A DNA stretch of 64,000 nt from Nostoc sp. PCC 7107. GTDB lineage: Bacteria > Cyanobacteriota > Cyanobacteriia > Cyanobacteriales > Nostocaceae. How positions within the stretch are numbered: position 1 is the stretch's first letter; every line of letters begins with the position of its first letter. Where the stretch lies: positions 3,180,501 to 3,244,500 of the forward strand of contig NC_019676.1 of NCBI RefSeq assembly GCF_000316625.1, given 5' to 3'. The position numbers and the translations under genes are program-made. This document shows, one piece after another, positions 1 to 64,000 of this stretch. Under the pieces are notes generated by a model, which did not search any database, was not told where the DNA came from, and saw nothing but the letters and a program-made list of their open reading frames with translations.

Positions 1-711
1 TTGGTCAAGTACCCTCGGTGCAGCATTTAATAATACTGGTACACCTTTTTCATGAGTCATCCGGCCGACATAGTAAACAATTTTTTCACCATCTTCGGCA
101 AATTGACGGCGAAAATCTTGAGCATGAAAATCTTGATGATGCTGTTTTTTTTCGGGACGAATACCGTTATAAATGACATCGACTTTATTCCAAGGGCTGC
201 GGAGGGCGCGTTCTACTTCTCGGCGCATATAGTCGGTACAAACGATAATTCGCCAAGCATCAAAAGCGAGTAAATTTTCTTTGCCGTGAATGTAATTTTG
301 GATATCGTTATGAATACCGTTGTAGCGTCCGTATTCTGTAGCGTGGATGGTTGCTATTAGAGGAATTTTAAAAGTATGCTTAAGAGCGATCGCCGCATCA
401 CCCACTAACCAATCATGGGCATGGATTAAATCAAATGGCCCTTCTTCTAAAATTAACTTACCACCGTGATGTCCCATGCTTTGGTTGAGATTGACAACCC
501 AGTGAAAAAAGTCATTACTATGTCCTACAGGAACTCGATGTACGTTAATCCCCTCAACCATTTCATACATCGGCGCTTGACCGAACTCTACGGTAATCAA
601 GTGAATTTCATGGCCTAGCTTGACGATTTCCGGGTACAACTCAGATACGTGTCTAGCAATACCTCCGACTATTCTTGGGGGAAATTCCCAACTTAATACA
701 AGTATTTTCAT
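1..711 (-). CDS. GT4 glycosyltransferase, N-terminal part (gene runs off the window)
   Basis: An open frame reads from an ATG at 711 down to base 1 without a stop, giving 237 residues of the N-terminal half; the C-terminal half lies outside the window. It opens MKILVLSWEFPPRIVGGIAR, the typical start of GT-B fold family 4 glycosyltransferases (glycogen synthase/glycosyltransferase group 1 type), where the GGIA/H segment forms the nucleotide-sugar-side loop. Further family features are the HAHDWLVGDAA segment, an ATIHATEYGRYNGI segment, and VYYVGRMTHEKGV at the domain linker just before the edge. It probably transfers a sugar from a nucleotide-sugar donor in the cytoplasm, in glycan or alpha-glucan synthesis, but acceptor and product cannot be read. 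It is followed on the same strand only by sequence outside the window. Family is secure; substrate is unknown. Confidence 0.85.
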   Translation of the reverse strand, partial: MKILVLSWEFPPRIVGGIARHVSELYPEIVKLGHEIHLITVEFGQAPMYEMVEGINVHRVPVGHSNDFFHWVVNLNQSMGHHGGKLILEEGPFDLIHAHDWLVGDAAIALKHTFKIPLIATIHATEYGRYNGIHNDIQNYIHGKENLLAFDAWRIIVCTDYMRREVERALRSPWNKVDVIYNGIRPEKKQHHQDFHAQDFRRQFAEDGEKIVYYVGRMTHEKGVPVLLNAAPRVLDQ

Positions 712-993
712 ATACTCAAGTCTCCAATTTTTTATAAATTTCTCAACAACTAGATTTATCTAAAAATACAAGGGGACGAAATCAATTGAGTAAGTATGTT
801 TACTAAAGTTTTCTAATTTATTAATAATTTCTGGGATAGATCACAGGTTACCAAGGTTGGTTAAATTCACAAATACCTGATGAAACTTATTAGATTAATT
901 GATAAATGTCCCTAGGGGTATGAAGTCCCTTACCCCTCTTTTTAGTTCTATGCTTGTTTTCTAGGTGGAGTAAAAACCATCAGGACATAAATA

Positions 994-1030
994 AAGGAAT
1001 GTCAAGAGAATCTTCCCTTAGACATTCCTT
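994..1030 (-). terminator. Probable terminator of lepA
   Basis: AAGGAATGTC (994-1003) and GACATTCCTT (1021-1030) form a perfect 10-bp stem about 40 bp past the lepA stop codon. The rest of 712-1069 shows only AT-rich sequence that should hold the glycosyltransferase promoter; no gene is seen in it. Confidence 0.6.
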
Positions 1031-1069
1031 GTGATTTTCTTAGAGTATGCAGTTAATAACAGCTGCTAT

Positions 1070-2881
1070 TTAATTTTGATCTAGCCGTAACACAGCCATA
1101 AAAGCTTCTTGCGGTACATCTACTGTACCTACAGCCTTCATGCGCTTTTTACCCTTTGCTTGTTTTTGCAAAAGTTTCTTCTTCCGGCTGATGTCACCGC
1201 CATAACACTTGGCGAGTACATCTTTGCGTAAAGCTGGAATATGTTCACTGGCAATAACTTTGCTACCAATGGAGGCTTGAATTGGCACTTTAAATTGATG
1301 GCGGGGAATTAATTCTTTGAGTTTCTCTGCCATTGACCGCCCGACATTATAAGCTTTATCGCGGTGGACAATCATCGCTAAGGAATCAACCGGGTCGCCG
1401 TTAATCATGATATCCAGCTTCACCAGTGGATTTTCGCGGTAGCCGATGAGATGATATTCCATACTGGCATAACCACGTGATCGCGATTTCATTTGGTCAA
1501 AAAAGTCAGTGACCACTTCTGCTAAGGGTAACTCATAGGTTAAGGTTGTCCGCCCTTGGGTGAGATATTTCATATCCTTGAAGATACCGCGCCGATTTTG
1601 TGACAACTCCATTAAAGTCCCCACGTAGGTTTCCGGCGTAATCATCTCTACCTTGACATAAGGTTCTTCGATTTTTTCACGAGCGTTTGGTTCAGGCAAA
1701 TGGCTGGGGTTATCGATATATAACTCTTCGCCCTTGAGCGTAGTTACACGGTAAACAACAGATGGGGCGGTAATAATTAAATCCAAATCATATTCACGTT
1801 CCAACCGTTCTTGGACAATTTCCATGTGTAGCAAGCCCAAAAACCCACACCGGAAGCCAAAACCCATCGCGCTTGACGTTTCCGGTTCATAGTGCAGCGC
1901 CGCATCATTCAGTCTGAGTTTTTCTAAAGCTTCTCGCAAGTCTTCAAACTGGTCAGCATCGATGGGGAACATCCCGCAAAAGACCATTGGGTTAGCTTCG
2001 GTGTAACCAGGCAAAGGTTCTTCAGCTTTGGCATTAGATAAAGTAATCGTATCACCCACCCGCGCATCAGCTACCGCTTTAATCGCTGCGGCGAAATATC
2101 CTACTTCCCCAGCGTGGAGTTCATCAACTTGCTTTTGGGTGGGAGACAGGACACCCAACTCGTCGATTTCGTATTCTTTGCCAGAGGCCATTAAATAGAC
2201 GCGATCGCCTTTTTTTACCCGACCATCCATCACGCGGAAGTAGACAATTACACCCCGATAAGAATCATAATAGCTATCAAAAATTAATGCTCGTAAGCGT
2301 TGATCTACTGTATCGGGTGCTGGCGGAACGCGTTCAACAATTGTCTCTAAAATTTCGTTAATCCCAATTCCTTCTTTAGCTGAGGCTAAAATTGCCCCGC
2401 TGCAATCGAGACCGATAATTTCTTCAATTTCACCAATTACCCGGTCAGGTTCTGCACCAGGAAGGTCAATTTTATTCAAAACTGGAATAATTTCCAAGTT
2501 ATGTTCTAACGCCAAGTAGACATTCGCCAAAGTTTGCGCTTCCACACCTTGGGATGCGTCTACAACCAATAACGCCCCTTCACAAGCAGCTAAACTGCGA
2601 GACACTTCATAAGAAAAGTCTACGTGTCCGGGAGTATCAATTAAATTTAAGACATACTGCTGACCATCTTTAGCAGTGTAATTCATTCGGGCAGCTTGCA
2701 GCTTAATTGTAATGCCGCGCTCCCGTTCTAAATCCATATTGTCGAGAAACTGCTCTTTCATCTGCCGCACATCAACAGTGCCAGTAGCTTGCAGTAGGCG
2801 ATCGGCGAGGGTTGATTTCCCGTGATCAATGTGAGCAATAATACAGAAATTGCGAATCCGAACTGCGGGAACGTCAGTCAT
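1070..2881 (-). CDS. lepA: Elongation factor 4 (LepA), ribosome back-translocase GTPase
   Basis: The 603-residue product matches the usual length of LepA. It starts [25 protein letters not shown], in which AHIDHGKST is the P-loop, followed by the switch I segment [16 protein letters not shown] (G3) and NKIDLP (G4). The LepA-specific C-terminal domain is present, ending with the basic segment [24 protein letters not shown]4 binds ribosomes and promotes back-translocation or relief of stalled states, acting in the cytoplasm or at the inner membrane. The ATG at 2881 fits the family start. The gene appears monocistronic: a hairpin follows it and a long repeat-bearing gap precedes it. Identification is secure. 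Confidence 0.98.
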
Positions 2882-2966
2882 ATACTATTTTTGCTGAAGC
2901 AGCAACCAAGGTTATAAAGAGCGATTTACTTCATGTATTTTAATGCTTTCTTAGCCAAGACGCTGC

Positions 2967-3123
2967 TATGAAGTGTGAAGTCTGAAGTCTGAAGTCTGAA
3001 GTGTGTAGACGCGCTAAGCGTAGCGTTTCCTTTTGAGAGAAGGTTATTGTGTCTGTGCCTGATGCTCTCATACTTTTATGGGTCATATCATTTCAGACTT
3101 CATACTTCACCCTTCATACTTCA
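2967..3123. repeat. GAAGTCT-type heptanucleotide repeats forming a long hairpin
   Basis: From about 2970 the heptamer GAAGTCT/GAAGTGT is repeated five times in tandem. About 85 bp later (3091-3122) the complementary motif (CAGACTTCATACTTCA and so on) returns in inverted order, so the block can fold into a long imperfect hairpin. Between them sits GACGCGCTAAGCGTAGCG (3008-3025), a self-complementary motif often dispersed in cyanobacterial genomes. Such STRR-type repeats are known from heterocystous cyanobacteria. The remainder of the 2882-3427 gap shows no gene. Confidence 0.75.
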
Positions 3124-3484
3124 GTTGCCTCTTAAGTAATTTGCAAATCTATATAAAGTCTCTATAATTAAGTCTATTTTTCCTTGCAGGTATTGATCTA
3201 TAGGCAGCGTACAATAAATATATATAAGTACATAGTGTTAGAGATCGTGGGCAGTTACACCTCGTAAATGTTCGGATCTACTGATTTACTGACAAAACTT
3301 CTAGAGCATTGAAAAAGTGAGTTCTATGAAAATTGCCACTTAAAAATCTCAAGCTGTTACTTTTGGTAAGAGTTCGGGGAACTATGTAACTATACCTTGA
3401 AGATTTGTCAGTAAACTAACCCGAAACTTGAGTAGAACTACTTTACAAAGCTTTAGACAAAACAAATTCAGAGTATATAAACCG

Positions 3485-3721
3485 ATGAATATGAAAGAGA
3501 GAGCTACCGAAGGGGAGCAAAGACAAGGCGATAAGGTAGAAATTGCTGTTCGCCTAGATTCGGAATTATTAGAGCAAATTCAGCATCTCACCAATGACCC
3601 TAGCAAAGTCATTGAGGTAGCAATTCGCCAATGGTTACGGGGTGAGATTCCTAGAGATGATGAACTGACTCGTACTCCTTATCGCACACCTGTACCGCCT
3701 AGAGGTGAATGGAATGATTGA
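3485..3721 (+). CDS. Small ribbon-helix-helix (CopG/Arc-like) protein
   Basis: A 78-residue protein if it starts at the ATG at 3485; an in-frame TTG at 3428 would add 19 residues and a second ATG lies at 3491. None has a convincing Shine-Dalgarno sequence. The core VEIAVRLDSELLEQIQHL followed by a helix in KVIEVAIRQWLRGE has the beta-helix-helix pattern of ribbon-helix-helix DNA-binding proteins: alternating polar/hydrophobic strand VEIAVRL, then two amphipathic helices. The C-terminus (RTPYRTPVPPRGEWND) is proline-rich and probably disordered. Such proteins act as dimeric repressors or antitoxins. No toxin partner is visible next to it; the next gene, 158 bp downstream on the same strand, is a histidine kinase. 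Function is inferred from fold only. Confidence 0.65.
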   Translation: MNMKERATEGEQRQGDKVEIAVRLDSELLEQIQHLTNDPSKVIEVAIRQWLRGEIPRDDELTRTPYRTPVPPRGEWND

Positions 3722-3879
3722 CAGCAACAACCAAGCTTTTCATAGACAAGGACACAACTGTCAAGTTTGTCAATCATCGCCTTCATTACAGCCAAAACAC
3801 CCAATGTAAGTATGTAAAAGCTTTTAGTAGCTTGAGCAAAACTGTATTGAGTTGCCACTTGTCTACCCAACTCGATTAA

Positions 3880-5637
3880 ATGACTATTACTGCCAACTCC
3901 CAATTGCCAAACTTATTTTCTCAAAATCTGGAAGACATAGCTCATCAAACGGATAGCGCGTTACCAACTCTCGGTGCCGAGTTGGTGTATATGCAAGATG
4001 GGTCAGGCCGCTACCTGTCATTTTATTGGCAGCACAGCGAAGTTCTGGGATTAAACCCTGAGCAAATAGTAAATTGCCGCCATGATGAGGGAATTTTTAC
4101 TCCTGTGGATAAGGTAGCTTATCTAGAACGATTGCACCGAATTTTAGAAAGTTTGGTGCCAGAAAAGTTGCAATGTTGGTTTTGCTACCACCAAGAGTTG
4201 TGCGAGTTGGAATTAGTAATTTGTCCGATTATGCCGCCGCTAGGAACTGCCGCCACTACAGTTGTAGTGATGGGAAGGTTATTGCAGGCTACAGTTGATC
4301 AACAAGAACTTAGTACCACACCAAAAGCGCCTACACCAATCGAGTTGGCTTTACGTTCGCAGCAACATCAAAAACTAGTAAATAAAATTACTAGAAATAT
4401 TCGGCGGACTTTGGACTTAGATATTATATGGCAGCAAACAGTAGACAATTTGGGTAAAGCTCTAAAACTAGAACGTTGTATTATCTGTCCCTATCAGCCC
4501 TCTAGCTCAAAAGTGCGAGTTATAGCAGAGTATCATCAGCCAGAACGCAGTTCGATGCTTGGCTTAGAAATAGATGTAGCTTCTGAGCCAGCATTTGCTC
4601 AAGCTTTAGCAACTTTAGAACCAGTGGTAATGGAGGTAGCGAAATATGCGCTGTGTCCAGAGCAGAAAGTTTTAGTGGTAGCAACATGTTATCAAGACCA
4701 AGCAAATGGCTTGATTGCCCTAGCTGTACGCGATGAATGCTATCCACTGACAAATGCCGAACTGGAACTAGCCAAGGAAGTAGCCGATCAATTAGGAACT
4801 GCGATCGCTCATGCTACTCTATATAAAGAATTAGAAGCCGCCCGCCAAAAAGCTGAAGAAGCCTCACGCCTCAAAAGTGAATTTTTAGCCAACGTCTCCC
4901 ATGAAATTCGCACTCCCCTCAACGGGATGATTGGCTTTTTGAAGCTGATCCTTGAGGGTATGGCAGACGACCCAGAAGAACAACATCAGTTTCTTTTAGA
5001 AGCGCATCAATCATCAATCCACCTGCTCAACATTATCAACGATATTTTGGATATTGCCAAAATCGAAGCAGGCAAAATGGAATTAGATTGCGCTCCTGTC
5101 CAGTTAGATGAGCTATTTTGTGGTGTAGAAAGTTTCATGCGTCCCCAAGCAGAGATGAAAAACCTCAGCTTTCGGATGCAAATTCCCACCACCTGCGATG
5201 AAATAGTTGTCCAAGGAAATTATCAACGGCTGCTCCAAGTGATGCTGAACTTGGTAAATAATGCCATTAAATTTACCCATGAAGGCGGTATTACCATCAC
5301 CGCCGACATAGTACAGAAAAAGGTGAAATTTCAAGAACAGCAATTTCCTGGTCTGGTGAGAGTCCGGGTAGCCGACACAGGAATTGGTGTTTCATTAGAC
5401 AAACAAGATAAATTATTTCAATTATTTTCTCAAGTAGATGGTTCCCGCACGCGTCAGTATGGCGGTACAGGGTTAGGGCTGGCAATATCCCAAAAGCTGA
5501 TTGAAGCAATGGGGGGTGAAGTGCATTTCTACAGTCTTGGTGAAGGACTTGGCTCAACCGTTACCTTTACAGTGCCTTTGTATCAACGACCAGTAATTGT
5601 TTCATCAACAGACAATAATTTAGATTGCGCGTGTTAA
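3880..5637 (+). CDS. Sensor histidine kinase (PAS-like, GAF, HisKA, HATPase)
   Basis: A 585-residue cytoplasmic kinase with no membrane segment. The N-terminus (about 25-150) resembles a PAS domain; residues about 175-310 look like a GAF domain ([24 protein letters not shown] ends the first helix and strand). A short coiled linker leads to the HisKA domain with [18 protein letters not shown], His341 being the phosphoacceptor. The ATPase domain has an intact N box ([15 protein letters not shown]), G1 (DTGIGV), F ([15 protein letters not shown]) and G2 (GTGLGLAIS). It should autophosphorylate in response to a cytoplasmic or bound-chromophore signal; the GAF has no obvious Cys chromophore motif that I can assign. 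No response regulator is adjacent, so the partner is elsewhere. The ATG at 3880 is the only reasonable start. Confidence 0.93.
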
Positions 5638-6070
5638 TTAGGAATTAAGCAGAAAGCTGAGATGTTGAAATTGGATATTAGGATATAAAACCAACGCAAG
5701 AACCATCATTTATTCCACCCCCACACCTTTACACCCTAATATCCCTATACCCTTTTTTGGTGACTGTATATGAAAACACTATATCTATAGGTGGAGAGTA
5801 AGGTAAAGTGATGATGGATTTCACCTATGTTCATTGGTAAGTTCACGAATCCCATAATACGGCTTGATAAAACTTTTGTTGAGTCCCTAGTTATTATTTT
5901 GTCTAAAATCAGAAAGATAAAAGCACGACAGGCAATCTAGCGACAATTAGATCTAGGATTGATTTAACAAAGCTAAAAAACAAAGTTATGGGTGTTGAAT
6001 CGCTAGTAGTGTCAAAAATCTACGAAAAACTCATACCTATAACCATCACTAAATTCACAGGTCTAAAACA
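5638..6070. other. Gene-free intergenic stretch
   Basis: These 433 bp hold no open frame I would support. They are AT-rich, contain the 3' region of the histidine kinase gene and presumably the promoter of the nfu gene; no clear terminator hairpin or riboswitch-like fold was seen. Confidence 0.5.
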
Positions 6071-6301
6071 ATGGAACTGACACTTGACAACGTAGAAACC
6101 GTTTTAGATGAGATGCGCCCTTATTTGATTTCTGATGGCGGTAATGTAGAAGTTGTAGAACTTGATGGCCCTGTGGTCAGATTACGGTTACAAGGTGCTT
6201 GTGGTTCTTGTCCTAGCTCTACAATGACCCTAAGAATGGGTATTGAACGCCGCCTGCGAGAAATGATTCCTGAAATCGCTGAAGTTGAGCAAGTTATCTA
6301 G
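6071..6301 (+). CDS. nfu: NifU-like Fe-S cluster scaffold (Nfu)
   Basis: A 76-residue protein consisting only of the Nfu domain. The key motif is [18 protein letters not shown]: the CxxC pair binds a bridging [4Fe-4S] or [2Fe-2S] cluster at a homodimer interface, which is then passed to apo-proteins. The upstream part [20 protein letters not shown] is the diagnostic Nfu helix and the DGG turn. In cyanobacteria this short Nfu is the main housekeeping scaffold and supplies photosystem I clusters (family knowledge). It lacks the N-terminal IscU-like and ferredoxin-like parts of the nitrogen-fixation NifU. It stands alone between a kinase gene and a glucan hydrolase gene, with a repeat-rich gap after it. 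Confidence 0.95.
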
Positions 6302-6470
6302 GAACTAGTAAAAAAAGGCAAAAGTAAAAAGGCAAAAGTAAAAAGAAAGAATGCTTATTTTGTAAGCTTTGTGTCTATTTTAGATAGTTGCTTTATTTAC
6401 ACCGTGCGTTACTAGTAAAAAAGGCTGAAGTGTGAAGTTTCAAGGATGAAATTTCATACTTCAGACTTCA
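6302..6470. repeat. Composite intergenic repeat (copy 1)
   Basis: Directly after the nfu stop come GGCAAAAGTAAAAA-type heptamer repeats (6315-6345), then TAAGCTT (6362-6368), then TTTATTTACACCGT and TTACTAGT (about 6393-6417), and finally a GAAGTGTGAAG/CTTCAGACTTC hairpin (6427-6470). The same order of blocks recurs at 8751-8872 and, interrupted, at 28246-28390. Confidence 0.65.
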
Positions 6471-6502
6471 GAATTTCTTCTTACCTAATCACTACCCAAT
6501 AT

Positions 6503-8737
6503 ATGACTCATCCACTTTATGTTGCCTTTGTTTGGCATCAACATCAGCCGCTGTACAAATCTCCTGACAGCGGCGTTTCACTTTCATCTACTCAGCAGTA
6601 CAAGCTACCTTGGGTACGCTTGCATGGCACCAAAGATTATTTAGATTTAATATTAATTCTCGAACAGTATCCCCGGTTACACCAAACGGTGAATCTGGTA
6701 CCTTCTCTGATATTGCAATTAGAAGATTACATTGCTGGTACAGCTTTTGACCCTTATTTAACAGCCAGTTTAACTCCTGCGGAACAACTCACCCAATGTC
6801 AGCAAGAATTTATTTTTCAACATTTTTTTGATGCTAATCACCATACGCTAATTGATCCACATCCACGCTATGCCGAGTTGTATCAACAAAGACAAGACAA
6901 AGGGCAAGCTTGGTGTTTGGCAAATTGGGGACTGGAAGATTACGGTGATTTACTGGCTTGGCACAACTTAGCGTGGATAGATCCGCTGTTTTGGGATGAT
7001 CCAGAAATCGCTGGATGGTTAAAACAGGGGCGTAATTTTAGATTAAGCGATCGCCAGCAAATTTATGCCAAACAACGCCAAATCTTAAGCCGCATTATTC
7101 CCCAACACCGGAAAATGCAGCAAACAGGGCAATTAGAGGTAACTACCACACCTTACACTCACCCAATTTTGCCCTTGCTGGCTGATACCAATGCGGGTAG
7201 AGTCGCAGTGCCGAACATGACCTTACCAGAACATCGCTTCCAATGGGCGGAAGACATTCCCCGGCACTTACGCAAAGCTTGGGATTTATATACAGACCGT
7301 TTTGGTCAAGAACCTCGTGGTCTATGGCCTTCAGAACAATCAGTTAGCCCGGAAGTCTTACCGTATATTATTAAACAAGGATTTAAGTGGATTTGCTCAG
7401 ACGAAGCCGTCCTGGGATGGACATTGAAACACTTCTTCCATCGGGATGGTGCAGGTAACGTCCAGCAACCAGAAATACTGTATAGACCTTATCGCTTAAC
7501 AACCCCAGCAGGTGATTTGTCCATTGTCTTCCGCGACCATAGATTGTCCGATTTAATTGGCTTTACTTATGGTTCAATGCAGCCAAAACAAGCCGCCGCC
7601 AACTTGGTAGGACATTTGCAAGCGATCGCTAAAAAGCAACGCGAAAACCCCAGCGAACAACCTTGGTTAGTTACCATCGCCTTGGATGGCGAGAATTGTT
7701 GGGAATTTTATCCCCAAGACGGCAAACTCTTCCTCGAAGCCTTATATCAAAACCTCAGTAACGACTCCCAACTGCAACTCGTTACCGTCTCCGAATTTAT
7801 TGAACAATTTCCGCCCACAGCCACTATCCCCCAAGAACAACTACACAGCGGTTCTTGGGTAGATGGTAGCTTCACTACCTGGATTGGCGACCCGGTGAAA
7901 AATAAAGCATGGGACTACCTCACTCATGCCAGAGCAGTATTAGCAAGCCATCCAGAAGCCACAGAAGAAAGTAACCCAGCCGCCTGGGAGGCTTTATATG
8001 CTGCCGAAGGTTCAGATTGGTTTTGGTGGTTTGGCGAAGGGCATTCTTCCAATCAAGATGCCATCTTTGATCAGTTATTTCGAGAACATTTATGTGGCAT
8101 TTACAAAGCCTTAAATGAACCCGTACCCTTCCATCTCTCACAACCTCTAGAGGTGCATGAAGTTAGAGCCAACCATACTCCCGAAAGCTTTATTCACCCC
8201 GTAATTGATGGCAGAGGTGATGAACAAGATTGGGACAAGGCCGGACGGATAGAAGTTGGTGGTGCTAGAGGCACAATGCACAACAGCAGTGTTATCCAAC
8301 GACTGTGGTATGGGGTAGATCACCTGAATTTCTATTTAAGATTGGACTTCAAGGGTGGTGTCGCACCAGGAAATGAGTTACCACCAGAGCTAAATCTGCT
8401 GTGGTTCTACCCTGAAAAGACAATGCACAATAGCCCAATTCTCTTGGCAGATTTGCCAAAACAAGCGCCAGTGAATTATTTGTATCATCACCATCTAGAA
8501 ATTAACTTACTGACACAATCGGTGCAGTTTCGGGAAGCAGCAGAGAATCATCAATGGCAGTCCCGCTTTAGTCGCGCCCAAGTAGCTTTAGACACCTGTT
8601 TAGAGTTATCAGTGCCTTGGGCAGATTTGCAAGTGCCACCAGATTATCCCTTGCGCTTGATTTTAGTCCAGTCTGATAATGGGCGTTTCTGCGATTATTT
8701 ACCAGAAAATGCTTTTATTCCGATTGAAGTACCCTAG
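6503..8737 (+). CDS. Glycoside hydrolase family 57 (alpha-amylase/alpha-glucan type)
   Basis: From the ATG at 6503 the protein has 744 residues and begins MTHPLYVAFVWHQHQPLYKSP, with the GH57 region 1 motif HQP. A longer reading from 6446 would start inside an intergenic heptamer hairpin and is unlikely. Other GH57 signatures are THPILPLL (region 2), GLWPSEQSVSPEV carrying the likely catalytic nucleophile Glu (region 3), and ALDGENCWEFYP carrying the acid/base Asp (region 4). After the catalytic barrel a further all-beta C-terminal part (about 570-744) resembles the domain found in large GH57 amylopullulanase-like proteins. There is no signal peptide, so it probably acts on intracellular glycogen. 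Exact specificity (amylase, branching or debranching) cannot be read from sequence alone. Confidence 0.9.
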   Translation: MTHPLYVAFVWHQHQPLYKSPDSGVSLSSTQQYKLPWVRLHGTKDYLDLILILEQYPRLHQTVNLVPSLILQLEDYIAGTAFDPYLTASLTPAEQLTQCQQEFIFQHFFDANHHTLIDPHPRYAELYQQRQDKGQAWCLANWGLEDYGDLLAWHNLAWIDPLFWDDPEIAGWLKQGRNFRLSDRQQIYAKQRQILSRIIPQHRKMQQTGQLEVTTTPYTHPILPLLADTNAGRVAVPNMTLPEHRFQWAEDIPRHLRKAWDLYTDRFGQEPRGLWPSEQSVSPEVLPYIIKQGFKWICSDEAVLGWTLKHFFHRDGAGNVQQPEILYRPYRLTTPAGDLSIVFRDHRLSDLIGFTYGSMQPKQAAANLVGHLQAIAKKQRENPSEQPWLVTIALDGENCWEFYPQDGKLFLEALYQNLSNDSQLQLVTVSEFIEQFPPTATIPQEQLHSGSWVDGSFTTWIGDPVKNKAWDYLTHARAVLASHPEATEESNPAAWEALYAAEGSDWFWWFGEGHSSNQDAIFDQLFREHLCGIYKALNEPVPFHLSQPLEVHEVRANHTPESFIHPVIDGRGDEQDWDKAGRIEVGGARGTMHNSSVIQRLWYGVDHLNFYLRLDFKGGVAPGNELPPELNLLWFYPEKTMHNSPILLADLPKQAPVNYLYHHHLEINLLTQSVQFREAAENHQWQSRFSRAQVALDTCLELSVPWADLQVPPDYPLRLILVQSDNGRFCDYLPENAFIPIEVP

Positions 8738-8750
8738 GAAAGTACCAAAA

Positions 8751-8872
8751 ATCAAAAGGCAAAAGTCAAAAGGCAAAAGTCAAAAAGCTTAAATGGCTAC
8801 CTGTTGATTTACGCCGTACTGCACTAGTCAGAAGGCTGAATGAAGTAATTCGCTTCATACTTCAGCCTTTAT
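8751..8872. repeat. Composite intergenic repeat (copy 2) with terminal hairpin
   Basis: GGCAAAAGTCAAAA heptamers, then AAGCTT (8787-8792), then TGATTTACGCCGTACTGCACTAGT split as TGATTTACGCCG and TACTGCACTAGT (about 8805-8828), then a hairpin with arms AAGGCTGAA (8832-8840) and TTCAGCCTT (8861-8869). The arrangement matches the copy after nfu. The hairpin may also terminate the GH57 transcript. The rest of the gap up to 9074 is AT-rich with no gene. Confidence 0.65.
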
Positions 8873-9074
8873 CTGAGTCTATTGGTGGTTGATGAATCTT
8901 GCGATTAGCCTCAGTAATTTAGATAAAATTGTATAAAAATTATGAAATTTTGATTTTACAATACGTAGACAGGGAAACATACAGCAGAAATTTGCAAATA
9001 AGCAGTAATGATACTGGCAAAAAAATATTTTTATAGTTAAATTGAAGACAACACAGAGTAGCTGTTTTTGAACC

Positions 9075-10166
9075 ATGAATCGCTTTTCTGGAAACATGAC
9101 CAATTGTCAAAACGAGTACAGTTCACAAAAGAATCAACTGGCTCAATTGTGTGGTTCCACGCAGCTATTTCGCGATCGCTATATCATCCTGCGAATTTTA
9201 GGTAGAGGTGGTTTTGGCATTACTTTTTTAGCGAGAAATGCCCAATTACCAGGAAACCCTCTGTGTGTAATTAAACAACTTTGCCCGAAGACAACTAGTA
9301 CTAAAAGTTGGCAAAAAGCCTGTCAGCGCTTTGAGCAAGAAGCCAAAACTTTAGCGCAACTTGGTAGCCATTCGCAAGTTCCCATGCTTTTAGACTACTT
9401 TGAAACCAATGGTGAGTTTTATTTAGTGCAAGAATATGTGCGCGGCTACACTTTAGCGCGAGAAGTCAAGCGAAATGGCACTCAAAGTGAAACAGAAGTT
9501 AAACAGTTTTTACGAGAAATTCTGCCAATATTACAATACATACATCAAAATCGCGTTATTCATCGAGATATTAAACCGCAAAATTTGTTGCGATGTGAAG
9601 ATGATCAGCGGTTGGTAATGATAGATTTCGGTGCAGTGAAAGAGAAGTTAGTTGATATTACTGAAGACTCTGGTTATAAAACTGCAAGCACTAATTTTGT
9701 TGGGACAATGGGGTTTGCACCTCCAGAACAGTTTGCACTGCGGCCAGTTTACGCCAGTGATATATATGCAGTGGGAGTGACTTGTCTTTATTTGTTGACT
9801 GGTAAAGGGCCTTTAGACTTTGAACAGGATATCTATACAGGTGAGATATCATGGCAAAAAGAAGTGAATATTAGCGATCGCTTTGCTAAAATTTTAGGCA
9901 AGATGGTGAAGTTTTCTTTAGACGATCGCTTCAAAACAGTTGATGATGTAATTAAGGCCTTAAATATAGAGAGTAATTTACCCAATTTAAGTAACTGTTT
10001 AACAACTAAGCCTCTTAAAAAATTCCCACATCAACCACAACAAACATCTCCACAAGCGTATATATCACCGACTAATAGAACAGCGATCGCAATTCGAGAA
10101 TGGAAAGCTAAACTCAATAACAAACAGTTGCACCGGCAGTTTAATTCTTACTTAACTTCGGTATAA
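9075..10166 (+). CDS. Soluble eukaryotic-type Ser/Thr protein kinase
   Basis: A 363-residue protein with a kinase domain at about 35-300. The glycine loop is GRGGFGITFLA, the ATP-binding lysine is in LCVIKQL, the catalytic loop is VIHRDIKPQNLL, the metal motif is MIDFGAVKE and the activation segment ends in GTMGFAPPEQ. All catalytic residues are present. There is no transmembrane helix and no N-terminal zinc ribbon, unlike the two kinases at 60-64 kb, and the RDIKPQN loop differs from their RDISPDN. The C-terminus (about 300-363) is a short basic tail. It should phosphorylate cytoplasmic proteins; the target is unknown and neighbours give no hint. Confidence 0.93.
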   Translation: MNRFSGNMTNCQNEYSSQKNQLAQLCGSTQLFRDRYIILRILGRGGFGITFLARNAQLPGNPLCVIKQLCPKTTSTKSWQKACQRFEQEAKTLAQLGSHSQVPMLLDYFETNGEFYLVQEYVRGYTLAREVKRNGTQSETEVKQFLREILPILQYIHQNRVIHRDIKPQNLLRCEDDQRLVMIDFGAVKEKLVDITEDSGYKTASTNFVGTMGFAPPEQFALRPVYASDIYAVGVTCLYLLTGKGPLDFEQDIYTGEISWQKEVNISDRFAKILGKMVKFSLDDRFKTVDDVIKALNIESNLPNLSNCLTTKPLKKFPHQPQQTSPQAYISPTNRTAIAIREWKAKLNNKQLHRQFNSYLTSV

Positions 10167-10401
10167 ATAATGATTAGCATTAACTGTTCACCTCTGTAGT
10201 TAAAGTTATCCGTGAAAATATCTCGCTTACTCACACCTTGTTGTAAACTCTATTCATTGCTCCTTCACTCTCCATGCCTCTGCATCTGGAGTGTGAGACA
10301 AAAACAAAAGCAAATAAACTAGTTTCTTAGCTCCAGAATTTGGTAAGCTCCAACTTCGGAGACAATAAATAAACTTAAGTATTGGTCGGAGGGGTCTCAG
10401 G

Positions 10402-11631
10402 GTGGCTCACGATGAACATGCAGTAACGGAACAAATTCATCCAAAAGATATTTCCTGGCCATTTTGGCCGATTGTGCCACTCTACCCCTACAGCAGACGG
10501 CGAACAATTCGTCGAGAAGTCATCAAAAATACTGTCTGGACTTTTGACCAATTACAAGGCATTTTTTACGTTGTTGTGCCGATTCGGATGACTGTTGTCA
10601 AGCTAGATGCTGGTGGTTTACTGGTATATGCGCCTGTTGCAGCAACAAAAGAATGTATTCAACTTGTTCAAGAATTGGTGGCTGAACATGGGGATATTAA
10701 ATATATTATTTTGCCAACTATCTCTGGTATCGAACACAAAGTTTTTGTCGGCCCTTTTGCGAGATGCTTTCCTAACGCACAGGTGTTTGTCGCGCCGAAT
10801 CAATGGAGTTTCCCGCTGAATTTACCATTAAGCTGGTTAGGTCTACCTGCAAAACGCACTCAGGTTTTGCCAGAAGATAGCAGCCAAGCGCCTTTTGCCG
10901 ATGAGTTTGATTATGAAATATTAAAGACGATTGATTTAGGCCTTGGTAAGTTTACAGAAGTGGCATTTTTTCACAGGCGATCGCACACTTTATTAGTCAC
11001 AGATGCGGTAGTATCAGTACCAGAAGAACCGCCAGCGATCGTGCAACTTGAACCCTATCCTTTACTATTCCACGCGAAAGAAAGAGGTTCGGATGTTGTT
11101 ACTAATAATCAACTAAATCGCCGCAAAGGATGGGAACGGATTACACTGCTTGCTTTATACTTTCAACCCAGTGCTTTAAAAGTACCTGCATGGGGTGAAG
11201 TATTCCGCGATGCCTTGAAAGCACCAGAACGCTCTATAAAGGCTTATTTTGGGTTATTTCCCTTCAAATGGCAAGATAACTGGCAGATGTCATTTCACGC
11301 TTTACGCGGAGATGGGCGTTTGTTTGTTGCACCAGTTTTACAAACTCTCATTCTCAACCGCGCACCCAAAGAAACACTTGATTGGGCGGATAAAGTGGCA
11401 AGTTGGAATTTTCAGTGGGTGATTCCCTGTCATTTTGACGCACCAATTAAAGCTCAACCACAGCAATTTCGCCAAGCATTTTCTTTTTTAGAAAAGCAAC
11501 CAACTGTCAGTACATGTTTGTTTAATAGTAGTAGTTATCCTTTACCAGAGGATGATTTTAAAATTCTCAAAGAAATTGATGCAGGTTTAAATAAGAGTGG
11601 AATTGTTCCGCCTGCGAAGGAGAAAATCTAA
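10402..11631 (+). CDS. DUF4336 protein (metallo-beta-lactamase-like fold suspected)
   Basis: A 409-residue protein that starts at a GTG (10402) after the purine-rich GGAGGGG at 10388-10394, about 7 bases upstream, which supports this start. The sequence DISWPFWPIVPLYPYSRRRT and GDIKYIILPTISGIEHKVF match my recollection of the DUF4336 family, widespread in cyanobacteria and plastids. The fold of that family is thought to be related to metallo-beta-lactamases, but the HxHxDH metal motif is not visible here, so hydrolase activity is not supported. No signal peptide or membrane helix is apparent. It converges with the GGDEF gene, 14 bp apart. Its function is unknown. Confidence 0.8.
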   Translation: MAHDEHAVTEQIHPKDISWPFWPIVPLYPYSRRRTIRREVIKNTVWTFDQLQGIFYVVVPIRMTVVKLDAGGLLVYAPVAATKECIQLVQELVAEHGDIKYIILPTISGIEHKVFVGPFARCFPNAQVFVAPNQWSFPLNLPLSWLGLPAKRTQVLPEDSSQAPFADEFDYEILKTIDLGLGKFTEVAFFHRRSHTLLVTDAVVSVPEEPPAIVQLEPYPLLFHAKERGSDVVTNNQLNRRKGWERITLLALYFQPSALKVPAWGEVFRDALKAPERSIKAYFGLFPFKWQDNWQMSFHALRGDGRLFVAPVLQTLILNRAPKETLDWADKVASWNFQWVIPCHFDAPIKAQPQQFRQAFSFLEKQPTVSTCLFNSSSYPLPEDDFKILKEIDAGLNKSGIVPPAKEKI

Positions 11632-11645
11632 AAGTTTGTGGAGAT

Positions 11646-13112
11646 TCAAAAGCAAATTTGATTACGCCCGTTTTTCTTAGCTGCTCTGACTTTATCGCTG
11701 GCTCGCTGCAAAAAAGACACAAGGTTATTTTCTGCCATTAGTTCAACAACACCAATACTGGTGGTGAGGTGAAACTGATGACCATTATAAGCTGTGATGA
11801 TTTCTTCACTCAAAGCTAGGCGAATTCTTTCAGCTATTTGACATCCGGTATTGAGGTCAGTATTAGACATGACAATACAAAATTCTTCGCCGCCGTAGCG
11901 TGTAACCCAATCTCCTGCTCGGATATGAGTTGTAAATATTTTTGCAGCAGTTTTTAAAGCTTGATCACCAGTAGGAAAACCATAGTTGCGATTCACTTCA
12001 CCGAAATTATCTAAATCGAGGAGCAAGATTGTTAGTCGTTGCTGATATTTATGATATTTTTCGATCTCACGGGCTAGTAATCTATCGAGATAACGGCGAT
12101 TAAATACTTCAGTTAAGCCATCATGCTCTGCTTCTATGCGATATTTATTGGCTAAACGACTGGCTTTCAGTACCATTTCACTAATCATTCGTTCCGCAGT
12201 GACACGAATGCGATGCTCAAAGTCAGTGATTAGTTTATCTTGACCAGAAGCATCAGCGATCGCTTCAAATTCTTCAGAGGTGACAACGCGGTTACGTCCC
12301 TTTTGCTTGGCCGCATAGATACATTGATTGATTTCTTGCCATAATTGCTCAACGGAAGAATGTCCTGACATCGCAACTACTCCTAATGAAGCTGTTAGAT
12401 GCACAGAAGATGTCTCATTCAGCTTGAATTCATGAGTTTCGATCTGCGTTCTGAGAAATTCGGCAAAAGCTTTTCCTTGCTCCATACCACCACCCATACA
12501 AATCACAAATTTATCACCGCCTGTCCGAGCGACGATACTAGCTCCTAGTGAGTACTTTTGGAGAATTTGTCCAATCTCTTGTAATATCTGATCTCCGACA
12601 ACATGACCATAGCGATCGTTAATAAACTTAAAACGATCAATATCTAAGTGAATTAAAGATAAAGGTTCTACTTCTTCTTTAGATGTTAAAAGCTTGATGG
12701 CATAATCGTTAAATTTGCGAAAATTAGCAATTCCAGTTAACTTATCAAGACTAAATAAATGCTTTTGCTGATTATGCCAAATACTGCGCTGTAAACGTAA
12801 ACCTATTTGCTGATTAATGGCATCGATTTTACAGGTTTCATCTCCTGCTTCTAACCAGCAAAGAACAGCAGCTTCTTGCTCAATTGTCTCTATCAATACT
12901 ACTATTGGTAAACCAACAGTAGTATACATATATTTGACTTGCTCTAAATTTTCAAAAGCCTTGATATCGAGTACAATAACATCAAAGTCTTGCTCAAATA
13001 AAGTTGAAATATCAACTTGCATCCACTCAAAATTGAGGGGAACATTTATTGGTTGAGGCAAATCTAGTGAACTACACCACGCAACTCGAATTGCTTTCAC
13101 CTGTTCATTCAT
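11646..13112 (-). CDS. Tandem-GGDEF protein, probable diguanylate cyclase
   Basis: A 488-residue protein. The N-terminal ~110 residues look like a receiver-like alpha/beta domain but without a clear phosphoacceptor arrangement. Two GGDEF domains follow. The first (about 140-285) has HLDIDRFKFINDRYGH but its signature loop is RTGGDKF, with Lys in place of the metal-binding Glu, and no RxxD inhibition site before it. The second (about 330-488) has LLDLDNFGEVNRNYGF and an intact RYGGEEF, preceded by RAGD in the correct place for the RxxD product-inhibition site. So the second domain should make c-di-GMP and be feedback-inhibited, while the first is probably regulatory. No EAL domain is present. 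Start ATG at 13112. Confidence 0.92.
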   Translation of the reverse strand: MNEQVKAIRVAWCSSLDLPQPINVPLNFEWMQVDISTLFEQDFDVIVLDIKAFENLEQVKYMYTTVGLPIVVLIETIEQEAAVLCWLEAGDETCKIDAINQQIGLRLQRSIWHNQQKHLFSLDKLTGIANFRKFNDYAIKLLTSKEEVEPLSLIHLDIDRFKFINDRYGHVVGDQILQEIGQILQKYSLGASIVARTGGDKFVICMGGGMEQGKAFAEFLRTQIETHEFKLNETSSVHLTASLGVVAMSGHSSVEQLWQEINQCIYAAKQKGRNRVVTSEEFEAIADASGQDKLITDFEHRIRVTAERMISEMVLKASRLANKYRIEAEHDGLTEVFNRRYLDRLLAREIEKYHKYQQRLTILLLDLDNFGEVNRNYGFPTGDQALKTAAKIFTTHIRAGDWVTRYGGEEFCIVMSNTDLNTGCQIAERIRLALSEEIITAYNGHQFHLTTSIGVVELMAENNLVSFLQRASDKVRAAKKNGRNQICF

Positions 13113-13264
13113 GAATTTCCAACTTTAGTAACCGACAAAAGTATATGGTTAACTTAAAGTTTAACAAGTAAATTCAGTAGTCTGTGAGCAACATTCTTTG
13201 ACTAAGAAATTAAGTTTTTCTAAGTGAAGTTACTAACAGGGAAATTGCTGGTTATGATGCAATC

Positions 13265-13415
13265 AGGACTTACGCAAAAATAACGTAACTCCGTCATTAC
13301 GTAGGCGTTAGCCTTACCGTAGGGTACAATAGCGACGTCATCCCCCCTGAAGCTGGGATTGCTTCCCTACACTTCGTTCCGGTCGCAATGACACTATCGG
13401 CGTTGCGTAAGTCCT
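13265..13415. mobile_element. Candidate MITE with 13-bp terminal inverted repeats
   Basis: AGGACTTACGCAA (13265-13277) is repeated in inverted form as TTGCGTAAGTCCT (13403-13415), enclosing 151 bp with no coding capacity. GCAAT lies one base outside each end, which may be a 5-bp target duplication. Inside are further dispersed motifs (GTAGGCGTTAGCC and a CCCTACACTTCGTTCC stretch). The rest of 13113-13696 shows no gene. Confidence 0.65.
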
Positions 13416-13696
13416 AGCAATTACTAAAACTTGTATTTCTATCCCATTCATTCAGTATAAATTTGACGAGATTTTAAGCCAGCTATAGCAATATTAAATA
13501 AGTCATATAAAATACAGATCAGGAAACGAACTAACACCATTTTGAATTATGGAAGGGTTTATTAATCAGCGGTTCAGAACTCCATCTGTCGCAATCATTT
13601 TCCAAGTTGTTATAAACTGATGTTCTTGCGCCACTAGCAAATTCAGATCCTTCTAAATTCATTTATGCCAAAGATAAAAAATTTTCTCTAAAATGG

Positions 13697-15094
13697 TCAA
13701 GTCATCACATTGCCGTAGCACACCCTATTAGACTGACATTGTTGAATAAATCGCTGGGGAATTTCTATACTAGCACCCCAATGCAAGTGTATATATGAAG
13801 CGTGAAGATTAACGGATAAATTCCAGCCTTCAAAGCCCATATTTTCATCACAATCGTAGCGGTAAGTTTCAAATAATGGCTGATGAGAATTGGTGCTTAA
13901 ACTTGAGCGATGAAACTCATGTCCGTAAATATTTGTCCCGGCATTGACTAACAAACTATCTTGTAATGCTATCGCCCGACGATAACCCAAAGTTAAACGT
14001 CCACCCATGCAGGCAGATGTGGGGATTATTCCTACCATTGGGTAAGTTTTACCCTCAAAATCGATGATTTCTGCACACAAATACATCAATCCGCCACATT
14101 CGGCAATTGTGGGCATACCTTGAAGAATCGCTGTTTTTACTGCTTGTAAAACATTGGTATTTTTAGTTAATTGTTCAGCAAAAACTTCTGGAAAACCACC
14201 GCCAAAATACATTCCCTGAATATTTGGCGGTAATTCTGAGTCTGCTAGAGGACTCCAAAAAACTAACTCTGCACCTAATTGTTGGAGTATATCGAGATTA
14301 TCTTGATAATAAAAATTAAAAGCGCGATCGCGTGCAACCGCAATCCTGATTTTAGTTAGTGCTGTTAGCGGTAGCGGGGCGTTCAGTCTGTGCTGAGTTT
14401 TTAATAAAGGTAATAAACTTTGCCAGTCAAAGCAATTATCACCTAAATCAGCTAGACGTTCTACCACAGCATCCAGTTCGCTAATTTCGCCTGTGGGGAC
14501 TAAACCGAGATGGCGGTCAGGAATTGTAATGTTATCTTGACGACGCAATACACCAAGAATCGGTAACTGTAGAGATTGTAGAGCATCTTTGAGAAGAGAG
14601 AGATGGCGATCGCTGCCGACGCGATTGAGGACTAAACCAGCTATCTTAATTTTAGGGTCAAAGGAACAATAACCGTGAGCGATCGCCGCCACAGAACCCG
14701 ATAACCGACTGCAATCAATTACCAACACCACAGGTAAATCAAGTAACTGTGCAATATGCGCCGTACTAGCAAAAGTGAATGGGTGTAAACTAGCTTCTTC
14801 CCCACTCCCCATCACCCCATCAAACAACCCCATTACCCCTTCAACCAAAGCATATTCACTTGTTTGGTGATGTTTAGCAAAACATTGCTGAACGTAAACT
14901 TCACTAGTCAGCACTGGGTCTAAGTTGCGACAAGCAAGACCAGTCACATACTGATGAAACATTGGGTCAATATAGTCTGGCCCGACCTTGAAAGATTGCA
15001 CCTGACCACCACGACGACATAAAGATGCTAAAAGAGCGAGTGTAACTGTTGTCTTACCCACCCCGCTACGTTCGCCAGCAATTACTAAAGCCAT
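13697..15094 (-). CDS. cbiA: Cobyrinate a,c-diamide synthase
   Basis: A 465-residue amidotransferase of CobB/CbiA type. The N-terminal part has the P-loop ERSGVGKTT, then FKVGPDYIDPMFH and EGVMGLFDGV, all characteristic. The C-terminal class I glutamine amidotransferase domain carries the nucleophile Cys in TIAECGGLMYLC and ends with a GHEFHRSS and HLHWG segment that supplies the His. The enzyme amidates the a and c side chains of cobyrinate using ATP and glutamine in corrinoid synthesis. This fits the B12-dependent ribonucleotide reductase encoded about 10 kb away. Start ATG at 15094; hicB lies divergently 129 bp upstream, and I see no cobalamin riboswitch in that short gap. Confidence 0.95.
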   Translation of the reverse strand: MALVIAGERSGVGKTTVTLALLASLCRRGGQVQSFKVGPDYIDPMFHQYVTGLACRNLDPVLTSEVYVQQCFAKHHQTSEYALVEGVMGLFDGVMGSGEEASLHPFTFASTAHIAQLLDLPVVLVIDCSRLSGSVAAIAHGYCSFDPKIKIAGLVLNRVGSDRHLSLLKDALQSLQLPILGVLRRQDNITIPDRHLGLVPTGEISELDAVVERLADLGDNCFDWQSLLPLLKTQHRLNAPLPLTALTKIRIAVARDRAFNFYYQDNLDILQQLGAELVFWSPLADSELPPNIQGMYFGGGFPEVFAEQLTKNTNVLQAVKTAILQGMPTIAECGGLMYLCAEIIDFEGKTYPMVGIIPTSACMGGRLTLGYRRAIALQDSLLVNAGTNIYGHEFHRSSLSTNSHQPLFETYRYDCDENMGFEGWNLSVNLHASYIHLHWGASIEIPQRFIQQCQSNRVCYGNVMT

Positions 15095-15223
15095 TGAAAA
15101 AAACTACTGTGTACTATATTGTTTAACTTGCGATCGTACTGTTTTTATCAATATTTAAAAGCGGTTATTATAAAATTCAGCATAAGCTAAAAGTAGCTCA
15201 ATCACTCATGAGTTAAAAACATA

Positions 15224-15463
15224 ATGCAGAATCACAGCAAACAGATTTACAATTATACCGTTATTTTAGAAAAAGAATCAGATGGAGGTTATCACGCATT
15301 TTGTCCTGCCTTAAAAGGCTGTCATTCTCAAGGAGATTCTTTTGAAGAAACGATTGAGAATATTACAGAAGCTATGGAATTATATATTGAAAGTTTAAAA
15401 GCTGATAATCAACCTATTCCCAAAGAAGATTTAATTGTTAAGCCTTTGAGTATACTAGTATGA
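15224..15463 (+). CDS. hicB: HicB-family antitoxin
   Basis: A 79-residue protein with the degenerate RNase H-like HicB fold: YTVILEKESDGGYHAFCPAL, KGCHSQGDSFEETIENI and TEAMELYIESLK follow the family pattern closely. It should bind and neutralise HicA. The usual C-terminal DNA-binding extension (HTH or ribbon-helix-helix) is absent, so operon autorepression by this protein is doubtful. The stop overlaps the start of hicA by four bases (ATGA at 15460-15463), indicating translational coupling. The order is antitoxin first. Confidence 0.92.
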   Translation: MQNHSKQIYNYTVILEKESDGGYHAFCPALKGCHSQGDSFEETIENITEAMELYIESLKADNQPIPKEDLIVKPLSILV

Positions 15464-15693
15464 GTAATTTTCCTAGTGTCAAAGCGAAGGATTTTATTAA
15501 GGTTGCCGAACAATTAAGCTTTTATTTTGACCGTCAAAAGGGGAGTCATGCTATTTACAAAAATAGTCAAGGACATAGGGTTGTAATTCCTATCCATGCT
15601 GGAAAAGACATAAAACAAGGAACTTTAATGGGTATGATTCAGGATATAGGCATTGACAAGGATACTTTCTTTGAGTTGCTAGGAAAATTATAG
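15460..15693 (+). CDS. hicA: HicA-family toxin, mRNA interferase
   Basis: A 77-residue protein with a double-stranded-RNA-binding-like fold. The catalytic His is in RQKGSHAIYKN, followed by the strands RVVIPIHAGKDIKQGTLMGM and the closing helix DIGIDKDTFFELL. HicA toxins cleave mRNA and arrest translation until bound by HicB. All key residues are present so the toxin looks intact. It is slightly longer than the shortest HicA proteins because of an N-terminal helix. It pairs with the overlapping hicB gene. Confidence 0.93.
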   Translation: MSNFPSVKAKDFIKVAEQLSFYFDRQKGSHAIYKNSQGHRVVIPIHAGKDIKQGTLMGMIQDIGIDKDTFFELLGKL

Positions 15694-15855
15694 TATCATG
15701 TAAAGTCTATAATGAGGTAATAACATAAATTTTATTTGTGTTTCTCAACAGTTGATTGTTTATCCAAAACCCACAAAAATATCTGTCTAACTTTAATCAA
15801 ATATTAGCGATCGCACTTAATTATAATTAAATGTTAATCAATTTCAAAATCATTT

Positions 15856-16605
15856 ATGGGAATAACAGGTAAAATAAAACAAATTTCTTCATCAACCTTG
15901 GATTTATTTATCAAAGACCCATATCTTGTTGATGCTTTTTTCTATGCTAATTTGGTGCCAGAATCGGCTTTCTGGGAAAGAGTGTCTTATTGGACTGGTG
16001 AATCTACTGGCAAAACAAAACAAAACCCTATATTAAAATTTTGGAATAAGTTTACAGCTAGAAATAAACAGTTAAAATACACATACAACTGGCAAAAAAT
16101 AAGAGGAAAGTTTCTTGCTGAGTGGGAAAAACCTGAACTTTATTTAGATAAATCTTGGCAAGAATTGACATTTTTGCTAGGAGGTTACATTGCCGCTTAT
16201 TACTCTACCCCTCAAGGCAAAATCCCCGAATTAATAGTAGAAAAAGGATACAAAAAAGATTTTTTACCATTTCTAGTCATCAAAAATTCCCAGTGGGATG
16301 GTAAGCCTTTAGTGAATGCCTTTGGTGCTGGTAAAGATATCGGTTATGAAACAGGATATGGCCCAGTTAGATATCTGCAAGCAGGTGATGAAGTTGGTCA
16401 AATTCTGGATGGGTTACTAGAACTTTCTCAAGAAGGTTTTGAAAATCGTTTTATGCTAGAGTCGCAAAAGCCCAACCCTGTACCCTGGATTGATTTTTCA
16501 GAAGAAGAAATGCTTGATTGGATGGTAGATTACTACAATGAAATAGTTGATTACTATGAAGATACTGTTAGACAACAAAAGGCACTCCTGCTTTATTTGA
16601 CGTAA
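15856..16605 (+). CDS. DUF1877 (YfbM-like) protein
   Basis: A 249-residue soluble protein. Features I recognise from DUF1877 are the start MGITGKIKQISSSTLDLFIKDPYLV (a helix following a short strand), LDKSWQELTFLLGG, NAFGAGKDIGYETGYGPVRYL and a C-terminal helix pair ending QQKALLLYL. The segment around 60-90 (NPILKFWNKFTARNKQL) is an insertion compared with short members. No catalytic motif is known in the family and no enzymatic role can be assigned. It lies 160 bp after hicA on the same strand but is probably independent. Confidence 0.8.
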   Translation: MGITGKIKQISSSTLDLFIKDPYLVDAFFYANLVPESAFWERVSYWTGESTGKTKQNPILKFWNKFTARNKQLKYTYNWQKIRGKFLAEWEKPELYLDKSWQELTFLLGGYIAAYYSTPQGKIPELIVEKGYKKDFLPFLVIKNSQWDGKPLVNAFGAGKDIGYETGYGPVRYLQAGDEVGQILDGLLELSQEGFENRFMLESQKPNPVPWIDFSEEEMLDWMVDYYNEIVDYYEDTVRQQKALLLYLT

Positions 16606-16737
16606 CTGCACATTAAAACATCAGAGAAAATTTTTTAATCCAATCTCAGCGAACCTTTGCGCCAACCTCCGCGCACCTTTGCGTTAAAGAAAGCTAGTAT
16701 TTCCTGACAGCTTGAGGCTCAAAAATTGCCTCTGTAT

Positions 16738-16777
16738 TAAAAAAAGCCCCCCATTATGAAAATTGGAAGGCTTTTTG
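16738..16777 (-). terminator. Probable terminator of the fbp-tal-zwf-opcA cluster
   Basis: AAAAAGCC (16741-16748) and GGCTTTTT (16769-16776) form a stem just past the opcA stop. Read on the minus strand the stem is followed by a run of T. A dispersed motif (GCGAACCTTTGCG and relatives, 16648-16686) lies between it and the DUF1877 gene, which converges on it. Confidence 0.75.
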
Positions 16778-16798
16778 GAGAAATTAGCTGAGATGAAT

Positions 16799-18169
16799 CT
16801 AACCCTTAAGTGAAGGTTTCACAGTTTGGGCAATAATTCCCAAGCTATCTTCAAACAGAGTCTCACGTCCCCAGCGTTGTACTTGCTGACTCAACAGTGC
16901 TTCCGCTTTTTGTTCAGAAAGTGAACTCACTTGTTGGAATAAACCAGCAGATTGAGCGCCCCCGTGGGTTTCCATCCGCATACAACCGCCAGTCTCCGAG
17001 CAGATAACTGTGCTACATTCAGCTTTGGTATTAGTTGAACTCAGACGTAAAGCAATCAAGTCACCGGGAATATCACCAACATCAGCAACCGGAACTCCTG
17101 CTAACTCGGCTTCTATTTGTTTTTGGTCTTGAGCCACAAAGCGAATCCGAATGATATCGTAATCATTGCTTTCCTTTTGATAGGAAATCGGCATCCAATC
17201 TAAGCGACTAGCCAACCAACCTAAAAATAGTAGTGCTTGGGCAGGGTTGCCTTTTTCATAGTCAATTGTGACGCGGTCAATGTCCTTTAAGGCGGCGCGA
17301 CGATTGGGGGGGTCGTAAGCTTCTGCTGTCAATTCTTGCCATGCTGCTAAACGCCGCCAATTCAAATCAGCCAAGGGTATGTTAGTTTCGACTAACTCTT
17401 GTAAGCTGAGTAAATCGCTTTCTGGTTCGTTAAAGTTGCAAGAATCAACTATGACGTTATTGCAAACGGCAGCCAAGCGCTTAAATAATGGGTTGTTGGG
17501 GTCGGGAGTAGCTTTCCACCACAGGAACTTCGGCAGACCACCAATTAGTAATGCGGGAATCATCCCCCCAATTCTTTCTAAAGCCGAGGCTGTACCAGAA
17601 AGGGTGATATATTCGCAACAAACTAGAGTGCTAGAAGATTGCTTTTGAATTGGGCAGTAAGCAGAAACTTGTGCTTTTACCCCTTCATCTTCGCCTGCGA
17701 TGGGACATAAGGCAATGATGCGACAGGGGTTGCGTAAAGCAATTTCATCAGCAATTCTGGGGCTGGTGACACTAACGTTATAGGAACCATTACCATTTTC
17801 CGCAACGGCTCCATTACCTTGGCGTTTGGTGTATTCTTCCCGCAATTTTGCCAAAGTTTCTGTTGTAGCCGTGCCAGTTTCTAGCAGTTCATATTTTTGT
17901 TGTGCTAACCGCAGTGCTATATCCGTCTGTGGCCCTAAAATCCCGTCAATGGGGCCATTATAAAATCCCAGAGATGCCAAAAGATACTGAGTTTCTTCTG
18001 GTTCGTACACCACTAAGGTAAAAGTTGTAGCACGAGTAGCCGCAGGTAGCGCACCATCTTCACCAGTGATGCCATAACTTTGCCAAATTTGATTCAGTTC
18101 CGCTTCGATTTCATTCAGCGAAATGTCCTTGGGGGCTTGGAGTGAAAAAATGGTAGGAGCTTGGGTCAT
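16799..18169 (-). CDS. opcA: OpcA, glucose-6-phosphate dehydrogenase allosteric effector
   Basis: A 456-residue protein. OpcA is needed for assembly and redox activation of glucose-6-phosphate dehydrogenase in cyanobacteria (established knowledge). It is identified by position directly after zwf and by conserved segments RIADEIALRNPCRIIALCP, GLPKFLWWKATPDPNNPLF and VQRWGRETLFEDSL. Residues about 60-110 (LLASLGFYNGPIDGILGPQT) form a peptidoglycan-binding-type domain inserted near the N-terminus, as in cyanobacterial OpcA but absent from actinobacterial ones. Several Cys residues occur (including the pair in STVICSETGGCMRME), possibly relevant to redox control. A 94-bp gap containing GAAGTAT repeats separates it from zwf. 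Confidence 0.95.
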   Translation of the reverse strand: MTQAPTIFSLQAPKDISLNEIEAELNQIWQSYGITGEDGALPAATRATTFTLVVYEPEETQYLLASLGFYNGPIDGILGPQTDIALRLAQQKYELLETGTATTETLAKLREEYTKRQGNGAVAENGNGSYNVSVTSPRIADEIALRNPCRIIALCPIAGEDEGVKAQVSAYCPIQKQSSSTLVCCEYITLSGTASALERIGGMIPALLIGGLPKFLWWKATPDPNNPLFKRLAAVCNNVIVDSCNFNEPESDLLSLQELVETNIPLADLNWRRLAAWQELTAEAYDPPNRRAALKDIDRVTIDYEKGNPAQALLFLGWLASRLDWMPISYQKESNDYDIIRIRFVAQDQKQIEAELAGVPVADVGDIPGDLIALRLSSTNTKAECSTVICSETGGCMRMETHGGAQSAGLFQQVSSLSEQKAEALLSQQVQRWGRETLFEDSLGIIAQTVKPSLKG

Positions 18170-18176
18170 AGCTTTT

Positions 18177-18262
18177 GAAGTATGAAGTATGAATTAGGAA
18201 GTATGAAGTATGAAGTATGAAGTATGAAAAAATTTCAGACTTTGGCCTTCAGACTTCAGACT
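18177..18262. repeat. GAAGTAT heptanucleotide repeats between zwf and opcA
   Basis: GAAGTAT is repeated about six times (18177-18226, with one interruption), followed by the inverted motif CAGACTT...CTTCAGACTTCAGAC (18236-18262). The block lies in what should be a transcribed spacer of the operon and can fold into a hairpin. Confidence 0.75.
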
Positions 18263-18263
18263 T

Positions 18264-19793
18264 TTAGAGTCTGCGCCAGCGACGGCCGTCTTGGTTAATC
18301 AACAATTCGGCTTCTGCGGGTTCCCAAGTACCTGCTTCGTAATGGGGAATAATTGCTGGGTCTGTAGGTGCATCCCAAACAGAAAGCGCGGGGGTGACTA
18401 TTTGCCAAGCTGCTTCCACTTCATCGGCCCGTGTGAACAATGTTTGGTCGCCCATCATGCAATCTAAGAAGAGGCGATCGTAGGCATCAGAAGTGCCGGA
18501 AATCCCAAAGGAACCGTAACTAAAGTCCATATCTACAGAACGGGTGCGGAATTCTGCCCCTGGCATTTTCACATCAAAGCGCAAAGAAATTCCTTCGTTG
18601 GGTTGAATCCGCATTGCCAATACGTTGGCATTTCTTTGTTGGGCGGCGGATTGGAACATCCTAGAAGGAACATCGCGGAAATGAATCGAAATTTCGCTGA
18701 CTTTTTTCGGCATCCGTTTGCCAGTCCGCAAATAGAAAGGTACACCTTGCCAACGCCAGTTATCCACCATGAATTTCATGGCTACATAAGTGGGTGTACC
18801 GGACTTGGGATCAACACCTGGTTCTTCGTGGTATCCTGGCACTGGTTGTCCTTTCATCCAACCAGCACTGTATTGACCGCGAATAGCGGAACGGGACAAA
18901 TTGTGGATATCTGCTAGGCGAGTTGCTTGGAGTACTTTAACTTTTTCTGTGCGGATACTGTTAGCATCCATTGAGTTGGGTGCTTCCATGGCCGTCAAGC
19001 AGTAAAGTTGCATTAAGTGGTTTTGCAACATATCTCGGAGTGCGCCGGCTTTTTCATAATACCCAGCCCGGTCTTCTACCCCTACAGTTTCAGCAACGGT
19101 AATTTGTACGTGATCAACGAACTGACGGTTCCATAAAGGTTCAAAAATCGCGTTGGCAAAGCGGAACACGAGCAAGTTTTGAACGGTTTCTTTACCTAAG
19201 TAGTGGTCAATGCGATAGACTTGATTTTCTTTACAATACTTCTGCACAATCAAGTTGAGGCTCTGAGCAGAAGCCAAGTCTCGACCAAAGGGTTTTTCAA
19301 TTACTAGGCGGTGTTTTTCTGGATTGTCCAGCATTCCGCCTTCCCCTAGTTGCTTGATGGCTTCGGGGAAAAAGTTGGGAGCGACGGAAAGGTAGAACAT
19401 ATGATTGCCGCGTGTTCCCCGTTTTTCGTCTAATTCGTTTAATAGGGTTTTGAGTTTTTGGTAACTTTCTGGGTTATCTATATCACCAGGACAATAGAAC
19501 AAACCCTGGGAAAAGTCTTGCCAAAGTTCTTCTAGTTCCACACCACCATGTGCTTCTTCCATGCCTTTACGCATTTGTTCACGGAAGTAGTCGTGGCTCC
19601 ATTCCCGCCGGGCCACACCAACAATCGTGATTTCTGGTGGAACCCGCCGTTCTCGCCGCAGTTTGTATAATGCTGGAACTAGTTTGCGCCAGGTAAGATC
19701 ACCAGAAGCGCCAAAGATAACTATAATTTGGGGTTCGGGCATCCCTTGCTGTTGCAGACCAACGCGCAAGGGATTTTCTAGCAGACTGACCAT
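18264..19793 (-). CDS. zwf: Glucose-6-phosphate 1-dehydrogenase
   Basis: A 509-residue enzyme. It oxidises glucose 6-phosphate to 6-phosphogluconolactone with NADP+, entering the oxidative pentose phosphate pathway that feeds reductant in the dark and in heterocysts. The Rossmann motif is [19 protein letters not shown], the active-site peptide is [13 protein letters not shown] with the catalytic His and Lys, and EKPFG precedes it. Length is normal and no key residue is missing. It sits between tal and opcA on the minus strand; gaps are 112 and 94 bp, each with short repeats, so co-transcription is likely but not tight. Confidence 0.98.
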
Positions 19794-19838
19794 AACAATT
19801 TTTTGATCTTGGAGTTGAGATTTGGATGGGTAGAAATT

Positions 19839-19900
19839 AAGAGTAAAAAGGTAAAAGACTATATTTCTTTTTACTTTTGCCTTTTTACTTTTTACTTCTT
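19839..19900. repeat. AAAAGTAAAAA-type repeats forming a hairpin between tal and zwf
   Basis: AGAGTAAAAAGGTAAAAG (19841-19858) is mirrored by CTTTTGCCTTTTTACTT (about 19873-19889) to give an imperfect hairpin in the tal-zwf spacer. It belongs to the same CAAAAGT/GTAAAAA heptamer family seen after nfu and elsewhere. Confidence 0.65.
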
Positions 19901-19905
19901 AGACC

Positions 19906-21078
19906 CTACACAGGTGACAATAGCTTGACTTTGTTTTCTAAAGAGTTCATCAAGGACTTGAAAGGTTGGACAAATTTATCAATACCTTCCACTAACAGTT
20001 CATCCATTACGGTATTGATATCAATGTTTATGTCTGGATCTTTCAAGCTTTCAATAAGTTGATAAGCTTCATGAACTTTGGTTTCCACGCGATCGCCTAC
20101 ATCGCAGTGGTCAACACAAGCTGCTATTGTCGAGGGTGGTAAGGTGTTAACGGTATCGCGGCCAATTAACTCATCAACATACATCACGTCGCTATAGTCT
20201 GGGTCTTTGGTGCTAGTACTAGCCCAAAGTAACCGCTGGACTTTTGCCCCTTTAGCTGCTAAGAGTTGCCACTGTTCGCTTTCAATAATTTTTTTGTATT
20301 CTTGATAAGCTATTTTGGCATTAGCGATCGCTACTTTGCCTTTTACGGCTCTGAGTTTGGCTTCTAAGTTAATATCATCAACGCCACGGTGCAATTTAGC
20401 ATCGATTTTTGCGTCAATGTTACTATCAATGCGACTGAGAAAAAAGCTGGCTACAGAAGCAATTTTGCTAATGTCTTTTTCCTCAGTCAGGCGTTTTTCT
20501 AAACCTCGAATATAAGCCCAAGCTGTATTGATGTAGCTTTGTACAGAAAATAACAAAGTAACATTGACGTTAATTCCATCGGCTATTACTTGTTCTACGG
20601 CTGGTAAACCTGATTCTGTACCGGGAATTTTAATCATGATATTTTCCCGGCCAATTTCTTGAAAATAACGGCGGGCTTCATTGATGGTGGCTTGAGTATC
20701 ATGAGCAATGGTTGGCGGTACTTCTATACTCACATAACCATCAACTCCATTCGAGGCTTCATATACAGGGTGCAGAATATCAGCAGCGTTACGAATATCT
20801 GCAAAAAATAAAGATTCGTAAATTTTGTAGGTTGGTAATTTAGCGCGAACTCCTGCTTCTATGTCCGCATCATAAATCGCATTGTTGGGGTAGGCGCTTT
20901 GCGACTTGTCGCCAGACATCGCTTTTTCAAAAATTGCTGGGTTCGAGGTGATCCCGGAGATTCCTTGATTTTCTACCAAGTTTTTCAATTCCCCTGATTG
21001 AATCATGTCCCGCGTCAAATTATCCATCCAGATACTTTGACCGTATTGTTGAATCTCCTGTAGATGATTGGTGGCCAT
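19906..21078 (-). CDS. tal: Transaldolase
   Basis: A 390-residue enzyme of the longer TalB-like bacterial type used with glucose-6-phosphate dehydrogenase clusters. Diagnostic segments are GISGITSNPAIFEKAMSGD near the N-terminus, SIEVPPTIAHDTQATINEA, and NIMIKIPGTESGLPAVEQ in which the Lys forms the Schiff base with the substrate. It moves dihydroxyacetone units between sedoheptulose 7-phosphate and glyceraldehyde 3-phosphate in the pentose phosphate pathway. It lies second in the fbp-tal-zwf-opcA order described for Nostoc punctiforme. The ATG at 21078 is preceded by a GGAGGG-like sequence (CTCCGTTT complement, about 21089-21095). Confidence 0.97.
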   Translation of the reverse strand: MATNHLQEIQQYGQSIWMDNLTRDMIQSGELKNLVENQGISGITSNPAIFEKAMSGDKSQSAYPNNAIYDADIEAGVRAKLPTYKIYESLFFADIRNAADILHPVYEASNGVDGYVSIEVPPTIAHDTQATINEARRYFQEIGRENIMIKIPGTESGLPAVEQVIADGINVNVTLLFSVQSYINTAWAYIRGLEKRLTEEKDISKIASVASFFLSRIDSNIDAKIDAKLHRGVDDINLEAKLRAVKGKVAIANAKIAYQEYKKIIESEQWQLLAAKGAKVQRLLWASTSTKDPDYSDVMYVDELIGRDTVNTLPPSTIAACVDHCDVGDRVETKVHEAYQLIESLKDPDINIDINTVMDELLVEGIDKFVQPFKSLMNSLENKVKLLSPV

Positions 21079-21357
21079 AGCTTAGTTCCCTCCGTTTAAT
21101 GATGTCTCCAAGTGAACTTGGCAATCCATCCTGTGATGGTGACTTTTGCATTTTGGCTTTGCCAATCACTTATCGCATCGACCAGCTGAAATAATCTATC
21201 ACTACTTCATCCGCACTGTAGTAGTGATATTTTCTCTTCCTCATCCCAAGCAGACACTAGTAAAGCAAGATAAAAATAACTTCACGCTAAGGAATAGTTA
21301 AAAGTTAATGGCCAATTGTCATTAGTCAATTGTTATCGGTAAATAAAATTTATTTTT

Positions 21358-21392
21358 GACTTTTGACTTTTGACTTTTGACTTTTGACTTTT
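21358..21392. repeat. Five tandem GACTTTT heptamers after fbp
   Basis: GACTTTT is repeated exactly five times from 21358 to 21392, ending a few bases before the fbp stop codon region. It is a clean STRR-type heptanucleotide repeat in the fbp-tal spacer (21079-21396), which otherwise holds no gene. Confidence 0.9.
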
Positions 21393-21396
21393 AATA

Positions 21397-22446
21397 CTAG
21401 TGACCGTTTTGAATAAAAGACTCAACTTTTGCCACAGACTCTTTACTACCAATAATCAAAGGTGTGCGTTGATGGAGTTTTTTCGGCACCACATCTAAAA
21501 TATCTACTAGTCCTGTGGTAGCACGACCGCCTGCTTGTTCAATCAAAAAAGCCAGAGGAGCCGATTCATAAAGTAAGCGTAATTTACCTTCTGGCTTTTG
21601 AATTGTACCTGGGTAGAGAAATACACCGCCTTGAACCAGAATTCTATGGATATCGCTCACCATTGCACCACTATAGCGAGCAGAGTAACCCTCTGTACGA
21701 TGGACATACCGAACATATTCTCTAAATGACTCTTCCCACTGCCAGAAATTTCCTTCATTCACACTGTAAACAGAACCTTGGTCAGGAATCCGAATATTTT
21801 CTTCGGTGAGGATAAACTCTCCCAAGCTGGGATCAAGCGTAAATGAATGCACCCCTCTACCTATACTATAAACCAGCATAGTACTTGGCCCATATAGTAT
21901 GTATCCAGCGGCAATTTGCTTACGTCCATTAGTAAGTAAATCGGTAGCTAAACCATCAGCGTCGTCTCCTTCTTGTTGGCGAATCGCAAAAATGGAACCT
22001 AAGCTGAGATTGGTATCGGTGTTAGAAGAACCATCTATTGGGTCATACAACAAGGTGTAACGACCTATAGGACAGTTTTCTGGGATGTAATAAGGGTCGT
22101 CCATTTCTTCAGAAGCTAGGCGACAAACTAAACCACTTTGCTTAAATACCGAGATAAAAACATCATTGGCATAAACATCCATCTTTTTGACGGATTCTCC
22201 TTGGACATTCACATCCCCGGTAAATCCGAGAACGCCTTCCATTAACCCTGCACGGCTAAGATGACGGGCAATTAATTTACCTGCAAGGGCGATGCGATTC
22301 ATCAGCGCACTCAAATCCTGAGCATCAGGAGAAAAGCTTTGAAGTTGCTGAAGAACATGACGGGATAAAGTTGTACAATCACGATCTAAACTTTTATCTG
22401 TATGATCGTCGATTGGCAACTCTAGAGATTCTGGCGCTTTAGCCAT
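21397..22446 (-). CDS. fbp: Fructose-1,6-bisphosphatase class I
   Basis: A 349-residue enzyme that hydrolyses fructose 1,6-bisphosphate to fructose 6-phosphate. The metal-binding signature [20 protein letters not shown] is complete, as are [11 protein letters not shown] and the C-terminal substrate segment [18 protein letters not shown]. It is the class I (FBP) enzyme, distinct from the dual-function GlpX/F-I type used in the Calvin cycle of cyanobacteria. As first gene of the fbp-tal-zwf-opcA set it recycles hexose phosphate for the oxidative pentose phosphate cycle. The long upstream gap should carry the operon promoters. Confidence 0.97.
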
Positions 22447-23004
22447 TTTTGCATTCTCCCTAGGGACTGGTTGATAGTTAGGTTGGTAAAGTCATGGGTA
22501 GCAACTAATAGCTGCTGCTTCTATCTTAGAAAGGTAAGTTGATAACCTTGATGTGGCTTTAGATAAACTAAAGAAATGGATAAGTTTTTGCTGAATTTCC
22601 CAAGGCAAAAAAGTGTTGTTGCCGATTGAAGCGTAGAGTTAAAACGGCTTATGGTTAGATATCGCCTTGAGAATCACTGAACAAGGTAAATTTACTAACC
22701 GGATCTGTTCCACAATCTTCAACTCAGTCGCGCCAAGTTCAAGGTTGGTAATATCACCCCAGAACCACCTAAGCCCTAAAAAACCGACTGCTTGTGAGAT
22801 TAGTCTGTAGCTCACAACAGCCGGCTATAGTTGTGTTCGATTGTTTAATACTTACCGCAATTTGTAACCAAGTGAGCTACGGAATGATCTTCAGCCTGGA
22901 GTACTGTTGGCTTTTAACTCCGCTAATTGTGCTGAGTTAACTTTGGCTAAGAAAATTCTTGCTTAACAGTAAAACAATTTGCTATTGTTGTTATCTGTTT
23001 GAAT
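22447..23004. other. Gene-free region upstream of fbp
   Basis: No open frame is credible in these 558 bp. They should contain the fbp operon promoters and the end of the RNA-binding-protein transcript. An inverted repeat TTGTGAG (22792-22798) and CTCACAA (22811-22817) may form a terminator-like stem. No clear NtcA box (GTA-N8-TAC) with a -10 element was found by eye. Confidence 0.45.
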
Positions 23005-23304
23005 TTAAATTTCTTGTTTTTTCGCCCAATCACCTCGCCGATTATCATCTAGTCGGTTATCCTCTCGCGGTTTTGCTTTATTAACTCTGAGTTGCCGACC
23101 CATCCATTCGGCACCATCTAACTCAGTGATAGCTGCATTTTCTTGAGCGTCTTCTTCCATTTCCACAAAAGCAAAACCTCGCATCCGCCCTGTTTCACGA
23201 TCAGTAGGTAAGACAACTCTTTTGACCTCGCCGTAGTCTGCAAATACTGCTTTTAAATCTGCTTCAGTAGCGCGGTAGGAGAGATTTCCAACGTAAATAG
23301 TCAT
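23005..23304 (-). CDS. RRM-type RNA-binding protein (cyanobacterial Rbp family)
   Basis: A 99-residue protein with one RNA recognition motif. RNP2 is IYVGNLSY at residues 3-10 and RNP1 is RGFAFVEM near residue 42; the aromatic residues that stack on RNA are present. The C-terminal tail is short and charged (KPREDNRLDDNRRGDWAKKQEI) instead of glycine-rich, so it resembles the non-glycine-rich class of cyanobacterial Rbp proteins. These proteins bind mRNAs; some are induced by cold and others help target mRNAs to thylakoids. The 500-bp gene-free region upstream would allow a long 5' leader like those of cold-regulated rbp genes. Confidence 0.93.
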   Translation of the reverse strand: MTIYVGNLSYRATEADLKAVFADYGEVKRVVLPTDRETGRMRGFAFVEMEEDAQENAAITELDGAEWMGRQLRVNKAKPREDNRLDDNRRGDWAKKQEI

Positions 23305-23723
23305 GTGGGATCACGTAATTGTCAACAAACAGCGATTAGTTCAGCGAAAAAACAGAGATCAACAAACTACAAATCTTGCGTCGCCGCTTTTGATTTATTT
23401 TTATTGATGACGAGCGTTGTGGCGCAGCAATCATAGTGCTGGCGTGACTTCAACTAAACTCTCTATAAGGCTGAACTTACACTTACGCTCATATAATAAC
23501 TGATTGCGACATTTTTCAAAGTATGGGATATTACAATCCCAAATAATAAGAAATAAGCCGAACTTATAGATTTTTGAGATAAAAAGCTGATTGTGTTAAG
23601 ATAGTTTAATAGTTCCGCAAAGTATTTTAGTAGTTTTTACTGAAATAAAGCATTTATTTATACATTAAAATTAGTAATCTTGGGATTACTGCTAGTTTGA
23701 CAAACTTTGCTAAAAACAAAAAA
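23305..23723. other. Gene-free leader region of the RRM gene
   Basis: No credible gene. The stretch is very AT-rich and lies upstream of the RRM protein start; a long untranslated leader is plausible but no specific element is recognisable. Confidence 0.4.
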
Positions 23724-23771
23724 TTTACCTGCAACCTTGCTGAATCTGCGAGAGTAAGAGTTGCAGGTAAA
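23724..23771 (-). terminator. Rho-independent terminator
   Basis: TTTACCTGCAA (23724-23734) and TTGCAGGTAAA (23761-23771) form a perfect 11-bp stem. On the minus strand it is followed by TTTTTTGTTTTT, so it should end the transcript of the 72-residue protein gene 35 bp upstream. Confidence 0.85.
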
Positions 23772-23805
23772 AAGCCATTAATTTGATGGAAAATCAGCAG
23801 CAAAT

Positions 23806-24024
23806 TTATTCAATTGAAATTGTCTGCGGGCCTGTGGCTTTACCATTATTCACTTCGGTTGTGGAAGTGGGGTAGCTAGTAATACCTATATGTTGATCTA
23901 GCCAACTTTTCACAGGATCATCTTTCAGATTAAGTCGCAGCACTCCAGAGAAAAAACCACCAAGAAATGAGACTGGGTGATGAGTTAATTCTTTAAATAT
24001 TGGTGACAATTCATCAAGAAACAT
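23806..24024 (-). CDS. Conserved small protein, 72 residues, unknown function
   Basis: The ATG at 24024 is chosen because AGGAG lies 8 bases upstream on the minus strand; a longer reading from 24117 would begin in a heptamer repeat. The protein starts MFLDELSPIFKELTHHPVSF and has a short hydrophobic, glycine-rich stretch FLGGFFSGVLRLNL, then DDPVKSWLDQHIG and a polar Thr/Ser-rich tail. I recall small cyanobacterial proteins with a similar HPVxFLGGFxSGxLRLNL-DDPVKSWL core, but no function is known to me. The hydrophobic segment is too short and interrupted to be a clear membrane helix. A strong terminator follows, so it is probably its own transcription unit. Confidence 0.7.
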   Translation of the reverse strand: MFLDELSPIFKELTHHPVSFLGGFFSGVLRLNLKDDPVKSWLDQHIGITSYPTSTTEVNNGKATGPQTISIE

Positions 24025-24089
24025 GAAAAATCTCCTGGCCGTGCCATAAACAATTATTACTTTTTTATCAATAGTAACGAAAAGTATGG

Positions 24090-24127
24090 AGGATGAAGTA
24101 TAAATTTCAGACTTCATACTTCATCCT
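24090..24127 (-). terminator. Hairpin after nrdJ made of a heptamer-type repeat
   Basis: AGGATGAAGTAT (24090-24101) and ATACTTCATCCT (24116-24127) are perfectly complementary over 12 bp, 11 bp past the nrdJ stop. The motif is the GAAGTAT/GAAGTCT repeat family, apparently used here as a terminator stem. Confidence 0.65.
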
Positions 24128-24137
24128 TCAGAATTTC

Positions 24138-27100
24138 CTAGTTGGGTAGTTGATCTGGAAACATACACTTGTCAGAATCACAACCGCTAGGGCCTGCTTC
24201 TGTTAACTCACCGGAGTCATAGCGACTGAGGACAGCGCAGAAATCATCGGTTTTGCGTCGCGCCAACACTTCTTGAGATAAACGCTCATAAGTTGCTTTG
24301 TCTATTGGCTCAAATGGGAGACGGGGGAATGATTGTAAATCGTCAAATCGTGCCAATAGTGCGGCGGAAATGTAACCCTCATCATTTTGGATGGCTTCGT
24401 AAATGCGCTGTCCTAATGGTTCCACTTCATCAGCGCGTAGTTCTAGGGTTGCCGATGTATTGTGGGTAACGTAATGACGCTGCACTTGCATGACAAAATC
24501 AAATTGGGCTAAGACAGAAAACTTAGATACATCAATTTGATCAGCACCAGGTACATCAGCCCAAGGTACAGCAACAGGGATTTCCACCAACCATTCACTC
24601 ACGCGGGGATCAAAGGGATCGTTTAATAAATTACCGTTTTCATCCTTATCAGCTTGGGAGGGAATGACATTATAGCCGTAGTCAATACAAGCTAAGGCTA
24701 CTGGGTCATTTTTGCGGAAAGTGATGCGGCGAATAAATCTTTGGGCTTTGGGTGGATGCCAACCAGAACTAGCACCAGATAATAGAGCTTTAGTGCCACT
24801 GGGTTGGACTGTAGTACAACGATTAGGACGTTTGAGGTTATGGCGATCGCAATAATCCCACACTGCCTTTTGTACTACTTCTCTCCAAAAGCTGAGATAT
24901 TTTTCTTCTTGGTGCTTAAATGCTAACCCTTGGGATGTTGCAGGTCTACCTTCTGCCCACCAGTGCAACCAGTCCACACCAAAAGCATGGACAAAGAAAT
25001 CAAATAAGCCAGTAAAAGAAACACCGACAATTGGGTCTAATTCCCGACTATATTGATAGCGCGGTTCCAAAAATTGATGATTGAGAAGTGTGGCTACAGA
25101 TAACGCCCCAGCAGTGAAAGCTTCCTCTTGTTCTTTGTAATCAAATGGGTCAATTTGATTGAGATGAATCTCTGAAAGATTGCAGTGGAAGTTACTACCA
25201 ATAATTTCCCCACAGTTGTGAGTAATACAACCGTTAGCAATGAAAGAATGAGTTAAGGGTACATGGAGATCATAGACAGGTTCTTCACCACATTCTTCTA
25301 CACTTTTAACTTTGGAAGAAAACCTATTACTGACTACAGTTTCACCATAAATTCTTAACGGCTTTTTGTTTACAAGTTTTTCTAGCCGTTCTTGCTTTTC
25401 AGATGTTAAAGGAAAACCAACTAATTGCCAATATTTTCTAGCTTCGCTTCCTGAATAGATGATTAGTCGCCAGCTACCTCGATTTTGACTAATTTTTTGT
25501 GTTCCATCTTTCAACTTATATGGAACACCTGGGTCTCCTGGCTGTTGTTTGATTATTAAACTACTTTTAATTCCCAGGTTAAGCAGAATTAATTGAATTT
25601 GTTGAAGGAGTTTTCTTGAACGGTTACGTAGTTCAACATTTCTACCTTTAACATTTACGCAACCATCAGCGCAAAACAAGCCTTGTAAAAAGCCAATAAT
25701 TACCTCTTGTGACTCAGATAAAAATCTATCTGGTAAACATTCTTTAGACTGTACGCCTAATTTGTTCAGGAAAGCTCTCATTAAAAGTGATCCACTATGA
25801 AATGTGTATACACCTTTGATAAAACTAGGCTGATGGTTATACCCTGTCAAAGATTGTACGGCAGAGGTCAGTACAGGAAAAGCAGTTTCATACTCTTTTT
25901 GATTGATATAGAATACTACATCTAATCCTTTAGCTCCTTTGTAAATTGAACCATCGCCGTACAACCAACCCAGCATTTGTGCTTGTTCAACAGTAATTGT
26001 ACTTTCACCAAAGTGACCGGTTCCTTTCTGAATATAAATATGATGCTCAGAAGTTAAGTCTTTGGTAGCAACCCATCCTTTATTAGTGAAATGCTCGTGA
26101 TCAGCAGTGCATCTCATTTGCTGACCATTTGCTAAGGTAATAACATAAGTATTTTGTACTCCTGTAGGAAAAGCGATCGCATCAGTTAATCTAACTCCAT
26201 CTAATCCTACAGAACGCAAATCAACTAATGCTTGAAATGGTTTTCCAACTAAATCTTTAATCGGAATTAGCCCCTGATTAGTAGATACTAAAGTATCACC
26301 TGCATGACAAGGATTTAAGCCGTATCTACCTAAACGATGTTCTAATTCTTTAGCATCAATTTCTGGGTAGCGTTGTTGTAACCAATCTTTAGAAATTCCT
26401 TGGTCGTAAGCCTTCAAAAAATCAACTTTTAAGGCTTGTGTTGTTAACAAATCACAGTTAGATCTGGCTACAGCTTCCCCAGCCCATTGAATCGCGCCTT
26501 CGCCACTGTAATATTGTTTACGGACGGCTTCAATTGACTCTTGTAGGGTTGGTTTATGGTGAAATACTCTACTATGGTTCGCCATACGTAGAGAGTCACG
26601 TTCAGGATCAATCCGCCAGTTGCCGTTTTCGTCTTGTTGCCATAAGTTATCTTTGGCTGTAGCCCCGAGTTCATCGTCAGCAGTGAATTGACGTATCCCC
26701 GCACTTCTTCGGATATTACCTGCAACAATTGTTACTGCGGCTTCATCAATTAATAAGCAGCACTCTACAGAATTTAATTGTCTGCCTAGGGCTTTATTTA
26801 AGATTCCAGCACAACGTTGATACAATCCTGGTAATTTTACAGGATTGGCAACACCGCCAAAACCGTTGAGGGTTTCCCCGGCTTGACGGACATCACTGAT
26901 ATCAACAAATACTGCGACATCACCTGTAAATCTTTCGTCTGTGGAGAGTTCCAACAGAGTTTGATAAGATGCAACCCAACCTTCACGGCTATCACCAACA
27001 TGAATGGTAACGCGGTTGCCTTCTATATGGGTTTGTGTAAATTCACGACGTAAGTTTTTCGGAGTGCTGCCAATTTCGCCTTGTACTGTGACATGAAGGC

Positions 27101-27530
27101 GATTGCGGATAGGAGGAAGTTGATTAATATATTGGGGTTCGATGATGGCTCCTGTACCGCAGCCCATCATAGCCAAGTCCATCATTAAACCGAAGGCTTT
27201 CCAGTCTTGGAGATTGGTAGAAGTGCAATTATATCCACCAGAAAAGTTCTTGGGTTTGGTAATCCAATTTGTACCGCCTACCCACAGCCAACGGCCACTA
27301 GGTAAAGCTTTGAGTTGGCGTTGTGTTTTTTCGAGGAGGGCAATTTCTTCTGAGTTGAGTTTACCTAATTCGATTAAGCCTTGGATAGTGCGATCGCACA
27401 CTTCATCGTAAGATTCTCTCAGCCCTACCCCAGTCCGCCGGCTGTAAGTCCTAAAAAATACAGGATTGGCTGCTGGCGCGGTTTCGGGAAATTTAACACC
27501 CTGACGTTTTCTTTCAAGCTCTCGAACCAT
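24138..27530 (-). CDS. nrdJ: Adenosylcobalamin-dependent ribonucleotide reductase (class II), intein-containing
   Basis: From the ATG at 27530 (a TTG lies two codons earlier) the precursor has 1130 residues; removing the intein leaves 765, normal for class II enzymes. The host protein has the radical-site motif NPCGEI, created when the exteins join (LNP before, CGEI after), with Asn, Cys and Glu matching the catalytic triad around the thiyl-radical Cys. It also has TTVQPSGTKALLSGASSGWHP and a C-terminal CDSDKC redox pair that should re-reduce the active site. The enzyme converts ribonucleotides (probably triphosphates) to deoxyribonucleotides using coenzyme B12 and needs no NrdB partner. The cbiA gene for corrinoid synthesis lies upstream in this window. 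Confidence 0.96.
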   Translation of the reverse strand: MVRELERKRQGVKFPETAPAANPVFFRTYSRRTGVGLRESYDEVCDRTIQGLIELGKLNSEEIALLEKTQRQLKALPSGRWLWVGGTNWITKPKNFSGGYNCTSTNLQDWKAFGLMMDLAMMGCGTGAIIEPQYINQLPPIRNRLHVTVQGEIGSTPKNLRREFTQTHIEGNRVTIHVGDSREGWVASYQTLLELSTDERFTGDVAVFVDISDVRQAGETLNGFGGVANPVKLPGLYQRCAGILNKALGRQLNSVECCLLIDEAAVTIVAGNIRRSAGIRQFTADDELGATAKDNLWQQDENGNWRIDPERDSLRMANHSRVFHHKPTLQESIEAVRKQYYSGEGAIQWAGEAVARSNCDLLTTQALKVDFLKAYDQGISKDWLQQRYPEIDAKELEHRLGRYGLNPCHAGDTLVSTNQGLIPIKDLVGKPFQALVDLRSVGLDGVRLTDAIAFPTGVQNTYVITLANGQQMRCTADHEHFTNKGWVATKDLTSEHHIYIQKGTGHFGESTITVEQAQMLGWLYGDGSIYKGAKGLDVVFYINQKEYETAFPVLTSAVQSLTGYNHQPSFIKGVYTFHSGSLLMRAFLNKLGVQSKECLPDRFLSESQEVIIGFLQGLFCADGCVNVKGRNVELRNRSRKLLQQIQLILLNLGIKSSLIIKQQPGDPGVPYKLKDGTQKISQNRGSWRLIIYSGSEARKYWQLVGFPLTSEKQERLEKLVNKKPLRIYGETVVSNRFSSKVKSVEECGEEPVYDLHVPLTHSFIANGCITHNCGEIIGSNFHCNLSEIHLNQIDPFDYKEQEEAFTAGALSVATLLNHQFLEPRYQYSRELDPIVGVSFTGLFDFFVHAFGVDWLHWWAEGRPATSQGLAFKHQEEKYLSFWREVVQKAVWDYCDRHNLKRPNRCTTVQPSGTKALLSGASSGWHPPKAQRFIRRITFRKNDPVALACIDYGYNVIPSQADKDENGNLLNDPFDPRVSEWLVEIPVAVPWADVPGADQIDVSKFSVLAQFDFVMQVQRHYVTHNTSATLELRADEVEPLGQRIYEAIQNDEGYISAALLARFDDLQSFPRLPFEPIDKATYERLSQEVLARRKTDDFCAVLSRYDSGELTEAGPSGCDSDKCMFPDQLPN
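25215..26309 (-). other. RIR1-type intein with LAGLIDADG homing endonuclease
   Basis: The intein spans 365 codons. Block A begins at the splice Cys (CHAGDTLVSTNQGLIPIKDL), block B is CTADHEHFT with the catalytic His, block F is VYDLHVPLTHSFIANG and block G ends NGCITHN before the +1 Cys. The last two residues His-Asn and the flanking Cys residues are all present, so protein splicing should work. Two dodecapeptide motifs, MLGWLYGDGS and FLQGLFCADG, each keep the acidic residue, so the homing endonuclease looks active. The insertion point is directly before the catalytic cysteine of the reductase. Confidence 0.93.
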
Positions 27531-27654
27531 AATCAAGTCGTGTTGCTTTTGAATAGATTATGACTATACGCCAAGTAAGTTGAGGATAAAAGATTGCAAA
27601 ATTTTCCACTTTGCGCTACTTCTGTAGCTGTACTCATTGCAACGAAAGTATACA

Positions 27655-28236
27655 ATGTCTCTTGCTCCTTGGCGGGGTGCGATCGCTCACGCCTTACATC
27701 GCAACCGTAGTCTGGTTTATGCTCGTTACTTACAATTGGCTACAATCCGCGCAGATCATCACCCGGCTAATCGGACTGTTGTCTTTCGGGACTTTCTTCA
27801 AGATACCAATCAGCTAAAATTTATTACTGATACTCGTAGCGATAAGATTGATCAAATAAAAAGTCAACCTTGGGCGGAAGCTTGCTGGTACTTCCCCAAT
27901 ACACGGGAACAGTTTCGCATTGCCGGGCGTTTGATATTGGTTGATAGTCATGATGATTCTGGACTACAATCAGCCCGCCTTGCTACTTGGCAAGCACTGA
28001 GCGATGCAGCACGGTTACAATTTGCTTGGCCTCATTCTGGTAAGCCTAGAGACACAGCACCAGCAGCTTTTACACCACCAGCACCCGATTCTTTACAACC
28101 AGTATCAAATTTTTGTTTACTATTACTTGATCCCGTACAGGTTGATCATTTAGAGTTGCGCGGCGAACCACAAAATAGAAGGATTTATCAACTTGGGGAA
28201 AATCAAGAATGGCGTTGTGAGGAAGTTAATCCTTGA
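27655..28236 (+). CDS. PPOX-class FMN-binding protein (pyridoxamine-phosphate oxidase-like)
   Basis: I choose the ATG at 27655 (193 residues) since MSLAPWRGAIAHALHRNRSL is how this family begins; an ATG at 27637 would add six residues. The split-barrel features are YLQLATIRADHHPANRTVVFR, FITDTRSDKIDQIKSQPWAEACWYF and REQFRIAGRL, which match the FMN-binding core of pyridoxamine 5'-phosphate oxidase relatives. I recall a cyanobacterial subfamily (alr4036-type) with just this start. Whether it oxidises pyridoxamine phosphate or acts on another substrate is not clear because the usual C-terminal PNPO dimerisation part is only partly conserved (ELRGEPQNRRIYQL, WRCEEVNP). It is divergent from nrdJ. 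Confidence 0.85.
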   Translation: MSLAPWRGAIAHALHRNRSLVYARYLQLATIRADHHPANRTVVFRDFLQDTNQLKFITDTRSDKIDQIKSQPWAEACWYFPNTREQFRIAGRLILVDSHDDSGLQSARLATWQALSDAARLQFAWPHSGKPRDTAPAAFTPPAPDSLQPVSNFCLLLLDPVQVDHLELRGEPQNRRIYQLGENQEWRCEEVNP

Positions 28237-28245
28237 GAAGAGGCT

Positions 28246-28390
28246 GTAAAACAAGGCAAAAGTAAAAAGTCAAAAGTAAAAAGGAAGAATAGTTATACCA
28301 TAAGCTTTTTAGCAATTCCAAATGGTCACTGAGCGTAGTCGAAGTGTGATCTGTTTATTTATGCCGAACTGTACTACTAGGAACTAGAGG
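28246..28390. repeat. Composite intergenic repeat (copy 3), interrupted
   Basis: GGCAAAAGTAAAAAGTC heptamers, then ATAAGCTTT (28301-28309), then CACTGAGCGTAGTCGAAGTG (28327-28346, itself a dispersed palindromic motif), then TTTATTTATGCCG and ACTGTACTACTAG (about 28354-28380). Apart from the inserted palindrome this is the block order seen at 6302 and 8751. Confidence 0.55.
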
Positions 28391-28425
28391 TTAGTATTTT
28401 TTTACTCAGCACTCAGCACTTTCTC

Positions 28426-28560
28426 TCACCATTTTTTATAGGGTAAGAATTTACCATTCATGGTGACTTTAACGCGATCGCCTTTGGGGTCTTCTACTTT
28501 TTCGATATCTAAAGTAAAATCAATTGCACTCATAATCCCATCACCAAATTTTTCTTGAAC
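28426..28560 (-). pseudogene. cynS: Cyanase gene, 3' fragment
   Basis: The minus strand reads 44 codons and a stop: [20 protein letters not shown], then [20 protein letters not shown] and YKKW. This is the conserved C-terminus of cyanase, including the GDGIMSAI segment with the active-site Ser (Ser122 of the E. coli enzyme). It has no start codon of its own in a sensible place and is separated from the rest of the gene by the IS element at 28561-30484. Confidence 0.93.
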
Positions 28561-28572
28561 GTATCGCGGCAG

Positions 28573-28603
28573 TCCCTACCCTCAACTCTTAGTAGGGTAG
28601 GGA
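28573..28603 (+). repeat. Left-end hairpin of the IS605-type element
   Basis: TCCCTACCCT (28573-28582) and AGGGTAGGGA (28594-28603) form a perfect 10-bp stem 12 bases inside the left boundary. Subterminal hairpins at this place are what TnpA recognises in IS200/IS605 elements. Confidence 0.75.
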
Positions 28604-28647
28604 TCGGAGCGGGTTATTGGAACGAAGTGGAAATAACCAATCCATAT

Positions 28648-29055
28648 TTATTCGGTCGGTGCATCTTGCTCTTTAATATATTGCCTAAGTTGATCAATCG
28701 GTGCGCCGCCACTTGACGCTACATAATACGAGCTAGACCAAAACAAAGGTTTCCAGTAAAACTTTTCAATATGCTCCTTAAATTCTTTACGAATGACCCT
28801 ACTACTAGCAGATTTTAAACTAGAGGTAAAGTCAGAAATATTGTTGTCTGGGTGATAGTCCACCAGTAAATGTACATGGTCTTCTTCACCTGAGAATTCA
28901 ACCAAAATGCAATTAGTTTTAATGCAAATATTTGCAAAAATCTCGTGCATCCTCTCAAGGATTGGTGCGGTAATTACTTTTTTACGATACTTAGTAATAA
29001 AAACGAAATGTAAGTGAATAGAAAAAACAGCGTGTGACCCTTTACGAGAAAGCAT
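28648..29055 (-). CDS. tnpA: IS200-type transposase TnpA (HUH tyrosine enzyme)
   Basis: A 135-residue protein from the ATG at 29055, the usual IS200/IS605 TnpA size; a longer reading to 29115 would run into the tnpB leader. The HUH motif is EDHVHLLVDY and the catalytic Tyr lies in the segment SSYYVASSGGAPIDQLRQYI, which is typical of the family. VFITKYRKKVI is the first conserved strand. TnpA dimers excise and insert the element as single-stranded DNA through a 5'-phosphotyrosine intermediate. The frame is intact, so this copy could still mobilise itself and related elements. Confidence 0.94.
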   Translation of the reverse strand: MLSRKGSHAVFSIHLHFVFITKYRKKVITAPILERMHEIFANICIKTNCILVEFSGEEDHVHLLVDYHPDNNISDFTSSLKSASSRVIRKEFKEHIEKFYWKPLFWSSSYYVASSGGAPIDQLRQYIKEQDAPTE

Positions 29056-29124
29056 TTGACAAGTAGCCGTGTCCGTTGTATTCTGATTAATATACCAGAT
29101 TTTTGGAGGAAACAAAAACAGCCT

Positions 29125-30478
29125 GTGGCAACAAGACGAATGACTTTTCGGTTATACCCAAACGAGAAAACTGAATTAATTTTGCGGTATCACCGAAAGC
29201 TCCACAAGGACTTGTACAATGCCGCAGTAAATAACAGATTTAACCAGTACAAAATCTATAATCACAAAGTTGATTATTTTGAGCAACAGAATTGTTTGCC
29301 AGCATTTAAAGATGTTTGGGTAGAGTACAAAGAACTTCCCAGCCATGCACTGCAAGCAACATTAAAACGTGTTGATTTTGCATTTGAGCGTTGGTTTAAA
29401 GGGCTAGGTAAGCGTCCGAGATTTAAGTCAATTAGACATTATTCAGGATGGACTTATCCAGACTGTGCAGGTTTTAAAGTAGAATCTGAAGGCGAAAACG
29501 GATATCTCAATCTGTCTAAAATTGGACGTATTCAGATGCGGGGGCAGGCTTTGGGTTGGGGTAAATCAACTACTTGCACTATCGTTTATCGCAATAGTAA
29601 ATGGTACGCATCTATTACTGTTGATGTGCTAGACCAAGCATTAAAGCCTAAAGTTCTACCAGTTGGTGCAATTGGTATTGACTTAGGTTGTAAAGCAGCA
29701 TTATCAATTACGGATGGAGAGAATCATCAACAAATCGATGCTCCTAAGTTTTTGAGAAATGCTGAACAGAAAAATCAAAAAAGCTTCTAAGGAGAAGAGG
29801 CGTAAACGCGCACCAAATAGAAACAAAAAAATTAAAGCTTCTAGACGATATAAAAAAGCCCAATCAAAGGTTACTAAGCTAGTTCGTAAAGTTGGTAATC
29901 AAAGACAAAACTGGGTACATCAAGTAGCAGCAGAAATTGTAAGCGGTAATAGCTTCGTTGCGACTGAAAAACTAGAAGTAAAAAACATGACTAGTAAAGC
30001 AAAGAAAGGCAAGCGTAAAAAGCAAAAAGCAGGACTGAATAAGTCAATACTAGATGTTGCTTTTGGAATGCTTCGCAATACCATCAAGTACAAAGTTGAG
30101 CAAATTGGTGGTGTATTTGTAGAAGTTCCAACGAAGAAAGTAAAGCCTAGTCAAACCTGTCCGAAGTGTGGTCATCAACATAAAAAAACTCTTGATATTC
30201 GAGTTCATAATTGTGTTGTTTGCGGATACGTGCAGGATAGGGATATTGCTGCTGCCGAAGTAATGCTTTATTGGTCTAAAGGTACTCTACCGGGGTTAGG
30301 AACTAGCCTCGTAGTCGCAGAGTCGCCTAGCTCTCCCACATCTACTGGTAAGCGTAAGCAATCTGGATCGATGAGGCAACTAGGGGCGAAGAAGCGACAA
30401 AAATCTACAGAAAAACTCGCTAAAAACGAACTGGGGGATGTAGAAACCCACAGTTCAGGCGAAGCCAATTGTGGGTAG
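29125..30478 (+). pseudogene. tnpB: TnpB RNA-guided nuclease, frameshifted
   Basis: Two overlapping frames together make one TnpB. The first (GTG at 29125 or ATG at 29140 to the TAA at 29788) contains the N-terminal domain and RuvC-I (GAIGIDLGCKAALSI). The second (to 30478) contains RuvC-II (SFVATEKLEVKNM), the zinc finger (CPKCGH and CVVCGY) and RuvC-III (DRDIAAAEVML). All three catalytic acids are kept. The frames join if one A is removed from the run of five at 29770-29774 (NAEQK then IKKASKEKR). The break is a single-base insertion, or a sequencing error in a homopolymer. A GGAGG sequence at 29105-29109 supports a start near 29125. Confidence 0.9.
30446..30476 (+). repeat. Right-end hairpin of the IS605-type element
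   Basis: ACCCACA (30446-30452) and TGTGGGT (30470-30476) form a stem 8 bases inside the right boundary and overlap the tnpB 3' end. In this family the region is both the TnpA right-end site and the scaffold of the TnpB guide RNA. Confidence 0.65.
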
Positions 30479-30484
30479 TTCATT

Positions 30485-30790
30485 AACTTCTTTGATGGGG
30501 AAACCGTAAACTTGCATGATTTCGTAGAAGCGGTAAATTAAGGGATCGGTGGGGACAATGGGGCCTAAGCCTTTGGTGGGATAGCTAATTAGTTCTGCGA
30601 CATCTTCGGAATCAAGCCCTAACACATCAGCGAGTTTTTGGGCCTCTTCTAAGGAAGCTGTAGCTTGACGATAAAATAAAGCGGCAATCCAGACTTCATC
30701 GCGTCCTAAAATTTGTTCTAAGTCTGCAAAGCTGAATCCTTTGACTTTTTTGGCAGCAAGCAGCTTTTGAGTTAAGGGTGGAATTGACAT
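30485..30790 (-). pseudogene. cynS: Cyanase gene, 5' fragment
   Basis: From the ATG at 30790 the minus strand gives 102 codons of cyanase, [20 protein letters not shown] through [20 protein letters not shown] and EV, before entering the IS element, where the frame ends after a short foreign tail (NELPTIGFA, stop at 30455). It includes the N-terminal helix-turn-helix-like domain and the catalytic Arg87 and Glu90 in YRFYE. The Ser needed for catalysis is in the other fragment. With 44 codons at 28426-28560 it rebuilds a 146-residue cyanase, which converts cyanate and bicarbonate to ammonia and CO2. As it stands the product should be inactive. Confidence 0.95.
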
Positions 30791-30857
30791 AGTACACTCT
30801 GATAAGTCTGCTGGACAAGGAATAGTATACTTTGCCACGGCAATCTGTCAGTTTAGC

Positions 30858-31556
30858 TTAAGGTAAAATTTCAACGACTGTACCTTTTTCTACCCATTGA
30901 TACAGTTCATCGACATCTTTATTTTTTAAGGAAGGACAACCCCAAGTCCAATTTGTGCGATCGTCAATCATTTTATCTGCACCTGTAGGCACACCATGTA
31001 TACCCACTTGTCCACCAACGGGAATAGACCAAGGTAGTTTACCATCAGCCTTGGCTTGAAAATGCTTGCGCCAAGATTGGGTATTGGGATAGTCTAACCA
31101 GATGAACTTTGACCATTGCGGGTGGGGATAAAGGTCTTTAATTTTTAAGATACCTTCTGGAGTTTTTTTATCACCTTCACCATACTTATCACCTGTAGAG
31201 TTACCACCAAAAACTACTGGGTAAGATTTGACTGGTTTGCGGTCATAGTAAAGTGTTAACCTGTGTTGAGATTTCTCAATCAAAATAGAGATTTTATTTT
31301 TGTTGTTATTTTGGCTGATTAATTGTTCAATTGATTGGTCGTAATTTAATAATTGATTTGCTGCTATGGGGGTATGAAAATTTTGCTCAGGCTGGCAATT
31401 TTTCATACATAAAATTTGCGGAAGTTGTTGTATCGGAGGGATAAACCCCAAGCGAACTAATAGTAAATAAAGTAAAGAGCCACTGATTAGTAGTAATAGG
31501 ATAGTTATAATCTGCTGACGATGCTGAGGAATTTTTGTCAGAGGCTCTAGCTTCAT
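30858..31556 (-). CDS. L,D-transpeptidase (YkuD family), membrane-anchored
   Basis: A 232-residue protein from the ATG at 31556 (a GTG precedes it by one codon). Residues about 16-38 form one hydrophobic helix (IITILLLLISGSLLYLLLV), an uncleaved signal anchor, so the rest faces the periplasm. The catalytic domain (about 95-232) has the substrate strand ILIEKSQHRLTLYY, HGVPTGADKMIDDRTNW and TWGCPSLKNKDV, giving the His and Cys of the YkuD HGx(n)S/T-xGC signature. Such enzymes make 3-3 peptidoglycan cross-links or attach proteins to the wall. The gene follows cysE on the same strand with a 17-bp gap, so the two may be co-transcribed, though no functional link is evident. Confidence 0.93.
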   Translation of the reverse strand: MKLEPLTKIPQHRQQIITILLLLISGSLLYLLLVRLGFIPPIQQLPQILCMKNCQPEQNFHTPIAANQLLNYDQSIEQLISQNNNKNKISILIEKSQHRLTLYYDRKPVKSYPVVFGGNSTGDKYGEGDKKTPEGILKIKDLYPHPQWSKFIWLDYPNTQSWRKHFQAKADGKLPWSIPVGGQVGIHGVPTGADKMIDDRTNWTWGCPSLKNKDVDELYQWVEKGTVVEILP

Positions 31557-31573
31557 CACTTTAGTTAGATAAT

Positions 31574-32338
31574 TTAAATCCCTGCGCCATCAAGGAATTC
31601 TTGAATTGCTTTATCTCTGAGGCTACATAAAGGCGCTTGTGGTTGTGGTTGTGGTTCGTTGGCGGCTATAGCACCAACTAAAACAGGAGTTTTCGCAGCA
31701 GGTTGGAGGTTTTGTATGGTTTGGATTTGTTGTTCTAGTGCTTCAATGCGATCGACTAAAGCGCGAATTACTTCCGCTTCGGAGTCGGGTAAGTTGCTGT
31801 GTTCTAAAGGTGCAACTCTGACTCCAGAACGATAAACAATCCGACCGGGAATGCCAACAACTGTACAATCAGAAGGCACATCTCTGAGAACGACTGAACC
31901 AGCGCCAATACGGACGTTATTCCCAACTTGAATATTGCCCAATACCTTTGCACCAGCGCCTACTACGACATTTTCACCGACTGTAGGGTGGCGTTTACCG
32001 CTTTGTTTACCAGTACCGCCTAAAGTGACACCTTGATAAATCAAAGCATAGTCACCAACGATCGCAGTTTCACCAATTACTACACCCATCCCGTGGTCAA
32101 TGAATACTCCTTGACCAATAGTTGCGCCTGGGTGAATTTCGATACCTGTTAAAAATCGAGATAGGTGAGAAATGAAGCGGGGAAAAAAGGGAAGACCTAG
32201 ATGATGTAGCCAATGTGCCAGTCGATGGAAAATTAGGGCTTGCAAGCCAGGGTAACAAACCAAGACCTCTAGCCAGTTACGGGCGGCTGGATCACGTTCA
32301 AAGATGATGCGAAAATCGGCACGTAAAGTAGATAGCAC
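31574..32338 (-). CDS. cysE: Serine O-acetyltransferase
   Basis: A 254-residue enzyme starting at a GTG (32338). The left-handed beta-helix hexapeptide repeats are clear: [38 protein letters not shown] and [15 protein letters not shown]. The catalytic His lies in the HPGA and DHGMG segments. It acetylates serine with acetyl-CoA for cysteine synthesis. The short N-terminal helical region is of the EpsC-like type and the Gln/Pro-rich C-terminal tail (about 190-254, [20 protein letters not shown]) is longer than in E. coli CysE and ends with FLDGAGI, which may be the peptide that docks into cysteine synthase (C-terminal Ile). Confidence 0.96.
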
Positions 32339-32461
32339 GCAGTAGTACCCTCGGAAAGCAGAACGAGCTACCCTACCATATTATCTTTTTCAGTGCTTGC
32401 TTGATAGAGTGCTGAGTTGTCAGCAAGATATTCTCTCTTGTTCCCCTTCCCAAATAAGTAT

Positions 32462-33340
32462 TTACTCAGCGCTGGAATCTCCCCATTCTTTAATAGCTGA
32501 AAATACTGATGAATAATCATCATTAGCAAATGACATTTTCATGGCTGTATGCAAAATGTGTCGCACAGATTCAATACTGCCAAGATCTAAACCTAAAGCT
32601 TTGGCTTCTGAGATGAACAAATCGGTATCTTTGAATAAATGTTTGGTGGGAAAATTAGGGTTAGCATAGTTTTCCTCTAACATTCGTTGCAGCTTTTTAT
32701 CAAAGGTAGGTGCATAAAGAGAACTTGCGCGTAGAACTTGCATAAAAGACTCGATATTGACACCTTGACGCTGCAAAAAAGCCAAACTTAGGGCAAAGCT
32801 AGTGGTCATAGAAGCAATTAATTGATTGAGGGCTAATTTTAACGCCGATGCTGTCCCTACTGGCCCTACAAGTAAAGGTTCTGAACCAAAATTTTTGAGT
32901 AATTGTAAATGGTTTTGGTATTGTGATTGTGTTGCGCCTACCATGACAATTAACTGACCGCTTTTTGCTTCTGGGATGCTTCCTAATACGGGTGCTTCTA
33001 AATATTCGCCACCACCACCAACAACAGTATCTCGAATCTCTTGACTTTCTGTGGGTGTAATTGTCCCCATTTGAATGATTGTGCGTCCTTCTAGGGTGCG
33101 CCAAGCTGTATCTGAAAGCAAGACTTGATAAATGGCTGCGGCGTTGGTAAGCATCAAAATGATGCAATCAGCCGCACGAATGGCCTGACGAGGATGGGTG
33201 GCTATTTCTGCGCCAGCGGCTTGTAATGGGGCTAATTTTTCTGGGGTGCGATTGTAAGCAACTACTTGTATATTGGCTGCTAACAACCTTTGAGCCATTG
33301 GTTGTCCCATCAGTCCAGTTCCCAGAAATGCCACCTTCAT
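32462..33340 (-). CDS. NAD(P)-dependent beta-hydroxyacid dehydrogenase family protein
   Basis: A 292-residue enzyme of the 3-hydroxyisobutyrate dehydrogenase superfamily. The N-terminal Rossmann motif is VAFLGTGLMGQPMAQRLL followed by YNRTPEKL, suggesting NADP preference through the Arg. The substrate-binding segment is EAPVLGSIPEAKSGQLIVMV and the catalytic Lys is in ALKLALNQLIASM. Members include 3-hydroxyisobutyrate, tartronate semialdehyde and glyoxylate/succinic semialdehyde reductases; the last is the commonest role in cyanobacteria but cannot be fixed here. There is no clear operon: a 123-bp gap separates it from cysE and a repeat-rich gap precedes it. Confidence 0.9.
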   Translation of the reverse strand: MKVAFLGTGLMGQPMAQRLLAANIQVVAYNRTPEKLAPLQAAGAEIATHPRQAIRAADCIILMLTNAAAIYQVLLSDTAWRTLEGRTIIQMGTITPTESQEIRDTVVGGGGEYLEAPVLGSIPEAKSGQLIVMVGATQSQYQNHLQLLKNFGSEPLLVGPVGTASALKLALNQLIASMTTSFALSLAFLQRQGVNIESFMQVLRASSLYAPTFDKKLQRMLEENYANPNFPTKHLFKDTDLFISEAKALGLDLGSIESVRHILHTAMKMSFANDDYSSVFSAIKEWGDSSAE

Positions 33341-33363
33341 TTTTCACGTTCCTTTGATAAAGC

Positions 33364-33410
33364 TTAGGCGTTGGCGTAGCCTCTCTTAGAGAAGCCTGTT
33401 GTAGACATCG
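33364..33410. repeat. Dispersed palindromic cyanobacterial motif
   Basis: TTAGGCGTTGGCGTAGCCTC is followed by the palindrome CTCTCTTAGAGAAG and by GTAGACATCGCG. These are components of short repeats commonly found between cyanobacterial genes; similar pieces occur at 3005 and 49375. Confidence 0.5.
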
Positions 33411-33505
33411 CGTTTTCATCGTTTGATTGTAATTGGCTGACGAGTTGTTATTTGAGACTTAAGATGCCATCTTAAATCTCAAATTCACCTAAGACCGCTG
33501 AGGAA

Positions 33506-33601
33506 TCAGCCGCCAGCAGCAAAAGTTACCATAATGACAACAGAAAGTAAGATACCGGGTGTAAGTAGCATAATTAGCATCAACAGGTCATGAGTATTCA
33601 T
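33506..33601 (-). CDS. Candidate 31-residue single-helix membrane peptide
   Basis: A short frame on the minus strand starts at the ATG at 33601 and stops at 33506. It encodes MNTHDLLMLIMLLTPGILLS followed by VVIMVTFAAGG: a polar five-residue N-terminus, about 22 hydrophobic residues, and a Gly-rich end. Size and composition resemble the small single-helix subunits of photosynthetic or respiratory membrane complexes, but I cannot match it to a named subunit. It lies in a 374-bp gap otherwise lacking genes, 113 bp downstream of the methyltransferase gene on the same strand. No clear Shine-Dalgarno sequence is seen. It may be spurious. Confidence 0.42.
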   Translation of the reverse strand: MNTHDLLMLIMLLTPGILLSVVIMVTFAAGG

Positions 33602-33714
33602 AGGTATTTGTTGCTTTTCTAAACACAGGATTTAGCAGTAATCAATAGTAATGCTAGTCCATATAACAGTGATGCTGCCGACTTACAGAGAGTTTTAACT
33701 TTTTACCTTTACTT

Positions 33715-34911
33715 TTACTTTGGCACAATTAATCCTTTTAGGGGTTGATAATTTTCATGATCTGGGAGTCCTTTACTTTGGACTAAAACGCCAAAGCCGC
33801 CTAACCCTGTGGGATCGATAAGTTTATGAAGTGATTCTCGTCTTGCCAACAATTGAGCGATCGCTATATCTTGATCAGAAAGAGAGGCGATTCTTTCTCC
33901 CAAACCCAACGCCATCAAAAATAAACCCTGTTGGGTAAAACCAACTTTGGTTAAATCACACTGCTCACCCCAAAGTTCCAAGGCGCTAAAGTCAATATGG
34001 GCGGTGATATCTTGTCGCCCAATATTAATGTAAGGGTTGTTATGGTAACGATGCTGGTAGTAGCACTGTAGAGTTCCTTGCGATCGCCTGGGGTTATAGT
34101 AGCGATGGGCAGGATAGCCATAATCAACTGTTACCACATACCCGCGCTGCAAGCGGTCGGCTACTATACTCAACCAATCTAAAGCGGCTAGGTTAATTTC
34201 GCTGCGGTAGCCATCAGGGTAGACATTTACAGATAAATCGATATTTATCAAATCAAAATATTTTTTCAGGTGTGGCGTAGAAGTTTCTCCAATTACTTCC
34301 CCAAACTCCCCTTCTAAGAGAAGATAATTCTCATCTTTCTCGACAAAAAATGGTGAAGTTACATAAATTTCTCGCAATTCCCCAGCTTGTAAAATAAACT
34401 GATGCACTGGTAACGCATCAACCAATTCATTAGAAAAAAAACAGCCAGTTATCGAGTTACTGGGTATCTCCTCTAAATTGCACCAACGCACCGAGAAATT
34501 TTGCAGGCGTTGCTGCTGTTCTTGCTGCAATTCGGGAGACTTTTCGACAATTACATAATCTAATACTGTTAAAAAATCAGGATAATTTAGCTGATAATAG
34601 TTGAGGATATGCAAAGCGAGTAATCCTTGACCTGCGCCCATTTCTACCAAAGAGAATGGTTTTGGTTTTCCTAGAATTTCCCACATTTGCACAAATTGTT
34701 CTGCTAGTAACTCACCAAAGTCAGCGCCGAGACTAGCAGATGTAAAAAAATCACCGCCCTTAAACCCGATGTTTACGGCTTTGCTGGAATAATAGCCGTG
34801 TTCAGGGTGATATAACACCGTGTCCATATATTCGGCAAAGGTGATGCGCTTTTGGGGGGTATTAGTAATGCGATCGCTGATGGTCGCACACAAAGTGAGG
34901 TTAGAATTCAT
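33715..34911 (-). CDS. MidA/NDUFAF7-type SAM-dependent methyltransferase (DUF185)
   Basis: A 398-residue protein from the ATG at 34911. Signature parts are ITFAEYMDTVLYHPEHGYYS, GGDFFTSASLGADFGELLAE, the SAM-binding motif VEMGAGQGLLALHIL, and GCFFSNELVDALPVHQF, all of the MidA/NDUFAF7 family. The mitochondrial homologue symmetrically dimethylates an arginine in a complex I subunit, so a role in maturing the related NDH-1 complex in cyanobacteria is possible but unproven. The product should be cytoplasmic. It ends near a GTAAAAAG-type repeat (33696-33720). A small membrane protein gene lies 31 bp upstream on the same strand and may share the transcript. Confidence 0.93.
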   Translation of the reverse strand: MNSNLTLCATISDRITNTPQKRITFAEYMDTVLYHPEHGYYSSKAVNIGFKGGDFFTSASLGADFGELLAEQFVQMWEILGKPKPFSLVEMGAGQGLLALHILNYYQLNYPDFLTVLDYVIVEKSPELQQEQQQRLQNFSVRWCNLEEIPSNSITGCFFSNELVDALPVHQFILQAGELREIYVTSPFFVEKDENYLLLEGEFGEVIGETSTPHLKKYFDLINIDLSVNVYPDGYRSEINLAALDWLSIVADRLQRGYVVTVDYGYPAHRYYNPRRSQGTLQCYYQHRYHNNPYINIGRQDITAHIDFSALELWGEQCDLTKVGFTQQGLFLMALGLGERIASLSDQDIAIAQLLARRESLHKLIDPTGLGGFGVLVQSKGLPDHENYQPLKGLIVPK

Positions 34912-34942
34912 AGACAAGTTGGATTAATTCGTAATTCGTAAT

Positions 34943-35236
34943 TTAAGGCTTTTCCTTAATCGTGACTAATCCATGTATTCCCAGTGCTGTAATGACACCA
35001 CCTAGCAGTCCCCACGTACCATCGGCGAATACATTGATGCGATGAATAAAAGCACGATGGTAAGCGTATTCTAACTGCCTATCATTGACTTTGTTTTCTT
35101 CTACCAAGGTTTGCACATACTTCTCAGCTTTTTGGAGTGCTGTGTAGTCTAAGTCAAACCAATAAAGTGATGTTCCTACTACTACCACACCTGGAAAAAC
35201 TAAAGTAATTAAGAGAATTGCTATACGTGCTTTCAT
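34943..35236 (-). CDS. Small two-helix membrane protein, unknown function
   Basis: A 97-residue protein. An N-terminal hydrophobic helix (IAILLITLVFPGVVVVGTSL, about 4-23) and a second one near the C-terminus (GTWGLLGGVITALGIHGLV, about 73-91) flank a charged middle segment of about 45 residues, ALQKAEKYVQTLVEENKVND and the following helix. The topology suggests a hairpin with the middle part on one side of the membrane. I do not recognise the family. It lies just upstream of the MidA-type gene on the same strand, which could be relevant if both serve membrane complex assembly, but that is conjecture. Start ATG at 35236. Confidence 0.7.
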   Translation of the reverse strand: MKARIAILLITLVFPGVVVVGTSLYWFDLDYTALQKAEKYVQTLVEENKVNDRQLEYAYHRAFIHRINVFADGTWGLLGGVITALGIHGLVTIKEKP

Positions 35237-35363
35237 ACAATCGGATGATCTAACTATTAGACAGAAATTTTTTATACGAGAAATCGCACTTTGAGCAAAA
35301 CACCGGAAATTTGGGAATACTCATAGTGTTTCGCAGCATTGCTTTGGTTAGGCTCACGCTACT

Positions 35364-36536
35364 ATGAGAGCATTAAAGATCATTTTTCTGGGACTTGGTT
35401 ATGTTTTGTGTGTGTGTTTGGTATTGATTTCAGTATCGACAGGATATGCAACAACATCAGCATCAGTTGATACTTTACGACAACAGCAGCAACAAATTAA
35501 TCAAGAACGCCAGAATGTGATTCAGGAACGCGATCGCTTGACTAATTTGCAAAATGCTGCCCAAAATCGCTTAACAGGCCTCAAGCAAAATCTCAACACG
35601 ACAAATAATCAAATTCAAGATAGTGAATCGCGGTTAACCCAAGCCACCCAACGCTTACAAAAGCTAGAAGCTGATTTAGCGGTGGCGCAACGTACTTATG
35701 AAGAACGACAAGTCGCCACAGTCGCCAGGTTGCGTTATCTCCAGCGATCGCGTGCTAGTCAAGGGTGGGCGGTTTTAATGCAAAGCCAAAATATTAGTGA
35801 CTTTATCAGTCGCCGTCATCAATTAAAGTTAGTGTATCAGGCAGACCAGAAAATTTTAGCCAAACTCAACGTCCAAGCACTGCAAATCAATCAGCAAAAA
35901 ACAGACGTAGAACAGCAAAAAAATGAAATTGCGTTAATTCGCCAGCAATTACTCGCCCAAAAAGCAGATTATCAAACTCAGGCGCAGTCACAATCAGAAT
36001 TAATTCAACGCTTAAATAGCGATCGCCTCGCCTTAGAAGCAGCCGAAAATCAATTAGAAAGGGATTCCCATAATCTGGCAAACTTGATTGAAGAAAAAGT
36101 CGCCGCTTTAGAAGGACGCAGCAACAGCCGCAACAGCATGATCATTCGTGGTACAGGCTTGTTTGCTTATCCTAGCAATGCACCAACCAGCAGCCGCTTT
36201 GGCTGGCGAGTACATCCAATTCTGGGTTATCGGCGCTTTCATGCAGGTTTGGATTTTGCAGCTAGTTATGGTAGTACAATTCGCGCCGCCGATTCGGGAA
36301 CCGTGATTTTTGCTGGATGGTATGGTGGCTATGGTAGAGCCGTCATTATCGACCACGGTAACGGGATTACTACCCTTTATGGACACAGTAGCCAATTGTT
36401 TGTGACTGAAGGACAAGGAGTACAACGGGGACAAGCGATCGCGGCTGTCGGTTCCACTGGCTTCTCTACCGGGCCGCACCTACATTTTGAAGTACGCCGC
36501 CGTGGTACACCCGTCAATCCGGCTGATTTTCTTTAA
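35364..36536 (+). CDS. Periplasmic M23 peptidase with coiled coil (EnvC/NlpD-like)
   Basis: A 390-residue secreted protein. The N-terminal hydrophobic segment (about 5-28, ending STGYATTSASV) is a signal peptide. Residues about 32-250 form a long coiled coil rich in Gln (LRQQQQQINQERQNVIQERD), as in EnvC. The C-terminal LytM domain (about 275-390) keeps all metal ligands: HAGLDFA, TLYGHSS and GPHLHFE, so unlike EnvC it should be an active endopeptidase that cleaves peptidoglycan cross-links, in cell separation or septum remodelling in filaments. It is followed by tRNA-Arg on the same strand. Confidence 0.94.
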   Translation: MRALKIIFLGLGYVLCVCLVLISVSTGYATTSASVDTLRQQQQQINQERQNVIQERDRLTNLQNAAQNRLTGLKQNLNTTNNQIQDSESRLTQATQRLQKLEADLAVAQRTYEERQVATVARLRYLQRSRASQGWAVLMQSQNISDFISRRHQLKLVYQADQKILAKLNVQALQINQQKTDVEQQKNEIALIRQQLLAQKADYQTQAQSQSELIQRLNSDRLALEAAENQLERDSHNLANLIEEKVAALEGRSNSRNSMIIRGTGLFAYPSNAPTSSRFGWRVHPILGYRRFHAGLDFAASYGSTIRAADSGTVIFAGWYGGYGRAVIIDHGNGITTLYGHSSQLFVTEGQGVQRGQAIAAVGSTGFSTGPHLHFEVRRRGTPVNPADFL

Positions 36537-36583
36537 GCGATCAGCAAATTTTATCACAACTATGTTATAATTCAGGAGACTAA

Positions 36584-36656
36584 GGGCGTGTGGCTCAGTG
36601 GATAGAGCAACAGATTCCGGTTCTGTGGGTCGGGGGTTCAAATCCCTCCACGCTCG
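36584..36656 (+). tRNA. tRNA-Arg (anticodon CCG)
   Basis: The 73-base cloverleaf has acceptor arms GGGCGTG and CACGCTC, D stem GCTC/GAGC, anticodon stem ACAGA/TCTGT with loop TTCCGGT (anticodon CCG), and a T arm GGGGGTTCAAATCCCTC. CCA is not encoded. It reads codon CGG. A run of T follows directly and may terminate the transcript. Confidence 0.95.
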
Positions 36657-36674
36657 TTTTTTTAGAATTCTGCT

Positions 36675-37088
36675 TTAATCATTTTCAATGATGGGACAAA
36701 TCGTTGAATGAGAACTATCAGGTTTGATTTCCCAACCTGATAATAATCCTGATAATTCTTGTCTTAAAATTAATAATTGTCTAATTTGTTCATCAATAGC
36801 TTTTACTTTGTCTTCTAATTTAATTTTGATATGTTCACAAGGTAATTTACCGCTATCATGAACATTTAAAAATTCTTTAATTTCTGACAAACTTAAGCCT
36901 AAGCTTTGAGCGCGTTTAATAAAGTGCAGTCGCTCCAAAACATCAGAGTTAAATAATCTAAATCCACCTTCTGTCCTACCAGAAGATTTGAGTAGACCAA
37001 GTTCTTCATAGTAGCGAATAGTTTTAATTGGTACGCCACTTTCTTTGGCAACTACACCAATTTGTTTTGCGTCTGCTTGGGCTAACAT
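36675..37088 (-). CDS. MerR-family regulator, probably metal-responsive
   Basis: A 137-residue protein from the ATG at 37088 (a TTG lies three codons earlier). The winged helix IGVVAKESGVPIKTIRYYEE, LGLLKSSGRTEGGFRLF and the dimer helix RLHFIKRAQSLGLSLSEIKE fit MerR. Two cysteines, one at the start of the dimerisation helix (LPCEHIK) and one near the C-terminus (TICPIIEND), stand where ZntR/CadR/PbrR-type proteins bind metal, so a divalent heavy metal is a reasonable ligand. Its own promoter has the long spacer and dyad typical of MerR control, so it should be autoregulated. No transporter is adjacent; any other target is elsewhere. Confidence 0.9.
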   Translation of the reverse strand: MLAQADAKQIGVVAKESGVPIKTIRYYEELGLLKSSGRTEGGFRLFNSDVLERLHFIKRAQSLGLSLSEIKEFLNVHDSGKLPCEHIKIKLEDKVKAIDEQIRQLLILRQELSGLLSGWEIKPDSSHSTICPIIEND

Positions 37089-37126
37089 AATTACCAAACT
37101 TTTTGTGAGATATATTTAATAATCTT

Positions 37127-37158
37127 ATCTTAAAATCTCCATTGAACTGGAGAGTCAA
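37127..37158 (-). promoter_or_regulatory. MerR-type promoter with 20-bp spacer and central dyad
   Basis: On the minus strand TTGACT (-35, 37158-37153) and TAAGAT (-10, 37132-37127) are 20 bp apart, longer than the normal 17. Between them lies the dyad CTCCA-GTTCAA-TGGAG (37137-37152). This is the layout MerR proteins untwist to activate transcription. It points at the merR gene itself, with a leader of about 30 bases. Confidence 0.75.
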
Positions 37159-37193
37159 CAAAATCTCAAATCTAAAATGGTGTAAGCAAATGG

Positions 37194-37211
37194 TTCACCC
37201 GATTGGGTGAA
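37194..37211. repeat. Short perfect hairpin in the merR-kinase gap
   Basis: TTCACCC (37194-37200), loop GATT and GGGTGAA (37205-37211). It lies upstream of the histidine kinase gene and could be an operator or leader hairpin; nothing else in the gap is distinctive. Confidence 0.4.
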
Positions 37212-37322
37212 TGCGATCGCCTCATCAAGAACTAACCTGAAATAAGGCTATGTTTTGCGTCTGTTAGCACTCATGTTTACAGAAGCAAAATTGTTGCTAT
37301 AGTTACCATCTCTTGCAAAATC

Positions 37323-39896
37323 ATGCCAGTTGCTTGGGTATCAAAGGGTGAAAGAGTGGATGAAACCTTAAAATTACTACGTAAACTAGAATTTCCGTCC
37401 GAGACTATTACTTTGTTGGAAAAAATTGCAGCCATTTTACCAGGGATGATTTTTCAATTCCGACAACAGGCGGATGGTTCCCAGGTTGTTTTATACATCA
37501 GTTCCGGTTGTCGAGCTTTGTGTGAATTAGAACCAGAAGTCATCCAAGCAGACTGGCAAATTTTATACCAACTAATTCACCCCCAGGATAGAAGCAAGTT
37601 TACTAAATCTATACTGATTGCTTTTGATACTCTTACTCCTTGGCATTGGGAAGGTCGAATCATGACCCCCAACGGCGAACTCAAGTGGATTCAAGGTGCT
37701 TGTCAATTAGAACCACAAGCAAATGGCGATATTTTATGTAATGGCTTAGTTATAGATATTACTAATAGAAAACAAACAGAAGCAAATTTACGCACTAGTG
37801 AGTCGAGGTATCAAGCAATTTTGGCGGCTATTCCTGATTTAATGTTTCGGTTGAGTCGTGATGGTGAATATCTGGATTTGAAAGGTGATGGTATTAATCT
37901 CACACTAACTAAAGAAGAGATAGTTGGTAAAAATATGCGCGATTTATTACCAACTGATCTAGCCTTAATTGGTCAAGAAACCATTGCGAAAACTTTAGAT
38001 GCAGGAACTCTGCAAACTTGCGAATATCAATTACCCACGCCTCTAGGAATTCGAGATTATGAGGCGCGGTTAGTAGTCAGCGGCGCTGATGAAGTATTAG
38101 CTATTGTCAGGGATATTACAGAGCGCAAACAAGCAGAAACTTCCCTGCGAAATTTGGCGCAAAAGTTTGCTAAAGCTTTTAGTTGTAGTCCTGACCCAAT
38201 TAGCATTACTACCCTCAAAGAAGGACGCTTCATCGAAGTTAATGATAGTTTTATGCAGCTATCAGGTTATAAACAAGATGAAGTAATTAATAAGACTGCT
38301 TTTGAATTAAAAATTTGGGTAAATGAAGGCGATCGCACTCAATTATTACAAGATTTACAGACCAAGGGCGCAATTAGTAATTTAGAATTTGCTTTTCGGC
38401 GCAAGTCTGGGGAGGTACTCACAACCTTGCTTTCCGCCGATGTGATTGACTTAAATGGCGTACCGTGTATTTTAGCCATTAACCACGATATTACTGCCCG
38501 TAAGCAAGCAGAGGCGCAAATTCGCTTGACTGCACAGCGCGATCGCTTGTTGACAGAAACTCTAGTCCGAATTCGGTCTTCCCTGGATTTAGAACAAATT
38601 CTGCAAACAACTGTATCGGAAGTCCGGCAATTTTTGCAAGCCGATCGCGTTTTTATTGGGTTGAACAATAACCAGTTAAAAGCCAAAACCGTAGCTGAAT
38701 CAGTAGATCCTCAATATCCATCGGTACTAGGTTGGACACCAGAAGATAAAAGTTATCTGCAAGAATTGAAAACTATTTTTTCCACTCACCGCGTGCGTGT
38801 AGTGGAAGATGTCAGTCAAATAACAGTATCGCCGAAATTACAAGCACATTATCAACAATTTCAGACAAGGGCGACTTTGGCTGTACCCATTATGTTAGGC
38901 GAAGAATTATTTGGTGCCTTAGTTGCTAATCAATGTTCTGCGCCCCGTCAATGGCAAGCTATAGAAATAGATTTACTTCAGCAATTATCAGAACAGTTAG
39001 CGATCGCCATTCAGCAAGCTCAACTCTACCAAGAACTTGCAGAACTTAACACTAATCTAGAACGCCAAGTAGAAGAACGTACCGCCCAACTGCAACAAAA
39101 AATGCAGGAATTAGAAAAACTGCAACAAGTCAAAGATGTAGTGCTGCATACAGTCGCCCATGATCTCCGCACTACAGTCATGGGTAACTTGATGGTATTT
39201 AAAAATTTACTCCAGAGTCAGGGAGTAGAACCCAGAGAACAGAGGGAGGAGGAATCTTCGCCCATATCCCTTTGTCTGTCAACTCCTCTAGCAAAAAGTT
39301 CTGAATCTGCTTCTCCCCAGTCAATTTCTCTACCTAGCTCAATTATTGAGCGGATGATTCAAGGGAACGATCGCCAACTAGCAATGATTAACTCTTTGTT
39401 AGAAATTCACTGCTGTATGGAACAAGGTGTTACTCTAAACCCTCAGCGGGCAAAGTTAAACACACTTCTAAAGCAAATCATTCCTAACTTACAAACACTG
39501 CTGTGGCAAAATCAGGCAACACTAGAGAACTTAGTCAACGAAGATTTGCCATTAGTCATGGCAGATCCCATACAGTTACAAACAGTGTTATTCACTTTAC
39601 TGATTTATAGCTTGCAACATAATCCTCCAGGATTGAAATTTTCGCTCACAGCCACCGTTGTAGAAAAAATGATGCGGATTCAACTTGAACATAACGGTGT
39701 CACAATGAGTAAATTAGATGGCGATCGCCTCTTTGATTTATACGTGCGGGAACCCCAAGCATCATGTTCCACAATTTTAGGTTTGAAAATGTATCTATGT
39801 CGGCAAATTATTCAAGCCCACGGTGGTGAAATTGGTGTGATTAGTAACCGCAAACGCGGATTAACATTTTGGTTTACATTGTCTGTAGCCGATTAG
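37323..39896 (+). CDS. Multi-PAS/GAF histidine kinase with degenerate ATPase domain
   Basis: An 857-residue soluble protein. Three PAS domains (about 35-150, 160-275 and 280-395; linkers VIDITNRKQTEANLR, VRDITERKQAET and NHDITARKQAEA) are followed by a GAF domain (about 400-570, SLDLEQILQTTVSEVRQFL), a coiled coil and a HisKA region with LHTVAHDLRTTVMGNLMVF (His613). The C-terminal ATPase-like domain has lost its signatures: the N box reads TLLIYSLQHNPPG without the Asn of NAIKHN, G1 reads EHNGVT in place of DNGVG, and G2 reads ILGLKMYLC in place of GLGLGLYLC. It is therefore probably unable to bind ATP properly and may act as a regulator or substrate of another kinase. The next gene is a relative with an intact domain. 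Confidence 0.92.
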   Translation: MPVAWVSKGERVDETLKLLRKLEFPSETITLLEKIAAILPGMIFQFRQQADGSQVVLYISSGCRALCELEPEVIQADWQILYQLIHPQDRSKFTKSILIAFDTLTPWHWEGRIMTPNGELKWIQGACQLEPQANGDILCNGLVIDITNRKQTEANLRTSESRYQAILAAIPDLMFRLSRDGEYLDLKGDGINLTLTKEEIVGKNMRDLLPTDLALIGQETIAKTLDAGTLQTCEYQLPTPLGIRDYEARLVVSGADEVLAIVRDITERKQAETSLRNLAQKFAKAFSCSPDPISITTLKEGRFIEVNDSFMQLSGYKQDEVINKTAFELKIWVNEGDRTQLLQDLQTKGAISNLEFAFRRKSGEVLTTLLSADVIDLNGVPCILAINHDITARKQAEAQIRLTAQRDRLLTETLVRIRSSLDLEQILQTTVSEVRQFLQADRVFIGLNNNQLKAKTVAESVDPQYPSVLGWTPEDKSYLQELKTIFSTHRVRVVEDVSQITVSPKLQAHYQQFQTRATLAVPIMLGEELFGALVANQCSAPRQWQAIEIDLLQQLSEQLAIAIQQAQLYQELAELNTNLERQVEERTAQLQQKMQELEKLQQVKDVVLHTVAHDLRTTVMGNLMVFKNLLQSQGVEPREQREEESSPISLCLSTPLAKSSESASPQSISLPSSIIERMIQGNDRQLAMINSLLEIHCCMEQGVTLNPQRAKLNTLLKQIIPNLQTLLWQNQATLENLVNEDLPLVMADPIQLQTVLFTLLIYSLQHNPPGLKFSLTATVVEKMMRIQLEHNGVTMSKLDGDRLFDLYVREPQASCSTILGLKMYLCRQIIQAHGGEIGVISNRKRGLTFWFTLSVAD

Positions 39897-39978
39897 TCGT
39901 CCAAATGTACCCATAATTCACCATAATAATTACGAGGGTGTGCTGACATCTGAAAAATAGAAAAACACCTGCGATGGT

Positions 39979-42144
39979 ATGGTCAAAGTTGGTAAGACAC
40001 TAATGGCTAACTTATTGCAAAAATTTGGAACCTGGTGGAAACAAGTTTTTTCTGCACCAAAAATAGATGTAATTACTGCTGAATATCAATCCTGGCGCAG
40101 TCAATTTTTATGGCAAAGATTACGCTTGTGGTTATGGCTGGCATTTATTTGTTTATTAACTTTTACAGTCCGCGATATTTATGACTTATTCTTTTCTTTA
40201 CAGGAGTTGGCGCAGCTACCAAGAATACTGAGAATTCAGGGACTGGCGATTAACGTTTCCATGTTGCTGAGTTTATTTACTTGCTTTAGTTTACATAAAA
40301 CTCGCTTCGGTCATCGTCACCCAGGAAGATTATTTTTAGGCACATCTTGGTCAGTTAGTTTTGCGACTCAGTTATTTGCCACCATTAAAGGTTTTGCCTT
40401 ACCTGATATTATCGGTTGGTCGCTACTATTTCTTAGTCAAGCTATATTCATGCCAGTCCGCTGGCCTCTCCACTTAATATCTCAGGTAAGTATTCTAGCT
40501 TATTATTTTATTGTGAATACTGCCTTGGGTTTAAAAACACTTAAACCAGAACATCCAGAAATATATAATGTGACATTCGTTTTGTACATATTCTGGTTTT
40601 GTATTATCTGCGATTTAGGAGTTTATTTATACGATCGCCTACAACGTTCTGAGTTTTATACCCGCAAAGAATTAGAATCAGCTAATAGAAAATTAATTGT
40701 AGCCGAAGCGAAATATCGGAGTATTTTTGAAAACGCCATTGAAGGGATTTTTCAAAGCAGCCCTGATGGTCGTTACATTACAGCTAATCCTGCACTCGCC
40801 AAAATTTATGGCTATTCATCGTCAGAAGAAGTCACAGCAAACTTTACAGATATTGAAAATCAATTATATGTTGACCCTACTCGTAGGGCTGATTTTGTCC
40901 GTTTAATTGAAAAATACGGAATTATCTCAGAGTTTGAATCACAAATTTATCGCCAAGATGGGAGTATTGTTTGGATTTCCGAAAAAGCTTATGCGGTGCG
41001 TAATTCCGAAGGAAAACTACTTTATTATGAGGGGTTAATTGAAGATATTACCCAACGCAAAAAAGCCGAGGAAGCACTGCAAGAACAATTGGATTTTTTA
41101 CAAGTTTTAATTGATACAATTCCCACTCCAGTTTTTTATAAAAATACTCAAGGTTTGTATCTGGGTTGTAACAAAGCTTTTGAAACAGTTCTTGGTTTGG
41201 GGAAAGAAAAAATTCTCGGTAAGTCGGATTATGAACTAGCACCAAAAGAACTTGCTGACCAATACTATCATGCAGACATGACACTGTTGGAACAGCAACA
41301 AGTGCAAACGTACGAAAGTTTTTTGGTGTTTGCTGATCAAACCAAACATGATGTCATATTTTACAAAGCAACTTTTTCTAAAGTAGATGGTTCCTTGGGT
41401 GGTTTAGTAGGCGTAATTTTAGATATTAGCGAACTCCAAGCTGCACTGCGCGATCGCCAGCGTACCGAAAAAGCATTGCGAGTCTTTTTCCATGCAGTGT
41501 CGCACGACTTACGTAACCCGGTGTTAGGTACTTTAATGGTGCTGAGGAATTTGCTGGAAAATGGGAGTGATCTAATTTCCTTACCACGTTCAACTTTAGA
41601 ACGGATGGTACAAAGTAGCGATCGCCAATTGAATTTGATTAATTCGTTGATGGAAGCCCATGTAAATGAAGTACAAGGGTTGGTGTTGCAACGAAAACCC
41701 CTGCAATTAGATACGGTTGTTATCGATGCGATCGCCGATTTAGAACCTATGCTGCAAAAAAATCAAACTAATCTGATCAACCTTGTTACCGCAGATTTAC
41801 CATTAATCAACGCCGACTCAACGCAAATATGGCGAGTATTTTCTAACTTAATTGGCAATGCCATCAAACATAATCTACCAGGATTACAAATTACAATCAA
41901 CGCCATAGTTGAAGGCGAAAAAATTTATTGTACCGTCAGTGATAACGGTGTTGGCATTAGCCCCGAACAAAGCCAACGAATGTTTGATTTATATTTCCGA
42001 GGTAAGAATAACTCTTATTCTTTAGGTTTAGGCTTAGGATTATATCTGTGTAAACAAATCGTTCAGGCTCATGGTGGCGAAATCGGCGTACAAAGCGCAT
42101 TGGCAACAGGCTCAACATTTTGGTTTACACTACCAATTAGCTGA
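39979..42144 (+). CDS. Membrane PAS histidine kinase with intact catalytic domain
   Basis: A 721-residue protein (ATG at 39979; a second at 40003 is also possible). Residues about 45-225 contain roughly six hydrophobic helices, then two PAS domains (about 240-370 and 375-500; YRSIFENAIEGIFQSSPDGR and LQVLIDTIPTPVFYKNTQG), then HisKA with FHAVSHDLRNPVLGTLMVL (His509) and a complete ATPase domain: N box FSNLIGNAIKHN, G1 SDNGVGIS, G2 LGLGLGLYLCKQ. Its C-terminal third is closely related to that of the upstream kinase (both end QAHGGEIGV...TFWFTL), so the pair arose by duplication. The gap between them is 82 bp, consistent with one operon. No response regulator is adjacent. Confidence 0.93.
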   Translation: MVKVGKTLMANLLQKFGTWWKQVFSAPKIDVITAEYQSWRSQFLWQRLRLWLWLAFICLLTFTVRDIYDLFFSLQELAQLPRILRIQGLAINVSMLLSLFTCFSLHKTRFGHRHPGRLFLGTSWSVSFATQLFATIKGFALPDIIGWSLLFLSQAIFMPVRWPLHLISQVSILAYYFIVNTALGLKTLKPEHPEIYNVTFVLYIFWFCIICDLGVYLYDRLQRSEFYTRKELESANRKLIVAEAKYRSIFENAIEGIFQSSPDGRYITANPALAKIYGYSSSEEVTANFTDIENQLYVDPTRRADFVRLIEKYGIISEFESQIYRQDGSIVWISEKAYAVRNSEGKLLYYEGLIEDITQRKKAEEALQEQLDFLQVLIDTIPTPVFYKNTQGLYLGCNKAFETVLGLGKEKILGKSDYELAPKELADQYYHADMTLLEQQQVQTYESFLVFADQTKHDVIFYKATFSKVDGSLGGLVGVILDISELQAALRDRQRTEKALRVFFHAVSHDLRNPVLGTLMVLRNLLENGSDLISLPRSTLERMVQSSDRQLNLINSLMEAHVNEVQGLVLQRKPLQLDTVVIDAIADLEPMLQKNQTNLINLVTADLPLINADSTQIWRVFSNLIGNAIKHNLPGLQITINAIVEGEKIYCTVSDNGVGISPEQSQRMFDLYFRGKNNSYSLGLGLGLYLCKQIVQAHGGEIGVQSALATGSTFWFTLPIS

Positions 42145-42148
42145 TTCT

Positions 42149-42805
42149 TTAAATTAATGATGCAATGATATTGATGCCCATAGCCAGAATACTCGTATTA
42201 AAAAAGAAGGATATCACTCCATGTATCAAAGCCAAGCGTCTCATAGAACGTGAAGTTATCTGAATATCAGACACTTGGCTAGTCATCCCAATTACAAAGG
42301 AAAAATATAAAAAATCCCAGTAGTCAGGGTCACAGTCATCAGGAAAATCCAATCCTCCAGCTGCTTCATAACTACTATCATGGCTAACATTATGATAATA
42401 ATTATGTGCATATTGCAGTGCAAATAATGTATGTACTAGTAGCCAAGAACTAAAAATTGTGATTACTGAAAGGACAATATGTAACGTTAATATAATTGAG
42501 GAAATGCCTTTTTTGTCACTGAGCAAAAATCCTATAGCTAAAACACTAACACAAGCAGCAATAATGATCAGTGTAAAAATTCCTACGCGGCCTTCGTATT
42601 CATGCTGGGCATAACGCCGCATCTTATCTGGAGTTGCTCTTACCATTTTGCCTAAAGTTAAGCTTAAGAAACAACCAGTTCCCAGATTCCAGGCGCAAAG
42701 AATTCGAGTAGCTAGATGTAGCAAACTTGGGAGTAATAATAAGATCACTACAGCAATCCCAGCAGAAATTAGCAGTCGGGGTCGAGCATCAAAATTTTTA
42801 AACAA
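42149..42805 (-). CDS. DUF1345 membrane protein
   Basis: A 218-residue integral membrane protein with five to six helices: LLISAGIAVVILLLLPSLL, a second after RILCAWNLG, IFTLIIIAACVSVLAIGFLL, IILTLHIVLSVITIFSSWLL and a last one near IHGVISFFFNTSILAMGIN. The signature DYWDFLYFSFVIGMTSQVSD is typical of DUF1345. The family has no known function. It converges with the histidine kinase gene with only 4 bp between stops, and no terminator stands between them. Confidence 0.88.
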   Translation of the reverse strand: MFKNFDARPRLLISAGIAVVILLLLPSLLHLATRILCAWNLGTGCFLSLTLGKMVRATPDKMRRYAQHEYEGRVGIFTLIIIAACVSVLAIGFLLSDKKGISSIILTLHIVLSVITIFSSWLLVHTLFALQYAHNYYHNVSHDSSYEAAGGLDFPDDCDPDYWDFLYFSFVIGMTSQVSDIQITSRSMRRLALIHGVISFFFNTSILAMGINIIASLI

Positions 42806-42902
42806 CTTCTTTCAGAAAAATAAACTTTAATTCACTCTACGCCGTAAGAATTATATATGCGATCGCCATCCTCAATTCTCCTGAAAGGCGATCGCACTCA
42901 TC

Positions 42903-44147
42903 CTAACTATTTGCCTTGCTAAACACCCGGTAATACAGCCATGTACTAGTTTCCTTGAAGGGAAATAGCAAATAAGTCAGAGGATTAATTGTTACAACAA
43001 TGTTGCGGAAATCTCGGACTGCTAAAAATAAAATGAATTGCGCCACTTGGTTAGCTGACATCACGCCATAGGGATTCAGTTGACTTTTAAACGGGCCGAG
43101 AATTAACTTACGAATAATGCAATTACCTTCCAAGCGCTTAAGAGTCACAATGTTACCCAAGGTGCGTTTACTCAGTTCATAAAGCGGACTCAGTGCTGGT
43201 GATACTTCCGCCTCAGAAGTATTCACCCAGATTTCTTTAGTGGCTTTGTCTTGTGGCCCTGTCACCGTTGTCAAAAAGACATCCATCAAACGCAATGCCG
43301 AAAAGGTGTTAACCTCGTAGGAAGAATTGATAGCTTGGGGTGTGCGATCGCCATAGACATTCACACCATGATTGATAATCAAAATATCGACTTTCTCTAA
43401 ACTATCTCGCAGTTGTACTTCATTCCCCAACTCCCAAGTCAGCACCATTACCTTTGTTTGGGTAGCTAACTTCTCTGGATTTGTCGTGATGGCTAAAACC
43501 TTTGCATTGCGTTTGAGAAGTTCTCCTGTTAATGCTTGTCCTAAAGTCCCAGACGCACCAGTGATGGCGATGGTTTTACCTTTGAGAGAAAGTCCAGTAC
43601 CGAGAATTTTATCCACCAGCGGAAACACCCCGCTATAGTAGGCATTAACATCATCAAAATGATGTCGCCAATGGTAGGCACGATTTACCCACCAAGTTGC
43701 AGGAATTATTTCTAAAGGGCCGGGTAAATGGTTGTAGTCGGTATCAATTTTTCCTTGAAAATACCGCAACGATGCACCATACAAAAAGGTGTAAGCATAC
43801 GCTACCCCTAACCATAAACCCCATTGGTGGCCTAATAAAGCTGCGATCGTCAAGATGATTACTAACAGAATCGACTCTACAATGTCGTGATAAAGCTGGG
43901 ACTCTTGATAAAGTTTGAGCGAAACGATCGATAAATCTCGGCGATATGCTGCATGATGCTTGTTATGCCATTTAGCTAACCAAATGACTTTGTGACACAA
44001 AGCATGGTAGCTGTCTCTAAGTACCTCAGCCAACAACAGCGAAAAAACTCCCCAAGCCGCAAACTGCAAACAGGTATTTACTAGCAGCCAATTCATTTGT
44101 ATATTTGCTTCAATCCCCGTCCAGCTTTGGGCTAACATCTTGATCAT
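42903..44147 (-). CDS. Fatty acid hydroxylase (sterol desaturase-like)/short-chain dehydrogenase fusion
   Basis: A 414-residue two-domain protein. The N-terminal half (about 15-175) is membrane-embedded and carries histidine boxes HALCHK, WHNKHH and YHWRHHFDD of the di-iron fatty acid hydroxylase/sterol desaturase superfamily, with hydrophobic helices between. The C-terminal half (about 185-414) is a short-chain dehydrogenase with the Rossmann motif IAITGASGTLGQAL, NHGVN (as NHGVNVYG), and a Tyr-xxx-Lys candidate in PLYELSKRTLG. Such fusions are annotated in cyanobacteria as bifunctional sterol desaturase/short-chain dehydrogenase; the substrate is not established, a membrane lipid being likely. 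A second ATG at 44138 is an alternative start. Confidence 0.9.
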   Translation of the reverse strand: MIKMLAQSWTGIEANIQMNWLLVNTCLQFAAWGVFSLLLAEVLRDSYHALCHKVIWLAKWHNKHHAAYRRDLSIVSLKLYQESQLYHDIVESILLVIILTIAALLGHQWGLWLGVAYAYTFLYGASLRYFQGKIDTDYNHLPGPLEIIPATWWVNRAYHWRHHFDDVNAYYSGVFPLVDKILGTGLSLKGKTIAITGASGTLGQALTGELLKRNAKVLAITTNPEKLATQTKVMVLTWELGNEVQLRDSLEKVDILIINHGVNVYGDRTPQAINSSYEVNTFSALRLMDVFLTTVTGPQDKATKEIWVNTSEAEVSPALSPLYELSKRTLGNIVTLKRLEGNCIIRKLILGPFKSQLNPYGVMSANQVAQFILFLAVRDFRNIVVTINPLTYLLFPFKETSTWLYYRVFSKANS

Positions 44148-44367
44148 ATTTATCAGTACGTCATTATCTTAAACAATCTTTATATTCTGACAAGAATAGC
44201 AAACTTGATACAGTGAGTTGAAAATTTTGAAACTTAATCTGCAAAAAGTGAAGCAGGCTGATGTTTATACTCGTGTATCATCAGCCTGCGATGAATTTGT
44301 ATTGTAATACAACAGATTCTAGGTGAATGAGGTTCAAAATTGCTGTAACTTTTTAGCAGACAACGCT

Positions 44368-44619
44368 TCAACCTATCACTTCTTTAACTCCTATCCACCC
44401 AGTTATTTTTCTGCGTTGACTGATATAACTTCTAACTTGAATATTTTCTTGAAGCTCAGGTTTACTAGGTACTTCTTCTCTGATAACTTCTACAAACCAA
44501 CCCGAATGCTCACCACTGAATACAGGCATATCTTGCCAGCAGCGGCGGCAAAACCAAGTAATTTCAGAACCGTGTATATGCCTTAAAAGTACATCGGAAC
44601 AGCAAGGGCAGTAATTCAT
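44368..44619 (-). CDS. Small zinc-ribbon-like protein
   Basis: An 83-residue protein starting MNYCPCCSDVLLRHIHGSEI with a second Cys pair in FCRRCWQDMPVF. The CPCC/CRRC pairs separated by about 20 residues should bind one zinc ion. After this the sequence is polar and without recognisable motif (SYISQRRKITGWIGVKEVIG). I believe similar small proteins occur in other Nostocales but no function is known to me. The opposite strand has an overlapping frame (44323-44586) that lacks protein-like features. It lies alone between the fusion enzyme gene and the secreted-protein regulon. Confidence 0.7.
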   Translation of the reverse strand: MNYCPCCSDVLLRHIHGSEITWFCRRCWQDMPVFSGEHSGWFVEVIREEVPSKPELQENIQVRSYISQRRKITGWIGVKEVIG

Positions 44620-44950
44620 ATTTTTCTACAATTAAATTGATATAAAGAGGTTTTAAAAATTAAGTCAGCTACTTGATCAACCTGTTGTTATTCAAATAAC
44701 TGTCTATACTTACGAGGATAGTTAGGGAATATGAGAAAGTTGTGAAGATAATAATATTAATCAATTATTCGTAATATTTATACAATATTACTTAAGTAAT
44801 AACTCTGCTTAGTCCCAAATAAAATTTACAACTACTGTCAATAAAGTATTGAATATTACTAAAATTAATACGTGTAAATTTGTGAAAAGAAAGTATAGAT
44901 GACTAATGACAGTCTCAACCAGATAATTTGCAACTTGAATATACACAAAC

Positions 44951-44990
44951 TTATCGAGCTTGTTCTTAAAAACTAGAACAAGCTCGATAG
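44951..44990 (-). terminator. Strong hairpin, terminator of the repeat-protein gene
   Basis: TATCGAGCTTGTTCT (44952-44966) and AGAACAAGCTCGATA (44975-44989) give a perfect 15-bp stem with an 8-base loop, 30 bp past the stop of the 45019-45636 gene. The rest of 44620-45018 is AT-rich and holds no gene. Confidence 0.75.
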
Positions 44991-45018
44991 CCTCATATTT
45001 TTAATGAATTTAATTGAA

Positions 45019-45636
45019 CTATCTTCTGGTATTAGAGCGATTCCCTTCAGGAGGATGAGCGGGAACACCCAAAGCATCTTTTAATTTTTGTTCACTGACA
45101 CCTAACTTTTGGGCGGCGGTGGCGAAATCGGGGCGGGGTGGGCGTTGACCTTGGCCTTGACCGGGAGGATGAGCAGGAACACCCAAAGCATCTTTTAATT
45201 TTTGTTCACTGACACCTAACTTCTGGGCGGCGGTGGCGAAATCGGGGCGGTGTGGGCGTTGTCCTTGGCCTTGACCGGGAGGATGAGCAGGAACACCCAA
45301 AGCATCTTTTAATTTTTGTTCACTGACACCTAACTTTTGGGCGGCGGCGGCGAAATCAGGGCGGGGTGGGCGTTGTCCTTGGCCTTGACCGGGAGGATGA
45401 GCAGGAACATCCAAAGCATCTTTTAATTTTTGTTCACTGACACCTAATTTTTGGGCGGCGGCGGCGAAATCGGGGCGGGGTGGGCGTTGTCCTTCTGGTG
45501 GTTGTTCGGAAGGTGGTGAAGCTTGGGCAATTTTATACACTGGATTAGCTGCATTTACTTGGTTAAGTGAAATTACGCCAAATGTACCAGTCAGAATTGA
45601 AATTGCTGTTACGACTACGGCTTTGTTCAGTTTCAT
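45019..45636 (-). CDS. Secreted protein of four nearly identical 38-residue repeats
   Basis: The ATG at 45636 is chosen because AGAGG precedes it by 6 bases; the ATG two codons earlier would be too close to it. The 205-residue product has a signal peptide (MKLNKAVVVTAISILTGTFG, cleavage near NQVNAA), a short linker, and four copies of a 38-residue unit: RPPRPDFAAAAQKLGVSEQK followed by LKDALGVPAHPPGQGQGQ. Each unit holds one amphipathic helical segment of the kind (AAxxLGVSExxLxxAL) seen in secreted actinobacterial and cyanobacterial proteins, and a Pro/Gly/Gln-rich spacer. The DNA repeats are 114 bp and almost identical, so expansion is recent. It shares the palindromic operator with the two-component genes nearby. 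Function unknown; export to periplasm or outside is likely. Confidence 0.85.
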   Translation of the reverse strand: MKLNKAVVVTAISILTGTFGVISLNQVNAANPVYKIAQASPPSEQPPEGQRPPRPDFAAAAQKLGVSEQKLKDALDVPAHPPGQGQGQRPPRPDFAAAAQKLGVSEQKLKDALGVPAHPPGQGQGQRPHRPDFATAAQKLGVSEQKLKDALGVPAHPPGQGQGQRPPRPDFATAAQKLGVSEQKLKDALGVPAHPPEGNRSNTRR

Positions 45637-45712
45637 AATCATCCTCTAGAAAGTTAAGTGGTTCATGTTTTTTATTTAACCGAATCAAAATTACAGTTCG
45701 CCCTGATTGTGG

Positions 45713-45728
45713 ATTACAGTTTTGTAAT
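45713..45728. promoter_or_regulatory. Shared palindrome ATTACA-N4-TGTAAT, site 1
   Basis: ATTACAGTTTTGTAAT, 76 bp upstream of the start of the repeat-protein gene. A further half site ATTACAG begins 23 bp away at 45690. The same palindrome occurs at 46983 and 47101. It probably binds the adjacent OmpR-type regulator. Confidence 0.7.
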
Positions 45729-45753
45729 TTTTGTGCATGGTATTTTGCCGAAA

Positions 45754-46548
45754 TTATGCGATCTGAAGCCCAACATCAAAGGTGGCGGTGTAACCTTTTC
45801 TATTGCTTGTTAGCTTGAGTAGCATTTGCTCACCACCATCTTGAAAAATGCCATCATCAGCATTCTTGAGAGTGCGTTGTCCTTTGCTGGCGTAGGGTGG
45901 TTGGGTGTAGATGCGATCGCTCATGGCATCATCAAAATATAATTGCGATGTAAACTCATAACTCTGCCCAGATTTCCCCTCTGTACGCACCTTAAAGTGG
46001 ATATGGACGGTTCTACCTGGATACCAACCAGGGTAAATAGTTGTGAACTGAACATTTCCCTGCGCGTCGGTAACTTGATAACCGCGTAAGAACTTTTTGC
46101 CCACAGTATTAAAACTGCGGTCTGTTACGTCTGAATAGACACCTAATGCGTCACAATGCCAAATATCAACGATCGCATCTGCAAGGGGTGTACAACCACT
46201 ACCCCCAACTTGAGAAATATGCAGCTTCAATTGCAGGGGTACGCCTGCTTTTACCGAACCATCCACCGGATCGGCGCGAATATCAGAACGATTGAGCTTC
46301 TCATCGACAAAATACGGCCCTTCAGTTTGTTGTGGACTGACTATACATCCAGGCAAGTTAGCAGAATTAGTCGTAGATGAGACTGGAGTAGCTATACTTA
46401 CTTGTTGTTGTGGAGAGATAGACTTTTTCGGCATACATCCCACCACAAATATTGCAGTTCCGCCTGCCCTCAATAAACCCAGTGCTTCTCGGCGACTTAA
46501 TAGACGATTATTGATGTTCATCAGCTTTAACTTTTGAATAATTTTCAC
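45754..46548 (-). CDS. Exported intradiol dioxygenase-like protein
   Basis: A 264-residue protein from a GTG at 46548; an ATG at 46521 is equally possible. The N-terminus contains SRREALGLLRAGG followed by a hydrophobic stretch and FVVGC, which reads both as a Tat-like signal and as a lipobox, so the protein is probably exported and lipid-anchored. The catalytic fold of protocatechuate 3,4-dioxygenase/catechol dioxygenase is complete: Tyr138 (IWHCDALGVYSD), Tyr176, His182 and His184 (YPGWYPGRTVHIHFKV) are the four iron ligands. TEGPYFVDEKL is the N-terminal family signature. The family cleaves catechol-type rings; substrate here is unknown and no ring-degradation genes are nearby. It lies 80 bp after the small secreted protein gene and is likely co-transcribed with it. 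Confidence 0.9.
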   Translation of the reverse strand: MKIIQKLKLMNINNRLLSRREALGLLRAGGTAIFVVGCMPKKSISPQQQVSIATPVSSTTNSANLPGCIVSPQQTEGPYFVDEKLNRSDIRADPVDGSVKAGVPLQLKLHISQVGGSGCTPLADAIVDIWHCDALGVYSDVTDRSFNTVGKKFLRGYQVTDAQGNVQFTTIYPGWYPGRTVHIHFKVRTEGKSGQSYEFTSQLYFDDAMSDRIYTQPPYASKGQRTLKNADDGIFQDGGEQMLLKLTSNRKGYTATFDVGLQIA

Positions 46549-46628
46549 ACTTATTAGGTCTTAAATGATTAGGATTTACGCGCCAAGATGGGCGTTAGCA
46601 GTTGTCCAAACTAACACCCAAAACCCCT

Positions 46629-46907
46629 CTACCCCCGTTGTCTAGATTCTTGGTGATTCTGCTTGTCACTTCCATCTTGATGATCATTTGTGTTCTGAAG
46701 ATTAATTTGCGGAGGACGCTTTTTCTGTTGTGGACGGGATTGGCGATGTTTAATTTGGGGTTTTTTATTCGGCCTTGGCTGTTCTGTAATCTGTGTGTTG
46801 TGCCGAGCAGGTGCTTCAGCATTTGCCGGATTAGATGCCACAAAACCAAATGTGCCAATCACAAAAGGAATTGCTACTACAGCTAATACTCTGCGAATAT
46901 TCATCAT
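46629..46907 (-). CDS. Small secreted basic protein
   Basis: A 92-residue protein starting MMNIRRVLAVVAIPFVIGTF with a signal peptide cleaved near NPANAEA. GAGG lies 6 bases before the first ATG. The mature part of about 60 residues is very polar and basic, rich in Gln, Pro, Arg, Lys, His and Asn (KKPQIKHRQSRPQQKKRPPQ), and looks disordered. I know no family. The signal peptide (VIGTFGFVASNPANA) resembles that of the repeat protein at 45019 (TGTFGVISLNQVNA), suggesting common ancestry of the two N-termini. It is preceded by palindrome site 2 and followed on the same strand by the dioxygenase-like gene. Confidence 0.78.
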   Translation of the reverse strand: MMNIRRVLAVVAIPFVIGTFGFVASNPANAEAPARHNTQITEQPRPNKKPQIKHRQSRPQQKKRPPQINLQNTNDHQDGSDKQNHQESRQRG

Positions 46908-46982
46908 TATTAACCTCGAAAATTACTGTTGCTTACATTTGTGATTAAGCCACTCTAAAATGACAAATGATCTATTTTCTCT

Positions 46983-46998
46983 ATTACACTTTTGTAAT
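46983..46998. promoter_or_regulatory. Shared palindrome ATTACA-N4-TGTAAT, site 2
   Basis: ATTACACTTTTGTAAT, 75 bp upstream of the small secreted protein gene, almost the same distance as site 1 from its gene. It would control the 46907-45754 two-gene unit. Confidence 0.7.
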
Positions 46999-47100
46999 TT
47001 GATCAAAGAATGATGAGAGGGTGTAGAAAAAGTATTTGGTGATATAATTTATTGCTACATTGACGGCTGAAAAAGCAAGTTTTTTAAACTAAATCGCTAA

Positions 47101-47116
47101 ATTACAGATTTGTAAT
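47101..47116. promoter_or_regulatory. Shared palindrome ATTACA-N4-TGTAAT, site 3
   Basis: ATTACAGATTTGTAAT, ending 56 bp before the response regulator start. A TATAAT -10 element follows at 47139-47144, 22 bp past the palindrome, so a bound protein would cover the -35 region. Suggests autoregulation of the two-component operon. Confidence 0.7.
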
Positions 47117-47138
47117 TTAAGTAACAAGATAACAAATC

Positions 47139-47144
47139 TATAAT
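47139..47144 (+). promoter_or_regulatory. -10 element of the two-component operon
   Basis: A consensus TATAAT 28 bases before the GTG start of the response regulator gene. No consensus -35 is seen; the operator palindrome stands in its place, as in activator-dependent promoters. Confidence 0.6.
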
Positions 47145-47172
47145 GAAACAATCAGTGAATTAGTGAAAGCTT

Positions 47173-47856
47173 GTGAACGTTCTGTTTGTCGAAGATGAAG
47201 CAAAAATTGCTAACTTCGTCCGGGCTGGACTGAAGGAACAGGGTTTTGTCGTAGACTATTGCGACAACGGTGATGATGGATATCTGCGAGCAATGGATAA
47301 CGAATATGATGCCATTATTCTGGACATTATGGTGCCAGGAAAGGATGGTTTATCAATTCTCAAACAACTACGACGGGAAGGGCGGAATGCTCCCGTAATT
47401 TTGTTAACGGCTCGCAATGAACTAGACGATCGCCTCGCTGGTTTAAACTTGGGAGCCGATGATTACATTGCTAAACCCTTTTTTGTGGAAGAATTAGCGG
47501 CGCGGATTCATGCGGTGGTGCGTCGGAGTGTAGGCGATCGCCAAAATTTGCTGGCGGTTGGATCAATCAAACTTGATCGCATCACGAGGGAAGTGACTTG
47601 CAATCAAAGCGCTATAGAACTTACTAGCCGCGAGTTTAATCTACTGGAATATCTTATGCGCTCTCCTGGTCGAGTGTTCACCCGTACCCAAATCTTAGAA
47701 CACATTTGGGGTTATGATTTTAACCCCAATACTAACGTTGTGGATGTCTGCATTCAGCGCATTCGCAAAAAAATTGACCCGATAGATGAAACAAATTGGA
47801 TTGAAAGCATTCGCGGCGTGGGCTATCGGTTTCGCAAACCAGACAATCAATCGTGA
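47173..47856 (+). CDS. OmpR/PhoB-family response regulator
   Basis: A 227-residue regulator beginning at a GTG (47173), MNVLFVEDEAKIANFVRAGL. The receiver domain has the acidic pair Glu/Asp in VEDE, phosphoacceptor Asp51 in IILDIMVPG, the switch Thr in LLTARNE and Lys in YIAKPF. The C-terminal winged helix has IELTSREFNLLEYLMRSPGR and VFTRTQILEHIWGYDF, then VVDVCIQRIRKKI, typical of OmpR. It should bind DNA as a phosphorylated dimer; the palindromes at 45713, 46983 and 47101 are the best candidates. The stop overlaps the sensor kinase start by four bases (GTGA), so both are translated together. Confidence 0.96.
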   Translation: MNVLFVEDEAKIANFVRAGLKEQGFVVDYCDNGDDGYLRAMDNEYDAIILDIMVPGKDGLSILKQLRREGRNAPVILLTARNELDDRLAGLNLGADDYIAKPFFVEELAARIHAVVRRSVGDRQNLLAVGSIKLDRITREVTCNQSAIELTSREFNLLEYLMRSPGRVFTRTQILEHIWGYDFNPNTNVVDVCIQRIRKKIDPIDETNWIESIRGVGYRFRKPDNQS

Positions 47857-49307
47857 AACAAATGCGATCGTTTCGATTCCGCATTGCGCTGTTATCCGCG
47901 ACTCTAGCCGGCACTACATTAGTCGGTTTTGGTGCAGTATCTTGGTTTCAGATTTACAATGCTAAAATTAGCCGCCTTGATGTAGAACTGTTAAATCAGT
48001 TGCTCCGTGCCAACCGTTCCCCAGAGACGGAAAAATTACCCCCACGCCCAGAACTATTACCTTCTGACTTTGGGACAAATTCAAAAACTCCCATCGCCTT
48101 ACTGATACTGGATATTAACGGTCAGACAATCCGTGAATTTAACTCCTTATCTGTGGATACTGAGGTGAAAGGTTTACTAATTCAGCGTCTGGAGTTAGCA
48201 CCTGCGCCACCATCTATTCCTCGACAACGACCGCCTGTAATTTTTGGCACAAATCAGCCTGTAAAACCACCACCTCGCCCAATTCCACCGCAATTTATTA
48301 CAGAAAAAACCGCAAAAGCAACTTGGCGGATTGGTGCAGCTAAATTTCCTAATTCTCAAGTGGCTTTCGCTGTCAGCCTACAAGCCGTTAATCAAGAAAT
48401 GGCGAGTATTCGCAACATCTTCCTCATATCAATTCCGGGAGCTTTGTTTTTAGTGGCGGTTGGGGCTTGGTTTGTTTCTGGTGGTGCGTTACATCCCATC
48501 CGCCAGCTAACCGGGGTAATTCAACAGGTAACAGTCCAAGGTTTAGATCAGCGGATTCCCAGTGAGACAACAGATGTGGAATTTGTGGAACTGATTCGGG
48601 TGTTTAACCAAATGTTAGAACGCCTGGAACGCAGTTTTACCCAAGCTTCGCGCTTTAGTGCAGATGCAGCCCATGAACTGAAAACCCCATTAACTATTTT
48701 GCAAGGTGAATTAGAGCGATCGCTCCAACAAGTTGAGCCGGGAAGTGAAGTACAGCAACGCTTAAGCAATTTATTAGATGAAGTGCATCGCTTGAGTGGA
48801 ATTATGCGAAAACTCTTGCTGCTGTCTTTAGCAGATGCAGGCAAAATGAGCTTGTATCTGGCTGATGTGAATATGTCTGAGTTGCTACTGGAGATTGTCG
48901 AAGATGTAGAATTGCTGGCTCCTCACTTGAGTGTGCAAACTGACATTCCTGATAATTTGCAGGTGAAGGGCGATCGCGATTTACTCATACAAGTTCTCCA
49001 AAATTTGCTGAGTAATGCAATTAAATATAATTTTGCTGACGGCTGGATTAAGATTCAGGCCTATCAAACACAGAAAACTCTTAAAGTTACAATTGCCAAT
49101 TCCTCAAAAGACATTTTACCCAGCGATCGCGATCGACTTTTTGAGCGCTTTTATCGTGGTGATCCAGCCCGCACCCGGAAAATAGAAGGAATCGGGCTGG
49201 GACTCAGCCTCGCCCGCGAAATTGTCCGGGCGCACCAGGGCGAACTAGCGCTGGATTCTCTAACTTCTGGTCAAACAGGATTTATTCTCACTTTACCCAG
49301 AACATAA
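47853..49307 (+). CDS. Membrane sensor histidine kinase paired with the OmpR regulator
   Basis: A 484-residue kinase starting at the overlapping GTG. It has two membrane helices (about 10-32 and 188-210) that enclose a periplasmic domain of about 155 residues containing proline-rich stretches (RQRPPVIFG, VKPPPRPIPPQ). Then come a HAMP domain (about 212-262, GALHPIRQLTGVIQQVTVQG), HisKA with SADAAHELKTPLTILQGELE (His274) and an ATPase domain with N box LLSNAIKYN, a G1 box shortened to ANSSKDI and G2 IGLGLSLAREIV. The G1 Asp-x-Gly motif is replaced by NSSKD, as in some CopS/CusS-like sensors. The signal should be extracytoplasmic; metal stress is one possibility from the family but is not shown. 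Confidence 0.94.
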   Translation: MKQMRSFRFRIALLSATLAGTTLVGFGAVSWFQIYNAKISRLDVELLNQLLRANRSPETEKLPPRPELLPSDFGTNSKTPIALLILDINGQTIREFNSLSVDTEVKGLLIQRLELAPAPPSIPRQRPPVIFGTNQPVKPPPRPIPPQFITEKTAKATWRIGAAKFPNSQVAFAVSLQAVNQEMASIRNIFLISIPGALFLVAVGAWFVSGGALHPIRQLTGVIQQVTVQGLDQRIPSETTDVEFVELIRVFNQMLERLERSFTQASRFSADAAHELKTPLTILQGELERSLQQVEPGSEVQQRLSNLLDEVHRLSGIMRKLLLLSLADAGKMSLYLADVNMSELLLEIVEDVELLAPHLSVQTDIPDNLQVKGDRDLLIQVLQNLLSNAIKYNFADGWIKIQAYQTQKTLKVTIANSSKDILPSDRDRLFERFYRGDPARTRKIEGIGLGLSLAREIVRAHQGELALDSLTSGQTGFILTLPRT

Positions 49308-49318
49308 TCAAATTTGTC

Positions 49319-49525
49319 GGGTGCATCCACTTTTAAAAGAAACACCGGGCGATTGGAAATCGCGGTGATATAAACGTAGACGCGCAAGCGGCTTCCCGAA
49401 GGTTAGTCCGCCTACGAAGACTCTCTGAAACCCGCCTGCGCGGGTTTAGTTTGTATAGCCCCAGACTTCTAGTCTGTTCGCGTAGCGTGCGCTTTAGCGC
49501 AGGGCTGCCAAAAGTGGATGCTCTG
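49319..49525. mobile_element. Candidate MITE with 8-bp target duplication
   Basis: GCATCCACTTTT (49323-49334) and its complement AAAAGTGGATGC (49510-49521) are terminal inverted repeats. AATTTGTC occurs immediately outside both ends (49311-49318 and 49526-49533), a convincing 8-bp target duplication. The 207-bp interior does not code; it contains the hairpin AAACCCGC/GCGGGTTT (49428-49447) and other small palindromes. It begins 11 bp after the sensor kinase stop. Confidence 0.8.
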
Positions 49526-49533
49526 AATTTGTC

Positions 49534-49557
49534 ATAGAGATTAAGTGAAATTTCAAC
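49534..49557. repeat. Degenerate CRISPR repeat half at the trailer side
   Basis: The 24 bases starting ATAGAGATTAAGTGAAATTT and ending CAAC match the last 24 of the CRISPR repeat with one mismatch (A for G). They directly abut the right target duplication of the MITE, so the insertion probably fell within a decaying terminal repeat. A further 256 bp, including a G/C-run stretch (49636-49704), separates it from the first full repeat. Confidence 0.75.
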
Positions 49558-49813
49558 CCTTTACGGCAATCCGGTTCAGTTAAGGTGATGAGAGTTGATT
49601 TCTCAATTTCTGCTTACCTATCAGATAATCAACAAGATTTGGGGGAGAATCCCCCAAGCCCCCGATTGGGTGACGGTTGCGTCCCCCAAACCCCCTCCAA
49701 AATCATTCTTGCGTTTTTGGTTGAGTAATTATTTGTTGGTTTTGTTGTGATTTAGTTTTCTTATCTGAACCGTATTGCACTTTATGGAATCTGTCGCGCC
49801 ACACATCGGCAGC

Positions 49814-50437
49814 GTTTCAATCCCTAATAGGGATTAAGTGAAATTTCAACCAAATTTATCTTTGTGTTTGCCGCCTATGATTTTGTTTCAATCCCTAATA
49901 GGGATTAAGTGAAATTTCAACTTTCTTCCCGCCAACGCTGTCACCTGACTCTAAAAGTTTCAATCCCTAATAGGGATTAAGTGAAATTTCAACTTAATAT
50001 GTCCACAATCCGCCAAGTTTTAGATGAGGGCGAGTTTCAATCCCTAATAGGGATTAAGTGAAATTTCAACATTGTTTACTGATGTCCACATATTTAAGCT
50101 TATGAGTTTCAATCCCTAATAGGGATTAAGTGAAATTTCAACTTGCGAGTGCCGCGTATTTTAATGGCTCCATCTGTTTCAATCCCTAATAGGGATTAAG
50201 TGAAATTTCAACTGTATATGTAATAGCAGTAAATAACGGTCAACCCAGTTTCAATCCCTAATAGGGATTAAGTGAAATTTCAACGGGTAATTTGTCTGAG
50301 TCAGTATGACAAAATCGCTGCTTGGGGTTTCAATCCCTAATAGGGATTAAGTGAAATTTCAACTTATCAGGAGTAAAACGGCGGACAATTTTAAATTGAA
50401 GTTTCAATCCCTAATAGGGATTAAGTGAAATTTCAAC
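49814..50437 (-). CRISPR. CRISPR array: nine 37-bp repeats, eight spacers
   Basis: Repeats start at 49814, 49885, 49957, 50034, 50106, 50176, 50248, 50327 and 50401; as read all nine are identical. On the plus strand the repeat starts GTTTCAATCCCTAATAGGG and ends ATTAAGTGAAATTTCAAC, with the palindrome AATCCCTA/TAGGGATT inside. Spacers are 34, 35, 40, 35, 33, 35, 42 and 37 bp. Read on the minus strand the repeat ends ATTGAAAC, the usual 5'-handle of cyanobacterial crRNAs, so transcription is probably right to left with the leader at about 50438-50560. The degenerate copy at the left end fits that. No cas gene is in the window. Repeat type cannot be fixed to one subtype by eye. Confidence 0.97.
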
Positions 50438-50859
50438 TGTGGGAGCCTGAAAGTGTATCTATATTTAGTTTTCAAGGTTCGATTTCGCGGATGGAATAAC
50501 TTTAACACAAGCAAATGTCAGTTGATTGAACAAAAATAGCTGAAATATAGACTGTGTAAGGTGCGCGGATGATTTTAATTAATTTTTTCTGCAAAAGCTT
50601 GTACTCCAAGGAATCCAGCCATTGTTGCTCAAGGGCGATTTTGTACACCTACCCATCCGCGCATTTTGAGAAATTTTTTGTTGTGGTGTTCACATGCCCG
50701 ACTTTTCCAAAAAGTCTGGTATCTAGATGCTACATCAAGATTTGGCGGATTAAAATACTCATAACTTCATCTGAATTGGTCGTTTGTAACAGTGGACTCC
50801 AATCGCCGAAGCTCGCGTAAGCAAGAATGTGTCAATAGAGAATTATGCAAGAAAAGAAT
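50438..50859. other. Gene-free region: probable CRISPR leader and a short hairpin
   Basis: AT-rich sequence next to the last repeat is the likely leader. A GACTTTT-CCA-AAAAGTC hairpin (50700-50716) resembles the stem at 58239-58271. A frame at 50569-50820 has no protein-like features. Confidence 0.5.
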
Positions 50860-52479
50860 TTAGAAATTTAAAATATCTAATGATTCTTCAATTTGCAAAT
50901 CTAAAACTCGCCCTCGCGCATCTTTGAGAGCATCTAATTTACCTTCTTTACGATAAAGTTCTACAGCTTTTTGGAAATCAGCAATTGCTTCTTGTTGATC
51001 TCCGATTTCTGATTGCACATTGCCCCGGTTGTAATAAGCATCAGCATAATTAGGATTAATTTTTATTGCCTGAGTATAATCTTCAAAAGCTCCGGCATTA
51101 TCGCCCATATCATAACGAGCGTTGCCGCGATTATAATAAGCATGGGCATCATGAGGGTTAATGGCAATTACTTGAGTATAATCATCAATTGCACCTTCAT
51201 AATCACCTATATCAGCACGTGCATTACCACGATTTTTATAAGCAATCGCATCCTGAGGATTTATTTTGATGGCTTTAGTAAAGCTTTGCTGATATCCTAA
51301 AAAATAACGTGACATTCCCCGGTTTTTATAAGTTATGGCATAATTAGGATTTATTTTAAGTGCTTGCGTATAATCTTCGATTGCACCTTGATTATCTCCT
51401 AGATGAGAACGAGCATCGGCGCGGTTTTTATAAGCAACCGCCATATTAGGATTGAGTCTGATAGCTTGGGTATAATCATCAATGGCTGCGATATAATCTC
51501 CTAATTGATAATTGGCTAAACCTCGCTTGATATAGAATTTAGCATCATTGAGATTAATTTGAATGGCTTGAGAATAATCGGCGATCGCTTCTGCATAATC
51601 GCCTAACTGATAATAGCTTAAACCTCGCTGATAATAAATTTCTGCATCATTTTGATATAATTTTAAGGCTTGGCTATAGTGAGCGATCGCATCTGTATAT
51701 TCTCCCTTAACTAAGCAATTATGTCCTAGTTTTATATAATCATTTTCTTGGGGATATATTAATAATTTTTCAGCTTGATTAACTGATGATTTAGGTGAAA
51801 TTAACTGAGAATTATTCGGCGATAAAAAACTCGGTGATTTGTGATTATCCTCTGGCTTTACTAAGTTGTAACTAATGGTGGATTGATACTGTTCTAAATA
51901 GCAACGTAAACCACTACCATATAATAATTGTTCTATCCCGAAAGCGATTCTTCCTGTTTTGAGTTTAATCATCCGCGTCGGTAGAAACCCAGCTAAAAAA
52001 AGGTGATACTCTGATTGAGCTTCGTGTACTTCTTCTTGAATTAAGATGCAGACTATCACTGCATTTTTTTCTACTTCTTCGGAACTGACAGACCATCTGA
52101 CTTTATCAAGGCTACCATGCCGAGATTTGACTTCAATGCCGACTGATGGGTTAGTAGTAAGGGTGAAATCAATCTTACCGTCACCACCGAAGCGTTTTTC
52201 ATAATCAACTTCGGTAATTAAATCAGCCAAACGTTCTTTGACAACTTCCTCACCTAATTTACCTTTGAGATAGCTGATAAAAACGTCCCGCACTGGCGAA
52301 ACTCGCTTATATTTTTCCGCCATCAGCCAGCAAAAATCGCGGAGAATCTTTAATCTTTCTCCAGAGATTATAATTAATTCGCTATATTGACCTTCTGTTT
52401 CGCAATGAAGCAGCGAACCGGATGTTAACCTTTGAATAAAATCAGACTGTAGCGATCGCAGTAGCGTAATCCAGTCCAT
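50860..52479 (-). CDS. PD-(D/E)XK-like domain fused to TPR repeats
   Basis: A 539-residue soluble protein. Residues about 65-190 carry a pattern of the PD-(D/E)XK nuclease fold: Glu77/Glu78 in KLGEEVVKERL, Asp104 in GKIDFTLT, and Glu116-Val-Lys118 in VGIEVKSRHG, then hydrophobic strands NAVIVCILI and a further helix. Residues about 250-520 are about eight TPR repeats of 34 residues with the NPNYADAYYNRGN/AIxDYTQAI consensus. The first 60 residues are helical. A nuclease active on nucleic acid with TPR-mediated partner binding is plausible, but similar domains are also found in non-nuclease cyanobacterial proteins. It starts about 2.0 kb from the CRISPR array leader side, transcribed toward the array; association may be accidental. 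ATG at 52479. Confidence 0.8.
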   Translation of the reverse strand: MDWITLLRSLQSDFIQRLTSGSLLHCETEGQYSELIIISGERLKILRDFCWLMAEKYKRVSPVRDVFISYLKGKLGEEVVKERLADLITEVDYEKRFGGDGKIDFTLTTNPSVGIEVKSRHGSLDKVRWSVSSEEVEKNAVIVCILIQEEVHEAQSEYHLFLAGFLPTRMIKLKTGRIAFGIEQLLYGSGLRCYLEQYQSTISYNLVKPEDNHKSPSFLSPNNSQLISPKSSVNQAEKLLIYPQENDYIKLGHNCLVKGEYTDAIAHYSQALKLYQNDAEIYYQRGLSYYQLGDYAEAIADYSQAIQINLNDAKFYIKRGLANYQLGDYIAAIDDYTQAIRLNPNMAVAYKNRADARSHLGDNQGAIEDYTQALKINPNYAITYKNRGMSRYFLGYQQSFTKAIKINPQDAIAYKNRGNARADIGDYEGAIDDYTQVIAINPHDAHAYYNRGNARYDMGDNAGAFEDYTQAIKINPNYADAYYNRGNVQSEIGDQQEAIADFQKAVELYRKEGKLDALKDARGRVLDLQIEESLDILNF

Positions 52480-52772
52480 TGATATATCTGCGAATCTTTG
52501 AATGAAATCATTGTATTCAAATATCCCAGCCGCGTAAACATTTATAGCCAGAGTGGAGAATCGAGAATTTTATCCTCAAGAATAATTTAGGGTTGCTATG
52601 GACGTTGTGAATGATTAATTGCAATAATTGTTGATAAACTTAATTAGCAGTATAGTTTTACTTAAATGAGTAAAACTATATACAAAAAATTATTGTGATT
52701 TACAGTAATACCCGGTACAAGCTCAGACCAATTGTATACATATAGTACTTATCAATACACTGAATCTTTATT

Positions 52773-54593
52773 ATGGCAGTATTACACTCATCTCCGCTGG
52801 GAGGCAAAAAAAATACACGTACAGTCGGACGCAATTTTCAGTCGGTATTTTTAATGCTATTTACCCTCTCAATGTTAACAGGCATCGGGGTGCGGTTAGC
52901 ATATTTACAAATTGTTGAGGGGGATATGCACCGCAAACGCGCCGAATCTAACCGTATTCGGGTAATTGCTAAACAACCAGAACGCGGCAATATTTTTGAC
53001 CGCAATGGCAAACTTTTGGCTAGTACGCGTTATCCTCGTTCTGTGTATCTTTGGCCGATGGCACATACTAAACCCTCTTGGCCAATTGTTGGGCCAAGGT
53101 TAGCCAGTATTTTAGATATTACCCAAGCAGACATCGAAAAAAAGCTAGATGAAGCTGGTGCATATTCATCTTCTTTAATTAGAATTGCCCGTGACTTGAA
53201 TGAAGCACAAGTCACAGCGATGAAAGAGTATGAAAACGAACTACCAGAGGTAGAAGTTCATACGGAAGCGGTTCGTTACTATCCCCACGGTACAGCCCTC
53301 GCTCATGTACTGGGTTATACCAGAGAATTAACTGCTGAACAGTTAACAGAAAGAAAACAAGAAGGCTATCGCTTAGGTGATGTCATTGGTCAGATGGGAG
53401 TTGAAAAGGCCTATGAGAAATTATTGCGGGGTGAGTGGGGCGGTCAACAGGTAGAAGTCGATGGGGCTGGGCGACCGTTGCGGGTGTTAGGAGAAAAACA
53501 AGCTAAAGCCGGGAATGACCTGCATTTGACCTTAGATGTAGATATACAGAAAGCCGCAGAAAAAGCCTTGGGCGATCGCGATGGTGCGATTGTGGCGATT
53601 AACCCAAAAAATGGTGCAGTTTTAGCTTTAGTTTCTCATCCCACCTTTGACCCCAATATCTTTTCTAAACAAAAACTCACACAAAAAGATTGGGAATCTG
53701 TCCAAGGTGAAGACCATCCCCTGGTTAATCGCGCCCTCAGCGCCTTTCCCCCCGCCAGTACTTTTAAAATTGTCACGACAACTGCGGGGCTGGAATCAGG
53801 GAAATTTTCTCCCAGTACCGTCTTACAAACCTATGGTTCCTTAACCATTGGCGGAACCAGATTTGGTGAGTGGAATCATGCAGGATTTGGGCCTTTAGGA
53901 TTTGTCGGAGCGATGCAATGGAGTAGTGATACTTTCTTTTATCAAATAGGTAGAGGTGTTGGCGGCCCGACTTTAATTGAATGGACTCGCAAGTATGGAT
54001 TTGGTCAAAGAACAGGCTTTGAGTTCGCCTCAGAAGAAACCAAAGGTTTAGTCCCCGATGAAAACTGGAAGCAAAAAGCTTGGAAAATTCCCTGGACTGT
54101 CGGCGACACAATTAATATGTCTATTGGTCAAGGTGCTTTACAAACCACACCTTTGCAAGTGGCGATTATGTTTGCAGTTCCAGCTAACGGCGGCTATCGA
54201 GTCCAGCCGCATTTACTCAAAGATAATGAAGATGCTAAAAGTTGGCGTGAATCTTTAAATATGAAGCCGACAACCATTAAAATTCTCCGCGATGGACTGC
54301 GTAAAGTTGTTTCTGAAGGTACGGGTAAGGTTTTAAATAAACCCACAATTCCCCCTGTGGCTGGCAAAAGTGGCACAGCAGAAGCTTGGAAAAATCGCGT
54401 CAAGCAAAATCATGCTTGGTTTGGTGCATATACGCCAGCCGATAACCCAGAAATGTTAATTGTCGCTTTTGCAGAACATTCTGGTGGTGGTGGTGGTGCG
54501 ATCGCCGCCCCGATGATTTTAGAAATTATGCAAGACTATTATCAAAGAAAGTATCCAGGTAAATATCAAAAACCAGAAGCGAAAAAACAATAG
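52773..54593 (+). CDS. mrdA: Penicillin-binding protein 2
   Basis: A 606-residue class B penicillin-binding protein. An N-terminal membrane anchor (about 22-46, QSVFLMLFTLSMLTGIGVRL) is followed by the dimerisation domain with RGNIFDRNGKLLA, and the transpeptidase domain. Catalytic motifs are PPASTFKIV (Ser329 and Lys332), SSD in MQWSSDTFFYQIG, and GKSGTAEAW as the KTG box. The enzyme cross-links peptidoglycan during elongation with RodA and MreB. The length and motif order match PBP2 and not the division enzyme FtsI. The gene seems to stand alone; no rodA or mreB is in the window. Confidence 0.95.
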   Translation: MAVLHSSPLGGKKNTRTVGRNFQSVFLMLFTLSMLTGIGVRLAYLQIVEGDMHRKRAESNRIRVIAKQPERGNIFDRNGKLLASTRYPRSVYLWPMAHTKPSWPIVGPRLASILDITQADIEKKLDEAGAYSSSLIRIARDLNEAQVTAMKEYENELPEVEVHTEAVRYYPHGTALAHVLGYTRELTAEQLTERKQEGYRLGDVIGQMGVEKAYEKLLRGEWGGQQVEVDGAGRPLRVLGEKQAKAGNDLHLTLDVDIQKAAEKALGDRDGAIVAINPKNGAVLALVSHPTFDPNIFSKQKLTQKDWESVQGEDHPLVNRALSAFPPASTFKIVTTTAGLESGKFSPSTVLQTYGSLTIGGTRFGEWNHAGFGPLGFVGAMQWSSDTFFYQIGRGVGGPTLIEWTRKYGFGQRTGFEFASEETKGLVPDENWKQKAWKIPWTVGDTINMSIGQGALQTTPLQVAIMFAVPANGGYRVQPHLLKDNEDAKSWRESLNMKPTTIKILRDGLRKVVSEGTGKVLNKPTIPPVAGKSGTAEAWKNRVKQNHAWFGAYTPADNPEMLIVAFAEHSGGGGGAIAAPMILEIMQDYYQRKYPGKYQKPEAKKQ

Positions 54594-55057
54594 TTTGACA
54601 AGGTGCGAAGTCTGGCAATATTGGTTTTGTCAAAATAGAATTCAGGAGTTAGGAGTGAGAATTTAGAATTAGATTCTAGGAGATATTCTTGATTTTGACT
54701 TCTGAATTCTTCTTCAATTCAATCTGATTTTAATTAATATTCCGCCTACGGACTAGGAATTTCAGTTTGTTCTTACTTTAGACAGAGAGAAGAAAAGCCT
54801 TATGAGTTGTATTCTTTAAAAGTGTCTTTGTTGATTCATTTAGTACGAAGATATTTCAAATCTTATGACAGATGTATTGCTAATTTAAAAGACTCAAACA
54901 AATTAAGGCTTTGATTATTTTTATCATGCCTATATACCTAACTTGTAGTGCAGATATTAGGCGTTAATTTGTTTGGAGCAACAAATCAGTTCCCGAACGG
55001 CTTATGTTGGCTATTGATGGGAGTCGGAGATAGCAGAAGTTTTGCAACAAGGATTTT
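54594..55057. other. Gene-free intergenic stretch
   Basis: 464 bp of AT-rich sequence after mrdA with no credible frame, tRNA or clear hairpin. It should hold the promoter of the radical SAM gene. Confidence 0.45.
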
Positions 55058-56647
55058 ATGAAAGCATTATTGCTCTACCCTCAGTTTCCCCAGTCCTTTT
55101 GGTCTTATGATCGCTTCATGGAAATCGCCGGACTTAAAGCCGTTTTACCGCCACTGGGAATTATCACAGTTGCAGCACTGCTACCCCAAGAATGGGAAAT
55201 TAGATTTTGCGATCGCAATGTCACTCTGGAAACAGAAGCTGATTGGGAGTGGTGCGATATCGTCATCTTGTCGGCAATGCTAGTGCAGAAACCAGATTTT
55301 CACGCCCTGATTCAAAAAGCGGTGCGCTTAGGTAAAAAAGTAGCCGTGGGTGGCCCTTACCCAACATCTATTCCACAAGATGCTTTGGACTCTGGAGCGC
55401 ATTATTTAATTTTAGATGAAGGGGAATTAACTATTCCTCAATTTTTAACAGCCCTCAATCAAGGTCAAGAACAGGGGATATTTCGCTCTCTGGAAAAACC
55501 TGATGTCAGCCAAAGCCCAATGCCCCGTTTTGACTTGCTAAAACGGGATGCTTACTTAATGATGGCTATCCAGTTTTCTCGCGGCTGCCCCTTTAATTGC
55601 GAGTTTTGCGATATTATCACACTCTACGGTCGCAAACCACGCACAAAAGAGCCTCAGCAAACCATTGCTGAGTTACAAGTTCTGTATGATTTAGGCTGGC
55701 GAGGGTCACTGTTTATCGTGGACGATAACTTTATTGGCAATCAACGGAACGTTAAACGTTTTTTGCGGGAGTTGATTCCTTGGATGAAACAGCACTCCTA
55801 TCCCTTCACATTCATCACTGAAGCTTCTGTGAATTTAGCCGAAGATGAAGAACTGTTGCAATTAATGAATGAAGCAGGTTTCTATGCAGTTTTTCTCGGT
55901 ATAGAAACTCCTGACCAAGAAAGTTTGCACTTAACACAAAAAGTGCAAAATACTCGTAGTCCTCTTGTGCAAGCCTGTGAAAAAATTAATCAAGCCGGAA
56001 TACTCATCTATGCAGGGTTTATCCTCGGTTTTGATGGAGAACGCCCAGGCGCAGGAGAAAAAATACAAGCTTTTGTCGAACAAACCAATATTCCTCAACC
56101 AATGTTGGGCATTCTTCAAGCTTTGCCCAACACTGCTTTATGGAACCGTCTGCAAAAAGAGCAGCGTTTGTTAGAGAGTAAGGGTATTGGTGGAACTGAA
56201 GTAGGAGATCAGAATACCTTAATGAATTTCATCCCCACACGCTCCATTGATGAAATTGCCAGAGAATATGTAGAAGGCTTATGGACTTTATATGAACCCA
56301 GAAACTATCTCAGACGCTGTTTTCAGCAATGTCTGAGTCTTGGTTCCCTCGCCCAGCGAAAACAAACTATGCAATTGTCTCCAGGAAAGGCATTACGGCT
56401 GGTTGTGCAGTTAATCTGGCTTCAGGGCTTGCGTCAACCAGAAATTCGTGTGCAGTTTTGGCAACAACTCTGGGCAATTATACTGACAAAACCGCAGGTT
56501 CTGAATATGTATTTAGGACTATGCGCGGCGGGAGAACATTTTTGGGAGTACCGGGTTTTAGCTAGACAACGAATTACTCAACAATTAGGCTACGATCCGC
56601 TCACAGCCTCTACGTTACCTAAGCAAGAACCAGTACTAGTCAAGTAG
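55058..56647 (+). CDS. B12-binding radical SAM protein (DUF4070 type)
   Basis: A 529-residue protein. The N-terminal ~150 residues form a cobalamin-binding-like Rossmann domain (KALLLYPQFPQSFWSYDRF, LPPLGIITVAALLPQEW, KVAVGGPYPTSIPQ). The radical SAM core follows with the cluster motif SRGCPFNCEFCDI (CxxxCxxC) and FIVDDNFIGNQRNVKRFL. The C-terminal part (about 390-529) matches DUF4070. No DxHxxG cobalamin motif is evident, so cobalamin is held without a His ligand, as is usual in this class. Members include methylases, for example hopanoid methylases; the substrate of this one cannot be told. It is not in an operon. Confidence 0.9.
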   Translation: MKALLLYPQFPQSFWSYDRFMEIAGLKAVLPPLGIITVAALLPQEWEIRFCDRNVTLETEADWEWCDIVILSAMLVQKPDFHALIQKAVRLGKKVAVGGPYPTSIPQDALDSGAHYLILDEGELTIPQFLTALNQGQEQGIFRSLEKPDVSQSPMPRFDLLKRDAYLMMAIQFSRGCPFNCEFCDIITLYGRKPRTKEPQQTIAELQVLYDLGWRGSLFIVDDNFIGNQRNVKRFLRELIPWMKQHSYPFTFITEASVNLAEDEELLQLMNEAGFYAVFLGIETPDQESLHLTQKVQNTRSPLVQACEKINQAGILIYAGFILGFDGERPGAGEKIQAFVEQTNIPQPMLGILQALPNTALWNRLQKEQRLLESKGIGGTEVGDQNTLMNFIPTRSIDEIAREYVEGLWTLYEPRNYLRRCFQQCLSLGSLAQRKQTMQLSPGKALRLVVQLIWLQGLRQPEIRVQFWQQLWAIILTKPQVLNMYLGLCAAGEHFWEYRVLARQRITQQLGYDPLTASTLPKQEPVLVK

Positions 56648-56718
56648 GGTGCGTGATGCTAATGCGATCGCCTACCCTACTTAACTGACTATACTAACCT
56701 TTGTGCGCGATCGCCTTT

Positions 56719-57543
56719 TTAAATTTTGGTGGCGCGGAAACCAATTGGGCCTTCACCTGCGTAGGTCATGGTTCCGGTGAAGGTTTTGCCACCATCATTG
56801 GATGTAACATTAATTGCCACTGCATTTTGTCCTGCACGACAACCAATTACCCAAGTCCCACCTGCATTCCAGGGTGCAGAAGCACCGCCCCATTGGTTTT
56901 CTACTGTATAGTTATTACTACCTAAAAGGTTGCCTCTAAAACCGATGGGGCCTTCACCTGCATAAGTGTTAGTTCCAGTTAAGGTTTTGCCACCATCATT
57001 AGATGTAACATTAATTGCCACAACGTTTTGATTGTCTCGACAACCAAGCGCCCAAGTACCACCTGGGTTCCAAGGTGCAGAAGCACCACCCCATTGGTTT
57101 TCTACGGTATAGACACTACCATTTGCAGCAGCACTTTTAAAGCCGATGGGGCCTTCACCTGCATAAGTTATGGTTCCATTCAAGGTATTACCGCCGTCGT
57201 TGGAGGTAATATCAATCGCCACAACATTTTGATTTCCCCGACAGCCGAGTATCCAATTACCACCTGGGTTCCAAGGTGCAGATGAGCCTCCCCACTGATT
57301 TTCTACTTTGTAGGTGTCGCTGGTAGTTAAAGTACCTCTAAAACCGATGGGGCCTTCACCTGCATAAGTCATAGTTCCATTCAGTGTTTTGCCATTGTCG
57401 CTGGAGGTAACTTTAAGTGCAACAACACGCTGATTTGATCTAGCTCCAATTACCCATGCGCCACCTGGATTCCAAGGTGCAGATGAGCCTCCCCACTGAT
57501 TTTGGGCAATGTATAGATTACTAATTGTTGCGGTAGCTGTCAT
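56719..57543 (-). CDS. OAA-family high-mannose-binding lectin with four repeats
   Basis: A 274-residue protein made of four 67-residue repeats, positions fixed by Trp17, Trp84, Trp151 and Trp218. Each repeat contains the OAA signature NQWGGSSAPWNPGG and ends TYAGEGPIGFRG. Oscillatoria agardhii agglutinin has two such repeats; the myxobacterial haemagglutinin MBHA has four, so this copy resembles the double-length form. Each repeat supplies one carbohydrate site, recognising the branched core of high-mannose glycans through the Trp and Gly-rich loops (family knowledge). There is no signal peptide, as in OAA. The first repeat diverges most (IAQNQWGG, SSDNGKTLNG); the last three share GCR in WxxGCR, the first has GAR. 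No binding residue is visibly lost. Confidence 0.96.
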   Translation of the reverse strand: MTATATISNLYIAQNQWGGSSAPWNPGGAWVIGARSNQRVVALKVTSSDNGKTLNGTMTYAGEGPIGFRGTLTTSDTYKVENQWGGSSAPWNPGGNWILGCRGNQNVVAIDITSNDGGNTLNGTITYAGEGPIGFKSAAANGSVYTVENQWGGASAPWNPGGTWALGCRDNQNVVAINVTSNDGGKTLTGTNTYAGEGPIGFRGNLLGSNNYTVENQWGGASAPWNAGGTWVIGCRAGQNAVAINVTSNDGGKTFTGTMTYAGEGPIGFRATKI

Positions 57544-57595
57544 TTTTTAACTCCAAAATTTTGATAATTTTAGTTACGAGTTTCACTTTAGAAAC

Positions 57596-57734
57596 CCGAT
57601 TTGATTTCTGAAAACATACGTCAAATTCAAGCTCAAAAGGGTGCATAATTTCCACTCTTTTGAACTTCTGATGAGCCATGCTAAAGTCACTTGCTTTCAG
57701 CAAGCAATATTTATATCTTCAGAAATCAAATCGG
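57596..57734. repeat. 17-bp inverted repeat around 105 bp upstream of the lectin gene
   Basis: CCGATTTGATTTCTGAA (57596-57612) and TTCAGAAATCAAATCGG (57718-57734) are perfectly complementary. The 139-bp block between them has no coding potential and includes a TGCTTTCAGCAAGCA hairpin. It lies 53 bp before the lectin start and could be a small mobile element or part of the leader. Confidence 0.6.
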
Positions 57735-58238
57735 ATTCCTACAGAGCAATTTTTAAAGCACGTCTAAAATCTGGTGACTTTTTAGAAGCTGTTTAATATA
57801 CATCAAAGCCTTATTTTAGACTTGCTATATTTCCGCAATATCCTAACAAATTTGGTGCGTTTTGATTTATTGTTCAGGTTGATTTCCTGAATCAATCGTA
57901 GACATAGGGAACAATAAAGAAGCAGTCAATTTATCTTGATTTTGGTAAAAATCAAATGCGATAACATGCCACAATGCTATTCAATGAATTTTTGTTTGTC
58001 AATATACTAAACAGCTATTTGCTGCTTTAATTAAATTTACAAATCAGGAAATAAGTCTAATAATCAGAGAGTTAAGACAGTTAAGATTACTAAACTAAAT
58101 CAAATCAGACAGTTAAGACCGTTAACAGGTTAATTCACTATTTCTTATGCTATTTATAAACAAATATTTATTTGTCATATAACTAGTAAATTACGGAATA
58201 CAGTTTGTTGGTGTATGCTATTTAAGGTTTAATGTGCG
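57735..58238. other. Gene-free intergenic stretch
   Basis: AT-rich sequence with no credible frame. The heptamer-like motif CAGTTAAGA recurs at 58073, 58109 and near 58121. Nothing else distinctive. Confidence 0.4.
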
Positions 58239-58271
58239 AGATCCCCGACTTCTTTAAAAAGTCGGGGATCT
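58239..58271. terminator. Strong hairpin, dispersed motif or terminator
   Basis: AGATCCCCGACTT (58239-58251) and AAGTCGGGGATCT (58259-58271) form a perfect 13-bp stem with a 7-base loop, about 95 bp past the LuxR gene stop on the minus strand. The sequence is of a type repeated in Nostocales genomes, so it may be a dispersed repeat serving as terminator. Confidence 0.6.
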
Positions 58272-58365
58272 GAACACTACAAATTTTGAGATTTATCAAT
58301 ATTTACTATTTCTTAATTTATCTAAAGAAATACCAGAATTTATATTTCCATGATGTAAATTATAA

Positions 58366-59037
58366 TTACCATTTCGGCAATTGTTGGGACTGTGCAACTG
58401 TAGAAAGCTTGGCCAACATTTGCGTGCGAGATGAAACTTCTAGCTTGCGGAACATTCTTTTTAAAGCTTGCTTAACAGAGTTTTCTGTAATCCAAAGTTC
58501 ACGACTAATTTCTGCGTTTCTACACCCTCGCGCCACTAGTGTGGCAATTTCCACTTCTCTAGAAGTTAAACCTGCTGTTTGTAAAGGCGGATGTTGGGCT
58601 TGAGTCATTGTTACCCAAGTGGAAATGTGCAGACAAATCGCACTCAAATCTGTAAGATTTTGCGAATCGAATGCAGGTATGTCTTGTTGACGGGTAAAAC
58701 CTAATGCACCTACTAATTTACCAGTGCTGACAATTGGCCCAGCCATAACATGATAGTGATCAGGACGGGGACAAATCAATTTCCATGTTTTTGGTTCAAC
58801 TACTAAGGCTTCGTGAACTGGGGCGTGGTGTTCTAGTAAGTAACGTGCAACTGGGTTGTATTGGGGTGATAAGGCAATTAGTATTGCTTTGTCAATCAGA
58901 TGAGTTTGATGAAAGAAAAATAGCCCGCACCTTGTAGCTGTAAAATACTGACTCATTTCTGCGGATATATGCGATCGCAATGTTTGTTCATCTTTAGCTT
59001 GAGCAATTGCCCGAAATAAAGCGTGTAAAGCAACCAT
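58366..59037 (-). CDS. LuxR-type transcriptional regulator with GAF-like sensor domain
   Basis: A 223-residue protein. Residues about 1-150 look like a GAF-type sensory domain (LFRAIAQAKDEQTLRSHISA, GPIVSTGKLVGALGFTR). The C-terminal 65 residues are a LuxR/NarL helix-turn-helix: AGLTSREVEIATLVARGCRN, AEISRELWITENSVKQALKR and MFRKLEV. It is not a two-component receiver protein. It is divergent from the rhodanese gene with a 99-bp gap between the start codons, so it may control that gene and itself. Ligand unknown. Confidence 0.9.
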   Translation of the reverse strand: MVALHALFRAIAQAKDEQTLRSHISAEMSQYFTATRCGLFFFHQTHLIDKAILIALSPQYNPVARYLLEHHAPVHEALVVEPKTWKLICPRPDHYHVMAGPIVSTGKLVGALGFTRQQDIPAFDSQNLTDLSAICLHISTWVTMTQAQHPPLQTAGLTSREVEIATLVARGCRNAEISRELWITENSVKQALKRMFRKLEVSSRTQMLAKLSTVAQSQQLPKW

Positions 59038-59136
59038 AGGCTAATTGTACACTTTCGAGGTCTAGAAGCATGATCATCACCTGATTTATCTTAGCTGTAG
59101 TCAGATTCAGTGTTGATCTTTTTGGATAACTTTACT

Positions 59137-59967
59137 ATGACTATAAATTCTGATTACGCTGATCCTTCAGTTCTAGTTGATACCCAGTGGTTAGCAGATC
59201 ATCTCCATGATTCAAATGTTCGTATTATTGAAGTGGATGTAAGTCCAGAGCCTTACAAAAATGCTCATATACCGGGTGCTGTATTTTGGCATATTTTTAC
59301 GGACTTACTGCTACCAGATTTCAAAACTAATTTAGATGCGATCGCTTTTGCTAAACTTATGGCACGCTCAGGTATTACCAATAATACAACAGTTGTTGCT
59401 TATGGCAATTATCCCGGCATCGGTGGCTGGATTTTTTGGTTGTTAAAAGTCTTTGGTCATGATAATGTCCGAGTTCTCAATGGCGGCTATCAAAAATGGA
59501 AATCTGAAAATCGTCCACTTGCAACTGAGTTATCTACATTTCCACCCACTGATTACCATACTCAAGCGCCTGATGATAGTCTAAGAGTATTACATCCTGA
59601 AGTCCAAGCAGCGATTAATCAACAGGAACGCATTTTGTTAGATGTCCGTACAATTCAAGAATACTCTGGTGAGTGGTTTTTTAATCAACCACCAAAAAAC
59701 AATCAACGCACTGGACATATCCCTGGTGCAGTTCATCTTGAGCATATCCTGACACTTAATGAGGATGGCACTTTTAAATCATTCACCGAATTAAAAAATC
59801 TTTATACCAGCCAAGGTATTACACCTGATAAAGAAATTTTTCCTTATTGTGCGATCGGTGGACGTTCTGGATACACTTGGTTTGTTTTAAAGTATTTACT
59901 AGGCTATCCAAATGTTCGCAATTACGACGGCTCTTGGAATGAGTGGAGTCGTTTGACTGACTTATAG
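59137..59967 (+). CDS. Two-domain rhodanese (thiosulfate/3-mercaptopyruvate sulfurtransferase)
   Basis: From the ATG at 59137 it has 276 residues; a GTG at 59110 would add nine. The N-terminal inactive rhodanese domain (about 10-130) contains HIPGAVFWHI and VAYGNYPGIGGWIFW; the C-terminal domain contains GHIPGAVHLEH, the active Cys238 in FPYCAIGGRSGYTWFVL, and GYPNVRNYDGSW. The loop CAIGGRS differs from CRKGVT of bovine rhodanese and from CGSGVTA of mercaptopyruvate enzymes, so donor preference is open. It transfers sulfane sulfur to acceptors such as cyanide or thiols in the cytoplasm. No export signal is seen. Confidence 0.92.
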   Translation: MTINSDYADPSVLVDTQWLADHLHDSNVRIIEVDVSPEPYKNAHIPGAVFWHIFTDLLLPDFKTNLDAIAFAKLMARSGITNNTTVVAYGNYPGIGGWIFWLLKVFGHDNVRVLNGGYQKWKSENRPLATELSTFPPTDYHTQAPDDSLRVLHPEVQAAINQQERILLDVRTIQEYSGEWFFNQPPKNNQRTGHIPGAVHLEHILTLNEDGTFKSFTELKNLYTSQGITPDKEIFPYCAIGGRSGYTWFVLKYLLGYPNVRNYDGSWNEWSRLTDL

Positions 59968-60044
59968 TAGGGAACAGGTGATAGGTGACAGGTAACAGTC
60001 TTGATGATGTTTGGTTCTGTTCCTCCACCTAGCCTCTATGAAAG

Positions 60045-62174
60045 TTACTGTTCTGTTCCCGCAGGTGTAGGTGTTTCTGTTGGTGTGTCTATCGGCGTGG
60101 GCGTTTCTATTGGTTTGTCTGTGGGTGTGGGTGTGGGTGTTTCCACAGGAATGGGATTTTCTGCGGCGATAGTAAGTTGATAATCTACTGACGTTGTGGC
60201 TGTAGAAGCGATCGCAAACTCATAGTATCCCTTTTCTGGTAATTCTGCGGTTAAAGTGCGTTTTGTCGAGTCTTCTAAAAGTCTGATTTTGCCGGAAGGG
60301 GAATAAACTGATAGCAAAACTTTGTTACTCGCTGTCAGATTTAAGTCTAAGGTTTGCCCTTTAGCCAGTCCAGCGATGAAAACTTTACCATTCCCTGGTT
60401 TGAGTGTTCCACTGACTGTTTCACTTGTCGCGCCTATATCAAAAACAATCTTGGCAAAAGCATTCCCATTGACGATAGCACTAAGTTGATCATTAACAAA
60501 CCCATGCCAAACTTGCCCGATGGGTTCCTTCATAAAATCTCGTCCACGCTGTTCGGGAAATATGCGGTAAAAGGCGACATCACCTAAATCATATAAAGCG
60601 CGACTACCAACGTTAATTTTATTTACAGCAGCTTTCCAGCGATCGCGATCGGCTGCGGTATACTTTCCAAGTTGCCGTCGTGATTGATTACTGAGAACTG
60701 AAACTTTACTTAACAATTCATCCGCCGTTTTATCCCAAGCCGCCCGTAAACTTTCATCTTCTGGTTTATTGGTGATGGTGCGCCCTTGTAAGCTAGGATT
60801 TCTCCGCCAAAAGATTTGATTCACTAAGTCTACATAAAAGCTTTGCTCAATTCCCAACTCTTGACGGCGATCGCTTAATTTTTCTTTGCGTTGCTTTTCT
60901 TCTGGGGAATAATTCTCGGAAACATCAACGGGTTGGGTAACGCTTGGTGTTGGTGTGGGGTCAATATCATTCCCACCACTAATATTCCTATTCCGATTTG
61001 TTCCTAACCACAATACCCCAATCACACCAAATACCGCTAATGTTGCTGCAAAGGTTTTAGTTGTTGTCCACCGACTTTTGGCTTGGGGAATAGGTGCGGG
61101 GGATGGGGAGAAAGGCCGGGGTTGTGTTGGGTTAATTGCCGGAGAGGGTGCGACTGCAAAAGTAGCTGAGGTTTCCGGCTGAGGTATGACGGGCGCTTGA
61201 GTTACAGGATATTGAATTGGTGTTGGGTTAAGTGCGTGTAAAACTTGACTAGCCGATTGATAGCGATCGCTCGGACGAGGCGCTAACATTTTATTTAACA
61301 CCTGTGCTAACATCGGACTCACACTAGCGTCTTGCTGCCATTTCCAAGCCAGAGTGTAGTTATCTAATAATTCTTGCGGTTGTTTACCTGTTAATAATAC
61401 TAATATCGTGACTGCCAAAGCATACAAGTCACTATGAGGAGATACTGCGCCAGTTTGCATTTGTTCTGATGGTGCAAAACCGATTTTACCCAATAAAGTC
61501 GGTGCGGGCGTTGCTGCTGCACCTGGTTGGTAGTATTGAGAAGCAACTGTGGCGACTACTTGTTTCACACCACCAAAGTCAATTAATATCGGCAGTTGGT
61601 CAGCAGTGCGTAAAATTAAATTATCTGGTGAAATATCTCGATGAATTACATCTTGGGAGTGGACATATTCTAAAACTGGCAATATCTGCTGTAATAGTTG
61701 CCGTACTTCTGCTTCTGTAAACCGTAGACCTTGCTGTTTGCGGGTATTTAATAAAGAATTATATGTCTGTCCCTCTACATAATCTTGCACTAAAAACAGG
61801 TATTCCTTCCCTTGCAAATTTGTGCGAAACAGTTCCCGAAAACGAGGAATTTGGGGATGTTGCAATTTGTAGAGAACACTAGCTTCACGCTGAAATAGTT
61901 CTTCCGCTTTTTGTAAAACGTAAGCTGTTTGCACTTGGGGAGAAAATTCTTTTAAAACACAAGGTTCGCGGAAGCGGTTGATATCTTCAGCTAAATAAGT
62001 GCGTCCAAATCCACCTTGCCCGATTTGACGGACAATGACATAGCGATCGCTTAAAGTTAAACCAGCTTGAATACCATTACTAACAGGTAAATTTTGCAAA
62101 TTCTCGCCACACTGGAGACAAAACCGACTACCTGTGGGATTTTCATGACCTTTAGAGCAATAGAATTTAGTCAT
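60045..62174 (-). CDS. Zinc-ribbon Ser/Thr kinase with transmembrane helix and C-terminal sensor part
   Basis: A 709-residue protein. The N-terminus is a zinc ribbon (FYCSKGHENPTGSRFCLQCG). The kinase domain (about 40-315) has GQGGFGRTYLA, CVLKEF with the Lys, VIHRDISPDNLIL and LIDFGGVKQ, and IGFAPSEQM in the activation segment. A Pro-rich linker leads to one membrane helix (TFAATLAVFGVIGVLWLGT, about 375-393). Outside it lies an alpha-helical domain (about 430-575; QELGIEQSFYVDLVNQIFWR, then ITNKPEDESLR) shared with the next gene, then a beta domain like the bacterial pre-peptidase C-terminal domain (about 575-670) and a Thr/Pro-rich tail. It probably senses an extracytoplasmic condition. 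It is the downstream gene of a tandem pair. Confidence 0.92.
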   Translation of the reverse strand: MTKFYCSKGHENPTGSRFCLQCGENLQNLPVSNGIQAGLTLSDRYVIVRQIGQGGFGRTYLAEDINRFREPCVLKEFSPQVQTAYVLQKAEELFQREASVLYKLQHPQIPRFRELFRTNLQGKEYLFLVQDYVEGQTYNSLLNTRKQQGLRFTEAEVRQLLQQILPVLEYVHSQDVIHRDISPDNLILRTADQLPILIDFGGVKQVVATVASQYYQPGAAATPAPTLLGKIGFAPSEQMQTGAVSPHSDLYALAVTILVLLTGKQPQELLDNYTLAWKWQQDASVSPMLAQVLNKMLAPRPSDRYQSASQVLHALNPTPIQYPVTQAPVIPQPETSATFAVAPSPAINPTQPRPFSPSPAPIPQAKSRWTTTKTFAATLAVFGVIGVLWLGTNRNRNISGGNDIDPTPTPSVTQPVDVSENYSPEEKQRKEKLSDRRQELGIEQSFYVDLVNQIFWRRNPSLQGRTITNKPEDESLRAAWDKTADELLSKVSVLSNQSRRQLGKYTAADRDRWKAAVNKINVGSRALYDLGDVAFYRIFPEQRGRDFMKEPIGQVWHGFVNDQLSAIVNGNAFAKIVFDIGATSETVSGTLKPGNGKVFIAGLAKGQTLDLNLTASNKVLLSVYSPSGKIRLLEDSTKRTLTAELPEKGYYEFAIASTATTSVDYQLTIAAENPIPVETPTPTPTDKPIETPTPIDTPTETPTPAGTEQ

Positions 62175-62242
62175 GGGTCATTTGTTGTTTCCCTTGTCTT
62201 TGCGTGTGTCTAGTCTCCTCACTCATAATTCTTGCACCCTAA

Positions 62243-63916
62243 TTAATTGTTCGATTGTATTTTACTCACTTTATCAGCCGCGATCGCATACCAAATTTGA
62301 CCGTAAGTTTGTTGGTTCTGTTTCTCTCCCTGCTTTCCGGGAAATAACTCAGCAAATTTTTGATTTGTCTCTTTGTTCAACTGACTCATTGTATAGTCAC
62401 CTAACTTTCCCGTTCTCGCTTGCAGTCTCCATCTTTCGTAATCTTTTTGACTGTAGCTTCCCATTTTTTTACGTGCGGCGGCGCTAAGTTCAGCCTGTTC
62501 TAGTTTATCCAACAAGCCATCACCAATTCTCAACCACTCATCGCGCAAAGCCTTATCTTCCGATTTTGATGTGATGGTGCGCCCTTGCATTTCCGGCTTT
62601 TGACTGTAAAACAAAGCGTCTACCATACGGATGAAGAAGACTTCGGAGATTTCCAACTCTTGACGACGCGCCAGCACATCCCCATTTCCTTTGTTGCTGA
62701 CTGGTTGAGCCAGAGGATTAGGTAATGATGGCATTGTGGGCAATGATATAGAAGGTATGGTAATAGATGTTATACCTCTGACTACAGCATTTACCGCTGC
62801 CAAAGTTCCAGCAACTGTTAAACCAACTATGGCTGTCCCCAGCATACTCACAGCAAAAGGACGTAACCACATAGGTACAGGTAACACGCGGCTCACAGCT
62901 TGAGTTCTTTGATGAATTCTACTGACAATTGCGTTAGCGCGTTTTTGTCCCGGCGAGACTATCTGAGTCTTCAGTTTGGTAATATAAGGGTTACTTGGTT
63001 TAGTCACAGCTGGCGATGGTAAATCTTTGAGAACTTGCTCGGCTGTTTGATAGCGATCGCTTGGTTTATAAGCCAGCATTTTTTTCAATATAGATTCTAA
63101 TTTGGGGCTAACCCGAATTTCCTTACCCCAATACCATAGCCCTTGATAGCTGTCGTATAATTTTTGCGGTTCCTTCCCTGTCAATAATACGAGTATCGTC
63201 ACCGCCAAAGAATATAAATCACTGCTGAGAAATACTTTCCCTTGACGAATCTGTTCTTCCGGTGCGTAGCCTTTTTTACCTAATAGCGTGTGATTCACAG
63301 CTAACTTCGTGAACCAAAACCCTTGGGATGCTGGTAATTGCTTCACACCACCAAAATCAATCAACACAGGTAAATTGTCAGAACGCCGCCAAATTAAATT
63401 ATCCGGTGAGATATCACGATGTACAACATCTTTGGAGTGGATGTAAGACAACACAGGTAAAATCTGTTGCAGCAGCAGAATGATTTCTTCTTCACTAAAA
63501 GTTTGACGTTGTTCTAATAACTGGCAATAATTATCACCCTCGATATAATCTTGCACCAGAAAGAAAAAATCTTTACTACCTATCTGCACCTGTAAAGAAG
63601 CATGAAACTGGGGAATTTGCGAATGTTGGAGTTTTTTCAGTACATTTGCTTCTCTCTCAAATAATTCCTTAGCTTTTTGTAAATCCTGTTGTGCTTGGAC
63701 TTGGGGCGCAAATTCCTTCAGCACGCACACTTGATGAGCTTTTTGCTTATCTTCCGCTAAATAAGTCCGTCCAAAACCGCCTTGTCCTAGCTGACGTATA
63801 ATTTGATAGCGTTGATTCACAACTTGCCCAACAGCCAGAGGCAATGTTTCACCGCACGTTGTGCAAAACCGATTACTGTCAAGATTTGTGTGTTGTTTAC
63901 TGCAATAAACCTGCAT
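62243..63916 (-). CDS. Zinc-ribbon Ser/Thr kinase with transmembrane helix, paralogue
   Basis: A 557-residue protein with the same layout as the downstream kinase: zinc ribbon (VYCSKQHTNLDSNRFCTTCG), kinase domain (about 35-305) with GQGGFGRTYLA, CVLKEF, VVHRDISPDNLIW, LIDFGGVKQ and KGYAPEEQI, a membrane segment (MLGTAIVGLTVAGTLAAVNA, about 355-377), and the alpha-helical C-terminal domain QELEISEVFFIRMVDALFYS, SKSEDKALRDEW. It lacks the beta domain and Pro-rich tail of its neighbour. The gap between the two is 68 bp and the two share order and motifs, so they result from tandem duplication and are probably co-transcribed. The remaining 84 bp at the edge of the window show no gene. Confidence 0.93.
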   Translation of the reverse strand: MQVYCSKQHTNLDSNRFCTTCGETLPLAVGQVVNQRYQIIRQLGQGGFGRTYLAEDKQKAHQVCVLKEFAPQVQAQQDLQKAKELFEREANVLKKLQHSQIPQFHASLQVQIGSKDFFFLVQDYIEGDNYCQLLEQRQTFSEEEIILLLQQILPVLSYIHSKDVVHRDISPDNLIWRRSDNLPVLIDFGGVKQLPASQGFWFTKLAVNHTLLGKKGYAPEEQIRQGKVFLSSDLYSLAVTILVLLTGKEPQKLYDSYQGLWYWGKEIRVSPKLESILKKMLAYKPSDRYQTAEQVLKDLPSPAVTKPSNPYITKLKTQIVSPGQKRANAIVSRIHQRTQAVSRVLPVPMWLRPFAVSMLGTAIVGLTVAGTLAAVNAVVRGITSITIPSISLPTMPSLPNPLAQPVSNKGNGDVLARRQELEISEVFFIRMVDALFYSQKPEMQGRTITSKSEDKALRDEWLRIGDGLLDKLEQAELSAAARKKMGSYSQKDYERWRLQARTGKLGDYTMSQLNKETNQKFAELFPGKQGEKQNQQTYGQIWYAIAADKVSKIQSNN

Positions 63917-64000
63917 GGTGCTGAAGGATAAATGAGGGTTTTTATAAATTACTACAACCAGAGTAGTTCTGTTTACGGATAATACTTCATCTAACTCCGC

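Follow-up and report, generated by a model that had tools for sequence, protein, structure and literature searches.

A locus of Nostoc sp. PCC 7107 that encodes a two-component system and three exported proteins is organized around a conserved operator that obeys strict spacing rules. The conservation and spacing of this operator probably mark a small regulon that would also be autoregulated. We consider it fairly likely that the locus is an envelope-stress regulon, similar in design to BaeSR-Spy and built on a copper-type two-component system. The sequence side of this regulon is firm; its biological role is probable.

Palindromes and genes of the locus

The window, i.e. the whole stretch of 64,000 nucleotides that was analysed, contains three exact copies of the palindrome ATTACA-N4-TGTAAT, located at 45713-45728, 46983-46998 and 47101-47116, and none elsewhere, as claimed in the preliminary description. 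Three exact copies were obtained in none of 100 shuffles of the window (mean of 0.01). Allowing up to two mismatches gave 10 matches for 5.3 expected; only the exact copies stand out from background. The features of the locus are as follows.

44952..44989, minus strand: terminator-like hairpin of 15 pairs, 3' of the repeat-protein gene (consensus scan)
45019..45642, minus strand: REP, exported repeat protein of 207 aa (tandem array; AF2 model)
45674..45678, minus strand: TNAAT block (TAAAT), possible -10 region of the repeat-protein promoter, conserved among relatives
45687..45695, minus strand: third half-site TGTAATTTT of the repeat-protein promoter, 17 bp beyond the palindrome
45713..45728, minus strand: palindrome of the repeat-protein unit, exact match
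45754..46548, minus strand: exported intradiol ring-cleavage dioxygenase (PF00775, 55.1 bits for a cut-off of 27.3)
46629..46907, minus strand: SBP, small exported basic Pro/Gln-rich protein of 92 aa (composition; export signal by eye)
46944..46948, minus strand: TNAAT block (TTAAT), possible -10 region of the SBP-dioxygenase promoter, conserved among relatives
46957..46965, minus strand: third half-site TGTCATTTT of the SBP-dioxygenase promoter, 17 bp beyond the palindrome
46983..46998, minus strand: palindrome of the SBP-dioxygenase unit, exact match
47101..47116, plus strand: regulator-side palindrome ATTACAGATTTGTAAT, exact match
47139..47144, plus strand: TATAAT, probable -10 of the regulator promoter, exactly 22 bp past the palindrome
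47173..47856, plus strand: OmpR/PhoB-type response regulator with a GTG start (Pfam PF00072 and PF00486; D51, T79 and K101 present)
47853..49307, plus strand: sensor histidine kinase (domain, residue and model evidence)

The regulator and kinase genes are oriented rightward, and the SBP, dioxygenase and REP genes, in this order, leftward. The terminator-like consensus was found at 7 sites in the region for 4.7 expected. The palindromes are located 56 bp from the start of the response regulator and 75 bp from the SBP open reading frame, as previously indicated, whereas the third proposed distance, 76 bp for REP, applies only to the second ATG of the open reading frame, the listed start at 45642 being 70 bp away.

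All target products had been said to carry export signals, and inspection by eye agrees with this: REP and SBP have Sec-type signals, and the dioxygenase has a Tat-type N-terminus with a lipobox-like VVGC motif. The true start of the dioxygenase may be the ATG at 46518. REP comprises four 38-aa units, each consisting of a short two-helix LGVSEQKLKDAL bead and a Pro/Gly/Gln-rich linker, which are encoded by a tandem array (45050-45494, period of 114 bp, 3.9 copies, 96% matches). Mature REP contains 16% Pro, 10% Gly and 11% Gln, and its AF2 model is of low confidence (pLDDT of 58). SBP matched no Pfam family at E 0.1 and, at the same threshold, neither REP nor SBP matched the LTXXQ/Spy family PF07813. 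The iron ligands of the dioxygenase are in place (Tyr138, Tyr176, His182, and His184). Among 30 orthologues, defined by matches over 240 bits with shorter and broken matches left out, 26 display the strict pattern of two Tyr and two His, and the other four keep the same Tyr, His, and His with neighbouring changes. The closest solved structure by sequence is PDB 6bdj, Tetur07g02040 (E 7.1e-28), which we take from its name to be a protein of the spider mite Tetranychus urticae.

The best NCBIfam matches of the regulator and of the kinase were TIGR01387 (242 bits for a cut-off of 279.2) and TIGR01386 (249 bits for a cut-off of 292.55), respectively. Judged from these scores, both proteins appear nearest to the heavy-metal families while remaining below cut-off. 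The BaeR and BaeS models gave 156.8 of the 380 bits required for the regulator and 172.3 of 500 for the kinase. The kinase comprises two long membrane helices, a periplasmic PAS/PDC-like loop, a HAMP domain, a HisKA domain (His274), and an HATPase domain. The predicted fold of the loop is PAS/PDC-like, with a Pro-rich insert at residues about 112-147, and matches the WalK, PhoQ, CzcS, and CusS sensors. The 146 residues of the loop include no His, Met, or Cys, and hence no soft-metal ligand. Across 12 aligned kinases, no loop position holds an invariant His, Met, or Cys; M183, next to the second membrane helix, is invariant in all 12.

Spacing rules in two classes of promoters

Alignment of the promoters of relatives revealed two classes. 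In effector promoters, the palindrome is followed after exactly 17 bp by TGTMATTTT, a third half-site, and at 34-38 bp by the TNAAT block. The rule was assessed in a family sample of 40 loci taken from the 87 genomes with a kinase match, mostly the best scoring. Exact palindromes, 69 in total, were found 5' of the kinase in 36 of the 40 loci; L273 (short contig end), L293, and L297 lacked the palindrome, and L283 had one with a mismatch. The proposal of the preliminary description that the palindrome is a real operator is supported. With up to two mismatches to TGTAATTTT, the third half-site was present at 17 bp on the side distal to the regulator for 59 of the 69 palindromes, and on the regulator side for none. 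Each of the other spacers of 8 to 30 bp returned it only zero or one time in the 40 loci. The ten palindromes with no third half-site on either side were mostly regulator-side boxes, and three were in L294.

Regulator promoters have the structure palindrome-N22-TANNAT in 44 of the 49 cases with a palindrome within 200 bp. These include all 14 order-level loci (19 regulator loci examined) and 30 of 35 family loci, in which three more had a spacing of 21 bp (36 regulator loci examined). We infer that the spacing between the palindrome and TANNAT reflects the geometry of an activator positioned over the -35 region. The preliminary description had missed both the third half-site at 17 bp in effector promoters and TANNAT at 22 bp in regulator promoters. 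The intergenic region that separates SBP from the regulator contains two boxes in the window, in five of the seven loci retrieved from the same genus, and in L274; a single box is seen there in most of the remaining loci of the family. The sequence data support the earlier view of a single small regulon with a box in the promoter of its own regulator.

Distribution of the operator and exchange of effectors

A genome-wide search, recommended in the preliminary description, detected five exact palindromes in 6.33 Mb, including the three copies of the locus, and none for the reversed-pattern control; the many unrelated copies that would have argued against an operator did not appear. One of the two additional copies (L001) ends 123 bp ahead of an exported-looking open reading frame, whose C-terminus, judged by eye, is presumably similar to a PEP-CTERM tail. 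The other (L005) is located within an open reading frame considered PfpI-like by eye. Neither is accompanied by a third half-site at 0-3 mismatches. Two extra-locus copies are at about chance level in a genome of this size because the window shuffles imply that rate (mean of 0.01). The full effector-type operator is confined, at zero or one mismatch, to two sites of the locus, three other sites having three mismatches.

The sensor region of the kinase was found in 87 of 217 genomes of the family (E 1e-30) and in 24 of 148 genomes at the order level (E 1e-10). The extended effector operator was searched with up to three mismatches in 22 hand-picked genomes, 12 with the kinase and 10 without. 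At zero or one mismatch, it was present in 10 of the 12 kinase-bearing genomes, G086 and G126 being the exceptions, versus 1 of the 10 genomes without the kinase. The latter genome, G026 (92% complete), contains three exact palindromes, yet neither the regulator nor the kinase was found in it. The bare exact palindrome was less specific, as it occurred in 10 of 10 kinase-bearing genomes and in 4 of 10 without the kinase. In the 11 genomes with the kinase for which exact copies were counted, each had between one and five.

Of 35 loci retrieved because they surround a kinase or dioxygenase match, 18 contained an exact box and 3 a one-mismatch box at best; the 14 remaining loci, 9 of them dioxygenase-only, had no box. 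The palindrome was absent at the dioxygenase genes of L080 and L082, which are located apart from the regulator-kinase pair and have LTXXQ-like neighbours as judged by eye, and at seven other dioxygenase loci. At five kinase loci, no local box was found. Four of these genomes have the box before a repeat gene located elsewhere (L078, L079, L086, and L110); for the fifth (L059, genome G055), the box was not seen in the fetched region. Thus, a repeat gene away from the kinase keeps its operator in these four cases, as it does in L053 and L057.

In the 40 family loci, matches were obtained for the repeat protein in 30, for the small protein in 19, and for the dioxygenase in 17 (one broken). Other genes were found at the effector position. 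Seven candidates from other families of cyanobacteria were compared to the LTXXQ protein family PF07813, and five were above cut-off (L060, L061, L104, L107, and L155) and two below (L074 and L153). The LTXXQ genes of L104 and L107 sit apart from the regulator-kinase pair, each with the operator ahead of it. The L104 protein scored 37 bits against the Spy model (cut-off of 174), the L155 protein did not match this model, and the LTXXQ gene of L107 is followed by that of an RND adaptor. The operator was also found ahead of a dioxygenase (L075), a DUF3011 protein (L106), and an export adaptor (L266, L287, and L290). In L290, the adaptor is followed by ABC components, with MacB as the best match, below cut-off. 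In L294, palindromes are located near a similar adaptor, and the third half-sites are weak (3-4 mismatches). An adaptor and an RND pump are divergent from the regulator in L067, and an adaptor only in L068. The L067 pump scored 691 bits against the multidrug model (cut-off of 1250) and 421 against the CusA/CzcA model (cut-off of 701), and thus appears nearer to the former. Overall, LGVS repeats and LTXXQ, which are unrelated exported proteins, are swapped under one promoter grammar, and this makes it possible to test whether LGVS-repeat proteins function in binding or as chaperones.

Known systems and competing explanations

The preliminary description did not recognise the system from the literature. 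This point finds no support, since ATTACA-N4-TGTAAT is the known 6-4-6 box of the CusR/CopR-type regulators AgrR and LciR, and the regulator and sensor score best, below cut-off, against heavy-metal families. AgrR of Cupriavidus metallidurans has the box ATKACANNNNTGTMAT, and a proximal direct repeat adds to activation. The box described for LciR of Legionella is ATTACAAnnTTGTAAT, with two short elements between the box and the effector -10 that were suggested to steer activation toward the effector, and lciR is reported to be without autoregulation. The Nostoc locus differs from these systems by an extra half-site at a fixed distance of 17 bp (the AgrR and LciR spacings being known by description), by a sensor loop devoid of His, Met, and Cys, and by a unit devoid of metal resistance genes. 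Unlike for lciR, the box is also present in the regulator promoter, at a fixed distance of 22 bp from the -10. On two plasmids, the regulators adjacent to copper genes combine a similar recognition helix with boxes that deviate by one mismatch, and the half-site at 17 bp is absent; a third regulator compared, from C. metallidurans, has a two-mismatch site at best. The regulon suggests that a regulator of the copper type, together with its box, has been recruited to a function unrelated to metals.

The core BaeSR regulon consists of BaeSR, Spy, MdtABC, and AcrD (PMC4107485), and its inducers include tannins, flavonoids, indole, tungstate, and zinc (PMC4107485, PMC8144458). BaeSR-Spy of enterobacteria combines self-control, Spy-type proteins, and drug-type RND pumps, and gene types that recall these are found under or beside the operator in relatives. 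In contrast, the regulator and kinase are far under the BaeR and BaeS cut-offs, a dioxygenase and an LGVS-repeat protein are added, and the window unit has neither a Spy-type gene nor a pump. Synechocystis CopRS, with CopM and CopBAC, is likewise a two-component system of a cyanobacterium that is associated with a gene for an exported protein; the targets differ, as CopRS controls a pump for metal efflux and a protein that binds copper (PMC4284471). The spider-mite intradiol dioxygenases, which appear to provide the nearest solved structure to the window enzyme, are described as secreted enzymes that cleave catechol-type plant compounds and detoxify plant aromatics (PMC9167512). Among the open-licence papers listed by our searches, none dealt with a cyanobacterial regulon for envelope stress of the Spy/Bae kind; Spy homologues are present in some cyanobacteria according to a review (PMC8144458).

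In the proposed envelope-stress regulon, the membrane kinase would sense a condition beyond the inner membrane and phosphorylate the OmpR-type regulator, which would bind ATTACA-N4-TGTAAT as a symmetric dimer. The regulator would activate its own operon from the palindrome located 22 bp ahead of the -10 element. It would also activate the exported-protein genes, the half-site 17 bp past the palindrome directing activation to the effector. REP and SBP may act in the envelope as binding or chaperone-like proteins, because relatives hold Spy-like LTXXQ proteins at the same position; REP is not homologous to LTXXQ, and a chaperone-like role for it is argued from gene position. The dioxygenase would open catechol-type rings in the envelope, and export pumps would be among the envelope effectors of some relatives.

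A cyanobacterial defence regulon against polyphenols (tannins or catechols) is a tentative and rather unlikely reading, and phenolics as the signal of the kinase are a guess. With a Pro-rich insert and no metal ligands in its loop, the sensor would then respond to phenolics that bind proteins, either by direct detection or via misfolding; REP and SBP would be secreted sinks, opening of the catechol ring would fall to the Tat-type dioxygenase, and Spy-like proteins and export pumps would fill the same roles in relatives. Salivary proline-rich proteins have a composition comparable to that of the Pro/Gly/Gln-rich REP and the Pro/Gln-rich SBP. A response to heavy metals (copper, silver, or zinc), with a CusRS/CopRS-type metal sensor and exported proteins acting as metal buffers, is an unlikely explanation. 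A heavy-metal-resistance match (PF13801) at the effector position of L155 and the orphan kinase of L059, which lies among metal-type genes, are in its favour; the window unit contains no metal pump or metal resistance gene, and the composition of the sensor loop has been given above.

We regard it as quite improbable that the palindrome serves a different regulator as a general operator, the two-component system being just one target among others. In G026, where the pair was not found, an LTXXQ gene and a dioxygenase gene are still preceded by palindromes, but the co-occurrence of the extended operator with the kinase, the small number of exact copies per genome, and a box form that fits the closest characterised regulator family argue against this possibility. 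We give almost no credence to the view that there is no regulon and that neighbouring genes have palindromes produced by chance or by repeats. Two of the five copies in the genome do seem accidental, but this explanation is contradicted by the conservation of the operator, the spacing rule, and the control spacings.

For the envelope-stress regulon that we favour, the sharply defined operator implies that likely regulon membership can be read from the genome and that the signal can be tested with one reporter. Organisms with close regulators include Nostoc sp. LEGE 06077 (98% identity) and Nostoc calcicola FACHB-3891 (91%), and also Planktothrix, Microcoleus, Kamptonema, Sphaerospermopsis, and Nodosilinea. 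More distant ones, with 68% identity, are present in Gallionella and Methylococcaceae bins, where they adjoin other small exported-looking proteins.

Boxes and effector genes in relatives

In the locus fetched from Nostoc sp. LEGE 06077 (L149) and in a second locus, L259, which is probably the same contig, the dioxygenase gene is broken, with only short frames present in its place. Both loci still harbor the genes for the regulator, the kinase, the small protein, and the repeat protein, together with all three copies of the box (ATTACA-N4-TGTAAT). Other relatives include some with an intact dioxygenase gene.

The genome G026 contains three exact boxes (loci L075, L104, and L105), two of which precede a gene for an exported protein of the Spy-like LTXXQ family (PF07813) and a dioxygenase gene. 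A search of this genome, which is 92% complete, detected neither the regulator nor the kinase.

The number of units in the repeat protein differs between near relatives. Four units are present in the window (45050-45494) versus one in LEGE 06077 (L149), and the repeat protein of a further locus, L258, is shorter (129 aa).

Kinase variants and distant pairs

Locus L059 encodes an orphan orthologue of the kinase, with no adjoining regulator gene. Since its neighbors appear by eye to be of the MerR, ArsR, and transporter types, this location suggests capture of the kinase by a metal island. In genome G295, the open frame that holds the kinase match is 2133 aa long and may represent a fusion.

Related regulator-kinase pairs were found in Pontiellaceae, Hydrogenedentes, and Puniceicoccales bins (L163, L168, and L169), with 59-63% identity for the regulator. 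These pairs adjoin genes for exported proteins that look, by eye, EF-hand-like or proline-rich.

Surroundings of the locus in Nostoc sp. PCC 7107

Two further features flank the locus.

42903-44147: single open reading frame, one half of the fatty-acid-hydroxylase type and the other a short-chain dehydrogenase
about 49814-50437: CRISPR-like array with a 37-bp repeat (GTTTCAATCCCTAATAGGGATTAAGTGAAATTTCAAC), seen in the sequence and recovered in part by a tandem-repeat search

The array begins about 0.5 kb past the kinase gene.
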